Position numbers and translations under genes: made by a program. A stretch of DNA of 64,000 nt from Chryseobacterium sp. (GTDB lineage Bacteria; Bacteroidota; Bacteroidia; Flavobacteriales; Weeksellaceae): contig JAPUEB010000044.1 of assembly GCA_027492795.1 (NCBI GenBank), positions 79,924 to 143,923 on the forward strand. Reading direction: 5' to 3'. Of the stretch, positions 1 through 64,000 are shown piece by piece; within the stretch, counting starts at the first letter, position 1; every line of letters begins with the position of its first letter. The notes under the pieces are model-generated. The model was not told where the DNA came from and did no database searches. It saw nothing but the letters and a program-made list of their open reading frames with translations.

Positions 1-454
1 TTTCAAATGATTTGCTCGCAATTGATTTTCGTAAATCTCTTACTCCTAAAGATTCAGCAATTGTTTTTTTTGCGTAAAAATCTTTTGCTTCTTGGCTTTT
101 TAGCGGAATTAATATCAAAAAATGTGACCAACTTAAATGTCGTGACAGTGTAGCGACTTTTTCAAAATCTTCAAACTTTTCTGCAAATTGCAACATTCTG
201 CGGAGATTCTTCTCCTGAAAATTGTTGCCGTATTTTTCGGTCAATTGTCGTGACAGTGTAACGACAATTTGTTTCCCATAACTAGCCCGTTTATTTTCGA
301 GTATATTCCGATTTATTTTGTTGCCGATTTGCCAAAATAAAACAGCAAGTGTGCTGTTTGCCTGTTCAGCAATAAAAGTTCTGCTTTGTTCAATAATAGC
401 AGAAATTTCTGTGAACAAATTATTATCAGAATGGAAAATATCTTTGGGCTTCAT
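1..454 (-). CDS. DUF1016/YhcG-type nuclease-family protein, N-terminal part (runs off the window)
   Basis: The reverse strand reads open from an ATG at 454 to the window edge (about 151 residues). The translation has the features of the DUF1016 N-terminal domain: a WQIGNKI stretch, then VVTLSRQLTEKYG, NLRRMLQFAEKF, and LSWSHFLILIPLK followed by FYAKK. The family is linked to PD-(D/E)XK nucleases, but the catalytic C-terminus would lie left of the window, so activity cannot be judged. It starts 10 bp after the hemC stop on the same strand, so co-transcription is likely though function is unrelated. The two TLSR motifs are encoded by almost identical 20-mers (138-157 and 246-265). The start is the first ATG after hemC. 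Confidence 0.8.
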   Translation of the reverse strand, partial: MKPKDIFHSDNNLFTEISAIIEQSRTFIAEQANSTLAVLFWQIGNKINRNILENKRASYGKQIVVTLSRQLTEKYGNNFQEKNLRRMLQFAEKFEDFEKVATLSRHLSWSHFLILIPLKSQEAKDFYAKKTIAESLGVRDLRKSIASKSFE

Positions 455-464
455 TCAACAATAT

Positions 465-1361
465 CTATTTGATTTCAGCCATAATTTCTCTTCCGCCTTC
501 ATCCAAAACTACCTTTGCAATTTCTTCACCGAAATTTTTAGTTTTAGAAATTTCCACAATTTCATCGGTTTCTATGCAGTTTTTTCCATCCAAAGAACAA
601 AGTCTTCCCAAAAACCTCATCTTACCTCCTAAAATCTCTGCAAAAGCCCCGATTGGTGCGGTACAACCACCTTCCAAAGTGCTTAGAAATTTACGTTCAG
701 TTTCTACACAAAGCTGGGTTTCTGCATTGTTTATTTGTCTTAAAATTTCATTCACTTCCTTATTATTGCTGTTTCCGGCAACTACAACAACGCCTTGTGA
801 TGCTGCAGAAAGCATAAACGGAAGTTCTTCGTATTCGATATTTAAGTTTAATCTTTTCAAACCTGCCAAAGAAAAAAGTGTGGCATCAGCCAAACCGTCC
901 TCTATTTTTTGCAAACGCGTATTCACATTTCCTCGAATGTCCACAAACTCGCTATTTGGAAACTCTTTCAGCCAAAAAGCGCGGCGACGGAGGCTGCTTG
1001 TTGCAACTTTCAGTTCGTGCAATGGCTTATCTTTAGATTTTGAATTTCTTACCAAAACATCCTGATGAAAATCTCTTTTCAAATACGCTATAAGTTCAAT
1101 ATTTTCAGGAAGTTGCGTTGGAACGTCTTTCAATGAATGAACTGCGATATCTACTTCATTATTCAGTAAAGCAACATCCAAATCACGCGTAAAAATCCCT
1201 GTAATTCCCATTGAATACAAAGGTTGCGTAAGATTTTTGTCGCCGGAAGAAATTATGGGCGTGATGTCGGTTTTATAATTAAGATTTTGCAGATGACGCG
1301 CTACTTCACGAGCCTGCCAAAGCGCAAGAGGAGAATTTCGGGTGCCTATTTTTATTTGCAT
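465..1361 (-). CDS. hemC: Hydroxymethylbilane synthase (porphobilinogen deaminase)
   Basis: Cytosolic enzyme that joins four porphobilinogens into hydroxymethylbilane for haem synthesis. The 298-residue protein has the family length. It begins with the typical IGTRNSPLALWQA, contains HSLKDVPTQ and the RRRAFWL arginine patch, and carries the dipyrromethane cofactor cysteine in EGGCTAPIGAF (about Cys233). It lies 158 bp downstream of hemA on the same strand, which suits a small haem operon hemA-hemC. The ATG at 1361 places the conserved IGTRNS motif at residue 5. Confidence 0.97.
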   Translation of the reverse strand: MQIKIGTRNSPLALWQAREVARHLQNLNYKTDITPIISSGDKNLTQPLYSMGITGIFTRDLDVALLNNEVDIAVHSLKDVPTQLPENIELIAYLKRDFHQDVLVRNSKSKDKPLHELKVATSSLRRRAFWLKEFPNSEFVDIRGNVNTRLQKIEDGLADATLFSLAGLKRLNLNIEYEELPFMLSAASQGVVVVAGNSNNKEVNEILRQINNAETQLCVETERKFLSTLEGGCTAPIGAFAEILGGKMRFLGRLCSLDGKNCIETDEIVEISKTKNFGEEIAKVVLDEGGREIMAEIK

Positions 1362-1519
1362 AAATCCAAAAATTTCAATTTTTTCAAAAATACGAAATTA
1401 AAAAGAAGAACCCAATTAAATACTTTGGATAAAGCTTTTTTTAAAGTTAAGTTGAAAATAAGTTTTTTGCAAGTGGATACAACAAATAGAAAATTGTGGA
1501 ATTTGAGATCTAAAATCTA

Positions 1520-2794
1520 CTAATGTTTTTCATTAAACTCATTATTAGGTTGCTCCACCAATATTTCGTGCATTAATTTGCTAAATTCTTCTGCTTTGTG
1601 AGGATTATCGATAATATATTTTGCAAAACGGTTCGTAATTTTTTGAATTATTTTGTTGGAAAGCTCCATATCGGGAACTTCTATATATCGATGTTTTTTA
1701 TGTATTGCGTGCATTTCGTTGCGCTCCATATTTTTCAAAACCGCTTTGAAATGATGGATTTTCGGAGCCATTTTCCGCTTTTTTTCCCATTCGGTAAAAT
1801 CTTTGGTCATTTCGCGGATAATTTCTTCGGCTTTTGGAACTTCCTTTTTTCTCTGCTCCATTGTTTCTGTAATGTGCATAGAAAGTTCGTCCACGTTCAC
1901 CAAGCTTACATTTGGGTTTTCGGTAATGTCTTTTTCTACGTTATTTGGAATGGAAAGGTCAATCACCAAAGTTTCCTTTCCGTTTGGAAAGTGATTTTTG
2001 TTGATTAAAGGATTCGCCGCTCCCGTTGCAACAATTAAAATATCGGTTTGTTTCAGTTCCTGCTGCAAGTTTTCAAAAGGAATGTGCGGAACTTTATATT
2101 TTTCTGAAATTTTTATGGCTTTTTCAAAAGTACGGTTCATCACCTTCACATTCGGCTTATAAATGTGTTTCACAAGGTTTTCAACGGTGTTCTGCCCTAT
2201 TTCACCCGTTCCTAAAAGAAGAATGTTTTTTTCAGAAATCTGTTTTTGGCTTTTCAGAATATAGTGAACCGCTGCATAAGAAACCGAAGCTGCACCGCTG
2301 GAAATGCCGGTCTCATTTTTTATTTTTTTTGAAATTTGGATGGCCGAATTGATTGCACGCTCCATGTAGGGATTGCTGTGCGTTCTTTCTTTTTTAAAGC
2401 GGTTGTAGGCGTTTTTTATTTGCCCGATAATTTCAAAATCGCCAATAATTTGGCTTTCCAATCCTCCTGCAACACGAAAAAGGTGATTTAAAGCCTCTTC
2501 TCTGGTGAAAATTTGTGCAAACTGAAGAAAATCGGATAGATTTACTTTCGTAATTCTGCAAAATTCCTCTGCTACCAAAAGGTAATTTTGCGTTGTGGTA
2601 TATATTTCAGTTCTATTGCAGGTAGAAACCACAAAAGCGTCACCAAGATTTTCGGTATGGATAGAATTCACAAAATCCTTGATGTGTTCTTCAAAAAAGG
2701 CAAATTTGCTGCGTGTTTCTGCATCAGCTTTTTCATAACTGATACTTAGGACGGCAAAATTTGCGGTTTTGTGTATTTCAGGAAGCGTACTCAT
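1520..2794 (-). CDS. hemA: Glutamyl-tRNA reductase
   Basis: First enzyme of the C5 route to 5-aminolevulinate: NADPH-dependent reduction of Glu-tRNA(Glu). The 424 residues show the catalytic cysteine in STCNRTEIY (about Cys59), the GGLESQIIGD substrate loop near 110-120, and a Rossmann segment LLGTGEIGQNT near 195. A helical dimerisation region follows. A -7 box on the minus strand at 2805-2812 would give a leader of only a few bases. It is divergent from mreB and upstream of hemC. Confidence 0.96.
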   Translation of the reverse strand: MSTLPEIHKTANFAVLSISYEKADAETRSKFAFFEEHIKDFVNSIHTENLGDAFVVSTCNRTEIYTTTQNYLLVAEEFCRITKVNLSDFLQFAQIFTREEALNHLFRVAGGLESQIIGDFEIIGQIKNAYNRFKKERTHSNPYMERAINSAIQISKKIKNETGISSGAASVSYAAVHYILKSQKQISEKNILLLGTGEIGQNTVENLVKHIYKPNVKVMNRTFEKAIKISEKYKVPHIPFENLQQELKQTDILIVATGAANPLINKNHFPNGKETLVIDLSIPNNVEKDITENPNVSLVNVDELSMHITETMEQRKKEVPKAEEIIREMTKDFTEWEKKRKMAPKIHHFKAVLKNMERNEMHAIHKKHRYIEVPDMELSNKIIQKITNRFAKYIIDNPHKAEEFSKLMHEILVEQPNNEFNEKH

Positions 2795-2804
2795 AAGGCA
2801 ACCG

Positions 2805-2812
2805 CAAAAATA
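2805..2812 (-). promoter_or_regulatory. Bacteroidetes-type -7 element for hemA
   Basis: The minus strand reads TATTTTTG (TAnnTTTG) 11 bp before the hemA ATG. The predicted transcript would have an almost absent leader. No clear -33 TTG was found at ideal spacing. Confidence 0.45.
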
Positions 2813-3073
2813 CTGATTTTAATTTGAAAGTACTATGATTAATGTCACTCCAAAAAACCTTCATCCAAATGTGTCTTTTTCAATAGTTTAAGGCAGGTTT
2901 TAATGAAAAATAACCATTTTAATCTGCTGATTTTCTTTAATTTAAATTAAAAACACAATAGATTTTCGTTCCCAAAAACGCATTTATACTCTTTTTTCTC
3001 GATTTTTCAGAAACTTTAATAAAACTTTAACCAAAATTTACAGGTATCAATTTTTAAAATGCTTCTAAATTTA

Positions 3074-3081
3074 TATCTTTG
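3074..3081 (+). promoter_or_regulatory. Bacteroidetes-type -7 element for the mreB operon
   Basis: TATCTTTG matches TAnnTTTG and lies 38 bp before the mreB ATG at 3119. It lies inside the upstream in-frame extension that begins at 3059, which argues that the upstream ATG is not used. The -33 side is weak. Confidence 0.5.
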
Positions 3082-3118
3082 TGAACTTAATTTCTACACA
3101 AAAAATCAGAACGAAAAT

Positions 3119-4144
3119 ATGGGTTTATTTGATATGTTCACGCAGGAAATTGCGATTGACTTAGGAACAGCCAACACATTGATTATACACAATAATAAAA
3201 TTGTTATAGACCAACCTTCCATCGTTGCAATTGAACGTTCCACCGGAAAACCAATTGCTGTAGGTGAACAGGCGAAACACATGCAGGGGAAAACCCACGA
3301 AGACATTAAAACCATCCGTCCGCTAAAAGACGGCGTAATTGCAGATTTCCACGCTTCGGAACACATGATAAAGGAGTTTATCAAAAAAATTCCTGGCATA
3401 AAAGGGAAATTCTTTCAACCAGCGTTGAGAATCGTAATTTGCATTCCATCCGGAATTACCGAGGTTGAAAAACGTGCCGTTAGAGATTCTGCACAAAAAG
3501 TAAACGCAAAAGAAGTTCGCCTTATTTACGAACCAATGGCGGCTGCAATTGGTGTAGGAATAGATGTACAAAAACCTGAAGGCAACATGATTATCGACAT
3601 AGGTGGTGGTACAACCGAAATTGCGGTAGTTGCTTTGGGCGGAATTGTTTGCGACAAATCTGTAAAAATTGCAGGCGACGTTTTCACCAGCGATATTGCC
3701 TATTATTTAAGAACTCACCACAACCTTTATATTGGTGAAAGAACTGCCGAAAGAGTAAAAATTGAAGTAGGTTCCGCAGTGGAAGAACTGGATGTGGATA
3801 TCGACGATATTCCTGTACAAGGCCGTGATTTAATCACCGGAAAACCAAAAGAAATCTTGGTGGGCTACAAAGAAATCGCAAGAGCTTTGGACAAATCCAT
3901 CATCAGAATTGAAGATGCCGTAATGGAAACTCTCTCTCTTACTCCACCAGAATTGGCAGCAGACATCTACAAAACAGGGATTTATCTTGCAGGTGGTGGC
4001 GCACTTTTAAGAGGACTTGCAGACAGACTTCACCGCAAAACCGGACTTCCGGTTTTTGTAGCAGAAGACCCTTTAAGAGCTGTAGTTCGTGGAACGGGAA
4101 TTGCGCTGAAAAACATGGATAAATTTAATTTCCTTATCAAATAA
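3119..4144 (+). CDS. mreB: Rod shape-determining protein MreB (actin homologue)
   Basis: Membrane-associated actin-like ATPase that directs lateral wall synthesis. The 341-residue product starts MGLFDMFTQEIAIDLGTANT, with the phosphate-1 motif DLGTANT, the phosphate-2 motif IIDIGGGTTEIAV and the adenosine motif YLAGGGALLRGL. An in-frame ATG at 3059 would add 20 residues, but MreB proteins normally begin a few residues before the DLGTANT strand and a promoter box lies inside that extension, so I take 3119. First gene of mreB-mreC-mreD-mrdA-rodA, all on the plus strand with short gaps or overlaps. Confidence 0.97.
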   Translation: MGLFDMFTQEIAIDLGTANTLIIHNNKIVIDQPSIVAIERSTGKPIAVGEQAKHMQGKTHEDIKTIRPLKDGVIADFHASEHMIKEFIKKIPGIKGKFFQPALRIVICIPSGITEVEKRAVRDSAQKVNAKEVRLIYEPMAAAIGVGIDVQKPEGNMIIDIGGGTTEIAVVALGGIVCDKSVKIAGDVFTSDIAYYLRTHHNLYIGERTAERVKIEVGSAVEELDVDIDDIPVQGRDLITGKPKEILVGYKEIARALDKSIIRIEDAVMETLSLTPPELAADIYKTGIYLAGGGALLRGLADRLHRKTGLPVFVAEDPLRAVVRGTGIALKNMDKFNFLIK

Positions 4145-4164
4145 TTTAATCGTTTTTTTCTGGG

Positions 4165-5019
4165 ATGGGTTTTTTGATGAGATTATTTTCGAAGAACGGA
4201 TTGTTTCTGTTCTTTCTGCTATTGCAAATCATTGCTTTAGTTCTCATCTTTACCCGAAATTCTGTGCAACGAAGCTGGATTGCAGGGCAAAGTGCCGCTT
4301 TCAATTCATGGGTTTCCGGATACATTGACGAAGGAACATCTTATCTAAAATTAAAACAAATCAACGAACAATTAGTTGCCCAAAACAAGCTTCTGATGGA
4401 GGAAGTTTATGGAAAAGATACTTCTGGAAAACCATCCTTCCGAAAAGTTCACGACACTATTGGCGGAGGACAGATTTACACGTTTGTAGATGGCGAAATT
4501 GTATATAATTCTATCAATAGAAAGGACAATTATTTTACCATCAACCGAGGCCGAAGAGACGGCGTAATGCCGAAAATGGGCGTAATTGCACCACGAGGAA
4601 TCGCCGGAATCGTGATTAATACTACCAATTCTTACGCTTTGGTACAATCTGTTTTAAGTGTAAATAAAATTAAGATCAATGCTGCGCTGAAAAACTCTGG
4701 ATATTTCGGAACCCTAACTTGGGGCGGCGAAAATTCCCGATTAATGCACCTTGCAGATGTTCCAAAATACGTTCCCATAAAAGTTGGCGACACCGTAGTA
4801 ACAGACGGAAAATCTGCAATTTTCCCAAGAGGAGTAATGATTGGAAGAGTAGCTGGTTTCGAAGTGGACAGCAAAACAGGATACTGGAACATTTCGGTAG
4901 AATTGAGTGAAAAAATGGGGACTCTGAACAAAATTTATGTCGTAAAAAACATGAAAAAAGCCGAAGTTCAGAAAATACAGGATACTTTACAGGCAACAAT
5001 AAACCGCGAAAATGATTAG
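4165..5019 (+). CDS. mreC: Rod shape-determining protein MreC
   Basis: 284 residues with a short cytoplasmic start, one transmembrane helix (about residues 10-28), a coiled-coil segment around 60-80 and the MreC beta domain, including NRGRRDGVMPKMGVIAPRG near 130-150. MreC links MreB to the periplasmic parts of the elongasome. It begins 20 bp after mreB and its last bases overlap mreD. The length is normal for the family. Confidence 0.94.
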   Translation: MGFLMRLFSKNGLFLFFLLLQIIALVLIFTRNSVQRSWIAGQSAAFNSWVSGYIDEGTSYLKLKQINEQLVAQNKLLMEEVYGKDTSGKPSFRKVHDTIGGGQIYTFVDGEIVYNSINRKDNYFTINRGRRDGVMPKMGVIAPRGIAGIVINTTNSYALVQSVLSVNKIKINAALKNSGYFGTLTWGGENSRLMHLADVPKYVPIKVGDTVVTDGKSAIFPRGVMIGRVAGFEVDSKTGYWNISVELSEKMGTLNKIYVVKNMKKAEVQKIQDTLQATINREND

Positions 5020-5518
5020 CAGAACCATTTTTACCGATTTACTACTGATTATTTTCTTAATTGCGCTTCAGATTTTTATTCTGAACCGAATAACTATTTT
5101 TGGAGAATATACTCCAGTTATCTATCCGGTTTTCGTGATGTTTTATCCTTTTTTCAGGAATAAATACCAGTTTTTAGCATTAAGTTTTATTTTAGGACTC
5201 GGAATTGACGCGTTTTTGGGAACTTGGGGAATAAATGCCTTTGCAACAACAGCAATTGCTTATTTCAGAACAATTATTTTCCGAACTTCTACAGATACAA
5301 CTACAGATTTTTTCTCGTTTTCATCGCTTCAATGGCCGCAGTTTTTGCTTTTTATTTTATCCAGTATATTTTTTCACCAGCTTTTGGTACAATACATCGA
5401 GTTCTTCAAACTGACCCGTTTTTTTGAAATTTTCCTGAATGTTTTGGTTTCCAGCGCTATTTCATTTACTTTTATACTGATTTATACCTTGGTTTTTAAA
5501 ATTAAGCAAAGAGTTTGA
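5012..5518 (+). CDS. mreD: Rod shape-determining protein MreD-like membrane protein
   Basis: 168-residue hydrophobic protein with about five membrane segments, starting inside the end of mreC (8-bp overlap). Sequence conservation of MreD is low, so the call rests on length, topology and position between mreC and the PBP2 gene. Its TGA stop overlaps the TTG start of the next gene. Confidence 0.85.
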   Translation: MISRTIFTDLLLIIFLIALQIFILNRITIFGEYTPVIYPVFVMFYPFFRNKYQFLALSFILGLGIDAFLGTWGINAFATTAIAYFRTIIFRTSTDTTTDFFSFSSLQWPQFLLFILSSIFFHQLLVQYIEFFKLTRFFEIFLNVLVSSAISFTFILIYTLVFKIKQRV

Positions 5519-7650
5519 AACCCCAATATTATAAGATTTCCGCAGTATTACTTTTCCTTGCAATAGCATTTATCGCAAGGCTGGCTTATTTGCAACTTTT
5601 CACGGACAGATATGCGCTGAATGCCGCAAACACATCCATCAAAACAGAATACATCATCCCACAAAGAGGCGTAATTTTCGACCGAAATGGAAAAATTCTT
5701 GTAGGAAACCAACCTGCTTATGAAATTTCCTTCACCCAAGCTTTAATGCGCCCAGATTTTGATACGATTGGTTTTTGTGGTTTAATGAAAATCAGCAAAC
5801 AGGAATTTGAAAGAAGAATCGAGGCTTTAAGAAAAGAAAAATATTACTCCAAGCTCACTCCGATGACGTTTATGAAAAACATCAGCCGAGAGGAAGTTGC
5901 GAGAATTCAGGAAATTATCTTTAAATATCCCGCTTTTAACATTGTAAAACGTCCACAAAGACAGTATGAAGTTTCTACTTCGGGAAATCTTTTGGGTTAC
6001 ACTAATGAAGTTGGTGCAAGAGAACTGAAAAAAGATTCAATTTATTACCGCCCAGGAGATTTCATCGGAAAATCTGGTGTAGAGTTGGGTTACGAAAAAG
6101 ATCTTCGCGGCGAGAAAGGAATGAAATACGTTCAAAAAGACATTAAACTTCGCGATGTAGGTCCTTACAAAAACGGCGAATTGGATGTGGAAGAAGTATC
6201 TGGAAAGGACATTACACTCACCATCGATTACGATTTGCAACGAATGGCGGAAGAAATGTTGGTAAACAAACGCGGCGCAATTGTAGCTTTAGATCCAAGT
6301 AACGGCGAAATTTTGGTAATGGCAACTGGTCCAGATATTGACCCAAATGTTTTTACCGGAACAGATAAATCCAAACAGATTAGTGCTTTGATGAAGGACA
6401 AATTTAACGAGCCGATGTTGGATCGGTCTGTTCAGGGAGGATATCCTCCCGGATCTACCTTCAAAATGCTTACTGCACTTGCCGGAATGCAAATGGGAGT
6501 GATGGACGAAAAAACTATTTTTCCATGCGGAAGAGGTTTTTTCTACCGTGGAAAAAGTATAAAAGGTCATGGTGGAGCAGAACCTTTAATTCCATCCATT
6601 CAAGTTTCAAGTAACTGCTATTTTACGTATGCTTTTATTGCGATCATTAAAAAATATCCAGGAAATCCGTCAAAAGGTGTGGACGAATGGAAAAAAATTA
6701 TGAGCAGCTTCGGTTTAGGAGAATTTCTAAATAATGATCTTGCTGTAGGAGCTCGAGGACAAATTCCGAGCGGTGAATTTTACGAAAAAAGAATGGCGCA
6801 AATCCTAAAAGCAAGCGGCAGCAAAGCAGATCCAAAAAATTGGGACGAAATGCCAACAGGAGCCATCTACAATGGAATGGGACAAGGAGACGTGATGCTT
6901 ACTCCGCTACAAATGGCAAATTTTACCGCAGCAATTGCCAATAAAGGGTGGTATTACACGCCGCACATTGTAAAATCCATCGACGGAAAACCCAATCCCG
7001 ATCCAAGATTTAAAGTAAAACATAAAACTCTTGTAGATCCAAAACATTTCGATCCTGTACTGAAAGGAATGGAGCAGGTGGTTTTGGGAGGAACAGCGCG
7101 AGGTTTGAAATCCGCAGATTTTACACAATTGGCAAAAACGGGAACAGCACAGGTTCCGCAAGGAAAAGATAACTCTATTTTTGTATTAATTGCGCCAAAA
7201 GACAATCCTAAAATTGTAGTTGCCGCAGTAATGGAACACGCAGGATTTGGAGCAACTTGGGCAGGTCCCGCTGCAACAGTAATTGCAGAAAAATACATCA
7301 CAGGAGACTTAAAACGCGAACATCTTTACAAAAAATTGGTGAACGCGAGTTTCATGCCTGAATATAAAAGACAGTGGGTTGCAGATTTGAAGCGAAAAGG
7401 TCTTTGGAAAGAACCCAACCAAGATTCTTTGCGACTTGGAAACATTGAAGACAGCTTAAAGATCATAAAAAGTGGCGACAAACTCCTTGATTTACAACGT
7501 AGAAGAGATTCTTTGAAATTAAGGATTTTCAATAACGCAAAAGCAATCGAAGCCGCAAAAGCAGCAGCTGCAAAAAAGAAACAGAAAGCCGATTCTGCGT
7601 TGAAAGCGCAAAACGCTTCCGCGCAAAAACCAAAAAAACTAAAACCATGA
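5515..7650 (+). CDS. mrdA: Penicillin-binding protein 2 (elongasome transpeptidase)
   Basis: Periplasmic D,D-transpeptidase that cross-links lateral peptidoglycan. It has an N-terminal membrane anchor (residues 7-25), a dimerisation domain with RGVIFDRNG and GNLLGYTNEV, then the catalytic domain: STFK (Ser314), SSN, and KTGTAQ near 541. At 711 residues it is somewhat long because of a charged Ala/Lys-rich tail of roughly 80 residues after the transpeptidase fold. The start is TTG at 5515, within the mreD stop (TTGA), and puts the anchor helix at the usual distance from the N-terminus. Its stop overlaps the rodA start. Confidence 0.96.
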   Translation: MKPQYYKISAVLLFLAIAFIARLAYLQLFTDRYALNAANTSIKTEYIIPQRGVIFDRNGKILVGNQPAYEISFTQALMRPDFDTIGFCGLMKISKQEFERRIEALRKEKYYSKLTPMTFMKNISREEVARIQEIIFKYPAFNIVKRPQRQYEVSTSGNLLGYTNEVGARELKKDSIYYRPGDFIGKSGVELGYEKDLRGEKGMKYVQKDIKLRDVGPYKNGELDVEEVSGKDITLTIDYDLQRMAEEMLVNKRGAIVALDPSNGEILVMATGPDIDPNVFTGTDKSKQISALMKDKFNEPMLDRSVQGGYPPGSTFKMLTALAGMQMGVMDEKTIFPCGRGFFYRGKSIKGHGGAEPLIPSIQVSSNCYFTYAFIAIIKKYPGNPSKGVDEWKKIMSSFGLGEFLNNDLAVGARGQIPSGEFYEKRMAQILKASGSKADPKNWDEMPTGAIYNGMGQGDVMLTPLQMANFTAAIANKGWYYTPHIVKSIDGKPNPDPRFKVKHKTLVDPKHFDPVLKGMEQVVLGGTARGLKSADFTQLAKTGTAQVPQGKDNSIFVLIAPKDNPKIVVAAVMEHAGFGATWAGPAATVIAEKYITGDLKREHLYKKLVNASFMPEYKRQWVADLKRKGLWKEPNQDSLRLGNIEDSLKIIKSGDKLLDLQRRRDSLKLRIFNNAKAIEAAKAAAAKKKQKADSALKAQNASAQKPKKLKP

Positions 7651-8876
7651 AGTGGAGTGAAGGAATAGACAAGTTGGGTTTTGGACTGTACATTATAATT
7701 TGCCTTTTCGCGGTTGCAAATATTTATAGCGTGGATGAAGGTTTGGGCAAAAAACAGTTGATATTTTTTGGAATTTCCTTCTTTGTTGGGCTGATTATCT
7801 TTTTAGTACGAACCAATTTTTTCGAGAATTTTGCAGGTATTTTCTATATTGGCGGAGTTCTTTTATTGATTGGGCTTTTTCCTTTCGGCACGGAAATTCT
7901 TGGTCAAAAAAACTGGTATAAATTCGGCGGATTTACGATGCAGCCAGTTGAATTTGCAAAAATTGGAACTGCATTGATGATTTCCAACTATGTTGCTGGT
8001 CCGGATTTCAATTTAAAATATAAAAAGTCGCTTTGGACGGTTCTTGCGATTATCGGAGTTCCGGCCGTGGTGGTTTTGGCGATTCCGGATGTCGGTTCTA
8101 TGCTCGTTTTTACGGCTTTTTTCATCGCACTTTTCCGTGAGGGTTTGAGTGGTTGGCTTTTTGGTGTAGGTGCAATTCTTGCAGCTGTATTCCTAATTTC
8201 TATCGCTGTAAATCCAATTTACGTAATGGTAACAATTGTAGCGATTGTAGGAATCATTATTTTTCTGAATTTTTATAGAATGACATGGAATATCTTCACA
8301 TTTGGTGCAATATTCGGGTCATTGGCAATTCTTGCCGGTCTTTCCTTCGGTGCTCCGAAAATTTTAGAAAAAATGCCAAAACACCAAAGAGAACGTATCG
8401 AAGTTCTTTATAAAGGTGAAAAGGCTTTTCGCGATACTTCAGGCTACAATTTGCTTTACTCCAAAACTGCAATTGGTTCCGGAGGTTTTTTCGGAAAAGG
8501 CTATAAACAGGGCTCTGTAACACAGGGAAAATTCGTTCCCGAACAGGAAACCGACTATATTTTCTGCACCGTTGGCGAAGAATGGGGGTTTTTCGGCAGC
8601 ACCTTGCTCGTTATTTTTTATGCAGTTTTTATTGGAAGAATTTTTTATCTCTCAGAAAATCAAAAATCTATTTTCAACCGTGTTTTTGGCTATTGTTTTG
8701 CCGGAATTTTGCTGATGCACTTCGCCATCAACCTCGGAATGGTGATGGGACTTTTTCCAACGGTGGGAATTCCATTGCCGTTTTTCAGCTACGGTGGAAG
8801 CTCATTGCTTGCGTTTTCTATAATGACTTTTATTTTCTTTAAACTGAATTACAACGATAAGAATTCTTTGGTGTAG
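7647..8876 (+). CDS. rodA: SEDS peptidoglycan glycosyltransferase RodA
   Basis: Polytopic membrane protein of 409 residues with about ten helices that polymerises lipid II for the elongasome, partnering the PBP2 just upstream. Diagnostic stretches are the FGTEILGQKNWYKFGGFTMQP loop region, the TAIGSGGFFGKG region, EQETDYIFCTVGEEWGF, and near the C-terminus PLPFFSYGGSSLLA. It starts in an ATGA overlap with mrdA, indicating translational coupling. Last gene of the mre operon. Confidence 0.96.
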   Translation: MKWSEGIDKLGFGLYIIICLFAVANIYSVDEGLGKKQLIFFGISFFVGLIIFLVRTNFFENFAGIFYIGGVLLLIGLFPFGTEILGQKNWYKFGGFTMQPVEFAKIGTALMISNYVAGPDFNLKYKKSLWTVLAIIGVPAVVVLAIPDVGSMLVFTAFFIALFREGLSGWLFGVGAILAAVFLISIAVNPIYVMVTIVAIVGIIIFLNFYRMTWNIFTFGAIFGSLAILAGLSFGAPKILEKMPKHQRERIEVLYKGEKAFRDTSGYNLLYSKTAIGSGGFFGKGYKQGSVTQGKFVPEQETDYIFCTVGEEWGFFGSTLLVIFYAVFIGRIFYLSENQKSIFNRVFGYCFAGILLMHFAINLGMVMGLFPTVGIPLPFFSYGGSSLLAFSIMTFIFFKLNYNDKNSLV

Positions 8877-8910
8877 GATTTGGTTTATAATTCGTTATAA
8901 AAATTGAAAA

Positions 8911-9213
8911 ATGTCTGAACGAGGAATAAGACACAATACACACCCTGGAGAGATTCTTTCAGAATCTATTTTAAAGCACTACGGTTTAACTATTGTAAAA
9001 GCATCCCAATTATTAGGAGTAACTCGACCAAATCTATCTAATATTATTAATGGAAAGAGCGGAATAAGCCCAAAAATGGCGATAAGAATTTCCAGAGTTT
9101 TTGGTGGAACTCCCAATATTTGGGTAAGATTGCAAAGTGCTTATGACCTTCAAAAAGCAGAACAATATTTTGAAAATGAGAACATTCATTTGGAAAAATT
9201 TGAAACGGTTTGA
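8911..9213 (+). CDS. higA: HigA-family antitoxin-like XRE protein, without a visible toxin
   Basis: 100-residue helix-turn-helix protein. It opens with THPGEILSESILKHYGLT, the characteristic HigA/VapI start (HPGEIL), then SQLLGVTRPNLSNIINGKSG as recognition helix and the ending GGTPNIWVRLQSAYDL typical of the family. HigA normally represses its own operon and binds the HigB RNase encoded just upstream. Here only 34 bp separate it from rodA, so no HigB gene is present. A terminator follows at 9239. Plain autonomous regulator is the alternative. Confidence 0.85.
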   Translation: MSERGIRHNTHPGEILSESILKHYGLTIVKASQLLGVTRPNLSNIINGKSGISPKMAIRISRVFGGTPNIWVRLQSAYDLQKAEQYFENENIHLEKFETV

Positions 9214-9238
9214 TACATCAAAAAGATAAATTACAAAA

Positions 9239-9268
9239 AAACCTCCGCAAATCGCGAAGGTTTTTCTA
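9239..9268. terminator. Bidirectional terminator between higA and the NlpC/P60 gene
   Basis: 10-bp stem with one mismatch (9239-9248 with 9254-9263), 5-nt loop, T run on the plus strand and A run in front that serves the minus strand. It separates two convergent genes. Confidence 0.85.
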
Positions 9269-9288
9269 TATCAATTAATTTCAATTAT

Positions 9289-9984
9289 TTAAAATGCAGT
9301 AGCAAGATTGCTATTGTCTGCCGTATTTTCTGTAAGGATTCTTTTTGCAAATCTGAATCTCGGAGCCCAATAAGAATCGTTGTTCAGCGAGGAAATCATC
9401 ACGCCTCTCGATGTTGCAGAATGAATGAATTTTACTTCTCCTTCAGCAGTAACTTCCTCTACAATTCCTACGTGTGAAATACGGCCTTTTCCGTGTGAGA
9501 AAAATACCAAATCACCTTTTTGAAGATTTTCTTTTTCTACTCTTTCTCCTTCCTGCGCTTGTGCGGAAGCAACTCTAGGAAGATTCATTCCGGCTGCTGC
9601 ACCAAAAACCGAAAGAACAAATGCAGAACAGTCGATTCCGTTTCTGGTCATTCCGCCATATCTGTATGGAGTTCCAAGGAAAGTTTTGGCTTCATCTAAA
9701 ATAGAATCTACAAGTTTCGCGTGTTTTACGGCGCTTGCGATGGCTGCATTTTTTACAGCTTTGTTCACCGCATCCATTTTTGCAACTTTTTCAGACGCAA
9801 AACTGCTGATAAGGGTTTGCTTATTTTGCTCTAACCTTTTTGCTTCTGCAAGCGTTGGTTTGGCATCTGTTTTGTATTCTTTATTGTAGATTGTTGGTTC
9901 AGCAACAACGTAGTTGGTAACGCAAGATTGTAGTGAAAATACAGAAGTAATTACAGTTAAGTAAAATAAAACTCTTTTCTTCAT
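9289..9984 (-). CDS. NlpC/P60-family lipoprotein (putative peptidoglycan endopeptidase)
   Basis: 231 residues. A lipoprotein signal ends at Cys21 (FSLQSC), so it is likely anchored in the envelope. After an Ala/Lys-rich linker comes an NlpC/P60 domain with YRYGGMTRNGIDCSAFV (nucleophile Cys119), HVGIV (His171) and FIHSATSRGV (His188), the expected Cys-His-His arrangement. Family members cleave the gamma-D-Glu-diaminopimelate bond of stem peptides. It is a single gene convergent with higA, with a TACTTTTG box upstream on its strand. Confidence 0.93.
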   Translation of the reverse strand: MKKRVLFYLTVITSVFSLQSCVTNYVVAEPTIYNKEYKTDAKPTLAEAKRLEQNKQTLISSFASEKVAKMDAVNKAVKNAAIASAVKHAKLVDSILDEAKTFLGTPYRYGGMTRNGIDCSAFVLSVFGAAAGMNLPRVASAQAQEGERVEKENLQKGDLVFFSHGKGRISHVGIVEEVTAEGEVKFIHSATSRGVMISSLNNDSYWAPRFRFAKRILTENTADNSNLATAF

Positions 9985-10035
9985 ATATATTTGATTATCC
10001 GTGTTAAAAAAATTAGGTTGGTCTCAAATGCAGAA

Positions 10036-10043
10036 CAAAAGTA
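10036..10043 (-). promoter_or_regulatory. Bacteroidetes-type -7 element for the NlpC/P60 gene
   Basis: The minus strand reads TACTTTTG, with a CAAA (TTTG on the minus strand) 23 bp further out at 10067-10070. It sits 52 bp before the ATG at 9984. Confidence 0.5.
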
Positions 10044-10100
10044 GGCAAAACCTCTAAAAAGCCCTCCAAATCAAGATTTCGAGTCTTTTTATTTAACACA

Positions 10101-10129
10101 TTTTAACATAATTTTGTGTTATGTTAAAA
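10101..10129. repeat. 11-bp perfect inverted repeat upstream of the NlpC/P60 gene
   Basis: Arms TTTTAACATAA (10101-10111) and TTATGTTAAAA (10119-10129) around a 7-nt loop. It lies upstream of the promoter box, so it may be an operator or simply an AT-rich hairpin. Confidence 0.5.
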
Positions 10130-10137
10130 AAAAACAA

Positions 10138-10177
10138 GCCGCAATCCCTTTATTTTGGCGATTGCGGCAATTTTTTT
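10138..10177. terminator. Strong hairpin with T runs on both strands
   Basis: Stem GCCGCAATC (10138-10146) with GATTGCGGC (10160-10168), followed by seven T on the plus strand; on the minus strand it is followed by a long T run too. No gene ends immediately next to it. It may insulate the NlpC/P60 gene from glutamine synthetase read-through. Confidence 0.7.
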
Positions 10178-10350
10178 ATTAAGATTCTTTAACATTTTAT
10201 CCCTAAAATCTATTTATTATATAACCTTTATCTATAATTATGTAATAGATTTTAATTTAATATATGTTAATTAATAAGGTCTATTTTTTAAAAAATTCTT
10301 TATTCATCGCATATAAGGCTATTTTAACAATCATATTTTCAGCTAAAACA
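10178..10350. other. AT-rich intergenic stretch with no recognised feature
   Basis: No open frame, tRNA-like fold or repeat was seen between the hairpin at 10138-10177 and the glutamine synthetase terminator. Confidence 0.5.
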
Positions 10351-10378
10351 AAACCTGCTCTTTTCAGAACAGGCTTTT
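10351..10378 (-). terminator. Terminator of the glutamine synthetase gene
   Basis: Imperfect stem 10351-10361 with 10366-10376 (core CCTG/CAGG), 4-nt loop, located 20 bp after the stop codon at 10397. T-rich on the minus strand. Confidence 0.75.
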
Positions 10379-10396
10379 AATTTATTTTTCTTAAAA

Positions 10397-12595
10397 TTAT
10401 CTCGTAAACAACAATTCTCTATACTTCGTCAACGGCCAAAGTTCGTCATCCACCATCATTTCAAGATTGTCACTGGCTTCGCGAATTTTATCGAAACGTG
10501 GTTTTACATCGTTGCAATAGGTTTCTGCCTGTTTTTGTCCGTGCATAGATGAGGCTTTGTCTTTTGCGGCAATAAGTTCATCAACACCATTTTTGATTTG
10601 GTGAACATTGTGAGAAATCGCCTTTATCAACTCCATTTGCTCATTTGCCAAAGACTTGAATTCTTTTTCACCGAAAATTTCTTTTAAGCCTTTCACGTTT
10701 TCAATCAAACGGTTTTGGTAATTTAAAGCAGCCGGAATGATGTGGTTTCTCGCAACATCTGAAAGCACTTTTGCTTCAATATCGATGTTTGCAGAATATT
10801 TCTCGAGTTTTATTTCGTTTCTCGCTTCAAATTCTCTATGGTTATAAATTCCCAATTCTTCGTAAAGGTCAACAAATTTTTTGTCTAATTCGTTCTTTAA
10901 GGCTTCAGGAGTGGTTTTCAAGTTATTTAGTCCGCGTTTTTTGGCTTCTTTTGCCCAATCTTCGGAATAACCGTCGCCTTCAAACAAAATCGTTTTACAA
11001 TCCTTAATATATTCCCTCAAAACATTGAAAATCGCTTCGTCTTTTTTCAGATTTTTCTTTTCAATTAAAGCATCCACTTCTTTTTTGAAAACTTTCAATT
11101 GCTTCGCAACCATCGCATTCAACGCAGTCATCGGTTCAGCGCAGTTTGCAGACGAACCCACCGCACGGAATTCAAACTTATTTCCGGTGAATGCAAAAGG
11201 AGAAGTTCTGTTTCTATCCGTATTATCCAATAAAATTTCTGGAATTTTTCCAACAACATTCAACTTCAATTCGGTTTTTTCTTCCGGAGAAAGTTTTCCG
11301 TCGGTTACTTTTTCTAATTCTTCCAAAACAGAGAACAACTGACTTCCAATAAACGCAGAAATAATTGCAGGTGGCGCTTCGTTTGCGCCTAATCTGTGGT
11401 CGTTGCTCGCAGAAGCGATACTCGCTCTCAGAAGGTCGGAATAATCGTGAACTGCCTTCAAAGAATTTACAAAAAAGGTCAAAAACTGAAGATTTTTCTT
11501 CGGATTTTTTCCTGGACTTAATAAATTTTCTCCCGTATCTGTCGCCAAAGACCAGTTGTTGTGTTTTCCGCTTCCGTTCACACCTTTGAAAGGTTTTTCG
11601 TGGAATAAAATATGGAAATGGTGTTTGTGCGCAACTCTCGCCATAATGTCCATCAACAAAGAGTTGTGGTCTACTGCAACATTGGTTTCCTCGAACATCG
11701 GAGCCAACTCGAATTGGTTCGGAGCAACTTCGTTGTGACGCGTTGTAACAGGAATTCCCAGTTTCATACACTCGATTTCCAATTCTTTCATAAAATTCAT
11801 CACTCTTGTTGGAATAGAACCAAAATAATGGTCGTCCAACTGCTGTCCTTTCGCCGGAGAATGTCCGAGCAAAGTTCTTCCTGTAAAAATCAGATCAGGA
11901 CGAGATTGGTATAAAGCACTGTCAATTAAGAAATATTCCTGTTCCCAACCCAAAGTTGCGGTAACTTTCGTTACATTTTTATCAAAATAGGCTTTGCAAA
12001 CATCGGTTGCGGCTTCATCAACTGCGCTTAATGCTCTTAACAAAGGTGTTTTGTAATCTAAAGTTTCGCCGGTGTATGAAATAAAAATGGAAGGAATACA
12101 AAGTGTCGTCCCAATGATAAAAGCCGGGGAAGTTGGGTCCCAAGCTGTGTAACCGCGCGCTTCAAACGTATTTCTGATACCGCCATTTGGAAAAGAAGAA
12201 GCATCCGGTTCCTGCTGTATCAACATACTTCCATTAAAACGCTCAATTGCTCTGTCGCTTTCAAAAGGAGTGAAAAAACTGTCGTGTTTTTCGGCTGTAG
12301 AACCTGTTAATGGTTGAAACCAGTGTGTATAATGTGTTGCTCCCTTGGATAAAGCCCAGTCTTTCATTGCTACAGCAATTTGGTCGGCGATGTTTCTCGG
12401 GGTTTTTGTTCCTTTTTTTATGGCATCTTGAATTGATGTAAAAGCCTCTTTCGTGAGATATGCTCTCATCGTTTCTTCTGAAAATACGTTTTCGCAGAAC
12501 AATTCTGAAAGTCTTTTCGGAATTTCTACGGCGTTATCCTTTCTGTAATTTCTGAAAGGCAGTTCCGCCAATGCTTTAAATCTTAATGTTGACAT
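10397..12595 (-). CDS. glnN: Type III glutamine synthetase
   Basis: 732 residues, the size of GSIII (GSI is about 450). It makes glutamine from glutamate, ammonia and ATP. Seen in the sequence: THYTHWFQPLTG near the start, NEVAPNQFELAPMFEETN, and HEKPFKGVNGSGKHNNWS with its metal and ATP ligands, plus RTSPFAFTGNKFEFRAVG. GSIII is the common ammonium-assimilating enzyme in Bacteroidetes. It is monocistronic, with its own promoter (12616-12644) and terminator. No PII gene or ammonium transporter is adjacent. Confidence 0.96.
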   Translation of the reverse strand: MSTLRFKALAELPFRNYRKDNAVEIPKRLSELFCENVFSEETMRAYLTKEAFTSIQDAIKKGTKTPRNIADQIAVAMKDWALSKGATHYTHWFQPLTGSTAEKHDSFFTPFESDRAIERFNGSMLIQQEPDASSFPNGGIRNTFEARGYTAWDPTSPAFIIGTTLCIPSIFISYTGETLDYKTPLLRALSAVDEAATDVCKAYFDKNVTKVTATLGWEQEYFLIDSALYQSRPDLIFTGRTLLGHSPAKGQQLDDHYFGSIPTRVMNFMKELEIECMKLGIPVTTRHNEVAPNQFELAPMFEETNVAVDHNSLLMDIMARVAHKHHFHILFHEKPFKGVNGSGKHNNWSLATDTGENLLSPGKNPKKNLQFLTFFVNSLKAVHDYSDLLRASIASASNDHRLGANEAPPAIISAFIGSQLFSVLEELEKVTDGKLSPEEKTELKLNVVGKIPEILLDNTDRNRTSPFAFTGNKFEFRAVGSSANCAEPMTALNAMVAKQLKVFKKEVDALIEKKNLKKDEAIFNVLREYIKDCKTILFEGDGYSEDWAKEAKKRGLNNLKTTPEALKNELDKKFVDLYEELGIYNHREFEARNEIKLEKYSANIDIEAKVLSDVARNHIIPAALNYQNRLIENVKGLKEIFGEKEFKSLANEQMELIKAISHNVHQIKNGVDELIAAKDKASSMHGQKQAETYCNDVKPRFDKIREASDNLEMMVDDELWPLTKYRELLFTR

Positions 12596-12615
12596 TTTTG
12601 TTGATTTTAATGGTG

Positions 12616-12644
12616 CAAATTTAGATAAAAAATTAAACCAACAA
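12616..12644 (-). promoter_or_regulatory. Promoter of the glutamine synthetase gene
   Basis: On the minus strand TTG (12642-12644), an 18-bp spacer, then TAAATTTG (12616-12623), a full match to TTG-N17-23-TAnnTTTG. The ATG is 20 bp downstream. Confidence 0.7.
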
Positions 12645-12878
12645 TAAAAAACTTGAAAAAATTAGGGGTATATTGATAAAAAACCGAATTTTCAAATAAT
12701 TTATACAAATTTTAAAGGGGTAACTCGAAAATATTTCGTTTATATATCGGTTTTTGATTTGTAAACTAATTTCAATATCGTGTAACATATATATAAGGTG
12801 TTGAATTTACATTTGCGGAAAATTTTATTTGGAATACAAAAGACATCAAGTTATGTTAAATGTTTATAATTCAAAAAA

Positions 12879-12944
12879 TCTGTGCACATCTGTGCAAATC
12901 CGTGAGAGAACATCACCTCACAGATTTACACAGATCATCACAGA
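12879..12944. repeat. 28-nt inverted repeat in the glnN-FAD oxidoreductase gap
   Basis: Left arm 12879-12906 and right arm 12917-12944 are complementary with four mismatches, around a 10-nt loop. Each arm has a repeated TCTGTG(N)ATCTGTG pattern. The remainder of the 430-bp gap (12596-13025) holds the glutamine synthetase promoter and no open frame I can support. Confidence 0.7.
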
Positions 12945-13025
12945 ATAATGCCTTAGAGTTTTTACGCAAAATATAATGTAATCATTCTTAAAAAAAGTAA
13001 GTGCTTTTTTGAAAATATAAAAACT

Positions 13026-14231
13026 ATGAAACTAAAAACATCCGAACCTTTTTGGCTCGTAAAAAACGGCATCATCAACAGTTATCCGTCGTTACGGGAA
13101 AATATTGAAACGGAAATTCTCATCGTTGGTGGTGGAATTACGGGAAGTTTAATTGCGCATCAATGCATGAGAGACGGACACAAAACCGTCCTCATTGACC
13201 GGCGCGAAGTCTGCAACGGAAGTACTTCTGCTACAACTTCGATGCTGCAATATGAAATAGATGTTCCGCTTTATGAACTCACCGAGCTCATTGGAAAAGA
13301 AGGTGCGGAAAAAAGTTATTGGGCGTGTTACAATTCGATTGATGATTTGGGAAAAGTAGCAAAAGAAGTAAAATCCAATTGTGGTTTCAAGAAAAAACAA
13401 TCGCTGTATTTTGCTGCTTTGAAAAAAGATTTGGATTGGCTGAAAAAAGAATATGAAACGAGAAAATCTGCTAAATTTCCTGTAAAATGGTTGGAACCGG
13501 AAGAGATTGAAAAAAAGTTTAAAATCAAAAAATCTTTTGGCGGAATTTTGTCGGAACAAGGCGGAAGCATTGATGCATTTCAGTTGGCGCACGATATTTT
13601 AAAGTTCAACCATAAAAAAGGACTGCAAATTTTTGATAAAACCGACATCAAAAAAGTAGATTATAAAAAATCCGGCGTTACCGTCACAACCGAATACGGA
13701 AACACAATAAAAGCAAAAAAAATCATCTACTGTAATGGTTTTGAAAGCACCGAAATCATCAAAGACAATTTTGTAGAACTACTTTCCACGTATGCAATTG
13801 TTGGCGAAGTTTCAGAGGACGACCAAGCGCATTTAAACGATTTATTGGTTTGGAATACGGCGGAACCTTACATTTATTTAAGAACAACCGACGACAACCG
13901 CGTTCTTATTGGCGGCGAAGACGAAGATTTTGTTGATGCCGAAAAACGCGACGCTCTATTGAATGAAAAAGCCAAAAAACTTCAAAAAACCTTGAAAAAA
14001 TACTTACCCGATTACGATTTTCGCATCGATTTTTCTTGGGCAGGAACTTTCGGTGAAACCAAAGACGGATTACCTTACATCGGCGAACATCCGAATTTTC
14101 CAAGCACATATTTTGTCTTAGGTTTTGGTGGAAACGGCATCACTTTTTCCGTTATCGGAATGGAAATGGTTTCTAAATTTTTGAAAAAGGGAAAACACGA
14201 GTTGGAGGAGTATTTTAGATTTCGCAGATGA
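13026..14231 (+). CDS. FAD-dependent oxidoreductase, DAO (glycine/D-amino-acid oxidase) family
   Basis: 401 residues. A Rossmann motif ILIVGGGITGSLIAHQ with the following VLIDRREVCNGSTSATTSML is the standard DAO FAD site (about residues 30-75). The C-terminal FAD segment DGLPYIGEHPNFPSTYFVLGFGGNGI is also present. Substrate cannot be read from sequence; relatives oxidise amino acids, sarcosine or glycerol-3-phosphate. It stands alone between repeat-rich gaps. Confidence 0.88.
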   Translation: MKLKTSEPFWLVKNGIINSYPSLRENIETEILIVGGGITGSLIAHQCMRDGHKTVLIDRREVCNGSTSATTSMLQYEIDVPLYELTELIGKEGAEKSYWACYNSIDDLGKVAKEVKSNCGFKKKQSLYFAALKKDLDWLKKEYETRKSAKFPVKWLEPEEIEKKFKIKKSFGGILSEQGGSIDAFQLAHDILKFNHKKGLQIFDKTDIKKVDYKKSGVTVTTEYGNTIKAKKIIYCNGFESTEIIKDNFVELLSTYAIVGEVSEDDQAHLNDLLVWNTAEPYIYLRTTDDNRVLIGGEDEDFVDAEKRDALLNEKAKKLQKTLKKYLPDYDFRIDFSWAGTFGETKDGLPYIGEHPNFPSTYFVLGFGGNGITFSVIGMEMVSKFLKKGKHELEEYFRFRR

Positions 14232-14237
14232 TATTTT

Positions 14238-14350
14238 GCCACAAATGCACGAATTTTTCTTTTAATTTTAAAATAAATTTTTTCAGCTGAAAAATTGATT
14301 AATCGAGATCTCATTATTAATTTTCTGTAAAATATTCGTGCATTCGTGGC
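14238..14350. repeat. Inverted CACGAATGCACGAAT-type repeat, copy 1
   Basis: Arms GCCACAAATGCACGAAT (14238-14254) and ATTCGTGCATTCGTGGC (14334-14350), one mismatch. The same motif recurs at 20628-20691 and 50933-50976, always between genes. Confidence 0.75.
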
Positions 14351-14379
14351 AACCAAAACTATATTAATTAAAAAAATCG

Positions 14380-14387
14380 TAATTTTG
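14380..14387 (+). promoter_or_regulatory. Bacteroidetes-type -7 element
   Basis: TAATTTTG matches TAnnTTTG and lies 43 bp before the ATG at 14430. The -33 side is not clear. Confidence 0.4.
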
Positions 14388-14429
14388 TGCGTCATTAATT
14401 ATAAATTTACAAAATACTATACATAATTT

Positions 14430-16103
14430 ATGGCAACAAACTTACGAGCACGCGAAACAACAGAGGCCATAGAAAGGCTTTACGTAACCATGCGACACCT
14501 CTTCTACAGAGGTTTTTTCAAACCTGGAGGTGTTTCCGGCGAATCTATCCGAAATCTTTTAATGACTATTTCCCCCGAAATTTACGGGTCCATGAACGTT
14601 TCCAACAAAGTGGAACTCGACGGACTTTTGTATGTTTTGGACAGGCTTCCGGAAGGAATTGAGGAAACCGCTTTTGTGCATCTTACGTCAGATGAAGGTT
14701 TTGAAAAAGGCAGTTTTGAAGTTATTGTTCCAAAAAAACGCCGCAGAAATTGCTACAGAATCGATGAACACCAAATGAACATCGAGGTTTTGCTCGGTCG
14801 TTCCGAAATTTACGATATTCTTACCCACCTCACTTTTCTTTACATCGAAGCCGATAAAATTCGTGAGTTGGGCTACAGAAAAGATGAAGATTACAAACCT
14901 TCAAGAACTTGGAAAATTATTGAAGAAGTAGCGAAAGGCGAGAAAAAAATGAGCCGTAAAGAGAAAGAAGTCGCGCTTATTCACCTTTCATCATTGCTTG
15001 GAAGAACGTTTGACGAAGTTTTGAACGCTTACAACAATTTCGGCGACGATAAAAATCCGGACCGACTTTTCAAAATTATTTACCATCTTGGAAAAATAAG
15101 TCTGGACGATTTAAAAGGTGTTCGTGAAAGGGAAATTTTCTTTTCTGCGATTCTTCGTGAGAGAGTTGGACACCACTTTTTTGGTGAAAAATGGGCGAAT
15201 AAAGTGAAAGAAGTTTTGGCAAGTAATCAACTGCAAATGCGACCGTTGCACATTATTTCCGCAAATATGCATTCTGTAAAAAATATGCTTTTCGGGAACG
15301 ATGCTGTTGGAAAAAAAGCCACGAAAGAAGTAGATTATTCACTTTACGAAGAAATCAGCAACAAAAAAGCGCTGCAGGAAAAAGTACTTTCTTACTCCGA
15401 AAAACAGGGCTTAATTTACATTGATGACGACAGCGGAAGCAATATCGACGTTCAGATTATTGATTTAAGCAAAATTAATTTAAAAAACACGCCTTTTTCC
15501 AGCGCAAAATTTTCTGGAGACGATGTGATTTTGGTTTTCGATTACGCTTTTGGAGAACAGGCTTACGAAGTGATGGATGAATTGCTTCGTCCTTATGAAT
15601 ACAATCAGGAAGTTTATACGATGCACGTGAAATCCGTTTCCATTATGGGAAAAGCGGGAATTTTAACCGGCGAAAAAGGCGACATCATGATTCCAACTTC
15701 CCATATTTTTGAAGGAACAGCCGACAATTACGTTTTTGAAAACGCCTTGAAACTGGATGATTTTCAGGATGATGAGATTAAGGCTTATGAAGGTTCTATG
15801 GTTACCGTTTTGGGAACTTCGCTTCAAAACAAGGACATTCTTTCCTATTTTATGAACACGACTTGGAAAGCAGTTGGTCTTGAAATGGAAGGTGCGCATT
15901 ACCAAAAAGCAATTCAGGTTGCCTCGAAAATCCGCCACCATATTTCTCCGGATTTATTTGTTTGTTATGCGTATTACGCTTCGGATAATCCATTGGAAAC
16001 CGGCTCTACGCTTTCATCCGGCGGACTTGGATTAACGGGTGTGAAACCAACTTATATGATTACAGGAAAAATTATTGAGAAAATTTTGGAATCTTCAAAA
16101 TAA
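14430..16103 (+). CDS. Conserved Bacteroidetes protein with nucleoside-phosphorylase-like C-terminus, function unknown
   Basis: 557 residues, no signal peptide, cytosolic. The N-terminal half (about 1-280) is mainly helical and matches nothing I can name. From about 370 the sequence resembles the nucleoside phosphorylase/AMP-nucleosidase fold: SVSIMGKAGILTGEKGDIMIPTSH, then TWKAVGLEMEGAHYQKAI (about 476-494), which recalls the EMEGA(A/H) ribose-binding motif, and a late GSTLSSGGLGLTGVKP. I believe this is one of the DUF-numbered Bacteroidetes families, but no enzyme activity is established from what I can see. A hydrolase or phosphorylase on purine nucleosides or nucleotides is an inference. 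Confidence 0.75.
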   Translation: MATNLRARETTEAIERLYVTMRHLFYRGFFKPGGVSGESIRNLLMTISPEIYGSMNVSNKVELDGLLYVLDRLPEGIEETAFVHLTSDEGFEKGSFEVIVPKKRRRNCYRIDEHQMNIEVLLGRSEIYDILTHLTFLYIEADKIRELGYRKDEDYKPSRTWKIIEEVAKGEKKMSRKEKEVALIHLSSLLGRTFDEVLNAYNNFGDDKNPDRLFKIIYHLGKISLDDLKGVREREIFFSAILRERVGHHFFGEKWANKVKEVLASNQLQMRPLHIISANMHSVKNMLFGNDAVGKKATKEVDYSLYEEISNKKALQEKVLSYSEKQGLIYIDDDSGSNIDVQIIDLSKINLKNTPFSSAKFSGDDVILVFDYAFGEQAYEVMDELLRPYEYNQEVYTMHVKSVSIMGKAGILTGEKGDIMIPTSHIFEGTADNYVFENALKLDDFQDDEIKAYEGSMVTVLGTSLQNKDILSYFMNTTWKAVGLEMEGAHYQKAIQVASKIRHHISPDLFVCYAYYASDNPLETGSTLSSGGLGLTGVKPTYMITGKIIEKILESSK

Positions 16104-16165
16104 GGGAACACAGAGAACACGGAGGTTTTCTTTAATTATTTTGCGATTGATTGTACATAATTATA

Positions 16166-16258
16166 GCGAAAATCAATTTCTTTTCCCCAACCCTAAAGGG
16201 AGGAAATTGATTTTCTTCGCTCCCTTTAGGGTCGGGGAAAACGAAGAAAATTAGTTTC
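16166..16258. repeat. Tripartite inverted repeat, copy 1
   Basis: Order arm A (16166-16180), loop L (16181-16202), arm A' (16203-16219), loop L' (16220-16241), arm A'' (16242-16258). A' is the complement of both A and A''. L and L' are complements of each other (CCCTAAAGGGAG and CTCCCTTTAGGG cores). Other copies are at 17808-17899, 43421-43590 and 62801-62913. Confidence 0.85.
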
Positions 16259-16327
16259 CGATAAATTTCATTATAAAAATGCTAAAACTTTGTGAAATAA
16301 ATAAAAGTCATCCGAAAAGTGATGGCT

Positions 16328-16858
16328 TTATTTTTTTAGGTCTTTTGAGGCAAGTTCATTCCATTTTCCATTGAAATGTTTGTATAAAATCACTCGTTCA
16401 ACAAGGAAGTTTTCTTCAAAAGTTTTGTTCTGGTATTCTTCCCACGCTTTTTCAAAATTTTCAAAAGTCAAATCACGGTATGCAACAGTAAGATGTGGAT
16501 TGAAGTTGGAAATGTACTTGAAAATATTCATCGTTGCATCAAATTTTTTGTAAAGTTGCTTCAATTCATTCTTATTTTGAGGTTCTATAAAAATAACCGG
16601 ATTTTTCTTATTGGGAAAACACTCAAAATTATTGAGTTGAATTTCAAATGGAGAAACATCCAATTCAGTTTTAAAGAAATGACCAACAACTTCGCTTTCG
16701 TTCTTTTCATCGTGTGCAAAAGGTGGAATTATCGTAATGTGCGGAAAATTTCGGTACGCTTTCGAAGACTGAAAACGGTCTGCAAAATCTTTTTGAATGT
16801 AGCGTATTTTGTTGCTCAATTCTTCATGTGGAATGACTGCGATGAAATATAGACTCAT
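16328..16858 (-). CDS. 2H phosphoesterase (2'-5' RNA ligase-like) protein
   Basis: 176 residues from the ATG at 16858. Two HxT-type motifs, HITIIPPF near residue 40 and HLTVAY near 122, are the paired catalytic signatures of the 2H superfamily, which acts on cyclic phosphates of RNA or small nucleotides. The substrate is unknown. A TTG six codons upstream is in frame, but it lies inside the terminator hairpin of the preceding metallopeptidase gene, so the ATG is preferred. Confidence 0.85.
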   Translation of the reverse strand: MSLYFIAVIPHEELSNKIRYIQKDFADRFQSSKAYRNFPHITIIPPFAHDEKNESEVVGHFFKTELDVSPFEIQLNNFECFPNKKNPVIFIEPQNKNELKQLYKKFDATMNIFKYISNFNPHLTVAYRDLTFENFEKAWEEYQNKTFEENFLVERVILYKHFNGKWNELASKDLKK

Positions 16859-16860
16859 AA

Positions 16861-16894
16861 AAAAATTCCTACTCAAAGTTAAGCAGGAATTTTT
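16861..16894 (-). terminator. Terminator of the zinc metallopeptidase gene, abutting the 2H gene start
   Basis: Arms AAAAATTCCT (16861-16870) and AGGAATTTTT (16885-16894) around a 14-nt loop. The hairpin ends two bases before the ATG of the 2H phosphoesterase gene at 16858. Confidence 0.7.
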
Positions 16895-16922
16895 AATTTT
16901 TTTGAATTGAAAAAGAGAAATT

Positions 16923-17777
16923 TTATCTCAACAAAGCATTAAAAGTATCACCTTGGCGAATATCTCCCGTGTTATATCCCTTCATAAACCACTCTTTACG
17001 TTGCGCAGAACTTCCGTGTGTGAAGCCTTCCTGATTAACGTAACCTTGCGAACGTTTCTGAATATTATCGTCTCCTACAGCTTCCGCAGCGCTCATAGCA
17101 GCTTCCAAATCACCAGGTTCCAAAAACTTTTCTCTGTTGTCGGTGTATCTAGCCCAAAGTCCGGCGTAGAAATCCGCCTGAAGCTCTGTTGCTACCGAAA
17201 CTCGATTCAGTTCGGTTTCGGAGTATCTTCCGCTTCTGCGAAGTTGCTCGGTTTTTTGCAAAGTTCCGAGAAGGTTTTGAATGTGATGCCCCATTTCATG
17301 AGCCATAACGTAGGCTACAGAAAATTCTGTAACTTTTGCGCCGAAACGCTGCTGCAATTCTGCAAAAAAGCTCATGTCCATATAAACCGTTTGGTCTACA
17401 GGACAATAAAAAGGTCCCATTGCAGCTTGCGCAGTTCCGCAACCAGATTGTGTCACTCCTTCAAACATTACCACTTTTGCAGGTTGATACTGCATTCCGT
17501 TTTCTTGGAAAATTTTCGCCCAAGTTTGTTCGTTTTCTGCGGTTATCATTCGTACAAACTCACGAATTTGCAACTCGCCTTGCGACAAATCTCTTTGTTC
17601 AGTTTGTTGTTGTGCACTTCCCATTCCGGAAGATAAAATAGCAGAAGGATCTCCGCCAAGAAAGAAAATAATTGCCGCGATAATGAGGGTTCCGAGTCCA
17701 CCTCCAACGAGCATTCCGCCACCTCCCATTCCTCGTCTGTCGTCCACATTTTCACTACGGTCTTCTGTCCATTTCAT
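16923..17777 (-). CDS. Neutral zinc metallopeptidase, YpfJ family
   Basis: 284 residues. A glycine-rich start (MGGGGMLVGGGLG) leads into one membrane helix (about 22-40). The catalytic zinc motif HEMGHH is at 160-165, with a downstream ELQADFYAGLWA as probable third ligand region. The N-terminal signature KWTEDRSENVDDRRG is typical of the family, whose substrates are not known. Its own terminator follows and a tripartite repeat lies upstream. Confidence 0.92.
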   Translation of the reverse strand: MKWTEDRSENVDDRRGMGGGGMLVGGGLGTLIIAAIIFFLGGDPSAILSSGMGSAQQQTEQRDLSQGELQIREFVRMITAENEQTWAKIFQENGMQYQPAKVVMFEGVTQSGCGTAQAAMGPFYCPVDQTVYMDMSFFAELQQRFGAKVTEFSVAYVMAHEMGHHIQNLLGTLQKTEQLRRSGRYSETELNRVSVATELQADFYAGLWARYTDNREKFLEPGDLEAAMSAAEAVGDDNIQKRSQGYVNQEGFTHGSSAQRKEWFMKGYNTGDIRQGDTFNALLR

Positions 17778-17807
17778 AGTTTATGTTTTTTCTTGTTATA
17801 ACAAATT

Positions 17808-17899
17808 CGAAAATCAATTTCTTTTCCCCAACCCTAAAGGGAGGAAATTGATTTTCTTCGCTCCCTTTTAGGATGGGAAAAACTAAGAAAATTAATTTC
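17808..17899. repeat. Tripartite inverted repeat, copy 2
   Basis: Arms 17808-17821, 17844-17860 and 17883-17899; loops 17822-17843 and 17861-17882. It is almost identical to copy 1, with differences mainly in the second loop. Confidence 0.85.
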
Positions 17900-18000
17900 T
17901 ATTAAGTATAAAAACTGAATTTCAAAATATTTTTTAAAATTACAAAATTAATTTGCCTTAAAATTAACAAATTTTCTGCCGTTTTTTATAGAATTTTCTT

Positions 18001-18510
18001 TTAAAATCCTATTCCTGACTTCTTTGGGTTCAGCTTCCTTTTAAAATCAATCATTTGAAGCGCCGTAACTGCCGCTTCAACGCCTTTATTTCCTAAATTT
18101 CCGCCGCTTCTTGCAATCGATTGTTCTTTGGTATCATCTGTGAGAACACAAAAAATAGTTGGAACGTCGGTAAGGATATTGCAGTCTTTTATTCCTTGTG
18201 CAACAGCAGAACACACATAATCGAAATGTGGAGTTTCGCCGCGAATAACGCAACCAATGGCAATTACCGCATCGAATTTTCTTTCTTTGCAAAGCTGCAT
18301 TGAGGCATAATTCAGCTCAAAAGCTCCAGGAACTTTGACGATTTTGATATTTTCTACGTTCACGCCTTCTTTTTGAAGAATTTCTACGCAGGCATCACGA
18401 AGGTTGTGTGTTACAAAATTATTCCACTCCGAAAAAACAATGCCGATGTTGAAATCACCGGCATTATTGATATTGAGTGGCGTGTAATCTGAAAGATTTA
18501 CCGTAGCCAT
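18001..18510 (-). CDS. ribH: 6,7-dimethyl-8-ribityllumazine synthase
   Basis: Riboflavin pathway enzyme that condenses the ribityl-aminouracil with dihydroxybutanone phosphate. It is 169 residues, normal length. Visible motifs are FSEWNNFVT near residue 27, VPGAFEL, GCVIRGETPHFDYVC with the catalytic His, and the late SGGNLGNKG. It begins 11 bp after the TPR gene on the same strand and probably shares its promoter at 19255-19285. Confidence 0.96.
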   Translation of the reverse strand: MATVNLSDYTPLNINNAGDFNIGIVFSEWNNFVTHNLRDACVEILQKEGVNVENIKIVKVPGAFELNYASMQLCKERKFDAVIAIGCVIRGETPHFDYVCSAVAQGIKDCNILTDVPTIFCVLTDDTKEQSIARSGGNLGNKGVEAAVTALQMIDFKRKLNPKKSGIGF

Positions 18511-18521
18511 AATTGTATTTT

Positions 18522-19232
18522 TTAGAAATATTTTACCATTTCGATGTACGCATCGGACATACCGTTGTCATAATCCTTATATTTTTCGTCGATAGAGGAA
18601 AAGTATTTTTTTGCTTCTGCCTTTTTGTTCATAGCCAAAGCCAACATTCCTGCTTTTTTGGTGAAGTAATAAGCGGTGTAAGGATCATCTGAAGCCGAAA
18701 CTGCCTTTTCTATCAATGAAAACGCTTCATCATTTTTATTAAGATTGGATTTTGAATCCGCCATTGCACCGTATTTCAATGCCATCAAAACTTTATTATC
18801 AGAAGAAAATTTATCCAATAAATCATACGCTTCCTGATATTTTCCTTCTTTGAATTTTAAAAGTCCAGCGTTGTAGGCAGAGATTTTTCCTACTGCAGTG
18901 TTGGGATAATCTTTCGCAGTTCCCAAAAATCCGGGATTAGCTGCAGATTTTCCGCCTAAAGCTTCTGCATCTTTCTTTTCTGAAAGCTTTTTCTGCGCAG
19001 CAAGGTAGCCTTTCATCGCTTCTTCGTTTTTCGGAGCAACAATAAATTGCTGATATGCGAAATATCCTAAAACTCCCACAATTAAAACTCCGAAGATAAT
19101 ACCCAAAAGTTTAGCATTTTTTTCAAGAAAGCGCTCCGTTTTTAATGCGTCTTTATCAAGATCTTTAAAAAACTCTACAGTTTCCTTACCTTCCTGCTCA
19201 TGTTTGCTGGGATGATTTTTATGTTTTGCCAT
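18522..19232 (-). CDS. Tetratricopeptide-repeat protein with one membrane anchor (YfgM-like)
   Basis: 236 residues: charged N-terminus, one transmembrane helix (about 42-64), then a helical repeat region with TPR character (NAGLLKFKEGKYQEAYDLLDKF and similar). The topology suggests that the repeats face the periplasm, like YfgM of E. coli, which works with SecYEG-linked chaperones; that parallel is an inference from layout. It probably shares a transcript with ribH. Confidence 0.85.
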   Translation of the reverse strand: MAKHKNHPSKHEQEGKETVEFFKDLDKDALKTERFLEKNAKLLGIIFGVLIVGVLGYFAYQQFIVAPKNEEAMKGYLAAQKKLSEKKDAEALGGKSAANPGFLGTAKDYPNTAVGKISAYNAGLLKFKEGKYQEAYDLLDKFSSDNKVLMALKYGAMADSKSNLNKNDEAFSLIEKAVSASDDPYTAYYFTKKAGMLALAMNKKAEAKKYFSSIDEKYKDYDNGMSDAYIEMVKYF

Positions 19233-19254
19233 AATTGTTCTAAAAATTGAAGTG

Positions 19255-19285
19255 CAAATTTAATTGTTTTTGAGGGATTTACAAA
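19255..19285 (-). promoter_or_regulatory. Promoter of the TPR protein-ribH operon
   Basis: On the minus strand TTTG (19282-19285), a 19-bp spacer and TAAATTTG (19255-19262), a textbook Bacteroidetes promoter. Confidence 0.75.
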
Positions 19286-19303
19286 ATTAAAATGAAATTG
19301 GGT

Positions 19304-20320
19304 TTAATCGTATATAAAATTCTTTAGATTTTCTATTTGTTCGGGCTTTCCCAAAATGATAAGGCAGCATTTTTTCTGCATTATTGTGCTTTCATCCGGA
19401 TTGATGGAATAGGAGCCGTCTTCATTTTTATAGCCAATGATTTTGCAGCCGGTTTGTGGAAAAATCTTCAAATCCTCAATCTTTTTATCTATAAATTTTG
19501 GATTTAAAGAATCTGTGTGTACTTCGAGCAGGTTGATGTTTTTGGTTCCTTCTAAAACGATACTGTCTAAAAACTCCGCCAAATCTGGCGTTACCAAAAG
19601 CGAAGCCATGTGTTCGCCACCAATTTTATCGGGCATAATTACGTTTTCTGCACCTGCCGATTTTAATTTTCCCACCGTATTGCTGTTGGAAGCTCGGCTT
19701 ACAATTTTTATTTTTTTATTGAGCTGTTTTGCTGAAATTACGATGAATAAATTATCGGCATCTGAAGGCAAACAAGCAATTAATCCTGATGCTTTCATTA
19801 CTCCGGCTCTCATCAACACTTCATCTTCTATCGCGTTTCCCTGTATAAAAATAGTTTCGTTCCCGAACTCATCGTCTCGGTTTTCGAGTCCTTTTACGTC
19901 CACCACCACAAATGGTTTTTTGTGAAGGATGAGTTTTCGCGCGGCTTGTCTTCCGTTTCTGCCGAAACCGCAGATAATGATATGATTATCTAGATTCTTC
20001 ATTTTGCTGTTTGTTTTTCTATTTTTATATTCTGCAAAAAAATTCCCGCTAAAAAACTCCAGAGCAAGTGCCGTTAAACCATACAGAACAGCTCCAACCC
20101 CAAAAAGCATTAAAAAAATGGTGATGATTTTTCCCTCGTCCGAAAAATTTTGCGGCACCTCGAAACCCACCGTTGTAAGCGTCATCATGCTGTACCAAAG
20201 GGCATCGAGAAAATTGAGGCCTTCACTCCACATTAAACCGATTGTTCCAAAAGCGGCAAAACAAAAAATGCCGAGTGCCAGAATGAAAATTCTTTTGAAA
20301 AGTGGGCTTAAAGACTTCAT
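19304..20320 (-). CDS. Potassium channel with RCK/TrkA regulatory domain
   Basis: 338 residues. Two membrane helices flank a pore loop with the filter-like TLTTVGFEVP (about 47-56). Next is a TrkA-N domain with IIICGFGRNGRQAA (about 112-125) and VVVDVKG, then a TrkA-C-like end. The arrangement is that of two-helix K+ channels gated by nucleotides or ions on the RCK ring. A single gene with no partner nearby. Confidence 0.92.
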   Translation of the reverse strand: MKSLSPLFKRIFILALGIFCFAAFGTIGLMWSEGLNFLDALWYSMMTLTTVGFEVPQNFSDEGKIITIFLMLFGVGAVLYGLTALALEFFSGNFFAEYKNRKTNSKMKNLDNHIIICGFGRNGRQAARKLILHKKPFVVVDVKGLENRDDEFGNETIFIQGNAIEDEVLMRAGVMKASGLIACLPSDADNLFIVISAKQLNKKIKIVSRASNSNTVGKLKSAGAENVIMPDKIGGEHMASLLVTPDLAEFLDSIVLEGTKNINLLEVHTDSLNPKFIDKKIEDLKIFPQTGCKIIGYKNEDGSYSINPDESTIMQKKCCLIILGKPEQIENLKNFIYD

Positions 20321-20758
20321 GGAGATTTTTTCAATATAAATTTACTGAAAATCTTTGGAAAAGAAGAAAACTTTCTATTTTGAGAAAAAGTTTTTTATTA
20401 TCATGTTCCTCCAGCGACAAGTCGCAAGAGTTTAACAATTGTGTCGTGCTCCGCGCGAAGTAAAGCGCTTTCTTCCATGATAGTATAAAGATGAATTCTA
20501 TTTGCAGAAATAATGCGAAAACTAGCTTAATAATTCAATATCGCTAAGTTCGCAAAGGAATTTTTAATAATAAACTTGAAATTCGTTCGCAAAGGCGCAT
20601 AGCTTAGCAAGTGATTTTAATAATAAATGCCACGAAATAGAAGATTCTACGAATGTAAATGCACCAATAAATTTATTCGTGCATTCGTGGCTAACAAAAA
20701 ATTTTGTTTAAATCGTACTATATTTATGTTTTTGATATGACTTGAAATTCTCGAAAAA
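20321..20758. other. Repeat-rich intergenic region
   Basis: 438 bp with no credible gene. It holds two copies of TTCGCAAAGG (20549-20558 and 20586-20595), bounded by CGCTAAG and its complement CTTAGC(A/G), then the CGTGCATTCGTGGC repeat at 20675-20691. Confidence 0.6.
20628..20691. repeat. Inverted CACGAATGCACGAAT-type repeat, copy 2 (decayed left arm)
   Basis: The right arm ATTCGTGCATTCGTGGC (20675-20691) is identical to copy 1. The left arm begins TGCCACGAA at 20628 but is interrupted. Confidence 0.65.
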
Positions 20759-21295
20759 TCAATACTCCAAAATCTTATAAATTTCGGCGTTGAATTTTTT
20801 TAGTTTTTCTTCGCCTTTTAGGTCTTTCAAACCAATTAGAAAACTGAATTGGGAAGCAATTCCGCCTTGCTTTTCTACCAATTTTGCGGCTGCTTCTGTA
20901 GTTCCACCTGTTGCCAATAAATCATCGTGAATGAGGACTCTTTGTCCGGCTTTCAATTGTCCTTCGCGCATTTCTATTTCGGCGGTTCCGTATTCCAAAG
21001 CGTATTTTTCTGCTACGAAAGGTGGTGGAAGTTTTCCTTTTTTTCTGATTAAAATAAACGGAACTTCCAAGGCTACAGCTATGGCGATTCCGAAAAGATA
21101 ACCACGACTTTCTATACCGCAAACTGCATCTACTTTACCACGGCTAAAATTCGCCAAATCTGCAATCACATCTTCGTAAAGTTTTGGATTTAAAAAAATG
21201 GGCGTAATATCTTTGAATTGAATTCCTTCGATCGGGAAATCGGGAATGTTTTCGATGGTGCTTTCTAATTGTTGTACTAATTCCTTCGATGCCAT
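20759..21295 (-). CDS. apt: Adenine phosphoribosyltransferase
   Basis: Salvages adenine to AMP with PRPP. The 178 residues have normal length, with GIESRGYLFG, RKKGKLPP and the PRPP-binding VLIHDDLLATGGTTEAA (about 120-136). It starts 2 bp after the stop of the lipoprotein gene upstream, so the two are surely co-transcribed although not related in function. Confidence 0.96.
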   Translation of the reverse strand: MASKELVQQLESTIENIPDFPIEGIQFKDITPIFLNPKLYEDVIADLANFSRGKVDAVCGIESRGYLFGIAIAVALEVPFILIRKKGKLPPPFVAEKYALEYGTAEIEMREGQLKAGQRVLIHDDLLATGGTTEAAAKLVEKQGGIASQFSFLIGLKDLKGEEKLKKFNAEIYKILEY

Positions 21296-21297
21296 TT

Positions 21298-22464
21298 TTA
21301 ATTTATTTTATAACTTGAGATTTTCCAGGCTCCATTTACATTTTTTAGTCCGAATGTAACTTTCAAAGCAGAAGTATTTCCGTTTTTATCCGTAACGTCG
21401 TAAGTTGCATTCACACTTGCGGATGTTGGATTGGTGGAAGATGTGGAAATATTTTTTACATTAAGGTTTTTCACACTACCAAAACCGGAAGTTGGATTGG
21501 AAAACGTTTCATAGGAACCCCAACTTGGATTTTCGGAAACGTCATAAGCTCCTTTTAAGTTTTGCGAACTGATATTATTGAGGAATTTTTGTACTGTATT
21601 TTTGGGATCTCCTCCTGTAGCTGGAACTTCTGCACCTGTTGCAGGATTATTTGTTGGATTTTCTGTAACGGTTGGGTCTGTTGCAGGAGTTGTAGATGGA
21701 GCTTGAACCGGAGTATTAATCTGCGGTTGCAAAAGCGCTTTTGGGTTCACTGGAACGCCAATTTTTGACATTTTCAGCGTTTTTTCTTTCGTTTTTACCG
21801 AAACTGTGATGTCAATTTTATTATCAATTAATTTTTCCGACGGCAATGAAGCGTATCGTATTGTAAAGCCACGAAAATTATTATCCTGCATTAAGTTTTT
21901 TGAATTTGAAAGTACGATGCCGTTGCTGGAAACCTCCATATTTGTCTCGAGCATTGCTCCTTCAAAACTGATGGGATTTCCTGAAGCATCCGTAAGTCGC
22001 GGAACAACCTGTAGCGCTTTTGGCCCTAAAATGCTGTCATTGGAAACCGGCTTGGTAATTATTGATAGTCCATTTGCTTCTATGTCGTTTGGATCGCGTT
22101 CTTTGGCTTCCATATCGCCAAAAATATTCATTTCACCCAAAGAAGGTGGACCTGTACTGGACCAAGAAATTCCGCTTTTTTGTGCTACATGATCTGCCAT
22201 TGCAAAAATTTCTGGAACTTTTTTACCTGCAATTAGTTTGGAAAGAGCAGTGAGTTCGTTGGTATCTCCTTCCGCGTCTACGCCAAAAGTTTTCAGGACA
22301 TAAAGTGCTTCGCTGAATTTTATCTGCTGAATTGTAGTTAATCCCGAAGCCATATCGTTGATACTGTTCTGAAAAGCTTTCAAGCTTGTGGCATCCACAC
22401 TGTCTTTTTTGCAACCTGTAAAAACAAAGATTGCAAGGACGATAAAAAGGGCAAATTTTTTCAT
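21298..22464 (-). CDS. Two-domain lipoprotein, function unknown
   Basis: 388 residues. The lipoprotein signal MKKFALFIVLAIFVFTGC has its lipobox Cys at 18. The N-terminal domain (about 25-250) has a helical start like other Bacteroidetes surface lipoproteins. A Pro/Thr-rich linker (about 250-290) leads to a C-terminal domain of about 100 residues (VQKFLNNISSQNLKGAYDV through WKISSYKIN) that looks like a small NTF2/DUF4878-like fold. I do not recognise the first domain. The gene lies between a secreted protein gene and apt. Confidence 0.75.
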   Translation of the reverse strand: MKKFALFIVLAIFVFTGCKKDSVDATSLKAFQNSINDMASGLTTIQQIKFSEALYVLKTFGVDAEGDTNELTALSKLIAGKKVPEIFAMADHVAQKSGISWSSTGPPSLGEMNIFGDMEAKERDPNDIEANGLSIITKPVSNDSILGPKALQVVPRLTDASGNPISFEGAMLETNMEVSSNGIVLSNSKNLMQDNNFRGFTIRYASLPSEKLIDNKIDITVSVKTKEKTLKMSKIGVPVNPKALLQPQINTPVQAPSTTPATDPTVTENPTNNPATGAEVPATGGDPKNTVQKFLNNISSQNLKGAYDVSENPSWGSYETFSNPTSGFGSVKNLNVKNISTSSTNPTSASVNATYDVTDKNGNTSALKVTFGLKNVNGAWKISSYKIN

Positions 22465-22518
22465 AATGCGAAGTGATTTAGAACAAATTTACTAAAAATA
22501 CCATCACCTTTCTATTAT

Positions 22519-23538
22519 TTATTTCTTTACAGAATTGGGCTGCTCTTTCAGTGAATCTTTGAAAAAATCTGCAAAAACGGGCTGCATATTTGGGAAACCT
22601 TTGGCTTTCCAGAAATCGAAATGATAGAAGCTTTTTGAAGGATCAAGCTTTATTCTCGGTAATCTGTCTTCATTCGCAAAAGAGATTTCTGTTGGGAAAA
22701 AGTTGGCGTATTTTATAAACTGGCTGTATTGCGGTTCAGATTTATGTTTCACTTTGAAATGTACATCCTCGTTAAACTCGGTAAAATCTCTTAAATGAAT
22801 CGAACCTTTATTAAAATGAATGAGATTGAGGTACACAAAATCGTAAAAAGAATACCCGAAAAGATTAAGAGGTTTATCCTGTAAAACGGCAGCATTGTAC
22901 TGCATTTTGCTTGTGGTAGCGTCTTCTAACTCTTTGTATTTCTTATTTTGTGATTTGTATTCGTTCATCAAACCTGCATTTCTTAAATCCGGAAGTTGCA
23001 GGAAACTATCGTAAACCATCGATGCTACTTTTTTTCGGTCTTGACTTTCCGTTGTTTTTGTAAAAGCGCGGTATTGCTCTATTTTCATGCTTCGCAGTTT
23101 TTTGGAATCATTATCGAAAACATAGGTTGCGATTCCATCTGCATATACATTCAGTTGCTTATTGACGGTTAAATACACATTAAAATTCCCACGAACCAGA
23201 ACGTATTTAGCTTTATTGTTGCTTTTTACGATTACGGTTTCAATTTCGTTAACTCGGTCATTCAATTTTATGATTTCGGAGTTTAGGTCATCCTTTTTTA
23301 GATTTCCAATATTGTAGCCATCATAAATGAGAGTATATTGCTCCTGAATTGGCATCAATTCTGACTTTTGAATTTTCCCTTCGATATCCGAACTCGTCAA
23401 AATATCTCCTGAACTGTTGAAAACCATCACTTTTGAAAGCGGATCGCCGGTTTTGGAAGATAGGAATTGGATTGTTTGGGCAAAAGTGAATACTCCAACT
23501 AAAAAACAGAGAATAGTAGCAAAGAGTTTTGTTTTCAT
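22519..23538 (-). CDS. Secreted protein with CarboxypepD_reg-like N-terminus, function unknown
   Basis: 339 residues with a Sec signal peptide (MKTKLFATILCFLVGVFTFA). Residues 22-90 (IQFLSSKTGDPLSKVMVFNSSG and following) resemble the carboxypeptidase-regulatory-like beta domain often found on Bacteroidetes outer-membrane proteins. The rest has no motif I can name. It lies downstream of the HlyD gene on the same strand, with a weak terminator-like hairpin between them at 23581-23612, so membership of the export operon is doubtful. Confidence 0.7.
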   Translation of the reverse strand: MKTKLFATILCFLVGVFTFAQTIQFLSSKTGDPLSKVMVFNSSGDILTSSDIEGKIQKSELMPIQEQYTLIYDGYNIGNLKKDDLNSEIIKLNDRVNEIETVIVKSNNKAKYVLVRGNFNVYLTVNKQLNVYADGIATYVFDNDSKKLRSMKIEQYRAFTKTTESQDRKKVASMVYDSFLQLPDLRNAGLMNEYKSQNKKYKELEDATTSKMQYNAAVLQDKPLNLFGYSFYDFVYLNLIHFNKGSIHLRDFTEFNEDVHFKVKHKSEPQYSQFIKYANFFPTEISFANEDRLPRIKLDPSKSFYHFDFWKAKGFPNMQPVFADFFKDSLKEQPNSVKK

Positions 23539-23580
23539 GAAAAGAATTTTATTAATCAGTCTGTAGATTCTGGGTATTGT

Positions 23581-23612
23581 TACAAAAAAAAACAGCTGAA
23601 ATCGACCGGTTT
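23581..23612 (-). terminator. Probable terminator after the HlyD gene
   Basis: Imperfect hairpin read on the minus strand (AAAC/GTTT outer stem) followed by nine T. Its loop resembles the actF terminator at 31563-31594. Confidence 0.5.
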
Positions 23613-23623
23613 TTTAATCTAAA

Positions 23624-24925
23624 CTACTGATATCCCAATAATTTTCTGAATTGATAAAAAAATCTTTCAATGAGTCGTAAATCTTCCGTCACGATTTCCG
23701 CATTTCCTTTCAGTTCTTTATCAAATGGGAGGTTTTTATTGTAGGAGGTTTTTAAGCCTTTCGGTAAAACAATGTCCACATAATAATTGCCTTTGTCGTC
23801 AGGAGTTAGTGCTACATTTTGCACTTTGCCTTCCACGATTCCAAACTCCTGAAAACGATAATTGTCTAGTTTTATAAGCACTTTTTGCCCAGTTTTCACT
23901 TTTCCAGAATTGGTGGAAGGTATACTCATTCTTCCTACGATAGCTTCCTTATTTGAAGGCAAGATAGAAAGCATAACATCTCCCGCTTTCACAAATTGAT
24001 TTTCTCCCCAAAATCTTTGAAAACTTGCAATACCTGTTGTAGAAGAAGTGAGCAAAAAGTTTTGCTCCCATTGCCTTAAAGATTTTCTTAATTGCTCGAA
24101 GAGTTGCAATGTTTGGGATGAAAAATTGATTTTATCTTTTTGCGTATTAATTGCTACGCCGCTTTTTGTTTTATTCAAATTACCAATTCCTTCCTCCATT
24201 TGCGATAGGGAAATATTGATGTTTTTTAAGTTTTGTTCTGCTTGAATGTGTTTTATCCTTTCATTTTCCAATTCAAGTTTGGAAATAACTCCCTGATTGT
24301 ATAAAGTTTGTGTTCGGTTATAATTTTCTCTTGACAATTCAAACTTTGCGCGCTCCAGTTGAAGTTGTTGTTTTGTGGTGGCAATTCTGCTCCTTGTTTC
24401 AGAGATACTCTGTTCTGCTGCAACGTTTTCTGGAGCGTAAGGTTGTAAACGGGTAAAAAGTTTTTCATCTTGAAATGCTTTTGCAAAACCGTTATAGTCG
24501 TCTTGAAGCTCACCCAACTTCAATTTTGAAGTTTCATGTATGGGAAAACTGAAAATTTGATTTGGAGCAATAGAATCTACAATCTTCTTAAGTTTCAAAA
24601 CATCTTTATAATCAGCGGAAGACTGCAAAACCATTAAAAGCTCACCATTTTTCACTAATTGATGGTCTTTAATAAAAATTTTCTCAATTTTAGAATTCGT
24701 TCTTGCCTCCAGTTTTTCGGGCGGATTTTGAGAAGTTACGATGATTTCTGCCGGGACAAATTCGGGATATTTGATGAAGTAGCTCATTAGTAGAACCATC
24801 AATAAAGTTACGAAAATAATGGAATTTCCCCAACGAATCATCCAATGTGGAGGACGTGTGAGAATATCCTGAACGCCTTCGCTGCGAAGTTCTATATTGT
24901 CTAATATGTCGTTTTTAGTTTCCAA
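23624..24925 (-). CDS. HlyD-family membrane fusion protein of the peptide exporter
   Basis: 433 residues. It has a cytoplasmic N-terminus, one membrane helix (about 35-52), a lipoyl-like half (KLEARTNSKIEKIFIKDHQLVKNGELLMVL), a long coiled-coil hairpin (about 165-280) and a beta-barrel end with GRMSIPSTNSGKVKTGQKVLIKL. These proteins join an inner-membrane peptidase-ABC transporter to an outer-membrane channel. Its start overlaps the ABC transporter stop by 11 bp. No TolC-like gene is in the window. Confidence 0.93.
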   Translation of the reverse strand: METKNDILDNIELRSEGVQDILTRPPHWMIRWGNSIIFVTLLMVLLMSYFIKYPEFVPAEIIVTSQNPPEKLEARTNSKIEKIFIKDHQLVKNGELLMVLQSSADYKDVLKLKKIVDSIAPNQIFSFPIHETSKLKLGELQDDYNGFAKAFQDEKLFTRLQPYAPENVAAEQSISETRSRIATTKQQLQLERAKFELSRENYNRTQTLYNQGVISKLELENERIKHIQAEQNLKNINISLSQMEEGIGNLNKTKSGVAINTQKDKINFSSQTLQLFEQLRKSLRQWEQNFLLTSSTTGIASFQRFWGENQFVKAGDVMLSILPSNKEAIVGRMSIPSTNSGKVKTGQKVLIKLDNYRFQEFGIVEGKVQNVALTPDDKGNYYVDIVLPKGLKTSYNKNLPFDKELKGNAEIVTEDLRLIERFFYQFRKLLGYQ

Positions 24926-27314
24926 GTTCGAGCTGATTTTTTACCAAGCGGTAGTATTCGCCTTTCAATGCTACCAATTCCTGATGGTTTCCTTCTTCCA
25001 CCACTTTTCCCTTATCCAAGACAATGATTTTATCTGCATGTTTTACGGTGGAAAGACGATGGGCGATGACGATAGCTGTTTTTCCTTTGAAGAAATTCTC
25101 CAGATTTTCCATAATCACTTTTTCGTTGTTGGCATCCAAAGAGCTAGTTGCCTCGTCAAAGAAAATGTATTCCGGAGATTTATAGACGGCTCTTGCAATA
25201 AAGAGCCTTTGCTTTTGTCCGCCACTTATCCCTATTCCTTCGTTCCCTATTTTTGTGTTATAGCTTAAAGGAAGTTCTTCTATGAAATTTTTAATGTTGG
25301 CAATTTCTACAGCTTGCCGAAGTTTTTTCTTGTCTATATAGTCTTCACCTACCGCAATATTTTCTGCAATAGTGTCATTAAAAATATATCCTTCCTGCAT
25401 TACAACGCCGCAATGCTCCCTCCAAAATCTTGGTGAAATATTTTTGAGCTTCACTCCTATAATCCTCTCCCCAACCCTTTGCCTCATTATCTTTATTCTT
25501 TTTATTGGAATCGGCGAATCTTCGATTTCCAAAGGAGAGGGAGCTGATTGCGTTCCTATTGTTCTGCTATTAATGTTGTTTTCATTATTTTTTGCAAAGC
25601 CAATTTCTCCTTTTGTAGGCTCGTAGAATTTCATCAAAAGTTTTAGAAGCGTGGTTTTACCACTTCCGCTGGCTCCTACAATCGCCGTGGTTTTTTGGTA
25701 AGAAATGGTGAGGTTTAGGTTTTCAAAAACAAACTGGTCGGAACCGATATAGCGAAATGACACATCTTTTACTTCTATATCTTTTTGCGGGATTTCAGAA
25801 ACATATTGCTCGTCTGTATTTTCTTCGTCTTCTTTGTCATGAATTTCTCCTAATCGTTCCAAAGAAATATTGGCATCTTGAAACTGCTTCACAAAATCAA
25901 TCAGTTGCAAAAGTGGACTGTTTAACTGTCCAATAATGTACTGCACGGAAAGCATCATCCCCAAAGTTAAATTTCCACTCAAAACCAATTTTGCCGAAAG
26001 AAAACTCACCAAAATATCTTTCATTTGGTTGATGAAGTTTCCACCTACGGATTGCCATTGCTCTAAAGAAAGCGACTGTATGCGGATTTTGAAAAGCTTT
26101 ACCTGTAGAAATTCCCAATCCCAACGTTTTTGTTTTTCAGCGTTGTGCATCTTTATTTCCTGCATTCCGTTTACCAGCTCTATCACTTTGCTTTGTTCGG
26201 CAGAAATTTGGGAAAATCTCTTATAGTCGAGTTCCTTTCTTTTTTTCAGGAAAAAGGAAATCCAACCGGCATATAATACGGCGCCAACCAAATAGACTAC
26301 AAACAAACGATAATCATAAAAAAGCAAAATCACACTGTAAATCAACAAATTCACCAGTGAAAACAAGGTGTTCAGCGAAGAATTGGTAAGGAGTTGCTCA
26401 ATACGGTGATGGTCGTTAATGCGCTGCATAATATCTCCGGTCATTCTCGTATCAAAAAAACTGATGGGAAGTTTCATCAACTTAATGAAGAAGTCCGAAA
26501 TTATGGAGATATTTATTCTTGTAGAAAGATGCAGAAGAATCCAACTTCGTATTACCTCAACGCCCATTCTGCCGAGGAAGAGCATCACTTGCGCCAGTAG
26601 AACCAGATAAATAAAATTGAGGTCTTGGTTCTGTATTCCAACATCTACAATGCTTTGGGTAAGGAAAGGAAAAATGAGCGAAAGCAGACTTCCGGCAAGA
26701 AGCCCAATTGCTAATTGCCAAACCAAAGATTTATATTTGAAAAGATATTTGGATAGAAATTTGAAACTGGCTTTGTCCTCACCCCCGCCCTCTCCAAAGG
26801 AGAGGGAGTCCGATTGGGAATAAAAAGCGGGCGTGGTTTCCAAAATTAAAGCGATGCCTTCTTCTGTGGTGGCATCTGCATTTTCCCCTATCCAGTTTTT
26901 GATGAATTCTTGTTGAGAATATTCAATCAAACCATAGGATGGATCGGAAATCCTCACCCTAAATCCCTCTCCAAAGGAGAGGGACTTCGAGCGCGCTCTG
27001 CTTTGCGTTTTTTTGTTACCTTTTATTTCATATACCACCACAAAATGCTGTTTGTTCCAGTGTACAATGCAGGGTAGCGGAACCTCTTCTACAAGGGTAT
27101 TAAAATCGATCTGAACGCCCAACGTTTTGAAGCCCATATTTTCTGCGGCGTCGCTTAAGCCGAGAAGCGAACTCCCCTCTCTTGTGGTTTCGGAGAGGTT
27201 GCGGATTTGTTGCAGGGGAATGGTTTTGCCGTAGAATTTGGAGATAATTCTAAGGCAGGTTGGTCCGCAGTCTTTGGCGTCGGGTTGTTTGTAGAAGGGG
27301 AAATGCTTTAGCAT
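24915..27314 (-). CDS. Peptidase-containing ABC transporter (C39), carrying three in-frame repeat insertions
   Basis: 799 residues. The N-terminal C39 peptidase domain has Cys16 (KDCGPTC), His90 (HFVVVYEI) and Asp124 (ISDPSYG), which cut double-glycine leaders. A six-helix ABC membrane domain follows (about 195-470), then the ATPase: GASGSGKTT (about 546-554), ISGGQKQRL (about 696), a Walker B ending FFDEATSS, and AHRLST. Relatives are about 730 residues. The excess comes from inserts at about 101-120, 166-180 and 572-617, encoded in palindromic DNA (26964-26984, 26788-26806, 25464-25560). The frame is intact throughout. It probably exports the precursor encoded at 30056-30259. Confidence 0.94.
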   Translation of the reverse strand: MLKHFPFYKQPDAKDCGPTCLRIISKFYGKTIPLQQIRNLSETTREGSSLLGLSDAAENMGFKTLGVQIDFNTLVEEVPLPCIVHWNKQHFVVVYEIKGNKKTQSRARSKSLSFGEGFRVRISDPSYGLIEYSQQEFIKNWIGENADATTEEGIALILETTPAFYSQSDSLSFGEGGGEDKASFKFLSKYLFKYKSLVWQLAIGLLAGSLLSLIFPFLTQSIVDVGIQNQDLNFIYLVLLAQVMLFLGRMGVEVIRSWILLHLSTRINISIISDFFIKLMKLPISFFDTRMTGDIMQRINDHHRIEQLLTNSSLNTLFSLVNLLIYSVILLFYDYRLFVVYLVGAVLYAGWISFFLKKRKELDYKRFSQISAEQSKVIELVNGMQEIKMHNAEKQKRWDWEFLQVKLFKIRIQSLSLEQWQSVGGNFINQMKDILVSFLSAKLVLSGNLTLGMMLSVQYIIGQLNSPLLQLIDFVKQFQDANISLERLGEIHDKEDEENTDEQYVSEIPQKDIEVKDVSFRYIGSDQFVFENLNLTISYQKTTAIVGASGSGKTTLLKLLMKFYEPTKGEIGFAKNNENNINSRTIGTQSAPSPLEIEDSPIPIKRIKIMRQRVGERIIGVKLKNISPRFWREHCGVVMQEGYIFNDTIAENIAVGEDYIDKKKLRQAVEIANIKNFIEELPLSYNTKIGNEGIGISGGQKQRLFIARAVYKSPEYIFFDEATSSLDANNEKVIMENLENFFKGKTAIVIAHRLSTVKHADKIIVLDKGKVVEEGNHQELVALKGEYYRLVKNQLELGN
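25464..25560. repeat. In-frame repeat insertion 3, in the nucleotide-binding domain
   Basis: Outer arms CCTCTCC (25464-25470) and GGAGAGG (25554-25560) enclose about 83 bp that includes CCCCAACCCT as in the intergenic repeats. It encodes a roughly 45-residue stretch between the post-Walker-A region and the Q-loop, where the family normally has only a short loop. Confidence 0.7.
26788..26806. repeat. In-frame palindromic insertion 2
   Basis: CCCTCTCC, AAA, GGAGAGGG: a perfect 19-bp palindrome with a 3-nt centre. On the minus strand it encodes SLSFGEGG in the linker between the peptidase and membrane domains. Confidence 0.85.
26964..26984. repeat. In-frame palindromic insertion 1, inside the C39 peptidase domain
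   Basis: Arms TCCCTCTCC and GGAGAGGGA around AAA. It encodes KSLSFGEGF between catalytic His90 and Asp124; the His-Asp spacing is 34 residues where about 17 is usual. Confidence 0.85.
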
Positions 27315-27362
27315 TCGTGAACACCTTTAAAAAATAATAAAATAAAGTGAACAAAAGACTTT

Positions 27363-28880
27363 TTAAGCTTCATTAATTATTTCTTCATCTTCTAAAATAT
27401 CATCAATGAAATAATTGATGTCTTTTCTGTCGTATTTGTCTGGAAATTGATAGCCATTTATCAAAATAATAGGTGTGAAATTTAACTGTTTTTCTGCGTT
27501 TTCTTCTCCAATTTCATAATACGCTTTCAAGTTTTCAGAAGATGTTTGTAGGTGAGGATATAGCTTCTGCAATTTTTCTAATTTACGCTCCTCATACCAA
27601 TATCTTATAAGCTTCAACAAATCACTTGCGTTATTTTTGTAGGTGGCATCAAATAGAGAAATCAAATTTTTGTATTCTTCATGTTCATTTTCAGTAATGT
27701 TGAACCGTATTTGAAGGGATATGCTTTCATTGTGATTTTCAATAATTTTTTCGATAAGGTGATGAGCATCTTTGCAATATCCACAGTAAGGATTAGAAAT
27801 AAGGGTAATATGAATTTTTGCATTTTCATTTCCAAAGAAAAACCCTGCTTTTGGGTCTTTGAAGATTACTTTTTCTTTGTCTAACAATTCTCTTTTAAAG
27901 AGTTCATAATTTCTTTTGAAGCGCAGGTTCTTTATATTTTCTTTTCTGTATTTTTCCTTCTCTTCGATGGTTTTTGAAATATAGTGTATAAGGAACAGTA
28001 CAATTAGAAAAGAAAAAAGTGTAACCAACAATTCTAAAATTGAAAAGTCCTCACGAAAACTGAAATAGGCAATAGCAAACTGCGCCAACAAAATACCAAT
28101 CACCAAACCGCAAACCTTGCAAAAAATTTTTTGGCTTATCTGGTAATAAACAGAATAAATAACGCTGAAGAGAGACAGAGAAGTAATTCCCAAAAACACA
28201 ATGCTCTCTTTTGAAATAAGGAGTGGCAGTATAGATATAGCAATGAAATAAACAAACCCAAAATCTGAAAATTTCATATCGAAAAGCTTGAAATCTTTAG
28301 ACTGAATAATTTTCTTGCAGGCATCCTCCGAAGATTGTTGTTTTGCTCCCATCCCACAGAAACTTTGCAGAACAACCGAATCTGAACCAAATTTTTCTTT
28401 GAAAATTTCATAAAAAAGATAAACTCCCGATAAAGAGAGCATTTGGAATAGGAAGCTCCAAACTTTCCAATTTAGAAAGGTGTTTATAAGAAGAATAGCT
28501 AATGTTGAAAATAAAATAACTAAATAAAGGAGGCTATTGGGTTTTACAGTTTTTTCTACATTCTTTTTCTCAAAAAGAAGGACGAAATCTTTGGCGTTTT
28601 CCTTTAAAGTATCAAAAGAAACCAATTCCTCTTTATCTGTAAAAATTTTTGCTTGGCTACCGTTTCTATGTACAAGCGCAAAATTACCCTTGTAAATGGT
28701 GATAAATTCTTCCGGAAGTTCCTCCCAATATTCTTTCTCCAGTTCATAAGCATCGTTTTTTACGCCCAAGAAATTGAGCGTGTCGCTGAACGCTAATGCA
28801 GAAGAGTAATTGGGGTGGGATTGGAATTGGAATTGGAATTCAGATGAATTAAGATTCAAATTTTCCAGCACGCCATTCAT
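27363..28880 (-). CDS. C39-like/VKOR/DsbA-like membrane disulfide-forming protein
   Basis: 505 residues in three parts. Residues 20-85 (HPNYSSALAFSDTLNFLGVKN through GNFALVHRNG) resemble a C39 peptidase domain lacking the catalytic Cys. Residues 115-300 form a VKOR-type helical membrane domain with Cys175, Cys188 and the CKVC pair at 254/257. Residues 340-500 are a DsbA/thioredoxin domain with NPYCGYC (Cys366/Cys369). VKOR domains pass electrons from a thioredoxin partner to quinone, so this should make disulfides in the periplasm. It overlaps the TlpA-like gene by 4 bp and precedes the ABC transporter by 48 bp. The six-Cys precursor is its likely client. Confidence 0.88.
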   Translation of the reverse strand: MNGVLENLNLNSSEFQFQFQSHPNYSSALAFSDTLNFLGVKNDAYELEKEYWEELPEEFITIYKGNFALVHRNGSQAKIFTDKEELVSFDTLKENAKDFVLLFEKKNVEKTVKPNSLLYLVILFSTLAILLINTFLNWKVWSFLFQMLSLSGVYLFYEIFKEKFGSDSVVLQSFCGMGAKQQSSEDACKKIIQSKDFKLFDMKFSDFGFVYFIAISILPLLISKESIVFLGITSLSLFSVIYSVYYQISQKIFCKVCGLVIGILLAQFAIAYFSFREDFSILELLVTLFSFLIVLFLIHYISKTIEEKEKYRKENIKNLRFKRNYELFKRELLDKEKVIFKDPKAGFFFGNENAKIHITLISNPYCGYCKDAHHLIEKIIENHNESISLQIRFNITENEHEEYKNLISLFDATYKNNASDLLKLIRYWYEERKLEKLQKLYPHLQTSSENLKAYYEIGEENAEKQLNFTPIILINGYQFPDKYDRKDINYFIDDILEDEEIINEA

Positions 28881-29920
28881 TTTTTCATAAGCTTTGTACT
28901 TAAATAATCATCAAGTTTTTCAGGAGAGACGTCCTGTGCTATTATATTGCCATCCGGATCTAATAAGAAATTTGTAGGATATTTTGAAACATTCATTTTA
29001 CGAGAAAAATCGGAATTTTCATCCCAATAATTCTTCCAATTAATATTGAGTTCAACAATTTTTCTTTTCCAATTTGGCAAATCCTTTTCACGATCTATAG
29101 ATATTCCAATTATTTCAAAATTTTTAGTACCATATTTTTCATAAATACTCAGAAACTTCGGCATTTGGTAAATGCATGGCTTACAGTAGCTGAACCAAAA
29201 ATCAAGAAGTACATATTGGTTTTTATTTTTTAAAATTATATCCTCTTTTTTTAATTCCATGTTTTTTAGCACAAATCCATCCCGAAGTGTATTTTGGAAG
29301 TTTCTAATATCATCAATTTTGTTCAAAAAGGCTTTAAAAATAGAAGTGGATTTGATGTTATCGGAAAAAGATGAAAGGGCTTCCTCTTGGTAATGATTAG
29401 GTTTGTTATTGCTAAACCTTTCTATTAAAATCCATAAAGCTACGAAGGATGAAGGGTTTTTCTTTATGTAATTAAGTAAAATATAATCTTCCAATGCATC
29501 ATTTACCTCTGTATTGTCGAATATGGATGTAATGTGTGCGCTCTTAAGCACATTCCTTAATTTTATATATTCATCATTCGTTTTTGAACCTCGTACTCTC
29601 AAAGTGATGCGTGAGTCTTTATTTTGATGATATTCAAGTTCTTGATAGCTGTTTTCCAGAAAAAAACCATCAGAAATGGTATTGTCTGTAACTAACCAAA
29701 AATAGGTGGGATAGTCTATATTTCCTTGAAATTTAAATTTTCCTTCTAAACTTGGTTTTTTACTTATACCATTTTCAATATTGAAAAAATTAAAAATTTT
29801 CGCATTTGGCTGAATAAGCCAAACACTATCAGTTTTAATATTGGTGTTTCCTTGTAGAAAAAACTTTTTTTGCTGAGCATTGATTTGAAAAGATAAAAGA
29901 ATAATAAATAGATATTTCAT
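28877..29920 (-). CDS. TlpA-like periplasmic thiol-disulfide oxidoreductase
   Basis: 347 residues with a short Sec signal (MKYLFIILLSFQINA). The N-terminal half (about 18-120) looks like the DUF4369 domain often attached to Bacteroidetes TlpA/ResA proteins. The thioredoxin domain holds LLDFWFSYCKPCIYQMP (Cys246/Cys249) and a cis-Pro segment SKYPTNFLLDPDG. It could reduce, isomerise or transfer disulfides on the exported peptide. Gene order precursor, TlpA-like, VKOR, ABC, HlyD with an ATGA overlap supports one locus. Confidence 0.88.
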   Translation of the reverse strand: MKYLFIILLSFQINAQQKKFFLQGNTNIKTDSVWLIQPNAKIFNFFNIENGISKKPSLEGKFKFQGNIDYPTYFWLVTDNTISDGFFLENSYQELEYHQNKDSRITLRVRGSKTNDEYIKLRNVLKSAHITSIFDNTEVNDALEDYILLNYIKKNPSSFVALWILIERFSNNKPNHYQEEALSSFSDNIKSTSIFKAFLNKIDDIRNFQNTLRDGFVLKNMELKKEDIILKNKNQYVLLDFWFSYCKPCIYQMPKFLSIYEKYGTKNFEIIGISIDREKDLPNWKRKIVELNINWKNYWDENSDFSRKMNVSKYPTNFLLDPDGNIIAQDVSPEKLDDYLSTKLMKK

Positions 29921-29933
29921 GTATTATAAATTA

Positions 29934-29964
29934 AATACTGTTTCAAAAAAATTGAAACAGTATT
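29934..29964 (-). promoter_or_regulatory. Hairpin between the precursor gene and the maturation genes
   Basis: A perfect 13-bp stem (29934-29946 with 29952-29964) around a 5-nt loop, in the gap between the precursor stop and the TlpA-like start. It has no T run on the minus strand, so it looks more like a stabilising, processing or attenuating hairpin than a full terminator. Confidence 0.6.
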
Positions 29965-30055
29965 ATGTTAAGATTTTTTTTGACTATTAATTTGACAAGA
30001 AAAAATAATAGCTCTTTGGAAAGTGAAATTTTCTAATTACTTTTAACAAAGTTCA

Positions 30056-30259
30056 TTATGCACTTACACAACGTAACCACTTAGGGTCATTATTGATTAT
30101 TTTACAAGAACAGTTGTTCTGTACATTCCCACATGTTTGTCCCGCTTCACCACACGCTCCGCCTCCACATTGTCCATCATCAGGAGGAGCTATAAACTTA
30201 TCTGAACCGCCTTTTAAATTTTTAAATTCCTCTCTCGAAAGTTTCTTTAGATTTTTCAT
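30056..30259 (-). CDS. Double-glycine-leader peptide precursor with six-cysteine core (putative bacteriocin-like peptide)
   Basis: 67 residues from the ATG at 30259. The leader MKNLKKLSREEFKNLKGG ends in Gly-Gly, as in Bacteroidetes precursors cut by C39 peptidase transporters. The 49-residue core is Gly/Asn-rich with cysteines at 31, 36, 43, 50, 52 and 64, an even number fit for three disulfides. An in-frame start 25 codons upstream is rejected because it would bury the leader. A TAGTTTTG box lies 30 bp upstream. Downstream on the same strand are TlpA, VKOR/DsbA, C39-ABC and HlyD genes. No modification enzymes such as LanM or rSAM are near. Activity (antibacterial or signal) is unknown. Confidence 0.82.
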   Translation of the reverse strand: MKNLKKLSREEFKNLKGGSDKFIAPPDDGQCGGGACGEAGQTCGNVQNNCSCKIINNDPKWLRCVSA

Positions 30260-30288
30260 AATAAAATAATTTTGATTGTTAGACTTCT

Positions 30289-30296
30289 CAAAACTA
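30289..30296 (-). promoter_or_regulatory. -7 element for the precursor gene
   Basis: The minus strand reads TAGTTTTG (TAnnTTTG), 30 bp before the precursor ATG. The -33 position holds only weak similarity. Confidence 0.5.
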
Positions 30297-30328
30297 AAAA
30301 TTACTATGTTGTAAATATATAAAACCTT

Positions 30329-30405
30329 ATGCATATTTTATACATTTTATATGCGGATAAATTTACATTTTTTATCTTTGTTGTTATCCTAATGCATATT
30401 ATATG
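30329..30405. promoter_or_regulatory. Repeated TGCATATT motifs in the divergent promoter region (candidate operators)
   Basis: TGCATATT followed by TATA-rich DNA occurs at about 30330-30345 and again at about 30393-30404, on either side of the XRE gene promoter. A GCATAT/ATATGC inverted pair lies in the first copy. Sites for the adjacent XRE regulator are an inference. Confidence 0.4.
30373..30380 (+). promoter_or_regulatory. -7 element for the XRE regulator gene
   Basis: TATCTTTG matches TAnnTTTG and lies 22 bp before the ATG at 30403. Confidence 0.5.
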
Positions 30406-30775
30406 AAAACAAAATTGCAGGAAGTGCGCAACAGAAAAGGCTTATCGCAAGAACAGGTGGCTGAAATGGTGGGTATGACGCAGAGCAACTATAGCAGAAA
30501 AGAAAACGGTTTCACCAAAATGTTTCAACCAGAGTGGGAACTTATTGCAAAAAAAATTAGATGTTTCTTTAGAAGATATTTTTGAAGAAGATACTAAAAC
30601 CGTAATCTATAAAAACAAAGAAGGCAATAATAACTTCAATTTTGGCACCATCAATGTAAATATTCCAGATTTTGTTCTCAACTATATCAATATTCTTCAA
30701 GTTCAGACTGAAAAGCTACAAGCAGAAATTCAACTTTTAAAAGAAGAAAACGCTTCGCTAAAAAACCAAAAATAA
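30403..30775 (+). pseudogene. XRE-family regulator, reading frame broken at an A8 run
   Basis: Frame 1 encodes MKTKLQEVRNRKGLSQEQVAEMVGMTQSNYSRKENG..., a classic HTH_3 domain, but it leaves the family pattern after WELIAKK and stops at 30585. The next frame continues with LDVSLEDIFEEDTKTVIYKN and a C-terminal coiled coil (about 100-120), ending at 30775. The break is at eight A (30549-30556); seven A would give one 123-residue protein. A true mutation, transcript slippage on the A run, or a sequencing error are all possible. It is divergent from the peptide precursor and probably its regulator. A terminator follows at 30802. Confidence 0.8.
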
Positions 30776-30801
30776 TTTTTTACAATCACCATATTAAGTA
30801 C

Positions 30802-30828
30802 AAAAAGCATCCAGCAAGATGCTTTTTG
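30802..30828 (+). terminator. Terminator of the XRE regulator gene
   Basis: Perfect 10-bp stem AAAAAGCATC (30802-30811) with GATGCTTTTT (30818-30827), 6-nt loop, ending in T. Confidence 0.85.
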
Positions 30829-30874
30829 TGTTTAGTGATACTCTTTTTCAATATAATGATATCTTCACAAAAAC

Positions 30875-30922
30875 AAATTATAGCCTCAAAGAGTATAATT
30901 ATACCCTCCGAGGCTATAATTT
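30875..30922. repeat. Inverted repeat with nested palindrome between two terminators
   Basis: Arms AAATTATAGCCTC (30875-30887) and GAGGCTATAATTT (30910-30922) pair perfectly over 13 bp and enclose a smaller TATAATTATA palindrome. Confidence 0.6.
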
Positions 30923-30942
30923 GATACTTTTTGTATAAAAAA

Positions 30943-30980
30943 AGACTCTTTTAGTCTATAATTAATCACTGAAAGAGTCT
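30943..30980 (-). terminator. Terminator of the 160-residue gene downstream of actF
   Basis: Arms AGACTCTTTTAGT (30943-30955) and ACTGAAAGAGTCT (30968-30980), with one mismatch. Followed by a T run on the minus strand. Confidence 0.8.
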
Positions 30981-31002
30981 AAATAAAGTTCAATGCAATT
31001 TG

Positions 31003-31485
31003 CTAAGGTTTTGGCGGTGCATTTTTAGCGGAACGCTTGCTAAAACGCTGGGATAAATCCTCGTAAATTGGTTTTGCTGTCGGGATGCCTTGTCTCGCAG
31101 CCTCTTTTACCGGACCATAGTAGAGCATTGCCGCTACCAATGCCTCGCTTCCGGCAAGCATTACGGTATCTTCCATATCAGAAGCCAACTGTTGCGCAAG
31201 GTTTGCCAATGGATTTAGTTGCGACACAATAGCTTCGTCCTTCAAAAATTCTTCCTTGTTCATATAGGCAGGCGCAAACTCGGCATTGGTATCGAGATAG
31301 CTTTTTACCTTTTGTACTGTAGCAATAGTTTTATCCCCCATTTTGAAAAGAGATTTTCGCTGATCTGCAGTGAGTGCCTGTAAATAAGGTGCAAGTGCAG
31401 ATTTACATTCCTGTAACTTTTGCGTTACTTCCTCCAAAACAGATGAAGGAATTTCTTTGCTGATTTGATTGTTCGTTCCCATCAT
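31003..31485 (-). CDS. Conserved hypothetical protein, 160 residues
   Basis: No signal peptide; mostly helical, with VLEEVTQKLQECKSALAPYLQALTADQRKSLFKMGDKT at the start. I recall similar small proteins in Flavobacteria but no function. It lies between the actF terminator and its own terminator, so it is a separate transcript. M1 and M2 are both possible starts. Confidence 0.7.
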   Translation of the reverse strand: MMGTNNQISKEIPSSVLEEVTQKLQECKSALAPYLQALTADQRKSLFKMGDKTIATVQKVKSYLDTNAEFAPAYMNKEEFLKDEAIVSQLNPLANLAQQLASDMEDTVMLAGSEALVAAMLYYGPVKEAARQGIPTAKPIYEDLSQRFSKRSAKNAPPKP

Positions 31486-31562
31486 TTATAAATTTAATTG
31501 TTAAACAGAGTAAAAATACTGATTATATCTTTCATAAAAAATAGGTAAAGTATACTTTAATA

Positions 31563-31594
31563 GATAAAAAAAACCGGCTGAAATCAACCGGTTT
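31563..31594 (-). terminator. Terminator of the act operon
   Basis: Stem AAACCGG (31571-31577) with CCGGTTT (31588-31594), loop of 10, and a run of T on the minus strand. It lies 20 bp after the actF stop and marks the end of the operon. Confidence 0.85.
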
Positions 31595-31614
31595 GTTTTA
31601 TTTACTTCAAATCT

Positions 31615-32964
31615 TTAGAAAAGATATTCGAAAGTCTTCGATTCGTGTAGGAAAGGGTTTCCTTCCGGAATGAGTTTCAGTTTGCTTAAAGTATATAAAA
31701 CTGTAAACATAAATAACCCAACTATAAATAATACCGCTCCAATGGTTAGCAACAATACTTCAGGAGTTCTCCAGTATGGACCGATAGTTCCCGGCATTAC
31801 CATGTTGAAATAATCCCAAGCGTGACCGAAAATTACGATAACGGCCATAATGGTAACCACTTTGTAGTTTCTCTTGATGCTTGAACTTACCATTACCAAA
31901 AGCGGAATTAGGAAGTTAGGAATGAGCATCGGAAGATAAAGTTCTCTGTAGTGCTGGAATCTTCCGAAGAAATAGTTGGCTTCTTCCGGTACGTTTGCAT
32001 ACCAATACAACATGAACTGTGCGAACCAGGTGTACGTCCACAACATACTTGTTGCAAATAGGAATTTTCCTAAATCGTGAAGATGGTTGTCGTTAAACTG
32101 CGGTAAAAATCCGTTTTTCTTTAAATAAACACTTATCAAAATGGTAACAGCTACTGCACTGGATAACGCACTCACCATAGAATACCAAATATACATGGTA
32201 GAATACCAGTGAGGATCAATAGACATCAACCAATCCCAAGCCCAAGCTGCGGATGCAAAACCAAAGAATACGATATATCCAACCGCCCATCTGTAAAGCA
32301 TTTGGTAATCTCTCGCTGATTTTGTTTGGTCAACTTTTCTGGACTGACTTCTCAATTTCCATGCGAAGAACGATGCAATAACTACGTAAAGTACGGTTCT
32401 GATTGCATAGAAAGGAATATTGAGGAATTTTCTTTTTTCAAAAATAATGGGGTCAAAATCTGGGTTGGGTTTGCCATCAACAACTTGCGTTGTAAGTAGT
32501 GGATCCATCCAATGGAAAAGGTGACCGTTATGGGTAACATTCAAAATCATAATGATGATCAAAATAGCTCCACCAACAGGAATGTAGCCTCCAATTGCCT
32601 CCATTACCCTTGTAATGATGATAGACCAACCTGCGTGTGCAGCGTGCTGAATGCTGTAAAAAAACATGGTAGCACAACTTACCGCAAAGAAAAATACCGC
32701 AACAAAATGAATTGCCGCTAAAGGCTGATTATGAATTTGGTGCTTTGCATGATTTAGGTGAGCTGCATGATCTTGGTTTTTCAGAGCGATTTCGCTGGAG
32801 TGTGTAGGATTTGCGCTAACCGCAGATTTCGCTGCCTCCATCATGTGTTCTATTCTTGTATCATCAATACTGTGATTCATGAAATATCCCGCAGCAAAAA
32901 GAACTAATCCTGCAACGAGGAGTATTATAGATACTAATTTTAATTTAGGGGAAAAACTATACAT
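31615..32964 (-). CDS. actF: Alternative Complex III subunit ActF (quinol:cytochrome c oxidoreductase membrane subunit)
   Basis: 449 residues with about ten membrane helices. ActF is the smaller NrfD-like companion of ActC in ACIII. Seen here: IGGYIPVGGAI, a WAWDWLMSIDPHWYSTMYIWYSMV stretch characteristic of this subunit, and MLWTYTWFAQFMLYWYANVPEE. It contains a His-rich periplasmic loop near residues 60-80. It is the last gene of actABCDEF. No cytochrome oxidase genes follow, unlike many ACIII operons. Confidence 0.92.
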   Translation of the reverse strand: MYSFSPKLKLVSIILLVAGLVLFAAGYFMNHSIDDTRIEHMMEAAKSAVSANPTHSSEIALKNQDHAAHLNHAKHQIHNQPLAAIHFVAVFFFAVSCATMFFYSIQHAAHAGWSIIITRVMEAIGGYIPVGGAILIIIMILNVTHNGHLFHWMDPLLTTQVVDGKPNPDFDPIIFEKRKFLNIPFYAIRTVLYVVIASFFAWKLRSQSRKVDQTKSARDYQMLYRWAVGYIVFFGFASAAWAWDWLMSIDPHWYSTMYIWYSMVSALSSAVAVTILISVYLKKNGFLPQFNDNHLHDLGKFLFATSMLWTYTWFAQFMLYWYANVPEEANYFFGRFQHYRELYLPMLIPNFLIPLLVMVSSSIKRNYKVVTIMAVIVIFGHAWDYFNMVMPGTIGPYWRTPEVLLLTIGAVLFIVGLFMFTVLYTLSKLKLIPEGNPFLHESKTFEYLF

Positions 32965-32977
32965 TTCTTAATTCTTT

Positions 32978-33700
32978 TTATTTTTTAGTTGCTGTAGAAT
33001 CTGTTTTAGCTGCAGGAGCTGCTGCTGTAGTCGCCGCAGTTGTTGCAGGAGCCACCGCAGAAGTTGCTACACCTCCTTTGAAAGCGTTCATTACATACAT
33101 TGCTACTCTCCATCTATCTCCAGGTGTAAGTTGCCCAGCGAAAGACCCCATCGCGTTTCTACCGTGTGTCAAAACATAATGTACGGAACCTACAGTAATT
33201 TGTCTGTCTGCATATTTTGGTACACCAGCATAAGCTCCACTTGCAACGATAGAGCCTTGTCCGTCTCCGGCTGTTCCGTGGCAAGCTGCACAAGTACGAT
33301 CGAACAATACTTTTCCTCTTGCAAGGTCTTTTTCAGCATTAGCTGTGTTTAATGGTGATGCAGTAATTGCTTTGGAAGCATCGTAACCAGCATTATATTC
33401 ATCTGGAGTCATTTTTTTTGCAGAATTTTCTTCTATCACTCCATCTTTATTTTGGGCAACGCTTCCGTCAACTGGATATAGACCTGTAGCACCATCAGCT
33501 TTTACAAATGCAGGAATTTCATTTTCATGTTTAGAATATGCATCTTCTGCCTTCATCAAAGGATCATAAGCTACCGGAAAATACATATCCGGAAAATATA
33601 CCAATGGCGGATTGTCTTTTGGTCCGCAAGAATTCAGTAAAACTGCTGTGAAACCAAAGATTGCTGTTAATTTTAAAATACTTTTCTTCATGTTAAGCAT
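32978..33700 (-). CDS. actE: Alternative Complex III subunit ActE (mono-haem cytochrome c lipoprotein)
   Basis: 240 residues. A lipoprotein signal ends in LLNSCG, then a cytochrome c domain with CAACHG (one haem) near 138 and a distal Met region (GRNAMGSFAGQL). The C-terminal 30 residues are an Ala/Thr/Lys-rich tail. It carries electrons from the ACIII core towards the terminal oxidase. Two starts are possible: 33700, overlapping actD, or the ATG at 33691 one base after the actD stop, which gives a cleaner MKKS signal. Confidence 0.92.
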   Translation of the reverse strand: MLNMKKSILKLTAIFGFTAVLLNSCGPKDNPPLVYFPDMYFPVAYDPLMKAEDAYSKHENEIPAFVKADGATGLYPVDGSVAQNKDGVIEENSAKKMTPDEYNAGYDASKAITASPLNTANAEKDLARGKVLFDRTCAACHGTAGDGQGSIVASGAYAGVPKYADRQITVGSVHYVLTHGRNAMGSFAGQLTPGDRWRVAMYVMNAFKGGVATSAVAPATTAATTAAAPAAKTDSTATKK

Positions 33701-34214
33701 CTTTTACGGTTATTTCTTCAACACCTGTATCAATTAGGATTTGTTTTATCGCCTCCACGTCATTTGATACAAACTCCATCATAAATTTATCATCCGTAGT
33801 TCTTGGATCTGGATTTTGTGGTGCAGCTAACGGATACATTTTATTTCTTATTAAAAATGTAAGCGACATCATGTGTGCAGCACAAAATACCATTAATTCA
33901 AACATTGGAACTACAAAAGCCGGCATATTTTCCCACCATGCAAATGATGGTTTTCCACCGATATTTTGCGGCCAATCGTGGTTCATAGTGTACCATGAAA
34001 TAAGGATTGCAGTGGTAACACCATACACAGCGTAAATAAATGCTGCATCTGAAAGTCTGGTTTTTCTTAAGCCCATTGCTTTATCCAAACCGTGAACTGG
34101 AAATGGTGTATACACTTCGTTGATGTCTATTCCTTTTGCGCGGAAAGCCTTCACGCCGTCCATTAAATCGTCGTCGTCGGCATATAAACCGTATATTATT
34201 TTAGTGGTGCTCAT
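33693..34214 (-). CDS. actD: Alternative Complex III subunit ActD
   Basis: 173 residues with the DUF3341 pattern: MSTTKIIYGLYADDDDLMDGVKAFR start, IDINEVYTPFPVHGLD, then two membrane helices. The longer frame from 34241 adds nine residues (MKLIKQKKE) inside actC. The ATG at 34214 follows an AAGGAG and gives the normal family start, so it is preferred. Confidence 0.92.
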   Translation of the reverse strand: MSTTKIIYGLYADDDDLMDGVKAFRAKGIDINEVYTPFPVHGLDKAMGLRKTRLSDAAFIYAVYGVTTAILISWYTMNHDWPQNIGGKPSFAWWENMPAFVVPMFELMVFCAAHMMSLTFLIRNKMYPLAAPQNPDPRTTDDKFMMEFVSNDVEAIKQILIDTGVEEITVKDA

Positions 34215-35595
34215 CTCCTTCTTTTGCTTTATAAGTTTCACCTGATGTTTTCAAAATAGATTTCAATTCTGCCTGTGCAATTACAGGGAATGTTCTTGCG
34301 TATAATAAGAACAATACAGAGAAGAATCCGATAGTTCCTAAAAATACACCTACATCAATTATTGTTGGCTTGAAGCTCGTCCATGCACTTGGCAAATAAT
34401 CACTTGAAAGGTTGAGAACGATGATATCAAATCTCTCGAACCACATCCCTATGTTAATGATTAATGCCATGATGAAAGTAGCGATAATATTTGTTCTTAC
34501 TTTTTTGAACCAGAACAATGCCGGGAAAATTAAGTTACAAGAAATTAACGCCCAGAAAGCCCACCAATAACGACCTGTTGCAGCTCCCGGTGTAAGATAT
34601 GCGAAATCTTCGTATCTGGAACCGGAATACCAAGCGATGAAATATTCGCAGGCATAAGCTACGGTTACCATACCTCCAGTTACAATGATTACGATATTCA
34701 TAATTTCGATATGATACATGGTGATGTAATCTTCTAAGTGACAAACTTTTCTTGCAACCAAAAGTAGCGTTTGCACCATCGCAAATCCAGAGAAAATAGC
34801 TCCCGCAACGAAATACGGTGGATAAATGGTAGAGTGCCATCCTTTAATTACCGAAGTAGCAAAGTCAAAGGATACCGTGGTGTGAACCGAGAATACAAGT
34901 GGAGTTGCGATACCTGCAAGTACAAGGGAAAGTTCCTCGAATCTTTGCCAGTGTTTTGCTTTTCCTCCCCATCCAAATGCAAGGAAAGTATAGATTTTTT
35001 TCGTCCAAGGAGTTTTTGCACGGTCTCTAATCATTGCAAAGTCAGGAATTAATCCCATAAACCAGAAAACGGTTGATACGGAGAAATACGTGGAGATTGC
35101 AAATACGTCCCAGAAAAGCGGCGAGTTAAAGTTCGTCCAAAGTGAACCATATTGGTTCGGGATTGGGAATACCCAATATCCTACCCAAACTCTACCCATG
35201 TGAATTACTGGGAAAATAGCCGCCTGAACAACTGCGAAAATCGTCATCGCTTCTGCAGAACGGTTTACGGACATTCTCCATCTTTGTCTAAATAATAATA
35301 ATACTGCGGAAATTAGCGTTCCGGCGTGACCAATACCAACCCACCATACGAAGTTGGTAATATCCCAACCCCAGTTGACAGTTCTGTTTAGTCCCCAAGC
35401 TCCAATACCGATACCGATAGTGTAAGCTATACAACCGAATCCGTAGATGAAAAGTGCAAGCGCAGCGTAGAATGAAATCCACCACAGTTTTCCTGCTCTT
35501 TCCTCGATAGGTCTCGCGATATCTTCTGTGATATCATGATACGTTTTGTGACCAATAATTAAAGGTTCCCGAATCGGGGCTTCGTAATGTGACAT
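34201..35595 (-). CDS. actC: Alternative Complex III subunit ActC (NrfD/PsrC-like quinol-oxidising membrane subunit)
   Basis: 464 residues, ten predicted membrane helices. It starts MSHYEAPIREPLIIGHKTYHDITEDI and contains WWVGIGHAGTLISAVLLLFRQ and HTTVSFDFATSVIKGWHSTIYPPYFVAGAIFSG, both hallmarks of ActC. It is thought to hold the quinol site and pass electrons to the Fe-S subunit ActB. Spacing to actB is 18 bp; it overlaps actD. Confidence 0.94.
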   Translation of the reverse strand: MSHYEAPIREPLIIGHKTYHDITEDIARPIEERAGKLWWISFYAALALFIYGFGCIAYTIGIGIGAWGLNRTVNWGWDITNFVWWVGIGHAGTLISAVLLLFRQRWRMSVNRSAEAMTIFAVVQAAIFPVIHMGRVWVGYWVFPIPNQYGSLWTNFNSPLFWDVFAISTYFSVSTVFWFMGLIPDFAMIRDRAKTPWTKKIYTFLAFGWGGKAKHWQRFEELSLVLAGIATPLVFSVHTTVSFDFATSVIKGWHSTIYPPYFVAGAIFSGFAMVQTLLLVARKVCHLEDYITMYHIEIMNIVIIVTGGMVTVAYACEYFIAWYSGSRYEDFAYLTPGAATGRYWWAFWALISCNLIFPALFWFKKVRTNIIATFIMALIINIGMWFERFDIIVLNLSSDYLPSAWTSFKPTIIDVGVFLGTIGFFSVLFLLYARTFPVIAQAELKSILKTSGETYKAKEGDEHH

Positions 35596-35613
35596 TTTTT
35601 ACCTTATTATTAT

Positions 35614-38600
35614 TTAAACTTCGTTTTGTTTTCTGTTTCTTACTTTCACGTGGTAGAAAACGTTTGGTTTTGTACCAATTTCTTCAAGTAAAGTGTATCT
35701 TCTGTTGCTGGTGTACAGTTTTCTTACTTCTGAAGATTTATCGTTCATATCTCCAAATGCAAGTGCTCCTGTAGAACAAGCTTTGCTACAAGCGGTAGCA
35801 AATTCTCCGTCTTTAATCACTCTTCCTTCTTTTTTAGCTTCCAGAATAGTAGTTTGCGTCATTTGGATACACATTGAACATTTTTCCATCACCCCTCTTG
35901 TTCTTACTACAACATCAGGATTCAGAACCATTCTTCCTAAATCATTGTTTTGATTGAAATCAAATTTATCATTAAGGTTATAGGTAAACCAGTTGAATCT
36001 TCTTACTTTATAAGGACAGTTGTTTGCACAGTACCTTGTACCGATACATCTGTTGTAAGCCATTTGGTTTTGCCCCTGTTTTCCGTGAGATGTTGCCGCA
36101 ACCGGACAAACAGTTTCACAAGGTGCATGATTACAATGCTGACACATCACCGGTTGGAAAATAACATCAGGATTTTTACCTGGATGGTTCAAAATACCAC
36201 TTTCTTTGTTGAAAGCGTTTCCATACATACCCGGAACGTTCAAACCTGCTGCTACGGATTCTTCCTGTGAAAGTTTTCCGTCTTTATTGGTATCCATTTC
36301 GGCAGGAATATCAGCAGAATAGTAACGGTCGATTCTCAACCAATACATATCTCTGGACATTCTTACTTCCGCTTTTCCTACAACTGGAACGTTGTTTTCA
36401 GCTTGACAAGCAATAATACAAGCTCCACAACCTGTACAAGAGTTCAAATCTACAGAAAGGTTAAAGTGAGGACCATCTGTATCATCAAATTCATCCCAAA
36501 GTGAAATCTTTCCAATCGGAGTGGATTCTGTGAGGGTGTGATATTCTAATGGCTTATTCCATCCTTTTACTTTATCATCAAAAGGAACATTTAAGAAATC
36601 TGCCAAAGGAACTTCTTTTGCAATTTCATAACGTCCTAAAAGTGTGTTTTGGAACTGCATTCCTGCAAATTCGTGTTCGCCGCTTACTTTTTCAATTTTT
36701 ACATTTGAAAGAACAGAATTTGAACCATCAAATAAAGGATAAGCATTAACACCAGTTTCTGCAACCTTGCCGGAATCTTTTTTACCATAACCTAAAGCAA
36801 GTCCTACAGAACCATCCGCTTGCCCTGGCTGAACAAACACTGGAACATCTTTAATGGTAACACCGTTCACAGTAACGTTCACTTTAGAACCGTTCAGCTG
36901 CATTCTAGCGTTCAGATTATTTTCTAAACCTAATTTTTTAGCATCATCCGGAGAAACCGTTAAATAGTTATCCCAAGAAAGTCGTGTAAGCGGATCCGGA
37001 AGTTCTTGCAACCAAGGGTTGTTTCCTTGCGTTCCGTCTCCAAGAGAAGTTTTGGTATATAAAGACAATTCCAAATCAGAAGCTTTGAAATTGCTTAATT
37101 CCGCAACAGCTTGTGCGCCGTTTCCACCTGCATATCCTAAAGAACCTACAGCTCCAGAATTAACAATACCATTATATAAAGCTTGATTAAACGATGTCCC
37201 GCCCAATAAAGTTGTAGCATTCGTTTTTAAATAATCATAATAATTATTGGCAGGATTTCCTTTTCCGTTCATCCAAACCAATAATGATTCTTCAAGTTGT
37301 CTTGATTTATAAATCTTTTGAATTGTCGGCTGCATCAATGCGTACACTCCGCTTTGTGGAGCAATGTCTCCCCAACTTTCCAGCCAGTTCGCTACCGGAA
37401 TTACTGCTTTTGCAGCTTTATACATTTCATTTTTCTTATCGGCAATAGCAACTACAGTGTTTACTTTTGCTAAAGCAGCTTTGAAAGCTTCGCCTTTATT
37501 GGAAGAATAAATCGGATTTACATTGTTTGCGATTAAAACTCCAACCTGTCCTGCATTCATCCAACCTAAGAATTCCTGATATCTTGCACCATCAAATTCT
37601 TTCAAAAGGTTTACTTTACCTGTGAAAGCAGAAGAACCTAATTTTTGGTTGATTAGATGCGCCAAAACTTGTGCAGCTTTAGAACCATCAGCAAAAACAA
37701 CTGCATTTGCGCCTTTTGCCTGAAGTTCTTGTGCAATTTTACCTGCAACTCCTGAAGCTGAACCACCGTTCAATGCATTGTAAACATCAACCAAAGTTTT
37801 GTTTACTGCACTTGGTTTCATCGGGAATCTTTCATCGGCATTAGCTCCCGTTAAAGACATATTGGATTCCACCTGAATGTGTCTCAACATGGTTGCCCCA
37901 GGTTTTTTAGCAGCAGCGTAAGATGTTTCCAATCCGCCACCGTTATAATCACCAAGGAAATCCGCATTGAAAGATACTACCAATTGTGATTTTGAAAGGT
38001 CATAAACCGGCAATGCTCTTTGCCCGAAAACTTCCTGAGCAGCATCTAAACCTGCAGCATAAGGATACGCATCGTAAGTTACGAGTTCTGCGGAAGGATA
38101 TTTTGTTTTAAAATCTGCAAAAAGTTTTTTGAAAGTTGGCGAAGGGAAAGAGTGCGATAAAACCACGATTTTCTTTCCTGTTCCTTGTGCTGTTGTAAGT
38201 GCATTAAGAACGAAATCATCTACTTTATCGAAAGTTTCGTCCTTACCGTTTAGTTTTGGCTGCTTTACTTTATCGTTATCGTAAAGTGAAAGTACGCTTG
38301 CTTGTGCTCTTGCATTGGTTTTACCCAATTCGTTCGCGGCAGGATTTGGATCAATTTTTATTGGTCTTCCTTCTCTTGTTTTCACCAAAACACTCGCAAA
38401 ATCGAATCCATCGAAATAGGCAGATGCATAATAATTTGGAACCCCTGGAATAATGCTGTGAGGTTTCACAACATAAGGAATTGTTTTGATAACCGGAGCT
38501 TCGCACGCTGCTAAAGTAACCGCCGCTGTAGAAAATCCTAATAATTTCAGGAAATCTCTTCTGGAAGTTCCGCCGTTGTTTTCATTTTCTGTGTTCCCCA

Positions 38601-38712
38601 GAACTTCATCTACGGGAATTTCATCCTGAAACTCTTTTTGAGCTAACTTGCCTCTTAAAGCCGGATCATTCAGCTCATGAATACTTCTGAATTGTATTTT
38701 ATTTGAAGCCAT
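35614..38712 (-). CDS. actB: Alternative Complex III subunit ActB (molybdopterin-like plus Fe-S domains, Tat signal)
   Basis: 1032 residues. After an unusual 48-residue N-terminal extension comes TSRRDFLKLLGFSTAAVTLAAC, a Tat-type signal with possible lipidation. The large middle part is the molybdopterin-oxidoreductase-like domain, which in ACIII lacks the cofactor. The C-terminal third carries ferredoxin-like clusters: CTGCGACIIAC, CQHCNHAPCETVC, CIGTRYCANNCPYK and CSMC with later CSKAC. An EF-hand-like DTNKDGKLSQEE stretch is inserted near 800. It follows actA. Confidence 0.95.
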   Translation of the reverse strand: MASNKIQFRSIHELNDPALRGKLAQKEFQDEIPVDEVLGNTENENNGGTSRRDFLKLLGFSTAAVTLAACEAPVIKTIPYVVKPHSIIPGVPNYYASAYFDGFDFASVLVKTREGRPIKIDPNPAANELGKTNARAQASVLSLYDNDKVKQPKLNGKDETFDKVDDFVLNALTTAQGTGKKIVVLSHSFPSPTFKKLFADFKTKYPSAELVTYDAYPYAAGLDAAQEVFGQRALPVYDLSKSQLVVSFNADFLGDYNGGGLETSYAAAKKPGATMLRHIQVESNMSLTGANADERFPMKPSAVNKTLVDVYNALNGGSASGVAGKIAQELQAKGANAVVFADGSKAAQVLAHLINQKLGSSAFTGKVNLLKEFDGARYQEFLGWMNAGQVGVLIANNVNPIYSSNKGEAFKAALAKVNTVVAIADKKNEMYKAAKAVIPVANWLESWGDIAPQSGVYALMQPTIQKIYKSRQLEESLLVWMNGKGNPANNYYDYLKTNATTLLGGTSFNQALYNGIVNSGAVGSLGYAGGNGAQAVAELSNFKASDLELSLYTKTSLGDGTQGNNPWLQELPDPLTRLSWDNYLTVSPDDAKKLGLENNLNARMQLNGSKVNVTVNGVTIKDVPVFVQPGQADGSVGLALGYGKKDSGKVAETGVNAYPLFDGSNSVLSNVKIEKVSGEHEFAGMQFQNTLLGRYEIAKEVPLADFLNVPFDDKVKGWNKPLEYHTLTESTPIGKISLWDEFDDTDGPHFNLSVDLNSCTGCGACIIACQAENNVPVVGKAEVRMSRDMYWLRIDRYYSADIPAEMDTNKDGKLSQEESVAAGLNVPGMYGNAFNKESGILNHPGKNPDVIFQPVMCQHCNHAPCETVCPVAATSHGKQGQNQMAYNRCIGTRYCANNCPYKVRRFNWFTYNLNDKFDFNQNNDLGRMVLNPDVVVRTRGVMEKCSMCIQMTQTTILEAKKEGRVIKDGEFATACSKACSTGALAFGDMNDKSSEVRKLYTSNRRYTLLEEIGTKPNVFYHVKVRNRKQNEV

Positions 38713-38734
38713 TTATACTTCTAATTTTTAGTTA

Positions 38735-40093
38735 TTAATAATGACATTTACCACATTCCATACCTCCTATCGCATCTACAGTAATTTTTCCTTCTTTTTG
38801 AGGGTACTGTTTTTTCAGCTTATCATGCAGATTTTTGAAATATGCCTGATTGTAACCATTGGTCATATCCACTTCTGTTGTTCTGTGGCATTCAATACAC
38901 CATCCCATTGTAAAGTCGTTCGCCATTTTCACCACGTTCATGGTATCTACAGCTCCGTGGCAGGCTTTACACACTACATCTATTTTAGCGTTAGGATTTT
39001 TCTTATTATGGCTGTTGATAATTGCCTGTTCACCAGCAACTACGTGTTGAGAGTGGTTGAAATAAACAAAATCCGGCATATTGTGAATTCTTGTCCATTC
39101 CACAGGTTTGGTTTTTCCTGTGTAAGATTGTGAAGCTGGATCCCAACCTGTTGCAGCGTATATTTTTTGAATTTCCGCATCGTAGAAAGCTTTGTCTTTA
39201 CCTGGTTCCATATATTTTCCTTTGTACTCGGAAATATTACGGTGGCAGTTCATACAAACGTTCATGGAAGGGATTTCTGAAACTTTTCCATATTTTGCGG
39301 AAGAGTGGCACAATTGACAGTCTATTTTATTTTCACCAGCGTGAATTTTGTGCGAGAAGTGAATAGGCTGTTCTGGCTGATAACCCTTGTAAACGCCAAT
39401 CCACATTAGCCAGTTCCAAATTCCGTAGAAGGCAAAAAGCGCTAATAAACCAAGAGCAACCTTGCCAAAAGTATTGTATTTTTGATAGAACTCTGCAAAA
39501 GATTTTACTCTTGTTTCACTAAGACCGGAAAGCTCCTCTGTTTGCTGAAGTTTTACCAATTGTCTCAATTTCAAAAGCAACCAAAGAAGCAAGCCTCCTA
39601 TCGCCAACAATGAAATTAAAACGATGGTAGAATTTGTTTTCTCTTTTTTCGCGGCTTCTAAATTTGCAGCAGAATTTTGTGTTGCAGCAGCATCAGCAGC
39701 CGGTTCCGGAGCAGGAGGATTGGTGGTGTATTCAAGAATGTCTGTAATGTCCTGATCCGAAAGACTCGGAAACGGCGTCATTGCAGTTTTGTTGAATTTC
39801 TCGAAAACTTGGTTTGCGTATTTGTCTCCCGACTTACGCAACGCTTCGTTGTCCTTTATCCACTTATGAAGCCAGTCGGTATCCAAATTTTGTTCTTTCT
39901 TCAACCTATCTACAACGCCCCCCAATGCGGGACCCACCAATTGCTTATCCAAAGCGTGACATGCGGTACAGTTTGCCTTAAAGAGTTTTTCTCCGTTTTT
40001 AGCATCGCCCTGTGCATAAACAGAAGCACCGGTTGAAAGCAGTAAACCTATGGCTATCAACCCTTTTTTATAATGCTTTTTCCAACTAATCAT
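38735..40093 (-). CDS. actA: Alternative Complex III subunit ActA with an added mono-haem cytochrome c domain
   Basis: 452 residues with six CXXCH motifs. The first (CTACH, about residue 42) is in an N-terminal cytochrome c domain after a Sec signal. Then come two membrane helices (about 155-175 and 210-230), and the five haem sites usual for ActA: CQLCH, CMNCH, CKACH, CIECH and CGKCH. The fusion explains the length. First gene of the act operon; a TATTTTTG box lies upstream. Confidence 0.95.
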   Translation of the reverse strand: MISWKKHYKKGLIAIGLLLSTGASVYAQGDAKNGEKLFKANCTACHALDKQLVGPALGGVVDRLKKEQNLDTDWLHKWIKDNEALRKSGDKYANQVFEKFNKTAMTPFPSLSDQDITDILEYTTNPPAPEPAADAAATQNSAANLEAAKKEKTNSTIVLISLLAIGGLLLWLLLKLRQLVKLQQTEELSGLSETRVKSFAEFYQKYNTFGKVALGLLALFAFYGIWNWLMWIGVYKGYQPEQPIHFSHKIHAGENKIDCQLCHSSAKYGKVSEIPSMNVCMNCHRNISEYKGKYMEPGKDKAFYDAEIQKIYAATGWDPASQSYTGKTKPVEWTRIHNMPDFVYFNHSQHVVAGEQAIINSHNKKNPNAKIDVVCKACHGAVDTMNVVKMANDFTMGWCIECHRTTEVDMTNGYNQAYFKNLHDKLKKQYPQKEGKITVDAIGGMECGKCHY

Positions 40094-40150
40094 TTATATA
40101 AACTTGTGTTAGTACTTTTTTTTGAGAAATCGAGAATTCAATCAGTTGCG

Positions 40151-40158
40151 CAAAAATA
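40151..40158 (-). promoter_or_regulatory. -7 element for the act operon
   Basis: The minus strand reads TATTTTTG, 58 bp upstream of the actA ATG, with TTG-like sequences further out at less than ideal spacing. Confidence 0.45.
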
Positions 40159-40241
40159 AGACTTTTAACACAATCTTAACAGCCATTTGGAGATGGCAAA
40201 TGTCATTTTGAGTTAATTTATAATTGTTCTAAATAACATGG

Positions 40242-40272
40242 TTTGGAATAATTTTTATTTATTATAACTTTG
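40242..40272 (+). promoter_or_regulatory. Promoter of the SPOR-like protein gene
   Basis: TTTG (40242-40245), a 19-bp spacer, then TAACTTTG (40265-40272), a full Bacteroidetes consensus 18 bp before the ATG. Confidence 0.8.
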
Positions 40273-40289
40273 CCAAAATTAAATCGTAG

Positions 40290-40826
40290 ATGAAAAACCT
40301 AATAAAGATAATTTCTGTTGCACTCTTTTTTGTGTATTACAATGCTTCTGCTCAAGAAGTTATAAAGACTGACACTTTGGGTGAAACGCCATTAACAATG
40401 GTAATGGACGCAAAAATTCAGGGCGCGCTGCAAGATATGGAAGACAATTGCAATAGAGCCAACACACGAAGCACCAGAAACAATAGCGGCAATGACGCAA
40501 GCATTGCCCCAACAAGAGTTCTTGTTCCTAGCAGGGATTTAACTACTGCCGAAATTTGCAGAAGAAACCCAAGAATTATGGGCGTGAAAATTCAGCTTGC
40601 AGTAGTGAAAAGCAATGAAGAAGCTAATGAGGTGAAAGCATATTTCCGCAGAAGATTTCCAAACCTGAAAGTGCAAACTGATGCGTCTTTAAGACCGAAT
40701 TACAAAATTCTGGCAGGAAGTTATTTTAATAAACAAAGTGCAAGTGGCGATTTATCTAGAATAAGGCAATATTTCAAATCCGCTATTCCCGTGAATTATA
40801 TGATTTTTTGTGCCGAAGCAAAGTAG
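40290..40826 (+). CDS. Secreted protein with SPOR-like C-terminal domain
   Basis: 178 residues with a Sec signal peptide (about 1-21). After a low-complexity Asn/Thr/Arg stretch the last 80 residues (GVKIQLAVVKSNEEANEVKAYFRRRFPN through NKQSASGDLSRIRQYF) show the strand-helix-strand pattern of SPOR domains, which bind denuded peptidoglycan glycans. Role in division or wall remodelling is inferred. It is divergent from the act operon and ends at a strong terminator. Confidence 0.8.
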   Translation: MKNLIKIISVALFFVYYNASAQEVIKTDTLGETPLTMVMDAKIQGALQDMEDNCNRANTRSTRNNSGNDASIAPTRVLVPSRDLTTAEICRRNPRIMGVKIQLAVVKSNEEANEVKAYFRRRFPNLKVQTDASLRPNYKILAGSYFNKQSASGDLSRIRQYFKSAIPVNYMIFCAEAK

Positions 40827-40845
40827 CTTTAAAATAAAAAACCTT

Positions 40846-40884
40846 AAAAAAGCCGTTTCAAAAAATTTTGAAACGGCTTTTTTT
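40846..40884. terminator. Strong bidirectional terminator
   Basis: Long, nearly perfect hairpin (AAAAAAGCCGTTTCAAAA and its complement) with T runs in both directions between convergent genes. Confidence 0.92.
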
Positions 40885-40901
40885 GATATGAATGAAAAAG
40901 C

Positions 40902-41633
40902 TTAATTAGGCAATTTTGTTCCAGTTATTTCTATAGGAAATCCTACAATAATCGTATTATCCATGGCATTACCCCAACTACTCCCTATTAATTGTTTCGC
41001 GTTTTGTGGCTTTGTGGTGTCATAAGGCAACTGTGCATAATAATGACCTCCTGAAGTAGTTTTGGAAGTCCATTTTATCCAATAGGTTCCTGGTGTAAGC
41101 ACAAGATTAGACACCTGTGTTTTAATTTTGTAAATTTTTCTAGTGGTGCCATCCGGTTGTCCCTGCAAGATACGATACATCTTAGAATCTTCTGCAGAAA
41201 CAAAACGGTTTGTAGTGAGGTCGCCGAAAACCTTTACGGCTCCCGCTACAGATGGATCCGAAGAATAAATTTCAAAATAAACCTCGTTTACTGGAAAGGT
41301 AGCTCCTGCAAAACCAGTCTGATAGGCATACAGATATATGTTTTGCACCGTCCATTTTTCTCCACTTGGAACAACGAAATCATCTGCTAAAGATTGATTT
41401 AAAGCAAGATCAGCACTAATTCCCCAACTCGTTCCAGGATTTTTTATCTCGCTCCAAGTATATCCAGAAGGAGCAGCAGTTCCTCCTGTAGAAGATGAAC
41501 CTGTACTCATTGCAATTGGAGCTGAGTAAGTAAACGGTTGTGGTTGTGGTGTTGGATCTTCGTCGCGGTCTTTTTTACAGCCTGTTAATGACAGGGTTGC
41601 TACGGATAGCAATAATAAAAGTTTTGTTTTCAT
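40902..41633 (-). CDS. Lipoprotein of unknown function
   Basis: 243 residues with lipoprotein signal MKTKLLLLLSVATLSLTGC (Cys19) and a charged, Pro/Gln-rich spacer (KKDRDEDPTPQPQP). The remainder is beta-rich with YFEIYSS, a LTPGTYWIKWTSKTTSG stretch and GGHYYAQLP, suggesting a jelly-roll-like or carbohydrate-binding fold, but I cannot name a family. It is monocistronic. Confidence 0.75.
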   Translation of the reverse strand: MKTKLLLLLSVATLSLTGCKKDRDEDPTPQPQPFTYSAPIAMSTGSSSTGGTAAPSGYTWSEIKNPGTSWGISADLALNQSLADDFVVPSGEKWTVQNIYLYAYQTGFAGATFPVNEVYFEIYSSDPSVAGAVKVFGDLTTNRFVSAEDSKMYRILQGQPDGTTRKIYKIKTQVSNLVLTPGTYWIKWTSKTTSGGHYYAQLPYDTTKPQNAKQLIGSSWGNAMDNTIIVGFPIEITGTKLPN

Positions 41634-41967
41634 ATGTAAAAATTTTATTTTATAGCTTCTATAAAGCTGTTGTTAATTATTGAAGGATTACAAATTAAAT
41701 TTGAAGAAGGTTTTAGTCTATAATGCTTTGGAAGAATAATAAGTTGAACATTATTTCAATATGTTAATTTTCAGCAAAACTTACACAAAAAAGAAGATTA
41801 CAAGGCATTATTTACTAATTGTGATATTAGATTAACAAATGTTTATACACCAAAAGTTTTAACAAAAAAATGTTTAATCAATAAACACACGCTAATAGAT
41901 CGTCAACAAAATTAATATTAAATTTTGCGGCGTGAAATCGGTAAAAAGGTTGATTATTACTTTAAAA
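41634..41967. other. AT-rich intergenic region, nothing recognised
   Basis: 334 bp with no credible open frame or hairpin terminator. It presumably contains the promoter of the lipoprotein gene on the minus strand. Confidence 0.5.
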
Positions 41968-43242
41968 TTAGCGGTAATATCTTTCCAGAAAAATGAAAAA
42001 ACCTTGCATCTTCAAAAGATTGTTCATTGCGAGGTATACAAATAGTAAAGAAATTAAAATATAAAGGAAGGAAAGCAGTTTCGGAGCATTTCTGTATCCA
42101 TAAAAAAGCCAACCCAACATCATTGGAACTACAAAAATAAAGTGTCCGCCGTAAATATAGGAAGTGTGCAATCCAAATTTCAAAACCGCGTGAATTACAA
42201 TATCAACCGCAAAAGAAAGCATCAATATATTGGCGTACTTATTTTTAATATTCTTTAGCCAACTCCAAAAAACCAGAAAAAACACCAATCCTACGAAAAT
42301 ATAAGGTACCCAGTTTAAATAAACATCCATAAAAAGTGCCTTATAATGAAAGCCTTTTTTGTTGTGATAATCCCGAATAACGTAACTTGGAAACAAAATG
42401 TTCCCACCCAGAAACCACGAGTAAACCATATCCCAAACCGGCGTAACCTTTGGTTTTGAAAACTTATCATATTGTTCTCCTGTCTTGTTGAAAATCTTCT
42501 GCCAATCGAAGTTTAATCGATTAAGATATAACAACACAAAAACAACGCCCGAAATAAAAACCCGAAGAATTGTATTGCTAATTTTCTTCCAATTCCAGAA
42601 AAGTTTTTTTTCAAAAAGTAAAGGAATATATACTTTTACAATATTCGTAATGGTGAGTCCGCCAACGGAAACTCCTGCTAAAGTAAGGGCAACTGTTGGG
42701 ATTTTTTGTTCTTTCTTCAGTTTTATAGCTGCATAATAATTGAATAAAACCAATAGAAAAAGCGTGTAAGTATAGGTTTCCGGAGTGAAGGAAAGCAAAA
42801 TAGTCGTCGTAAAAAATGCAAAAAAAGCAAGAATCAATAGGGAAATGTGATTTGGAAGGCGAACGATGTTTTTTAAATATTTAAAAATTTGGATAAGGCT
42901 TAAACTCACCGTAAAAGCACTGCACAAAGCCAAAACCAGACGAAAAATCCCATCTTTTTTTCCATCTGAAAAGAAAAATGCGAAATTCCTCAGCCAATCG
43001 AAAAAATAATTGGAAAGCGGATGCCTCTCGAAACCGCCTCCCGTCATTACAATCGCACGGTTATCAAAACTGAAATAAGCATCCCAAGGAATTCGGTCAT
43101 CAAAAACGATACGGTAATTCAACGCAATGTAACTCGCCAAACTGCCGTAAATTCCTAAAAAAAATAGAAACAATAAGCTTTCGAGCCGAGTTGCCGGAAA
43201 GACTAGTTTAAGAAAGTATAAGATTTTTTTTTTAAGTTTCAA
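41968..43242 (-). CDS. Polytopic membrane protein, glycosyltransferase-C-like, function unknown
   Basis: 424 residues with about eleven membrane helices. An early acidic loop (YRIVFDDRIPWDAYFSFDNRAIV) after the first helix recalls the catalytic first loop of GT-C enzymes, and GFERHPLSNYFFDW follows. I believe it belongs to a Bacteroidetes DUF family without known activity. It stands alone and next to repeat-rich DNA. Confidence 0.65.
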   Translation of the reverse strand: MKLKKKILYFLKLVFPATRLESLLFLFFLGIYGSLASYIALNYRIVFDDRIPWDAYFSFDNRAIVMTGGGFERHPLSNYFFDWLRNFAFFFSDGKKDGIFRLVLALCSAFTVSLSLIQIFKYLKNIVRLPNHISLLILAFFAFFTTTILLSFTPETYTYTLFLLVLFNYYAAIKLKKEQKIPTVALTLAGVSVGGLTITNIVKVYIPLLFEKKLFWNWKKISNTILRVFISGVVFVLLYLNRLNFDWQKIFNKTGEQYDKFSKPKVTPVWDMVYSWFLGGNILFPSYVIRDYHNKKGFHYKALFMDVYLNWVPYIFVGLVFFLVFWSWLKNIKNKYANILMLSFAVDIVIHAVLKFGLHTSYIYGGHFIFVVPMMLGWLFYGYRNAPKLLSFLYILISLLFVYLAMNNLLKMQGFFIFLERYYR

Positions 43243-43309
43243 TGGTTGAAAATTTCGTCAAAAATAGGGAAAAGTTGGAAGATGAAGATGGAAATAGGAA
43301 ATACAAGGT

Positions 43310-43345
43310 ACGAAATGCTAAATGCGAAGTACGAAATGCTGTGTG
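43310..43345. repeat. Direct repeat GTACGAAATGCT
   Basis: Two copies of (G)TACGAAATGCT about 20 bp apart, separated by AAATGCGAA-type sequence. A low-complexity tandem-like patch directly upstream of the membrane protein gene. Confidence 0.5.
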
Positions 43346-43420
43346 AAAATCAACAAAGCATTTTTTTTGATTAATATTGAGAACCTGTTTAATTTTTTTT
43401 AATTTCAAAATACAGTATCA

Positions 43421-43590
43421 GAAATTTTCTTTTCCCCAACCCTTCCTTCGTGAACTGCGTTCGCAGACTTTTCGTCTGTGCTCAGGATGACATGGGTGGA
43501 AAATTTCCTTCAAAATAAACCTTAATTTGCTCCTTTTAGGGTCGGGGTAAACAAATTAAGGTTCATTTTGAAAAATTTAAACAGGCTCTG
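43421..43590. repeat. Tripartite inverted repeat, copy 3 (divergent arms, enlarged first loop)
   Basis: First arm pair GAAATTTTC/GAAAATTTC. The first loop (43430-43498) is enlarged by a segment ending CTCAGGATGACATGGGTGG. The second arm pair TTCAAAATAAACCTTAATTTG-like (about 43509-43529) pairs with its complement near 43551-43571 around the conserved TTTTAGGGTCGGGG loop. The arms differ from those of copies 1, 2 and 4 but still pair. Confidence 0.75.
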
Positions 43591-43612
43591 AAAAAAAAGA
43601 AAAAAGTGTTAT

Positions 43613-43731
43613 TAGCCCCGATGGAAGCATTTGTTTGAGCTCTTTTTCGGGCGGCGGCTTCGCCGCCGCCCGAAAAAAGCGAGTGCGGACAGCGGGACTG
43701 AAAGCGAAAGAATCCCAATACGTGTAGCTCC
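43613..43731 (+). ncRNA. Structured RNA candidate resembling the flavo-1 motif
   Basis: On the plus strand TAGCCCCGATGGAAGC is followed by a 16-bp GC-rich stem (43643-43658 with 43662-43677, triloop) and then GCGGACAGCGGGACTGAAAGCG. Similar TAGCCCCGAT...AGCGGGA elements with a variable central hairpin are widespread in Flavobacteria; I link them to the flavo-1 RNA motif from memory and cannot confirm it here. Both neighbouring genes run on the other strand. Confidence 0.5.
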
Positions 43732-43766
43732 AAAAAAAATCCGCCCATTTGCAGGGCGGAAGTTTC
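43731..43766 (-). terminator. Terminator of the T9SS cargo gene
   Basis: Stem TCCGCCC (43740-43746) with GGGCGGA (43754-43760), 7-nt loop, followed on the minus strand by eight T. Confidence 0.88.
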
Positions 43767-43769
43767 TTA

Positions 43770-46013
43770 TTATTTATTCTTTATTAAAATCCAGCCTGTA
43801 TACTCTACGAGCGTTGCTGCAGCATCGGCTTCGTTCCAGCTGATGCGGTACCAATAGGTTCCTGTTGGGAGTTTTTTGCCTTGGAATCTTCCGTTCCAAA
43901 GATAGGAGCTTTTTTTATCTAATGTGTGTACAAGTTTTCCATAGCGGTCGAAAACTTCCATTTTTAGATTTTTTTTGTACATCAGATCTCCGTAATCCAC
44001 AACATCGTTTATGTTATCATCGTTTGGCGTTATTGCATTTAAAATATTTGGAACGGTAACGGTAGTTGAAGTGGGGATACAATCGTAAGCATCTTTTACA
44101 TAGAATTTGTGTTCACCTCTTTTCAAACCTGCGAAAGTGTTAGAATCTTGCCATATAATTCCGTCTAACGAGTATTTGTAGGGAGATTTTCCGCCTGAAA
44201 CATTCACGGTTGCAGTTGTATTTTTTATTTCTACACTAACGATTATAACTTCCGGCGCTTTGTACACATTTACTATTTGTCGAGTTATGCATTCGCCCGA
44301 AGTAAGATCTACCCAATAACTTCCAACGCCAACATTGTTGATAATTTGAGATGTTGCTCCTGTGCTCCAGTGATAAGATGAATATCCAGGACCAGCATCC
44401 AACGTTGTGCGGTTTTCTGCGCAGATTGTTTTATCCACAAGAATTGGCGACGGTTTTGGTGGAATAACTTTTAAAGTAATTTTCGCGATAGAGTAACAAC
44501 CGTTATTATTATAGACTCGAACATAGGCTGCTCCGTTTCCTGTAACGTATCCTGCAGGATTAGCAATCATATTTGTTCCATTTTGGGCATCTATTAAACT
44601 TGGAAAATATTCTTTTACAGATGGCGTTAAAGCCGTAACACTTGCAGACGGAAGGTTAAAAAATGCCGTTGAAACATTAGCAAGTATGAAGCATGAGCTT
44701 AATTCCGCATCATTTACAACAGGCGAAGGATAAAAATTCAACGTAATTTTCGCGATAGCAGAACAGTTTTGATGCATAATTTTTACATAAACATCACCTC
44801 CTGAAGAAACATACGATGTAGGATTTGTAATTTCTGATGTTCCTGCAAGCAAAGCAGCGAGTGTAGGGTAATATTTTTTTGTTGCCGCAGTAAGTGTGGT
44901 TACATTTGCAGTTGTTAAATCAAAAATCCCATTTCCATTATATTTGCAGGCGGTAAGTGTTGCGTCTGTTTTTGGAATTTGAAGTGGTGAAATATTAATT
45001 ACCGCATCCGGATTGTCGCAAAAATTATTAGCAGGATCCTTTATGATAACCGAAACCACAGTATTCCCCGAATATTGAAAATTTGCAGGATTTGTAATAG
45101 GAGTTGGGTTTCCTTGCACATAATAAGTGAAATTATAATTGGCTGGATTTGCCGTTAATTGATTGGCAAATGAAGTTAAGTTAATAGTCGCATTTCCTGT
45201 AACCGGATCTGGACAGGGAGCTGTAGGAGTGATGCTTGTTTGCAAAAGAGGCACTTTATCAACAAAAATTTTCACGTTTTTTATGGCGTGTCTTGCACTT
45301 GCAGCGCCAGTTGCGGCAGAAAATCCAAAATAACCTCCCGTCATTGTTGCCGCAGCTCCAGAGGGAGAAAGAGATTGATTTACAACGGTTACGTTATTTA
45401 TTTTCACAACAACGATCCAGTTGGTGGGATTTGCGGGATCTGTTTGTCCGGTTACTTCTACGTGTCGGTACGTTCCGTTTTGAAAAGGCATTGTAGCATA
45501 CAAATCTGCGGTGTGAAAAGTGCTTCCGGGAGTATTATTATATTCAATATTATTTCCGCCAACATTATTTACACCATAAAGAACGTGTACCTTGCTCATT
45601 TGTGCTTCAGTACTGTTATTAAAAATATCAAAACCTACCATAAATCCTGTAGAATTTGCAGGAATTCCCAATCCGCTTCCCGGAACATATGCAGAAGGAG
45701 GATTCGCTAGATACCAAAAGGCAAAACCGTCTCCTTTTCCATATGCCGTGGTTCCGTTACCGTCAATTCGGAAATCAAATTCTACTTTCCATTTGTCGCA
45801 ATATTTCAAATTAATGATGTCATTCAGTTTTATTACACCGAATTGGCTTGTTTGATCAGCCGTTAATTGTATGAAATCTGTATTTACGGTTGCTTGGGGT
45901 ACCAATGTCCATCCGGTGGTATTTACTGGATTTCCCAGCAATTGATAAGTTTGAGAAAAACTTACAGTGAAAAATGCAAAAAGGAAGGAAAAAGTGAGTA
46001 AAAGTTTTTTCAT
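43770..46013 (-). CDS. T9SS-secreted lectin-like protein with type-B sorting domain
   Basis: 747 residues. A Sec signal (about 1-20) is followed by an L-type-lectin-like domain (about 21-250) with GKGDGFAFWYLANP and HAIKNVKIFVD. Then come several repeats of about 80 residues (YFPSL/YYPTL...NPTSYVSSGGDVYVKI, NPAGYVTGNGAAYVRV) of the adhesin-like kind. The gliding-motility-type C-terminal domain has NAITPNDDNINDVVDYGDL, FDRYGKLVHT and LPTGTYWYRISW, the type-B sorting signal. It is exported by the type 9 secretion system and stays on the surface or is released. Ligand unknown. Confidence 0.9.
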   Translation of the reverse strand: MKKLLLTFSFLFAFFTVSFSQTYQLLGNPVNTTGWTLVPQATVNTDFIQLTADQTSQFGVIKLNDIINLKYCDKWKVEFDFRIDGNGTTAYGKGDGFAFWYLANPPSAYVPGSGLGIPANSTGFMVGFDIFNNSTEAQMSKVHVLYGVNNVGGNNIEYNNTPGSTFHTADLYATMPFQNGTYRHVEVTGQTDPANPTNWIVVVKINNVTVVNQSLSPSGAAATMTGGYFGFSAATGAASARHAIKNVKIFVDKVPLLQTSITPTAPCPDPVTGNATINLTSFANQLTANPANYNFTYYVQGNPTPITNPANFQYSGNTVVSVIIKDPANNFCDNPDAVINISPLQIPKTDATLTACKYNGNGIFDLTTANVTTLTAATKKYYPTLAALLAGTSEITNPTSYVSSGGDVYVKIMHQNCSAIAKITLNFYPSPVVNDAELSSCFILANVSTAFFNLPSASVTALTPSVKEYFPSLIDAQNGTNMIANPAGYVTGNGAAYVRVYNNNGCYSIAKITLKVIPPKPSPILVDKTICAENRTTLDAGPGYSSYHWSTGATSQIINNVGVGSYWVDLTSGECITRQIVNVYKAPEVIIVSVEIKNTTATVNVSGGKSPYKYSLDGIIWQDSNTFAGLKRGEHKFYVKDAYDCIPTSTTVTVPNILNAITPNDDNINDVVDYGDLMYKKNLKMEVFDRYGKLVHTLDKKSSYLWNGRFQGKKLPTGTYWYRISWNEADAAATLVEYTGWILIKNK

Positions 46014-46236
46014 AGGAATGTTTTAGAAATTCTTTATCAAAATTAGAAAATTGTTAGTGACATTGCAATGATTTTTTGAAAAAATTATTTTTTTATAGTA
46101 TAAGTTAAATTCCTAAATATTTCTGAGTAAAATAAAAAAATCAGTCCCCAAAAAAATTGAGAACTGACCGTAATATATTGTTTTGCTTTGAGAATCCCTT
46201 CTTCCGGAAATTATGCGGAGAAGCGATATCACCAAA

Positions 46237-46512
46237 TTAATGATGACCGTGATGAAGAAAAGGACCTTCGCCTTTCGGATTGCTGTATATAACTTCTGCA
46301 CCTTGCTCCGGCAAAGTTTTTCTACGTACATCTTCCGGATCGAAGGGTTTGGTTTTTCCAAAATACTCCATGAGTCCTGATGTAAGCCACATTGGGATTA
46401 CTACACCAAAGAACATGAAAATGCACCAAAAACCAATGAGGAACATTACTACGAAAAACACGAACCATAAAAACTGGTAGCCCGGCCAAAATGCTGATAA
46501 TACTAATAACAT
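46237..46512 (-). CDS. Small membrane protein, function unknown
   Basis: 91 residues with two strongly hydrophobic segments (about 1-50), then a polar tail ending in His-rich GPFLHHGHH. A TATTTTTG box (46529-46536) lies 16 bp upstream on the minus strand, which supports expression. I do not recognise a named family. The His-rich end could bind metal, but that is a guess. Confidence 0.7.
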   Translation of the reverse strand: MLLVLSAFWPGYQFLWFVFFVVMFLIGFWCIFMFFGVVIPMWLTSGLMEYFGKTKPFDPEDVRRKTLPEQGAEVIYSNPKGEGPFLHHGHH

Positions 46513-46528
46513 CTCTTGATAATTTCAG

Positions 46529-46536
46529 CAAAAATA
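46529..46536 (-). promoter_or_regulatory. -7 element for the small membrane protein gene
   Basis: The minus strand reads TATTTTTG, fitting TAnnTTTG, close to the ATG at 46512. Confidence 0.45.
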
Positions 46537-46666
46537 GAATATTTTCCGGTATTTGAAAAATTTTCGGTACTGATTTTTATTATTTGTCTTTTTTTATTGC
46601 TTTTTACCGCTTTCTCGTTTAAATGGTCATTCCCTCAAAATATTTCACATTTTTTTCCATTGGTTC

Positions 46667-46674
46667 TAATTTTG
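46667..46674 (+). promoter_or_regulatory. -7 element for the lipoprotein gene at 46724
   Basis: TAATTTTG, 49 bp before the ATG. The -33 side is only T-rich. Confidence 0.4.
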
Positions 46675-46723
46675 ACCCAAGTTTTAGTAACGAATTAATT
46701 AACAACAATTTAAATCACAAATT

Positions 46724-47635
46724 ATGAAAACACTTAATTTTAAGAAGACCATTTTTACAGCGGCAGTTGCTCTTTCACTTATTTCTTGTAGAGATGATAT
46801 ACCTACTCCAACTTCTGATCCTGCAAGTGCCACAAAGATCTCAAAGCTAATGTTCCGGGGAGAAAACGTAGGCCCAAGTGGTACATCTAGTTACAACTGG
46901 TTCCGAGCGGAATACGACGGCCTTGTATTGAAAAGACTAATAGGTCTGGACCCTTTGAATCCAAATCAATTGAATAGTGAAAAAGTTGAGTTTGAATACA
47001 ACTCAAATGGATTATTCTCCAAGAAAGAATATTTTTTTAATTTTGGAAACGCTTATCAGGAAAGTACCGTGCAAACTTTCACTTACGATTCACAAAACAG
47101 ACTTCAAATTGAAAATGTTGGGCTAAAAGGAATCTATCAACAAGACGCTCCACCAGCATTTCATCATAAATTGGAATATTTTTATACTCCTGACAGCAAA
47201 ATTCAAAAAATTGCAGTTACCTATTTTGTATCACCAAACTCTGGGCAAGCAGAAGTTACTAGAAATATCTATTTTACCTACAATGGATTAAATGTTTCAA
47301 AAATAGATGCTACTGCCTATAACGGCAAAATTTACGAATATACAGTAAATCCGAACAGAACAATTTCCCACAACTTTCTTCCAGACCTTTATCGTTTCGA
47401 TTTGGAAATGCGGATAGAAAACATCTTTAGATACCCTCTTTATAAAAACAGCAATGTGGTAAGTTCTGTGAAAATAACCAACACTACTACATCACCAAAT
47501 GTTTCGCTTACATCAAGTTCGGACTTGGTCTACTTCAACAACAGTATTAACCAAAACTTACTGAGCAAAGTGATGATGTTTGATGATGGTTTTGATTATG
47601 TAACGCAATATTGGGAATTTCAATATAACCAATAA
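46724..47635 (+). CDS. Lipoprotein of unknown function
   Basis: 303 residues. Lipoprotein signal with Cys at 22 (LSLISCRDD). The body has repeated YxxNGL-F/YDSQNRL-type strands (EFEYNSNGLFSKKEYFF, TFTYDSQNRLQIENV, YFTYNGLNVSKID), similar to the beta repeats of other Bacteroidetes lipoproteins and distantly to RHS/YD-like repeats. No function can be assigned. It ends at a strong terminator shared with the convergent fumarase gene. Confidence 0.75.
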   Translation: MKTLNFKKTIFTAAVALSLISCRDDIPTPTSDPASATKISKLMFRGENVGPSGTSSYNWFRAEYDGLVLKRLIGLDPLNPNQLNSEKVEFEYNSNGLFSKKEYFFNFGNAYQESTVQTFTYDSQNRLQIENVGLKGIYQQDAPPAFHHKLEYFYTPDSKIQKIAVTYFVSPNSGQAEVTRNIYFTYNGLNVSKIDATAYNGKIYEYTVNPNRTISHNFLPDLYRFDLEMRIENIFRYPLYKNSNVVSSVKITNTTTSPNVSLTSSSDLVYFNNSINQNLLSKVMMFDDGFDYVTQYWEFQYNQ

Positions 47636-47652
47636 TCTAAAATTATAGAATT

Positions 47653-47687
47653 AAAAAAGCCTTGCAGAAATTTTGCAAGGCTTTTTA
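47653..47687. terminator. Bidirectional terminator
   Basis: Stem AAAAAAGCCTTGCA (47653-47666) with TGCAAGGCTTTTT, T runs on both strands, between convergent genes. Confidence 0.9.
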
Positions 47688-47698
47688 ATGTGCATTTT

Positions 47699-49306
47699 CT
47701 AATGCGCAATACTCGCAAAAAAATCATTCCCTTTGTCATCGGTAATAATGAATGCAGGGAAATCTTTTACTTCGATTTTTCGCACCGCTTCCATTCCCAA
47801 TTCTTCAAAATCGACAACTTCTACGCTTAAAATATTTTCTTTTGCCAAAATCGCAGCGGGTCCACCGATGGAACCAATGTAAAATCCGCCGTGTTTTTTG
47901 CAAGCATCGGTGACCTCTTTCGTGCGGTTTCCTTTTGCCAACATCACCATACTTCCACCGTGAGATTGGAATTCATCCACATAAACGTCCATTCTTCCGG
48001 CTGTTGTTGGTCCGAAACTTCCTGAAGGCATTCCTTCCGGTGTTTTTGCGGGACCGGCGTAATAAATCGGGTGGTTTTTGAAATATTCAGGCATTGGTTG
48101 TCCGGCGTCTAATAATTCTTTAATTTTTGCATGAGCAATATCTCTTGCTACAATCAAAGTTCCGTTCAATTTCAATCGTGTTTTGATTGGATATTTTGAA
48201 AGTTCCGCAAGGATTTCCGGCATTGGTCTGTTCAAATCAATCTCTACGGCTTTTTCCAAATGTGGTGGAGTTTCCGGTAAAAATCGTTTTGGATTTTCCT
48301 CCAATTGTTCCAAGAAAATTCCCTCTTTAGTAATTTTTCCTTTAATATTTCTATCCGCAGAACACGAAACTCCCATTCCAACAGGACAACTTGCAGCATG
48401 ACGAGGAAGACGGATTACACGAACATCATGTGTTAAATATTTTCCGCCAAATTGCGCTCCAATAGAACTTTCCTGACAAATTTTCTGAACACGTTTTTCC
48501 CACTCCAAATCACGGAACGCTTGTCCGCCCATATTTCCTTCGGTAGGAAGATGATCGTAATAACCTGCACTTGCTTTTTTCACCGCTGCTAAATTTGCTT
48601 CCGCCGAAGTTCCGCCAATGACCAAAGCCAAATGATAAGGTGGACAAGCCGCAGTTCCCAAATCGAGAATGGTTTTTCTTACAAATTCATCCAAAGATTT
48701 TTCGTTGAGGAGCGATTTTGTTTTTTGGTAAAGGAAAGTTTTGTTGGCTGAACCACCGCCTTTCGCTAAAAATAAAAATTTGTATGCGTCACCTTTTTCC
48801 GCATAAATATCAATTTGCGCGGGAAGATTGGAGCCCGAATTTTTTTCTTCAAACATCGTCAAAGGAACGATTTGAGAATATCTTAAATTGCGATTTTGGT
48901 AAGTATTGTAAATTCCTCTGGAAATCCATTCTGCGTCTTCAACTCCGGTGTAAACATTTTCACCTTTTTTGGCTACACAAATCGCGGTTCCAGTGTCTTG
49001 ACAACTTGGAAGTGCGCCTTCCACAGCAACTGCAGCATTTTGCAAAAGATTGTAAGCAACGAAACGGTCGTTGTCGGTTGCTTCCGGATCGTCGATAATT
49101 TTTCTTAGTTTTTCGAGATGTGAAGAACGCAACATAAACGAAACATCAGCCAAAGCGTTTTCTGCAAGCAGTTCCAAACCTTTTGGATCAACGGTGAGAA
49201 TTTCCCTGTCGCCGAATTTTTCAACTTTCACGAAATCGGAACTGAGTTTTTTGTATTGGGTGTCGTCTTTTAGAATTGGATACGGTTCTTGGTAGTGGAA
49301 TTCCAT
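47699..49306 (-). CDS. fumA: Class I (iron-sulfur) fumarate hydratase
   Basis: Interconverts fumarate and malate in the TCA cycle. The 535 residues match the two-domain class I enzyme: PSCQDTGTA with a cluster Cys near 101, [13 protein letters not shown] with the further Cys ligands (about 305-315), and C-terminal beta domain [29 protein letters not shown]. Class I enzymes carry an oxygen-sensitive [4Fe-4S] cluster. A class II enzyme is encoded 1.8 kb away. It has its own promoter region and a shared terminator. Confidence 0.95.
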
Positions 49307-49540
49307 TTTTACAAAAATTTTAGAAATGTAAAGTTACGGAAAATTGGGATTTTGTGGAAATGGGATTTTGTGCGCGCACAACAAAGTTTTTATTAAACCA
49401 CAAAAGGCACAAAAGATTATTGCTTTAATAAATGTTGAAAAAATATTTGGGTAAAGTTCACAAAAGTTGAAAATCAAAGATTTTCAAACGCTTGGGTTTC
49501 ATAATCAAACCTAATTGGCAATATGGAGTTTTTGGAGTAT

Positions 49541-49738
49541 TATGCAAATCAAAGAAATTTTCTATGTAAATGTAAAATATTTTCTATGTAAATATAAAAT
49601 TTCCTTTATGTACATCAAAGATAATTCCTATGTGTATTTAAAAAATTATTTATGTAAATCAAAAATAATTTTTATGTAGAAATAAAATTTATTTTATGTA
49701 TTTATAAAAAATATTTTATGTAAATCGAAAATATTTTA
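49541..49738. repeat. Nine 22-bp direct repeats upstream of the AAA/DUF4143 gene
   Basis: TATG(T/C)AAAT-type units begin at 49541, 49563, 49585, 49607, 49629, 49651, 49673, 49695 and 49717, exactly 22 bp apart with no gap. The consensus is about TATGTAAATCAAAAATAATT plus two bases; units are degenerate. The promoter -7 box at 49739 falls in the same phase. The rest of the 460-bp gap (49307-49540) has no feature I can support. Confidence 0.9.
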
Positions 49739-49746
49739 TATTTTTG
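49739..49746 (+). promoter_or_regulatory. -7 element in phase with the 22-bp repeats
   Basis: TATTTTTG (TAnnTTTG), 21 bp before the ATG at 49768. The -33 position coincides with the TTATG of the last repeat. Confidence 0.65.
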
Positions 49747-49767
49747 TACTGAAAATCAATTCATAAG

Positions 49768-50916
49768 ATGGAAATAAGCAGAGCATTAGAAAAAGCCATT
49801 CGGGAGTATTGCAATCTCTATCCTGCAATTGCCATCAATGGACCAAGGCAATCCGGAAAAACGACGATGTTGCGAAACGCTTTTCCCGATTACGAATATT
49901 TGAGTTTGGAAAATCCAGATATCAGAACTCTCGCCGAAGCCGACCCAAATTCCTTTTTGGAAAGATATTCTAAAAAAGTGATTTTTGATGAGGCGCAACG
50001 AGTTCCAAAACTTTTTTCTTTTCTACAAACAAAAGTAGATGAAGACAAAATAATGGGACAATACATTTTGTCTGGCTCGCAAAACTTCCACATGCTCCAA
50101 AACATTACGCAAAGTTTGGCAGGAAGAGTGGCGATGTTTCAACTGTTTCCATTTGATAATTCTGAATTGATTTCCGCGGATTTGCTGCCTGAAAATTTTG
50201 AAAGCTTGCTTCCGCATGGATTTTACCCTGCAATTTTCGACCGAAAAATTCCGCCAAGATCTTATTTCAAAAATTATATCGAAACTTACATCCAACGCGA
50301 TCTTTCCGAACTTTTGAACATTCACGACCTCACCAATTTTCGTAGATTTCTTCGTTTGTGCGCAGGAAGAGCCGGACAAATTCTCAATCTTTCGGATTTG
50401 GCGAAAGACACGGGAATTTCTGCACCCACTGCAAAATCTTGGTTGTCGATTTTGGAAGCATCTTTTATTGTTTTTCGGTTGGAGCCCTATTTTGAAAATT
50501 TCAGCAAACGGATTATTAAAAGTCCGAAACTTTATTTTTATGATACGGGATTGCTTTGTCATCTTTTGAATATTCCCGATGAAAACAAACTTGTAGATAA
50601 CCGCCTTTTAGGAAATATTTTCGAAAACTTCATCATCGCGGATTTAATTAAGAAAAATGCACACGAAAATCTCTTTCAAGATTTTTGGTATTGGCGTGAT
50701 AGCAATGGAAACGAAATAGATTTAATCATCGAAGGAAACGGAAATTTCGAAACCGCCGAAATAAAATCCACGAAAACCATCAGCGAAAAATTATTTAAAG
50801 GTCTTGATTATTTCCGAAAAATCTATCCTGAGAAAATTGATAGGGAAATGCTAATTTATGGTGGAAAAGAAAATTTTAGAAGAAAGGAAGTGGAGATTTT
50901 GGGGTGGAAAAACTGA
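49768..50916 (+). CDS. AAA ATPase with DUF4143 domain
   Basis: 382 residues. Walker A GPRQSGKTT (25-33), Walker B VIFDEAQ (71-77), sensor LSGSQ, then a winged-helix-like part (LSDLAKDTGISAPTAKSWLSIL) and the DUF4143 C-terminus with GNIFENFIIADLIK and WRDSNGNEIDLIIE, which has nuclease-like acidic residues. Function of the family is unknown; many copies per genome and patchy spread suggest defence or mobile roles. It stands alone between a 22-bp repeat array and a palindromic repeat. Confidence 0.9.
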   Translation: MEISRALEKAIREYCNLYPAIAINGPRQSGKTTMLRNAFPDYEYLSLENPDIRTLAEADPNSFLERYSKKVIFDEAQRVPKLFSFLQTKVDEDKIMGQYILSGSQNFHMLQNITQSLAGRVAMFQLFPFDNSELISADLLPENFESLLPHGFYPAIFDRKIPPRSYFKNYIETYIQRDLSELLNIHDLTNFRRFLRLCAGRAGQILNLSDLAKDTGISAPTAKSWLSILEASFIVFRLEPYFENFSKRIIKSPKLYFYDTGLLCHLLNIPDENKLVDNRLLGNIFENFIIADLIKKNAHENLFQDFWYWRDSNGNEIDLIIEGNGNFETAEIKSTKTISEKLFKGLDYFRKIYPEKIDREMLIYGGKENFRRKEVEILGWKN

Positions 50917-50932
50917 TGCTAAATGATTTTAA

Positions 50933-50976
50933 ATGCCACGAATGCACGAATGAATTTATTTGTGCATTCGTGGCAT
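50933..50976. repeat. CACGAATGCACGAAT palindrome, copy 3 (tight hairpin)
   Basis: Arms 50933-50951 and 50958-50976 (19 bp, one mismatch) around a 6-nt loop, 17 bp after the AAA ATPase stop. Possibly used as its terminator, though no T run follows directly. Confidence 0.8.
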
Positions 50977-51117
50977 GAATAAAAAGAAATGTACTTTTTT
51001 TAGGAAAAAAATTAGAGATTTAGAATTTTTGTTTCGTTGACATCGTTCAAATCAATTCTATCAATCGCCTCTTCATTTAAAATCTTTGTAACTTACAATT
51101 TCTAAAAATTCAAAAAA

Positions 51118-52500
51118 ATGAAATTCAGAACAGAACACGATACGATGGGCGAAGTTCAGGTTCCTGCCGATAAATTTTGGGGTGCACAAACCGAACGCTC
51201 ACGAAATAATTTTAAAATCGGTCCGGAAAGTTCGATGCCGGAAGAAATTATTTGGGCTTTTGCGATATTGAAAAAAGCCGCTGCATATACAAACTGCGAT
51301 TTGGGCGTTCTTTCGAAAGAAAAACGCGACATGATTGCTAAAGTTTGCGACGAAATTTTGGAAGGTAAACTTTACGACCAATTTCCACTCGTGATTTGGC
51401 AAACCGGAAGCGGAACGCAGAGCAATATGAACGTTAACGAAGTGATTTCCAACAAAGCGCACGTCAACAATGCTGGAGTTTTAGGCGAAAAGTCAGAAAT
51501 TCATCCGAATGACGATGTGAATAAATCGCAATCTTCCAACGATACTTTTCCAACAGCGATGCATATTGCGGCTTACAAGAAAGTGGTGGAACACACCATT
51601 CCTGCCGTTGAAAAATTACGTGATACTTTAGAGAAAAAATCTAGAGAATTTGAAAAAGTAGTGAAGATTGGAAGAACGCATTTGATGGATGCAACACCTT
51701 TAACTTTAGGTCAGGAATTTTCGGGATACGTTGCTCAACTAAACTTTTCGGTGAAGGCGATTAAAAACACTTTGCCACATCTTTCAGAACTTGCTTTGGG
51801 TGGAACTGCGGTCGGAACCGGACTAAATACTCCAAAAGGATATGATGTTTTGGTTGCCAAATATATTTCAGAATTTACAGGACTACCTTTCGTTACTGCA
51901 GAAAATAAATTTGAAGCACTCGCTTCTCACGACGCAATCGTGGAAACTCACGGCGCTTTGAAACAACTCGCAGTTGCACTTTATAAAATCGCTCAAGATA
52001 TTCGATTTTTGGCTTCAGGTCCGAGAAGTGGGATTGGGGAAATATTAATTCCTGAAAACGAACCCGGTTCTTCCATCATGCCCGGAAAAGTAAATCCAAC
52101 ACAAAATGAAGCAATGACGATGGTTTGTGCGCAAGTTTTAGGAAATGATACCACGATTTCTTTTGCTGGAACACAAGGGAATTTTGAGTTGAATGTTTTC
52201 AAACCAGTAATGGCGTATAATTTCCTACAATCGGCGCAACTTTTGGGCGATGCGTGTATTTCATTCAACGACCATTGCGCAGTTGGAATTGAACCAAATT
52301 TTGACAGAATTAAAGAACTTTTAGAAAAATCTTTAATGTTGGTAACGGCTTTAAATCCACACATTGGTTATGAAAATGCAGCAAAAATTGCAAAAACCGC
52401 CCACAAAAACGGAACAACTTTGAAAGAAGAAGCCATTAATTTGGGATTATTGACTGCGGAACAATTTGATGAATGGGTGAAACCGGAAGATATGGTATAA
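51118..52500 (+). CDS. fumC: Class II fumarate hydratase
   Basis: Iron-independent fumarase of 460 residues. Signature [17 protein letters not shown] (about 318-334), [14 protein letters not shown] near 97-110, and [21 protein letters not shown] near 128-148. It works beside the class I enzyme in the same TCA step and should remain active under oxidative stress or iron shortage. A single gene; the IVP cassette begins right after its stop. Confidence 0.97.
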
Positions 52501-52509
52501 TTTTTCTTT

Positions 52510-52541
52510 GTGGGAGAGTGGGAGAGTTGGAGAGTTGGAGA
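52510..52541 (+). repeat. 8-bp tandem repeats, left boundary of the IVP cassette
   Basis: Four tandem units GTGGGAGA, GTGGGAGA, GTTGGAGA, GTTGGAGA starting 9 bp after the fumC stop. In rotated form the unit is TTGGAGAG. The complement occurs on the other side of the cassette. Confidence 0.85.
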
Positions 52542-52563
52542 GTAAGGTGTTGGTGTGTGAAAA

Positions 52564-52959
52564 CTATTCGTTGTTTTTTGAACTGAAGGATGACCAACTT
52601 TCTGCATTGTTTGACATATTCACAAGCATTCCGATAATGTGATGATATTCATCATAGTATATATTGAATTCCTCTTTATTGATGTAATCACAAGCAAAAG
52701 CAAATTCCAACCAAGATTGTGTTTCCCTCGCTTCTCCGTCGGCATCAGTCAATTTAGCAATAAATGATTTTGGATACTTTCTTTTTCCCCAAGCCTCACT
52801 TATATTTACAGAAACTGAGCGAGAAGAACGTCTAATTTGGTCTGTGAGAGAATATTTTTCTTCTTTAGGAAACTTGAATGATAGATGATAAATTTTCATA
52901 GCAATATCAAAAGATTTCTGATATACCTTCAATTCTGTATGATACTTAACAATTCCCAT
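52564..52959 (-). CDS. Four-helix-bundle protein of the 23S rRNA IVP family
   Basis: 131 residues from the ATG at 52959 (MGIVKYHTELKVYQKSFDIAMKIY). The pattern LSFKFPKEEKYSLTDQIRRSSRSVSVNISEAWGK is the hallmark of this family. Related proteins are encoded in 23S rRNA intervening sequences and as free-standing genes in Bacteroidetes; biochemical role unknown. A longer frame to 53025 would translate the tandem repeat and is rejected. The gene is bounded by inverted 8-bp tandem repeats, which suggests a mobile cassette. Confidence 0.9.
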   Translation of the reverse strand: MGIVKYHTELKVYQKSFDIAMKIYHLSFKFPKEEKYSLTDQIRRSSRSVSVNISEAWGKRKYPKSFIAKLTDADGEARETQSWLEFAFACDYINKEEFNIYYDEYHHIIGMLVNMSNNAESWSSFSSKNNE

Positions 52960-53001
52960 AAACCAAAACTTTTCATAAATACTCAAATGCTTTCCATATA
53001 A

Positions 53002-53025
53002 CGCTCCAACGCTCCAACACTCCAA
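53002..53025 (-). repeat. 8-bp tandem repeats, right boundary of the IVP cassette
   Basis: Three tandem units CGCTCCAA, CGCTCCAA, CACTCCAA, ending just before the stop codon of the ABC ATPase gene. The complement (TTGGAGCG/TTGGAGTG) matches the left boundary unit TTGGAGAG. Confidence 0.85.
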
Positions 53026-53733
53026 CTACAACGAAACCTGTTCCGCAAAATAATTCTCCAGTTCGCGCAAGGTTTCTGGGTTTGTTTTGATGTCTTTTAT
53101 CAAAACGCCTTTGTTCAACACAACTATTCGGTTGCAAACTTCGGTAGTATGCGAAAGGTCGTGGCTGGAAATTAGGAAAGTAACGTTTGCATTTTGTGAC
53201 CAAACTTTGATGAGGTTTTTTAATTTTATTTGTGTCGAAGGATCCAAATTCGCGAAAGGCTCATCCAAAACAATAATTTCCGGCGTTCCAATCAGTGCTC
53301 CTACAATTCCGACCTTTTTTTGGTTTCCTTTCGAAAGATCACGAATGTATTTTCTTGCGTTCAAAATTTCGCCGTTGAAAAGGTCTTCAAACTGCTTCAA
53401 AAAATCGTCAACTGTCGCCTTGTTTTGTCCACGAAGTTCTCCCAAAAAGTAGAAATATTCTTCCGGTGTAAGATAACTTATCAGAAAACTTTCATCAATA
53501 AAGGCGGAAACTTTGTTTTTCCAAAGTTCGGATTCATTTACCTTAATTTCATCAATGGAAATAAAACCCGAACTCGGCTGAATTAAATCCAAAAGACAAC
53601 TGAAAAGTGTGGTTTTTCCGGCGCCGTTATTACCAACTAAACCGAAGGTTTCGCCATTGGGAATATCGAGGTACGAAATATCAAGAACTTTATTTTGACC
53701 GTAGATTTTTGAAATATTTTGAATGGAAATCAT
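53026..53733 (-). CDS. ABC transporter ATP-binding protein
   Basis: 235 residues: Walker A GNNGAGKTT (about 35-43), signature DLSKGNQKK, Walker B IIVLDEPFANLD and switch His SSHDLSH. It pairs with the membrane protein gene 48 bp upstream on the same strand as a two-component exporter. Substrate unknown. The gene directly abuts the tandem repeats of the IVP cassette at its 3' end. Confidence 0.93.
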   Translation of the reverse strand: MISIQNISKIYGQNKVLDISYLDIPNGETFGLVGNNGAGKTTLFSCLLDLIQPSSGFISIDEIKVNESELWKNKVSAFIDESFLISYLTPEEYFYFLGELRGQNKATVDDFLKQFEDLFNGEILNARKYIRDLSKGNQKKVGIVGALIGTPEIIVLDEPFANLDPSTQIKLKNLIKVWSQNANVTFLISSHDLSHTTEVCNRIVVLNKGVLIKDIKTNPETLRELENYFAEQVSL

Positions 53734-53742
53734 TGCTAAAAA

Positions 53743-53779
53743 GTTTGATGTTGTTTGAAATAGTTTGACGTTGTTTGAT
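53743..53779. repeat. Two 17-bp direct repeats between the ABC genes
   Basis: AGTTTGATGTTGTTTGA (53743-53759) and AGTTTGACGTTGTTTGA (53763-53779), 20 bp apart with one difference. Confidence 0.75.
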
Positions 53780-53781
53780 TG

Positions 53782-55248
53782 TTATTCCACTTTTTTAAAG
53801 GCAGAAATGGTGGAATATTTTTCGGTTTTGTAGAGTTTTACAATCATATCGAAAATGCGGTCGCGAAGTAGGAAGCCGATTAACCCCATCACTCCAATTA
53901 CGATGACGGCAGGAGCGGTTCCGAAGAAAATTTTCATCACAGAATAAACTCCCAAAGGAAGAAAAAACTGCGGAATAGCAATCAACAAAAGTTTGATATT
54001 AAAATTATTTTGTCCACCGGTAAAACCTTTGGAAGCGGAGTTCAAATCAATTCCTTTTTTGTTGTAAGCTCCCGCCAAAAGTGTGAGATAGGCATTTACA
54101 CCCAAATTGTAAAGTCCGGCTGCGATAACGGTGAGGTAATAATCCCAACCTTTCACAAATCCATAAAAAACGGCAAGAACCATCGAAACAGAAATCGCAG
54201 CGACAATTAATGCCCATTTTGCCTTCAAATACTCTTTATAAGGAACGTTTTGCGTCATCATCAGCGGATAATACGAACTATCCCAAGCCGGAACACGTTG
54301 CCCAAAAACCAACATAAATCCTCCGGTAATAAAAACCGCAGGGAAAAATGCCATAAAATCTGCACCTCTGGTTTGGGTGAAGAAAAATCCATAAAAAAGG
54401 AAGAAAATACTTGCGAAAGCAGCTCCTCTTGCGGCTTTGCTTCTTTTGATGAGGCGAATATCGTTGTTCAAGAAAGTTCCTATAACGCCAAAACGGTTGA
54501 GATAGGCAATGTTTTCTGTTTTTCCGGCTGATTTTTTTAATTCCAAACCTTTATCTAAAAAGAGGTTTTGTCTAATGAATCTAAACGTTAAAAAGCCAAT
54601 TACAGCAAGCAAAATAACTGGCAAAATCGTCCAAATCGGTTGTGTGAAAAATGAGTAAAATATGGTTTCGGAAAATTTTAAAAGATCTATAATTTTAAAG
54701 TAATGAAGCGCACCAATCAAGGCAATTGCACCAAAAATAGAATACATCAACACTTCACTTTTATTAATAATGGTGTTGACGAATGTGTTTGAAAAAATGA
54801 TGCTGGAAGTGGTAACAACCAACGCTAAAACCGACAAAGTGCTGTAATTTCCATCCATCAAAAGCAAAATGGTGAAAGGAACCATAAACAGCAGAAACGC
54901 CCAACTGAAAAAGGAAACCAAAATTTTAACCAGAGTATAACTGGTAATTGTATTTTTTGAAATATTTTGGGTAAGAAAAGGCTTGATGTTGTTTGCCGGC
55001 ATTTGTTGGAAAATATATTTCATCACCAAATCTGCTGCCCAATAAATAAGGAAAAACTTGCAAAAAAGTTTCACCGGATCGATGTTTTCTTCCTTCGCGC
55101 CGTAGTAAACTCCGAATGCGCCACCAAAAAAAATCAGCGCAAAATAGGCGAACATAAAAAACATCCCGATTTTCATCGCAATACCCATCCCAAAATGCGG
55201 ACTGCGGAAAAAACTCTTGATTTCGAGTTGAAGAAATTTCAGAAACAT
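53782..55248 (-). CDS. ABC transporter permease-like membrane protein (DUF5687-type)
   Basis: 488 residues with about twelve membrane helices. The start MFLKFLQLEIKSFFRSPHFG is typical of Bacteroidetes permeases of this DUF family, followed by YWAADLVMKYIFQQMPANNIKPFLTQ. It lies upstream of its ATPase on the same strand. Substrate unknown. The DUF number is from memory. Confidence 0.85.
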   Translation of the reverse strand: MFLKFLQLEIKSFFRSPHFGMGIAMKIGMFFMFAYFALIFFGGAFGVYYGAKEENIDPVKLFCKFFLIYWAADLVMKYIFQQMPANNIKPFLTQNISKNTITSYTLVKILVSFFSWAFLLFMVPFTILLLMDGNYSTLSVLALVVTTSSIIFSNTFVNTIINKSEVLMYSIFGAIALIGALHYFKIIDLLKFSETIFYSFFTQPIWTILPVILLAVIGFLTFRFIRQNLFLDKGLELKKSAGKTENIAYLNRFGVIGTFLNNDIRLIKRSKAARGAAFASIFFLFYGFFFTQTRGADFMAFFPAVFITGGFMLVFGQRVPAWDSSYYPLMMTQNVPYKEYLKAKWALIVAAISVSMVLAVFYGFVKGWDYYLTVIAAGLYNLGVNAYLTLLAGAYNKKGIDLNSASKGFTGGQNNFNIKLLLIAIPQFFLPLGVYSVMKIFFGTAPAVIVIGVMGLIGFLLRDRIFDMIVKLYKTEKYSTISAFKKVE

Positions 55249-55377
55249 TTCGTGGTTTTATTGTATTAGTGCGATTTTAGAAGAAATTGTTACAGAAAAA
55301 ATAGAATTTTGAAAAAATCAGTAAAAATTCAAACTTCCAACACCCAATTTCCAACAGCCAACTTCCATCTTTTTCCC

Positions 55378-55385
55378 TATCTTTG
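55378..55385 (+). promoter_or_regulatory. -7 element for prfA
   Basis: TATCTTTG (TAnnTTTG), 20 bp before the prfA ATG at 55405 and inside the longer in-frame extension, so it supports the shorter start. Confidence 0.55.
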
Positions 55386-55404
55386 CACCCACAAAAATTC
55401 CGCA

Positions 55405-56490
55405 ATGTCAAAGTCACTTATACCGAAACTCGAAGCCATAAAACAGCGCTACAACGAAGTTGCAGACCTTATTATTCAGCCCGCCGTTATTTCAGACCAA
55501 AAAAAATACGGACAGCTGAATAAAGAATACAGCGACCTCGGAAAAATTGTAAAAGTGTACGATGACTACAAATCAGCATTAGACACCATCGAAGAATCCG
55601 ACGAGATTATTGCAGATGGTTCCGACAGAGATTTTGTAGAACTGGCAAAAATGGAAAAACAGGAGGCTATCGACAAAATTCCCGCTTTGGAAGATGAGTT
55701 GAAGGTTTTATTAATTCCAAAAGATCCTGCAGACGACAAAAACGTGATTGTGGAATTGCGTGCAGGAACCGGAGGCGACGAAGCTGCGATTTTTGTGGAA
55801 GACGTTTACAGAGCTTACGCAATGTATTTCAAAACCAAAGGCTGGAAACACGAAATCACCGATTCCAACGAAGCATCGAAAGGTTATAAGGAACTCATCA
55901 TGAAAGTAGAAGGTGACGGCGTTTACGGAATTATGAAATTTGAATCCGGTGTTCATCGCGTTCAGAGAGTTCCAGAAACCGAATCTCAAGGAAGGGTTCA
56001 CACATCCGCAATTACAGTTGCTGTTTTACCAGAAGCCGAAGAAGTGGATTTTGAATTAAATCCAGCAGATATAGAAATGCAGACCTCCCGTTCTGGAGGA
56101 GCAGGAGGACAAAACGTGAACAAAGTAGAAACAAAAGTTCAGTTGACGCACAAACCTTCCGGATTGGTAGTTGTTTGTCAGCAAGCGCGTTCGCAATTGG
56201 CAAACCGTGAATTGGCGATGGAAATGCTTCGTACAAAATTATACGATATCGAACTTCAGAAAGTTCAAGGCGACGTTGCTGCACAAAGAAAATCAATGGT
56301 TTCTACAGGCGACCGTTCAGCAAAAATAAAAACCTACAATTATCCTCAGGGAAGAGTTACCGACCACAGAATCAATAAATCCATCTATAATTTGGATGCT
56401 TATATGAATGGCGACATTCAGGAAATGATTGACGCGGTAATTATGGCAGAAAATGCTGAAAAAATGAAGGGAGAAGAGGAAAATTATTAG
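55405..56490 (+). CDS. prfA: Peptide chain release factor 1
   Basis: Releases the chain at UAA and UAG. The 361 residues start [19 protein letters not shown] and carry the catalytic GGQ loop [15 protein letters not shown] (about 227-241), with a PxT-type codon-recognition segment ([20 protein letters not shown]) before it. An ATG-like start at 55309 would add 32 residues with no similarity to RF1 and would pass through the promoter. It ends at a hairpin terminator. Confidence 0.97.
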
Positions 56491-56509
56491 GATTTTTCTT
56501 TTAAAAATC

Positions 56510-56574
56510 AATAGGAACGGGCTAAAGCCCGTTTTTTATTTGCTGTATCATTTCGGCTTTAGCCAAAATTTATT
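56510..56574 (+). terminator. Two-hairpin terminator element after prfA
   Basis: AACGGGCT/AGCCCGTT stem with a T run (56516-56537), then a second small GGCTTTAGCC hairpin near 56554-56563. The same two-hairpin element, largely identical in sequence, occurs at 58919-58981 after the mutase gene. Confidence 0.85.
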
Positions 56575-56663
56575 AATATAAATTCATCTATATCAAGTTA
56601 GCAAAATCAAAATTCATTTTCCTCAAAAATTCGTAACTTTACTTTCTTTTAAAGCAAAGTAAA

Positions 56664-58781
56664 ATGCGTCAAAAAATTCAAAACCAAAATCCCGATTTTT
56701 CCGTCAATTTTTCCGAAAAAATGCCTTATTTCTTTGAAAAAGACGGTTTGGAAATGAAATCTTCCTACACCGAAAAAGACATAAAAGACGACAATATTTC
56801 TGGCGGAAGTGCAGGAATTGCGCCATATTTACGTGGTCCATATTCCACAATGTATGTGCAAAAACCTTGGACAATTCGTCAATATGCAGGTTTTTCGACA
56901 GCAGAAGAATCCAATGCTTTTTACAGAAGAAATTTAGCAGCCGGACAAAAAGGTCTTTCCGTTGCCTTCGATTTGGCGACACATCGCGGTTACGATTCGG
57001 ACCATCCTCGCGTTGTTGGCGATGTTGGAAAAGCCGGTGTTGCCATTGATTCTGTGGAAGATATGAAAATTTTGTTCAATGAAATTCCTTTGGATGAAAT
57101 CTCGGTTTCGATGACGATGAATGGTGCGGTTTTACCGATTTTGTCATTTTATATTGTTGCTGCAGAAGAACAAGGCGTTTTTCAAAATCAACTTTCGGGA
57201 ACGATTCAAAATGATATTTTGAAGGAATTTATGGTGCGAAACACCTATATTTATCCTCCAACACCTTCAATGAAAATCATTGCCGATATTTTTGAATACA
57301 CTTCTAAAAATATCCCGAAATTCAACTCTATTTCCATTTCGGGTTATCACATGCAGGAAGCGGGAGCAACACCAGTTTTGGAAATGGCTTACACTTTAGC
57401 CGACGGTTTGGAATATGTTCGCACCGGAATAAAAGCGGGAATGAATGTGGATGATTTTGCACCGCGTTTGTCGTTTTTCTGGGCAATCGGAATGAACCAT
57501 TTTATGGAAATTGCGAAAATGCGTGCTGCAAGATATATTTGGGCAAATTTGTTGACACAGTTTAATCCGCAAAATCCAAAATCTTTGGCATTACGAACGC
57601 ACTCCCAAACTTCGGGTTGGTCTTTAACGGAGCAAGAACCTTTCAATAATATCACGAGAACTGCAATAGAAGCACTTTCTTCGGCTTTGGGCGGAACACA
57701 ATCACTTCACACGAACGCTTTGGACGAAGCCATCGCTTTGCCAACCGATTATTCCGCAAAAATTGCGAGAAATACACAAATTATTCTACAACAAGAAAGC
57801 GGAATTTGTGATGTTGTAGATCCAATGGGTGGAAGTCATTTGGTGGAAAGTTTAACGCAGCAAATGATTGATGAAGCGATGAAATTCATTGATGAGGTGG
57901 AAAAAGAAGGTGGAATGACGAAAGCAATTGAAGCAGGAATTCCAAAAATGAGAATTGAAGAAGCCGCTGCCAAAAAACAGGCGAAAATAGACAGTGGTGA
58001 AGAATTTATCATTGGGGTAAATTCTTTTAAATCTAATTTAAAGCAAATGGAATTGGAAATTTTGGATATCGACAATTCCGAAGTTCGCAGAAAGCAAATT
58101 GAACGATTAGACAAAATAAAATCCGAAAGAAAGACGGAGTCCGTCGTCCAAATATTAAATGAAATTCGTGAATGTGCGAAATCTGGCAAAGGAAACTTAT
58201 TAGAACTTTGTATTGAAGCCGCCAGAAGAAGAGTAACTTTAGGCGAAATGAGCGATGCAATGGAAGAAAGTTTCGGTCGTTACAAAGCCAATATCAGAAC
58301 CATCCAAGGAGTTTACGCTATGAATGCTAATAAAAACGAATATTTCTCAAAAGCCGTTGCTTTAACCCAAAAATTTGAGAAAAATGAAGGTCGCCGACCA
58401 AGAATTATGGTTGCAAAAATGGGACAGGACGGTCACGACAGAGGTGCAAAAGTTGTAGCAACCGCTTTTGCAGATATGGGATTTGATGTAGATGTCGCAC
58501 CATTGTTCCAAACACCGGAAGAAGTGGCGAAACAGGCAGTGGAAAACGACATACACATTTTGGGCGTTTCGTCTTTGGCTGCAGGTCACAAAACTTTGGT
58601 TCCGCAAGTGGTGGAAGAATTGAAAAAACTCGGAGCAGACGATATCACGATTGTTGTTGGTGGTGTAATTCCGCAACAGGATTATGAATTTTTGTATGCA
58701 AACGGCGCAGATTTCATATTTGGTCCCGGAACAAATTTGCCGAAATCGGCGGTGGAGATTTTAGAGAAGTTTTTGGATTAA
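56664..58781 (+). CDS. mutB: Methylmalonyl-CoA mutase, large (catalytic) subunit
   Basis: Adenosylcobalamin enzyme that converts succinyl-CoA and (R)-methylmalonyl-CoA. It is 705 residues with an N-terminal TIM-barrel half ([55 protein letters not shown]) and a C-terminal B12-binding domain with [16 protein letters not shown] (His-on motif DxHxxG, about residue 592) and [12 protein letters not shown]. No small subunit or chaperone gene is adjacent, so a partner must lie elsewhere. It is bracketed by two copies of the same terminator element. Confidence 0.96.
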
Positions 58782-58798
58782 CATACTAAATTTAAAGT

Positions 58799-58897
58799 TT
58801 GTCATTCTGAACAAAGCATAGCGAAGTGAAGAATCTCACCATTTACAAAAGATTCTTCACTTCATTTCGTTTTACTTATTTCGTTCAGAATGACAGA
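58799..58897. repeat. Inverted GTCATTCTGAAC repeat
   Basis: GTCATTCTGAAC at 58801 and GAAGTGAAGAATCT (58823-58836) pair with AGATTCTTCACTTC (from 58849) and GTTCAGAATGAC (ending 58894). A common dispersed palindrome type in Bacteroidetes. Confidence 0.8.
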
Positions 58898-58918
58898 CTA
58901 AATGTTTTTTTAATACCA

Positions 58919-58981
58919 ATAGTAACGGGCTTTTGCCCGTTTTTCTTTTGTAACATTCTTTGCCTTTGGCTAAAATCAAAG
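58919..58981 (+). terminator. Two-hairpin terminator element, second copy
   Basis: AACGGGCTTTTGCCCGTT stem with T run and a second GCCTTTGGC hairpin, closely similar to 56510-56574. Serves as mutase terminator in the plus direction. Confidence 0.85.
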
Positions 58982-58995
58982 TAGGTTTCCTTTTT

Positions 58996-59877
58996 TTATC
59001 GTGGTCTTCCCTTTTTCAAAGCGTAAAGCGCGCGTTCCACAGCTTTTTTCTCCTTCCAGTCCATGTATTTTTTCTTAAAGCGGCTTTTCATGAAATTGTC
59101 GAAATTTCTTTGCACGGTAAGGTTCCAAAGAGAATGCATTTTTACCGCCCAAGATTTGTCCCAAGCGCGAAGAGAAATAGAAAAACTTCCATCCAAATAT
59201 TTCATCCAATGCCACCATCCTGTCGGCATAAAAAGCGTGTCGCCGTGTTCCAGAAAACACTCAATTCCTTCTACGCCGTCCAAAGCAGGAAATTTTTCAA
59301 AATCAGGATTTTCGACATCATAATCTTCCAAAGCGTAAGTTGCGTAAGGAATTTGGTAAAGTCTTTCTTTCCATTTATAATCGAAGAGCAGGACGTGTTT
59401 TCTGCCTCCAAAATGGGTGTGGAAAATGTGCGCCATATCGATATCATAATGCAAAAATGTAATGGAGCCTTTTCCACCAAAAAACATATTGGGATATTTG
59501 TCTAAAAAACCTCCCATTAAATCTTTTGGAAAAATATAGTCTTTCAAGAGTTTTGGCGCAAACTTTATGGGATCAAAAAGAAAAATTCGTAAATCTGTAG
59601 GTTCTTTTTTTATCAATTCTATATAGTCTGCAAACTTCATTTTTGCCGCAGAAGCATTGATGGGAGCTGAAGGATCGGCTTTTGAAGAATCGTAGAGAGG
59701 AATCTCTACATCACCTACTGTTTCCTTCATAAAATCCAAATTCCATTTTTCGTAAGCAGGCCATTTCCTTGCCATATTGCGTATCACAACAGGTTTTCTT
59801 GGCTTCAGGTATTTTTCGTAAAAATCATCACGACTGATGTCTTCTACAATGTCTATCGGCTTTAGAATAATTCCCAT
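58996..59877 (-). CDS. Cupin-8/JmjC-like 2-oxoglutarate-dependent oxygenase
   Basis: 293 residues. The start RKPVVIRNMARKWPAYEKW and the central double-stranded beta-helix with THFHYDID-like FLHYDIDMAHIF (His and Asp metal ligands near 140) and GDTLFMPTGWWHWMKYL (late His) are typical of bacterial JmjC/cupin_8 proteins, which hydroxylate proteins or peptides. Substrate unknown. A TAATTTTG box lies at 59895-59902 on its strand. Confidence 0.88.
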   Translation of the reverse strand: MGIILKPIDIVEDISRDDFYEKYLKPRKPVVIRNMARKWPAYEKWNLDFMKETVGDVEIPLYDSSKADPSAPINASAAKMKFADYIELIKKEPTDLRIFLFDPIKFAPKLLKDYIFPKDLMGGFLDKYPNMFFGGKGSITFLHYDIDMAHIFHTHFGGRKHVLLFDYKWKERLYQIPYATYALEDYDVENPDFEKFPALDGVEGIECFLEHGDTLFMPTGWWHWMKYLDGSFSISLRAWDKSWAVKMHSLWNLTVQRNFDNFMKSRFKKKYMDWKEKKAVERALYALKKGRPR

Positions 59878-59894
59878 TTCATTTTAATAAAAAG

Positions 59895-59902
59895 CAAAAT
59901 TA
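59895..59902 (-). promoter_or_regulatory. -7 element for the cupin/JmjC gene
   Basis: The minus strand reads TAATTTTG (TAnnTTTG), 17 bp before the ATG at 59877. Confidence 0.45.
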
Positions 59903-60025
59903 TTAATTATTTTACAATGAAAAGAACAAAAAAAGCAGCTATAATAATGATAGAAAGCTTCTAAAATGTAATTGATGTGTAACAATCCGTTACATAGAGT
60001 TACTAATAGTTTTAAAATAATTCTC

Positions 60026-62728
60026 ATGTTCAAAAAAAGCCTTCTTTTTTTATTTATCTTTTCGGCAATAATCACTTTTGCGCAAAAAACCATCAGCGGA
60101 AAAATCACCAATGAAGACGGGGAAGCCGTTTCCAGCGCAAGTGTAACTATTGAAGAACCGGGAAAAGACGCCATTATCGCCTACGGAATTACCAACTCGA
60201 AGGGTGAATATAAGGTTTCATTTACCTCATCCGAAAGTAACGTTGATGTAAAAATTAAGGCTTTCAACCATAAATCGTTAACGCAAAGTATTAAAAACGA
60301 AGCACAAACACACAACTTCAAATTGCAGTCTGAAGCTACAGAAATAAAGGAAGTGGTGCTGAAAACCAAAATGATTACCAAAAAAGGCGACACTATTTCC
60401 TACGATTTAAAGGCTTTTGAAACCAAAAACGACCGTACTTTGGCAGACGTTCTGAAAAGAATGCCAGGAGTGGAAGTTAACAAAGACGGTTCTATACTTT
60501 ACCAAGGACAACCGCTCGGAAAATTTTATGTAAACGGAAAAGATTTGATGGAAGGTGGTTATGGTGTGATTAATAACGCTTTGCCAAAAGATGCGGTACA
60601 AAAAGTGGAAGTGATGGAAAATCATCAACCTGTAAAAATTCTTCAGGATAAAGTTCCGAGCGATCAAGCTGCGATTAATATTAAACTGAAAAAACAGGTT
60701 ACAATGACTGGTCGTGGCGAAGTGGGAATGGGAATCGCCGATCCCGGTTTGTGGAATGTGAAGCTTACTCCCATGTTTTTTGGACAAAAAAATCAGTGGG
60801 TTGTCAATTATAAAACCAATAATGTAGGCGAAACCGTAGAAAACGAAGGAAATATTTTTGCAATGGGTTCACGTTGGGAAGGAAGAAGAAGTAATGCTTC
60901 ACAAAACAGTTGGATTAATGTAGAAAGAGCAGGAATTCCCAGTTTGCCGGAAAAAAGATATTTGATGAACAATGTGCATTTTGTTACGGCAAACATCCTT
61001 ACAAGCCCGTTTAAAAGTAAAGAGTGGGAATTGAAATTGGTTGGAAATTACACCAATAACGCTGTAGAAAGAGAATCCTATTCAGAAACTTATGATAAAA
61101 AGCTGGATTACACTTCCTACGATACTACAGAGAATAATTTGTACACCAATAAGGCAAAAGGAGAAATTATTTTTACAAAAAACGCAAAACAGGGCTTTTT
61201 CAAAAACGTTACCACGTTTAACCAGTTTTGGAATGCAGATCGCGCGATTACTGATTATCAGGTTAAAAATCAGCCGATTTTCAACAGAAATTCTGCGCAA
61301 TCTTTGGAAGCGCCATCTACATCGGTTCAAAACTCTTTAAGCACCATTATTCCGTTGAAAAGCAAAATGCTGAACGTAATGTCGTATTTAAGCTATCAAG
61401 ACGATTACCAAAAACTACGCGTAACGCCAGGAAATTATGTGTTTTTTCCTTATGAAATCCAGAATAATGTCGTGGTGAATCTTTTTTCTAATTTAAGCAG
61501 AGCAACACAGGAATTTAGGTTGAAAACTTTTGAAGCCAATCACTCCGCAACTATGGGTTTCAGCAGAAAATTCTGGACTTTCACACCAGAAATTGGGTTG
61601 AATTATACCAATAACCGTCTCAATTCCGAGATAATGGAGTTTCAATATGCTCCTTACAACACGCAAAGACCAAGATTTTCAAATGATTTGAAATTTACAG
61701 AAACCGTTCCTTATGTATCAATGGGCATCAACTATAAATCTGATGCGTGGTCTTTATTTATGCAGCTTCCGGTGAATTTTAACTTCATAAATGCTTATGA
61801 TCCTTTACGTTTCTTGAATAAAGATTTTCAAAAAACCACCTTCACACCTTCTGGTTTTGTGCAATATTCTTTTGCATCTTTCTGGAAAGCAAGTCTTTCA
61901 GGAGGATGGAGCCAAAATTTTGGAAATGTAAACAATTTGTATGCAGGATTTTTGATGACGCGTCCCTCTTCGTTTTCGGCGATGGATCCTCACAATCCAA
62001 TGTTAGAGACAGATTTTAAACGTGCCGGATCCAGAATTGAATACCGAAATCCATTAAACAACTTATTTTTCAACGTAAATTATACGATTTCCAAAAACAC
62101 GCAAAACCTTTTGGCAGATTATACCAGAAGAGTGGGCGGAACTGGGCAAACAGTTTTCATTGAAAGAGAAAACTCCACATTCAGCAACTCGCAGAGTGCG
62201 GAAGTTGGAAAATATTTTCCAAAATTCAAATCCAATGTTTCCGTTTCTTTCCGAAACTCGGATTCTAAATCGGAAAACTCATTGATGGGAGAATTTTATG
62301 AAAATAAAAACTCTACACAGAACGCAAGCTTCAAACTGAACAATTCCTTCTTCTCTTGGATGGTTTTAGATTATAATTTTACAAAAGGATGGGGCAAAAA
62401 TTCCAGTATTTTCGGGACTTCCAAAACCGAAAGCTTCACCCATAATTTAGGCGCAACTTTCTTCCCGATAGAAAATCATTCGATTGGCTTGAATTGGGAT
62501 CAGCTGAACTATACAGGAGCTTCACAAAATCTTAAAAACGGATTTTTCGACCTTACTTATCAGTTTGCGTGGACAAAAAGAAAGATGGATTTCGAACTGA
62601 AATGGATGAACATCGCCGACAAAAAAGTTTTTGAAAGAATAAATGACGCTCCAGATACTTATTCCTACCAAAGAATCAACATTCGCCCTTCGCAGGTAAT
62701 GTTTACCGTAAAATTTAACTTTAAGTAG
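60026..62728 (+). CDS. Outer-membrane beta-barrel protein with carboxypeptidase-regulatory-like plug region
   Basis: 900 residues from the ATG at 60026, which gives a clean Sec signal (MFKKSLLFLFIFSAIITFA). The next 80 residues (KTISGKITNEDGEAVSSASVTIEE and following) form the CarboxypepD_reg-like domain. A plug-like segment (DVLKRMPGVEVNKDGSILYQGQPLGKFYVNGKDL) follows, then a long barrel ending in aromatic-rich strands (VMFTVKFNFK). It resembles SusC/TonB-dependent receptor relatives of the OMP_b-brl_3 type. Cargo unknown. The in-frame start at 59972 would hide the signal peptide. The GLPGLI gene follows, a frequent pairing in Flavobacteria. Confidence 0.9.
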   Translation: MFKKSLLFLFIFSAIITFAQKTISGKITNEDGEAVSSASVTIEEPGKDAIIAYGITNSKGEYKVSFTSSESNVDVKIKAFNHKSLTQSIKNEAQTHNFKLQSEATEIKEVVLKTKMITKKGDTISYDLKAFETKNDRTLADVLKRMPGVEVNKDGSILYQGQPLGKFYVNGKDLMEGGYGVINNALPKDAVQKVEVMENHQPVKILQDKVPSDQAAINIKLKKQVTMTGRGEVGMGIADPGLWNVKLTPMFFGQKNQWVVNYKTNNVGETVENEGNIFAMGSRWEGRRSNASQNSWINVERAGIPSLPEKRYLMNNVHFVTANILTSPFKSKEWELKLVGNYTNNAVERESYSETYDKKLDYTSYDTTENNLYTNKAKGEIIFTKNAKQGFFKNVTTFNQFWNADRAITDYQVKNQPIFNRNSAQSLEAPSTSVQNSLSTIIPLKSKMLNVMSYLSYQDDYQKLRVTPGNYVFFPYEIQNNVVVNLFSNLSRATQEFRLKTFEANHSATMGFSRKFWTFTPEIGLNYTNNRLNSEIMEFQYAPYNTQRPRFSNDLKFTETVPYVSMGINYKSDAWSLFMQLPVNFNFINAYDPLRFLNKDFQKTTFTPSGFVQYSFASFWKASLSGGWSQNFGNVNNLYAGFLMTRPSSFSAMDPHNPMLETDFKRAGSRIEYRNPLNNLFFNVNYTISKNTQNLLADYTRRVGGTGQTVFIERENSTFSNSQSAEVGKYFPKFKSNVSVSFRNSDSKSENSLMGEFYENKNSTQNASFKLNNSFFSWMVLDYNFTKGWGKNSSIFGTSKTESFTHNLGATFFPIENHSIGLNWDQLNYTGASQNLKNGFFDLTYQFAWTKRKMDFELKWMNIADKKVFERINDAPDTYSYQRINIRPSQVMFTVKFNFK

Positions 62729-62800
62729 AAAAAAGAATCACTGTAATTAGCAATTAAAGAAATGTAGTAGATTATTTTCTCTCATAAATCTTAAAAAATT

Positions 62801-62913
62801 GAAAATCAATTTCATTTCCCCGACCCTTTCTTCGAGAGCCTCAGGATGACATGGGTGGAAATTGATTTTCTTCGCTCCCTTTAGGGTCGGGGAAAACGAA
62901 GAAAATTAATTTC
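62801..62913. repeat. Tripartite inverted repeat, copy 4 (enlarged first loop)
   Basis: Arms 62801-62813, about 62858-62874 and 62897-62913; second loop 62875-62896 identical to copy 1. The first loop is enlarged with a segment that, as in copy 3, ends CTCAGGATGACATGGGTGG. Confidence 0.85.
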
Positions 62914-62963
62914 ATTAGAAAATACACAACAAGCATAAAATAAAAAAATCAAAAAACATTATT

Positions 62964-63878
62964 ATGAAGAAATTTCTTTTTCTTTTTGCATTCATCAGCG
63001 TGTTGGGTTATTCGCAAACACACCGTTTTATTTACGAATACAAATACATCCCGAACATCAACGAAAAAGATACCATCCGCAAAGAAATGATGGGATTGGA
63101 TATTGATGGAAAAGGCTCTATTTATCAAAGTTTAGATAGATTGAAGAGCGATTCTACCATGCGCGCAGAAATTCAGAAAGCCATGGCTACCGGAAACAGG
63201 AATATGAATTTTAGAGGTAACAGAAGATTCGGACAAGGCGTGAATTATAAGGTTACCAAAGAATACCCCGATTTTAAGGTTTTTCTGCACGAACGTGTAG
63301 GAAGAGACCTCTACAAAATTTCTGAAGACTCGAAACCCGTTTGGAAAATCCTTCCAGAAACTCAACAAATCGGTGAATACAAAGGACAAAAAGCAACCAC
63401 AGAATTTGGCGGAAGAAGCTGGATTGCATGGTTTTCATCAGAAATTCCTTTTCAAGACGGCCCATATAAATTTCATGGACTTCCGGGATTAATCGTAAAG
63501 CTGGAAGATGTTACAGGCTCTCATGTAATGACTTTAGTTGCCAACAAAAAATTGAACCCCGTAAAAGAAGAAGAAACCAAAACTCCAGGAGCTCCGATCT
63601 TTTCTTTTGGCGGCGGACAAGAAATACCCGTTACAAAAAAACAGTTTTTGAAAGTTTATCAGGATTATCTTTTGGATCCGGCAAAAAACATGAGAGAAAT
63701 GTCTTCTGGTATGGGAGGAGATGGAAGCGTAAGGAGAGTTGTAATGATGAGAGGACAAGATGGTAGAGAAATCAATCCTGCAGAAATGGCAAAAAATATC
63801 GAAAAAGGTGTGAAAGAAAGCGAAGCCAAAAACAACAACCGAATAGAACCGGATATTTTCCCGAAACAGAAAAAATAA
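62964..63878 (+). CDS. GLPGLI-family secreted protein
   Basis: 304 residues with a Sec signal (about 1-18). The name-giving motif appears as FHGLPGLIVKLED near residue 172, preceded by the usual EFGGRSWIAWFSSEIPFQDGPYKF. The family is found in Bacteroidetes next to outer-membrane barrels and has no known function. It carries a Gly/Arg-rich insert (GNRNMNFRGNRRFGQG) early and a charged C-terminus. It probably works with the barrel protein upstream. Confidence 0.92.
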   Translation: MKKFLFLFAFISVLGYSQTHRFIYEYKYIPNINEKDTIRKEMMGLDIDGKGSIYQSLDRLKSDSTMRAEIQKAMATGNRNMNFRGNRRFGQGVNYKVTKEYPDFKVFLHERVGRDLYKISEDSKPVWKILPETQQIGEYKGQKATTEFGGRSWIAWFSSEIPFQDGPYKFHGLPGLIVKLEDVTGSHVMTLVANKKLNPVKEEETKTPGAPIFSFGGGQEIPVTKKQFLKVYQDYLLDPAKNMREMSSGMGGDGSVRRVVMMRGQDGREINPAEMAKNIEKGVKESEAKNNNRIEPDIFPKQKK

Positions 63879-64000
63879 AATTTTTAAATTAATAATCAAC
63901 TTCTTTTCACCAACCTGAAATGGTGGAAATAGATGTTTCGATATTTTATAGTTAAATCAAAATAAAACGTCATAAATCTACATAAATAAAAAGTTCTTCT

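Follow-up and report, generated by a model that had tools for sequence, protein, structure and literature searches.

The window, a stretch of 64,000 nucleotides from Chryseobacterium sp. (contig JAPUEB010000044.1), carries on its minus strand five genes in the order of a precursor peptide, a TlpA-like protein, a VKOR/DsbA fusion, a C39-ABC exporter and an HlyD protein, and all five ORFs lie where the first-pass annotation had put them. The precursor gene (30056-30259) is followed by that of a TlpA/ResA-like thioredoxin with DUF4369 (28877-29920; Pfam Thioredoxin_8 8.7e-19, DUF4369 4.6e-9), which has a hydrophobic N-terminal stretch and a CxxC. The overlaps claimed between genes are real, 4 bp at 28877-28880 between the TlpA-like and fusion (27363-28880) genes and 11 bp at 24915-24925 between the exporter (24915-27314) and HlyD (23624-24925) genes. 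The HlyD-type membrane fusion protein (TTG start; Pfam HlyD_3 9.5e-12) reaches 4.5e-29 against TIGR01843, yet stays under that model's cut-off.

A divergent XRE regulator gene had also been claimed. Its divergent position holds (30403-30775, plus strand) but its reading frame is broken at a run of eight As (30549-30556), so that the region consists of two ORFs of 60 and 76 aa. The homologue at a relative's locus, L130, is a continuous ORF of 133 aa, and the break could be genuine or reflect an error in sequencing. A divergent XRE-like gene lies directly upstream of a leader peptide also at L007, L009, L015 and L061.

The A/U-rich gap between the precursor and TlpA-like genes (29921-30055, minus strand) folds as RNA to -23.4 kcal/mol, with a z of -3.08 against shuffles, and holds a 13-pair hairpin made of AAUACUGUUUCAA, the loop UUUUU and UUGAAACAGUAUU. 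From its fold and its place before the TlpA gene, this hairpin is a possible terminator or attenuator, by which perhaps more precursor than enzyme is made. Curated RNA families gave no match at gathering score in 23000-31500. TANNTTTG at 30296 (minus strand) is a promoter box of the Bacteroidetes type, but we propose no promoter there, given that the window holds 97 copies of the motif and that a search upstream revealed no TTG box.

The precursor has the GG leader and six-Cys core first ascribed to it. Its ORF is listed with 92 aa and the 67-aa start was chosen as the one aligning with position 1 of NCBIfam NF047798, giving an 18-residue leader (MKNLKKLSREEFKNLKGG; 30206-30259, minus strand) that ends in KGG and a 49-residue core with cysteines at core positions 13, 18, 25, 32, 34 and 46. 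The leader belongs to NF047798 (leader_Chryseo, 'bacteriocin-like protein'; 30.9 bits, cut-off 23.5, positions 1-18 of 18), a model that spans the 18-residue leader only. The initial view that the core matches no known bacteriocin class does not stand as worded, the leader being of a catalogued kind, and the bacteriocin-like name for the window peptide stems from the NCBI model.

The precursor is below the cut-off of NF047792 (CCPGW family; 21.8 versus 80 bits), no Pfam model matches it, and the ORFs of 23624-30259 include none recognised as an immunity gene. The core is rare: among 5.8 billion proteins, a word-based search turned up a single further homologue, P0002, at 71% identity. It keeps all six cysteines and the stretch CGGGACxEAGxxCGNVQNxCSCKIINNxPxWLRCVSA, and diverges in the segment right after the GG. 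Likeness of the core to a known structure was discarded, since a PDB sequence search with it gave two matches that are not credible (best E 1.6).

The exporter matches Pfam Peptidase_C39 (1.3e-30), ABC_membrane and ABC_tran. Its C39 domain has the catalytic motif QPDAKDCGPTC and HFVVVY, and D15, C16, G17 and H90 are invariant in nine aligned sequences, the window's included. With a GG leader and a cognate exporter, the locus falls among the double-glycine C39/PCAT exported peptides. C39 exporters recognise the leader, cleave after the GG and export by ATP, as established for PCAT1 and ComA. No in-frame stop was found within any of 82 matches of ABC homologues over 300 residues.

The window's ABC gene has three in-frame insertions (26965-26983, 26788-26806 and about 25430-25560, minus strand) that carry a short hairpin repeat, CCCTCTCCTTTGGAGAGGG, followed by a stretch resembling GGGTGAGGA; of the three copies, the last is degenerate. 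The repeat's 15-base core occurs in 31 copies in the genome (6 + 25 by strand) and in none in the reversed control. The ABC relatives that were aligned are without the three insertions, but in the genome G003 (L182) all three sites are occupied by repeat-like inserts.

The fusion consists of a C39-like domain (residues 1-108), a VKOR domain (139-278) and a DsbA-like thioredoxin domain (334-499). It has the loop Cys pair, the CxxC at the quinone site and the bundle of a VKOR-type disulfide oxidase, and its model residues 139-278 align with 17-154 of Synechococcus VKOR. All six redox cysteines are invariant in 48/48 aligned relatives. VKOR takes electrons from a thioredoxin-like partner and passes them via the loop pair and the CxxC to quinone. 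Pipelines label such proteins 'vitamin K epoxide reductase family protein', and one on a Parabacteroides plasmid 'cysteine peptidase family C39'. A plasmid search gave 8 records in other Bacteroidota, all below 30% identity.

The N-terminal part lacks the catalytic cysteine and so is no member of the active C39 peptidases; residues 1-112 have no Cys at all in 48/48 sequences. Its description as C39-like at first sight was invisible to Pfam, which gives no C39 match at the N-terminus of the window fusion, yet relatives and the predicted fold bear it out: 11 members of an alignment of 17 N-terminal stretches match Peptidase_C39 (best 1.6e-6) and the fold resembles C39 peptidases. Neither hhalign of the fusion alignment A1 against the exporter's C39 domain nor searching PDB sequences with the fusion or the alignment of its N-terminus gave a lead. 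We model the domain as C39-like with no expected activity. It is the most conserved part of the fusion, much of it being nearly invariant.

A C39-like domain is also represented by the structure 3zua, presumably that of HlyB. HlyB's domain sits within the ABC exporter, whereas here it is fused to an oxidase and the exporter keeps an active-looking C39. From the predicted fold, the conservation and this parallel, we propose that the dead domain may dock the peptide. The VKOR bundle is shared with the Synechococcus VKOR-Trx fusion (4nv5 and others), in which the VKOR is followed by a thioredoxin-like domain. In contrast to that protein, the window fusion has an additional N-terminal C39-like domain, an additional hydrophobic segment and a place in a peptide-exporter operon.

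Overall, the locus is probably a system of a six-Cys GG peptide, its C39-ABC/HlyD exporter and a fusion that likely oxidises the core, with its dead C39 domain for docking. The exporter would cut the leader off after the GG and secrete the core. The VKOR-DsbA part would oxidise the six core cysteines into three disulfides, and the C39-like domain would hold the peptide, probably by its conserved leader, beside the oxidase. Electrons would flow from the core thiols to the DsbA-like CxxC (C366/C369), the VKOR loop pair (C175/C188), the VKOR CxxC (C254/C257) and finally quinone. We infer these steps and likewise their order.

On which side of the membrane the docking would occur bears on what is docked. 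A simple hydropathy scan of 25 proteins, namely five rows of alignment A1 and 20 more distant copies, finds two hydrophobic segments before the VKOR loop in 24/25; among the distant copies, one has a single segment and three have extra weak peaks. The second segment of the fusion corresponds in the alignment to the first helix of VKOR, which in the Synechococcus protein has its N-terminus in the cytosol. Thus, the segment counts and that cytosolic N-terminus together predict the C39-like domain to be periplasmic, on the same side as the redox centres. Charge counts do not decide the topology.

A periplasmic domain is hard to reconcile with the recognition of a leader removed in the cytosol. 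The domain may read precursor that is still uncut or bind the core as it emerges, or else the topology differs. An alternative is that the domain lies in the periplasm and binds the mature core or unfolded peptide, like the non-catalytic substrate-binding domain of a disulfide isomerase, and that the leader has no role in the oxidation. The two segments before the loop (24/25) and the alignment with Synechococcus VKOR, given its cytosolic N-terminus, speak for it by placing the domain on the redox side. However, the cores form dozens of dissimilar clusters while much of the domain is nearly invariant, which fits better with a constant partner such as the leader, and we regard this alternative as unlikely.

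Among 296 genomes of the family, the fusion matches in 157 (E 1e-10) and the leader in 156 (E 0.01), both together in 150, while 139/296 are without a fusion match and none of 14 control genomes has the leader. Seven genomes have the fusion without the leader (G021, G077, G123, G131, G133, G159 and G310) and six the leader without the fusion (G015, G017, G129, G148, G200 and G229). Much of this co-occurrence comes from one large genus, g20, and outside it the leader is in 12/18 fusion genomes versus five among at most 138 others. The ABC orthologue matches in 169/296 (E 1e-150), 13 of these being without the fusion; G021 is the one genome with the fusion and no ABC at this E. Up to five fusion matches are found per genome, some of which may be fragments.

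These distributions bear on whether the fusion is rather a general periplasmic disulfide oxidase that merely shares the exporter operon, with the C39-like domain an idle remnant. Of three VKOR matches in the window's genome, the fusion alone exceeds the Pfam cut-off, as might suit such a general role, and peptides without a known fusion nearby are equally even in their cysteines (13/14 clusters; see below). Against this, the fusion and the leader track each other with 150 both versus 7 and 6 alone, 139/296 genomes have no fusion match at 1e-10, the multiple matches of up to five per genome (fragments possibly included) fit poorly, and the domain taken as a remnant is better conserved than any other part of the fusion. 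We consider a general oxidase improbable and keep the docking of a leader peptide beside a dedicated oxidase as the preferred reading.

Locally, 65 loci with a fusion relative were found, of which 54 with at least 2.5 kb upstream and at least 5 kb downstream were kept and 11 with short flanks left out. In a separate step, the L065 row was dropped. The ABC gene is within 3.5 kb downstream of the fusion at 50/54 loci, HlyD within 7 kb at 50/54 and at least one leader peptide within 6 kb at 45/54, with all three at 42/54. This recurrence among relatives argues that the arrangement is not by chance, and a one-off locus was ruled out by it. The co-occurrence of precursor and exporter had been named beforehand as a point on which the proposal could fail; it does not fail there, as leader peptides, the fusion and the exporter do recur together.

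The idea of two thiol-redox proteins by one peptide fared less well. Both are present in the window locus, but the pair is not general, since only 4/54 loci have a TlpA-like gene on the same strand in the 2.5 kb upstream; the TlpA-like protein is accessory. Seven of the nine leader-less loci were inspected (L041 and L066 left out). At L022 (11565-11744) and L069 (11581-11733), decayed precursor copies without GG occupy the slot between the fusion and the ABC gene.

Beyond the family, a search with alignment A1 found the fusion in 28/196 genomes sampled across the order, 15 of which belong to the window's own family, and in 13/247 sampled across the class, two of which do. Eighteen stretches with 20 fusion copies were collected, 16 from other families plus two further copies in G082 of the same family. 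An ABC homologue is in view in 12/18 stretches, and no Cys is at the C39 motif in 19/20 copies, those with a visible N-terminus. By pattern, 13 GG peptides were found there, one of which was dropped as an empty-core artefact. The other 12 have four (3 peptides), six (3), eight (4), two (1, with a misplaced cut site) or three (1) cysteines.

The cysteines of the peptides were counted with a leader pattern that does not require Cys. It gathered 203 distinct peptides from the loci fetched, leaving out those cut by contig ends or outside 30-120 aa. Near the fusion, meaning within 6 kb on its strand, are 165 peptides with six cysteines in 111, four in 50, seven in two, five in one and one in one. 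The 3-kb loci were placed by genome coordinates, which put L107, L108, L109 and L121 near a fusion while L129 was not placeable.

By core similarity, the near-fusion peptides fall into 39 clusters whose commonest Cys counts are six (22 clusters), four (15), seven (1) and one (1). Thus 37/39 are even, with a coin-toss P of 1.4e-9 for at least 37, a value to be read with the clusters perhaps not fully independent. Two of the even clusters, both small, contain mixed counts (6/5/4 and 6/7), so 35/39 is the worst case. Over all 203 peptides, 48/51 clusters are even and none is Cys-free. Even counts across dissimilar cores are consistent with the oxidative folding originally suggested.

A further 35 peptides have no known fusion nearby and form 14 clusters, 13 of them even, though unlisted copies of the fusion may lie near some; three of the 203 could not be placed. 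Evenness among the far peptides implies a tie to the leader family and is compatible with a single machine that acts on peptides in trans. Many single genomes of the family have at least 29 leader matches, up to 110 candidates at first look, and most of those that could be placed are away from a listed fusion. One or a few machines per genome would then handle numerous precursors, including in trans, that share the leader but differ widely in their cores.

Coordinates are listed for six of the 13 genomes that have the ABC and no fusion. Over 15-16 kb in each, a looser pattern gave five GG-like ORFs with 0-2 Cys and there was no MKNLKKL-type Cys-rich peptide. Two of the six, G200 and G229, each have one weak leader match elsewhere. 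A five-Cys group of the same leader type (FCMYxC...CATCSxDFKC) lies on the strand opposite the fusion at L043 16176-16349, L047 3609-3812, L049 15519-15692, L051 5798-6001 and L057 4004-4207, and is the sole odd-Cys cluster among the peptides without a same-strand fusion nearby.

The cysteines might instead be substrates of another chemistry such as thioethers, methanobactin- or chryseobasin-like changes or metal binding, with the redox proteins keeping them reduced. The window operon includes a TlpA/ResA-like protein, a kind often reductive, and VKOR and DsbA domains are in turn oxidative partners. Chryseobacterium does have a Cys-modifying pathway with DUF692 for chryseobasin (PMC10214503). 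Such a chemistry is nevertheless very unlikely here, with no modifying-enzyme family matched in the nine window proteins scanned, with all six redox cysteines of the VKOR/DsbA domains invariant and with the Cys counts even. Oxidation of the core by the fusion remains the preferred reading.

GG peptides with dedicated thiol oxidases are already known. The sublancin and glycocin clusters (BdbA/BdbB type) bring together at one locus a double-glycine Cys-rich peptide, an exporter of the C39 type and thiol oxidases dedicated to it, as does the window, and have separate DsbA/DsbB-like proteins and a glycosyltransferase. The window differs from them by one VKOR-DsbA protein that carries a Cys-less C39-like domain, by HlyD and by a family of dozens of core types. 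A glycocin/sublancin type was rejected, as no glycosyltransferase matched among the nine window proteins scanned.

A graspetide was likewise rejected, with no ATP-grasp match among the same nine. The chryseoviridin-type graspetide loci (PMC8939145) share Chryseobacterium precursors, GG sites and C39 exporters with the window, whereas their precursors are crosslinked by ATP-grasp ligases. What is new, as far as we have seen, is that a Cys-less C39-VKOR-DsbA fusion accompanies a large family of even-Cys peptides. The matches listed from open-licence PMC full texts include no paper on this pairing of fusion and leader peptide.

More tentatively, and with more doubt than confidence, the leader-guided disulfide formation could be a new class of peptide maturation. 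A Cys-less C39 reader would deliver precursors with the right leader to the fused VKOR-DsbA oxidase, and one or a few machines per genome would fold dozens of hypervariable even-Cys peptides in Bacteroidia. Such an oxidase would play the part that falls to ATP-grasp ligases or lanthionine synthetases in other pathways guided by a leader.

If so, one operon type would account for a very large group of secreted Cys-rich peptides, so far little described, in Chryseobacterium and its relatives, and for how their disulfides would be made. The role of catalytically dead C39 domains would become a directly testable question, and a leader-addressable oxidase could be used for folding designed Cys-rich peptides.

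One relative's locus is arranged differently. In L130 (10333-16912; G107), the fusion and the exporter are separated by a 323-aa ORF and a GG precursor of a different type. An ORF there starts with MKKLEKLEKKKFKKEIMGNVFGG, an ABC stub with a stop adjoins the fusion, and near 16500 the full ABC gene breaks into two frames. By family likeness, we take the MKKLEKLEKKKFKKEIMGNVFGG ORF and the 323-aa ORF to be a graspetide-like cassette, which the exporter may also serve.
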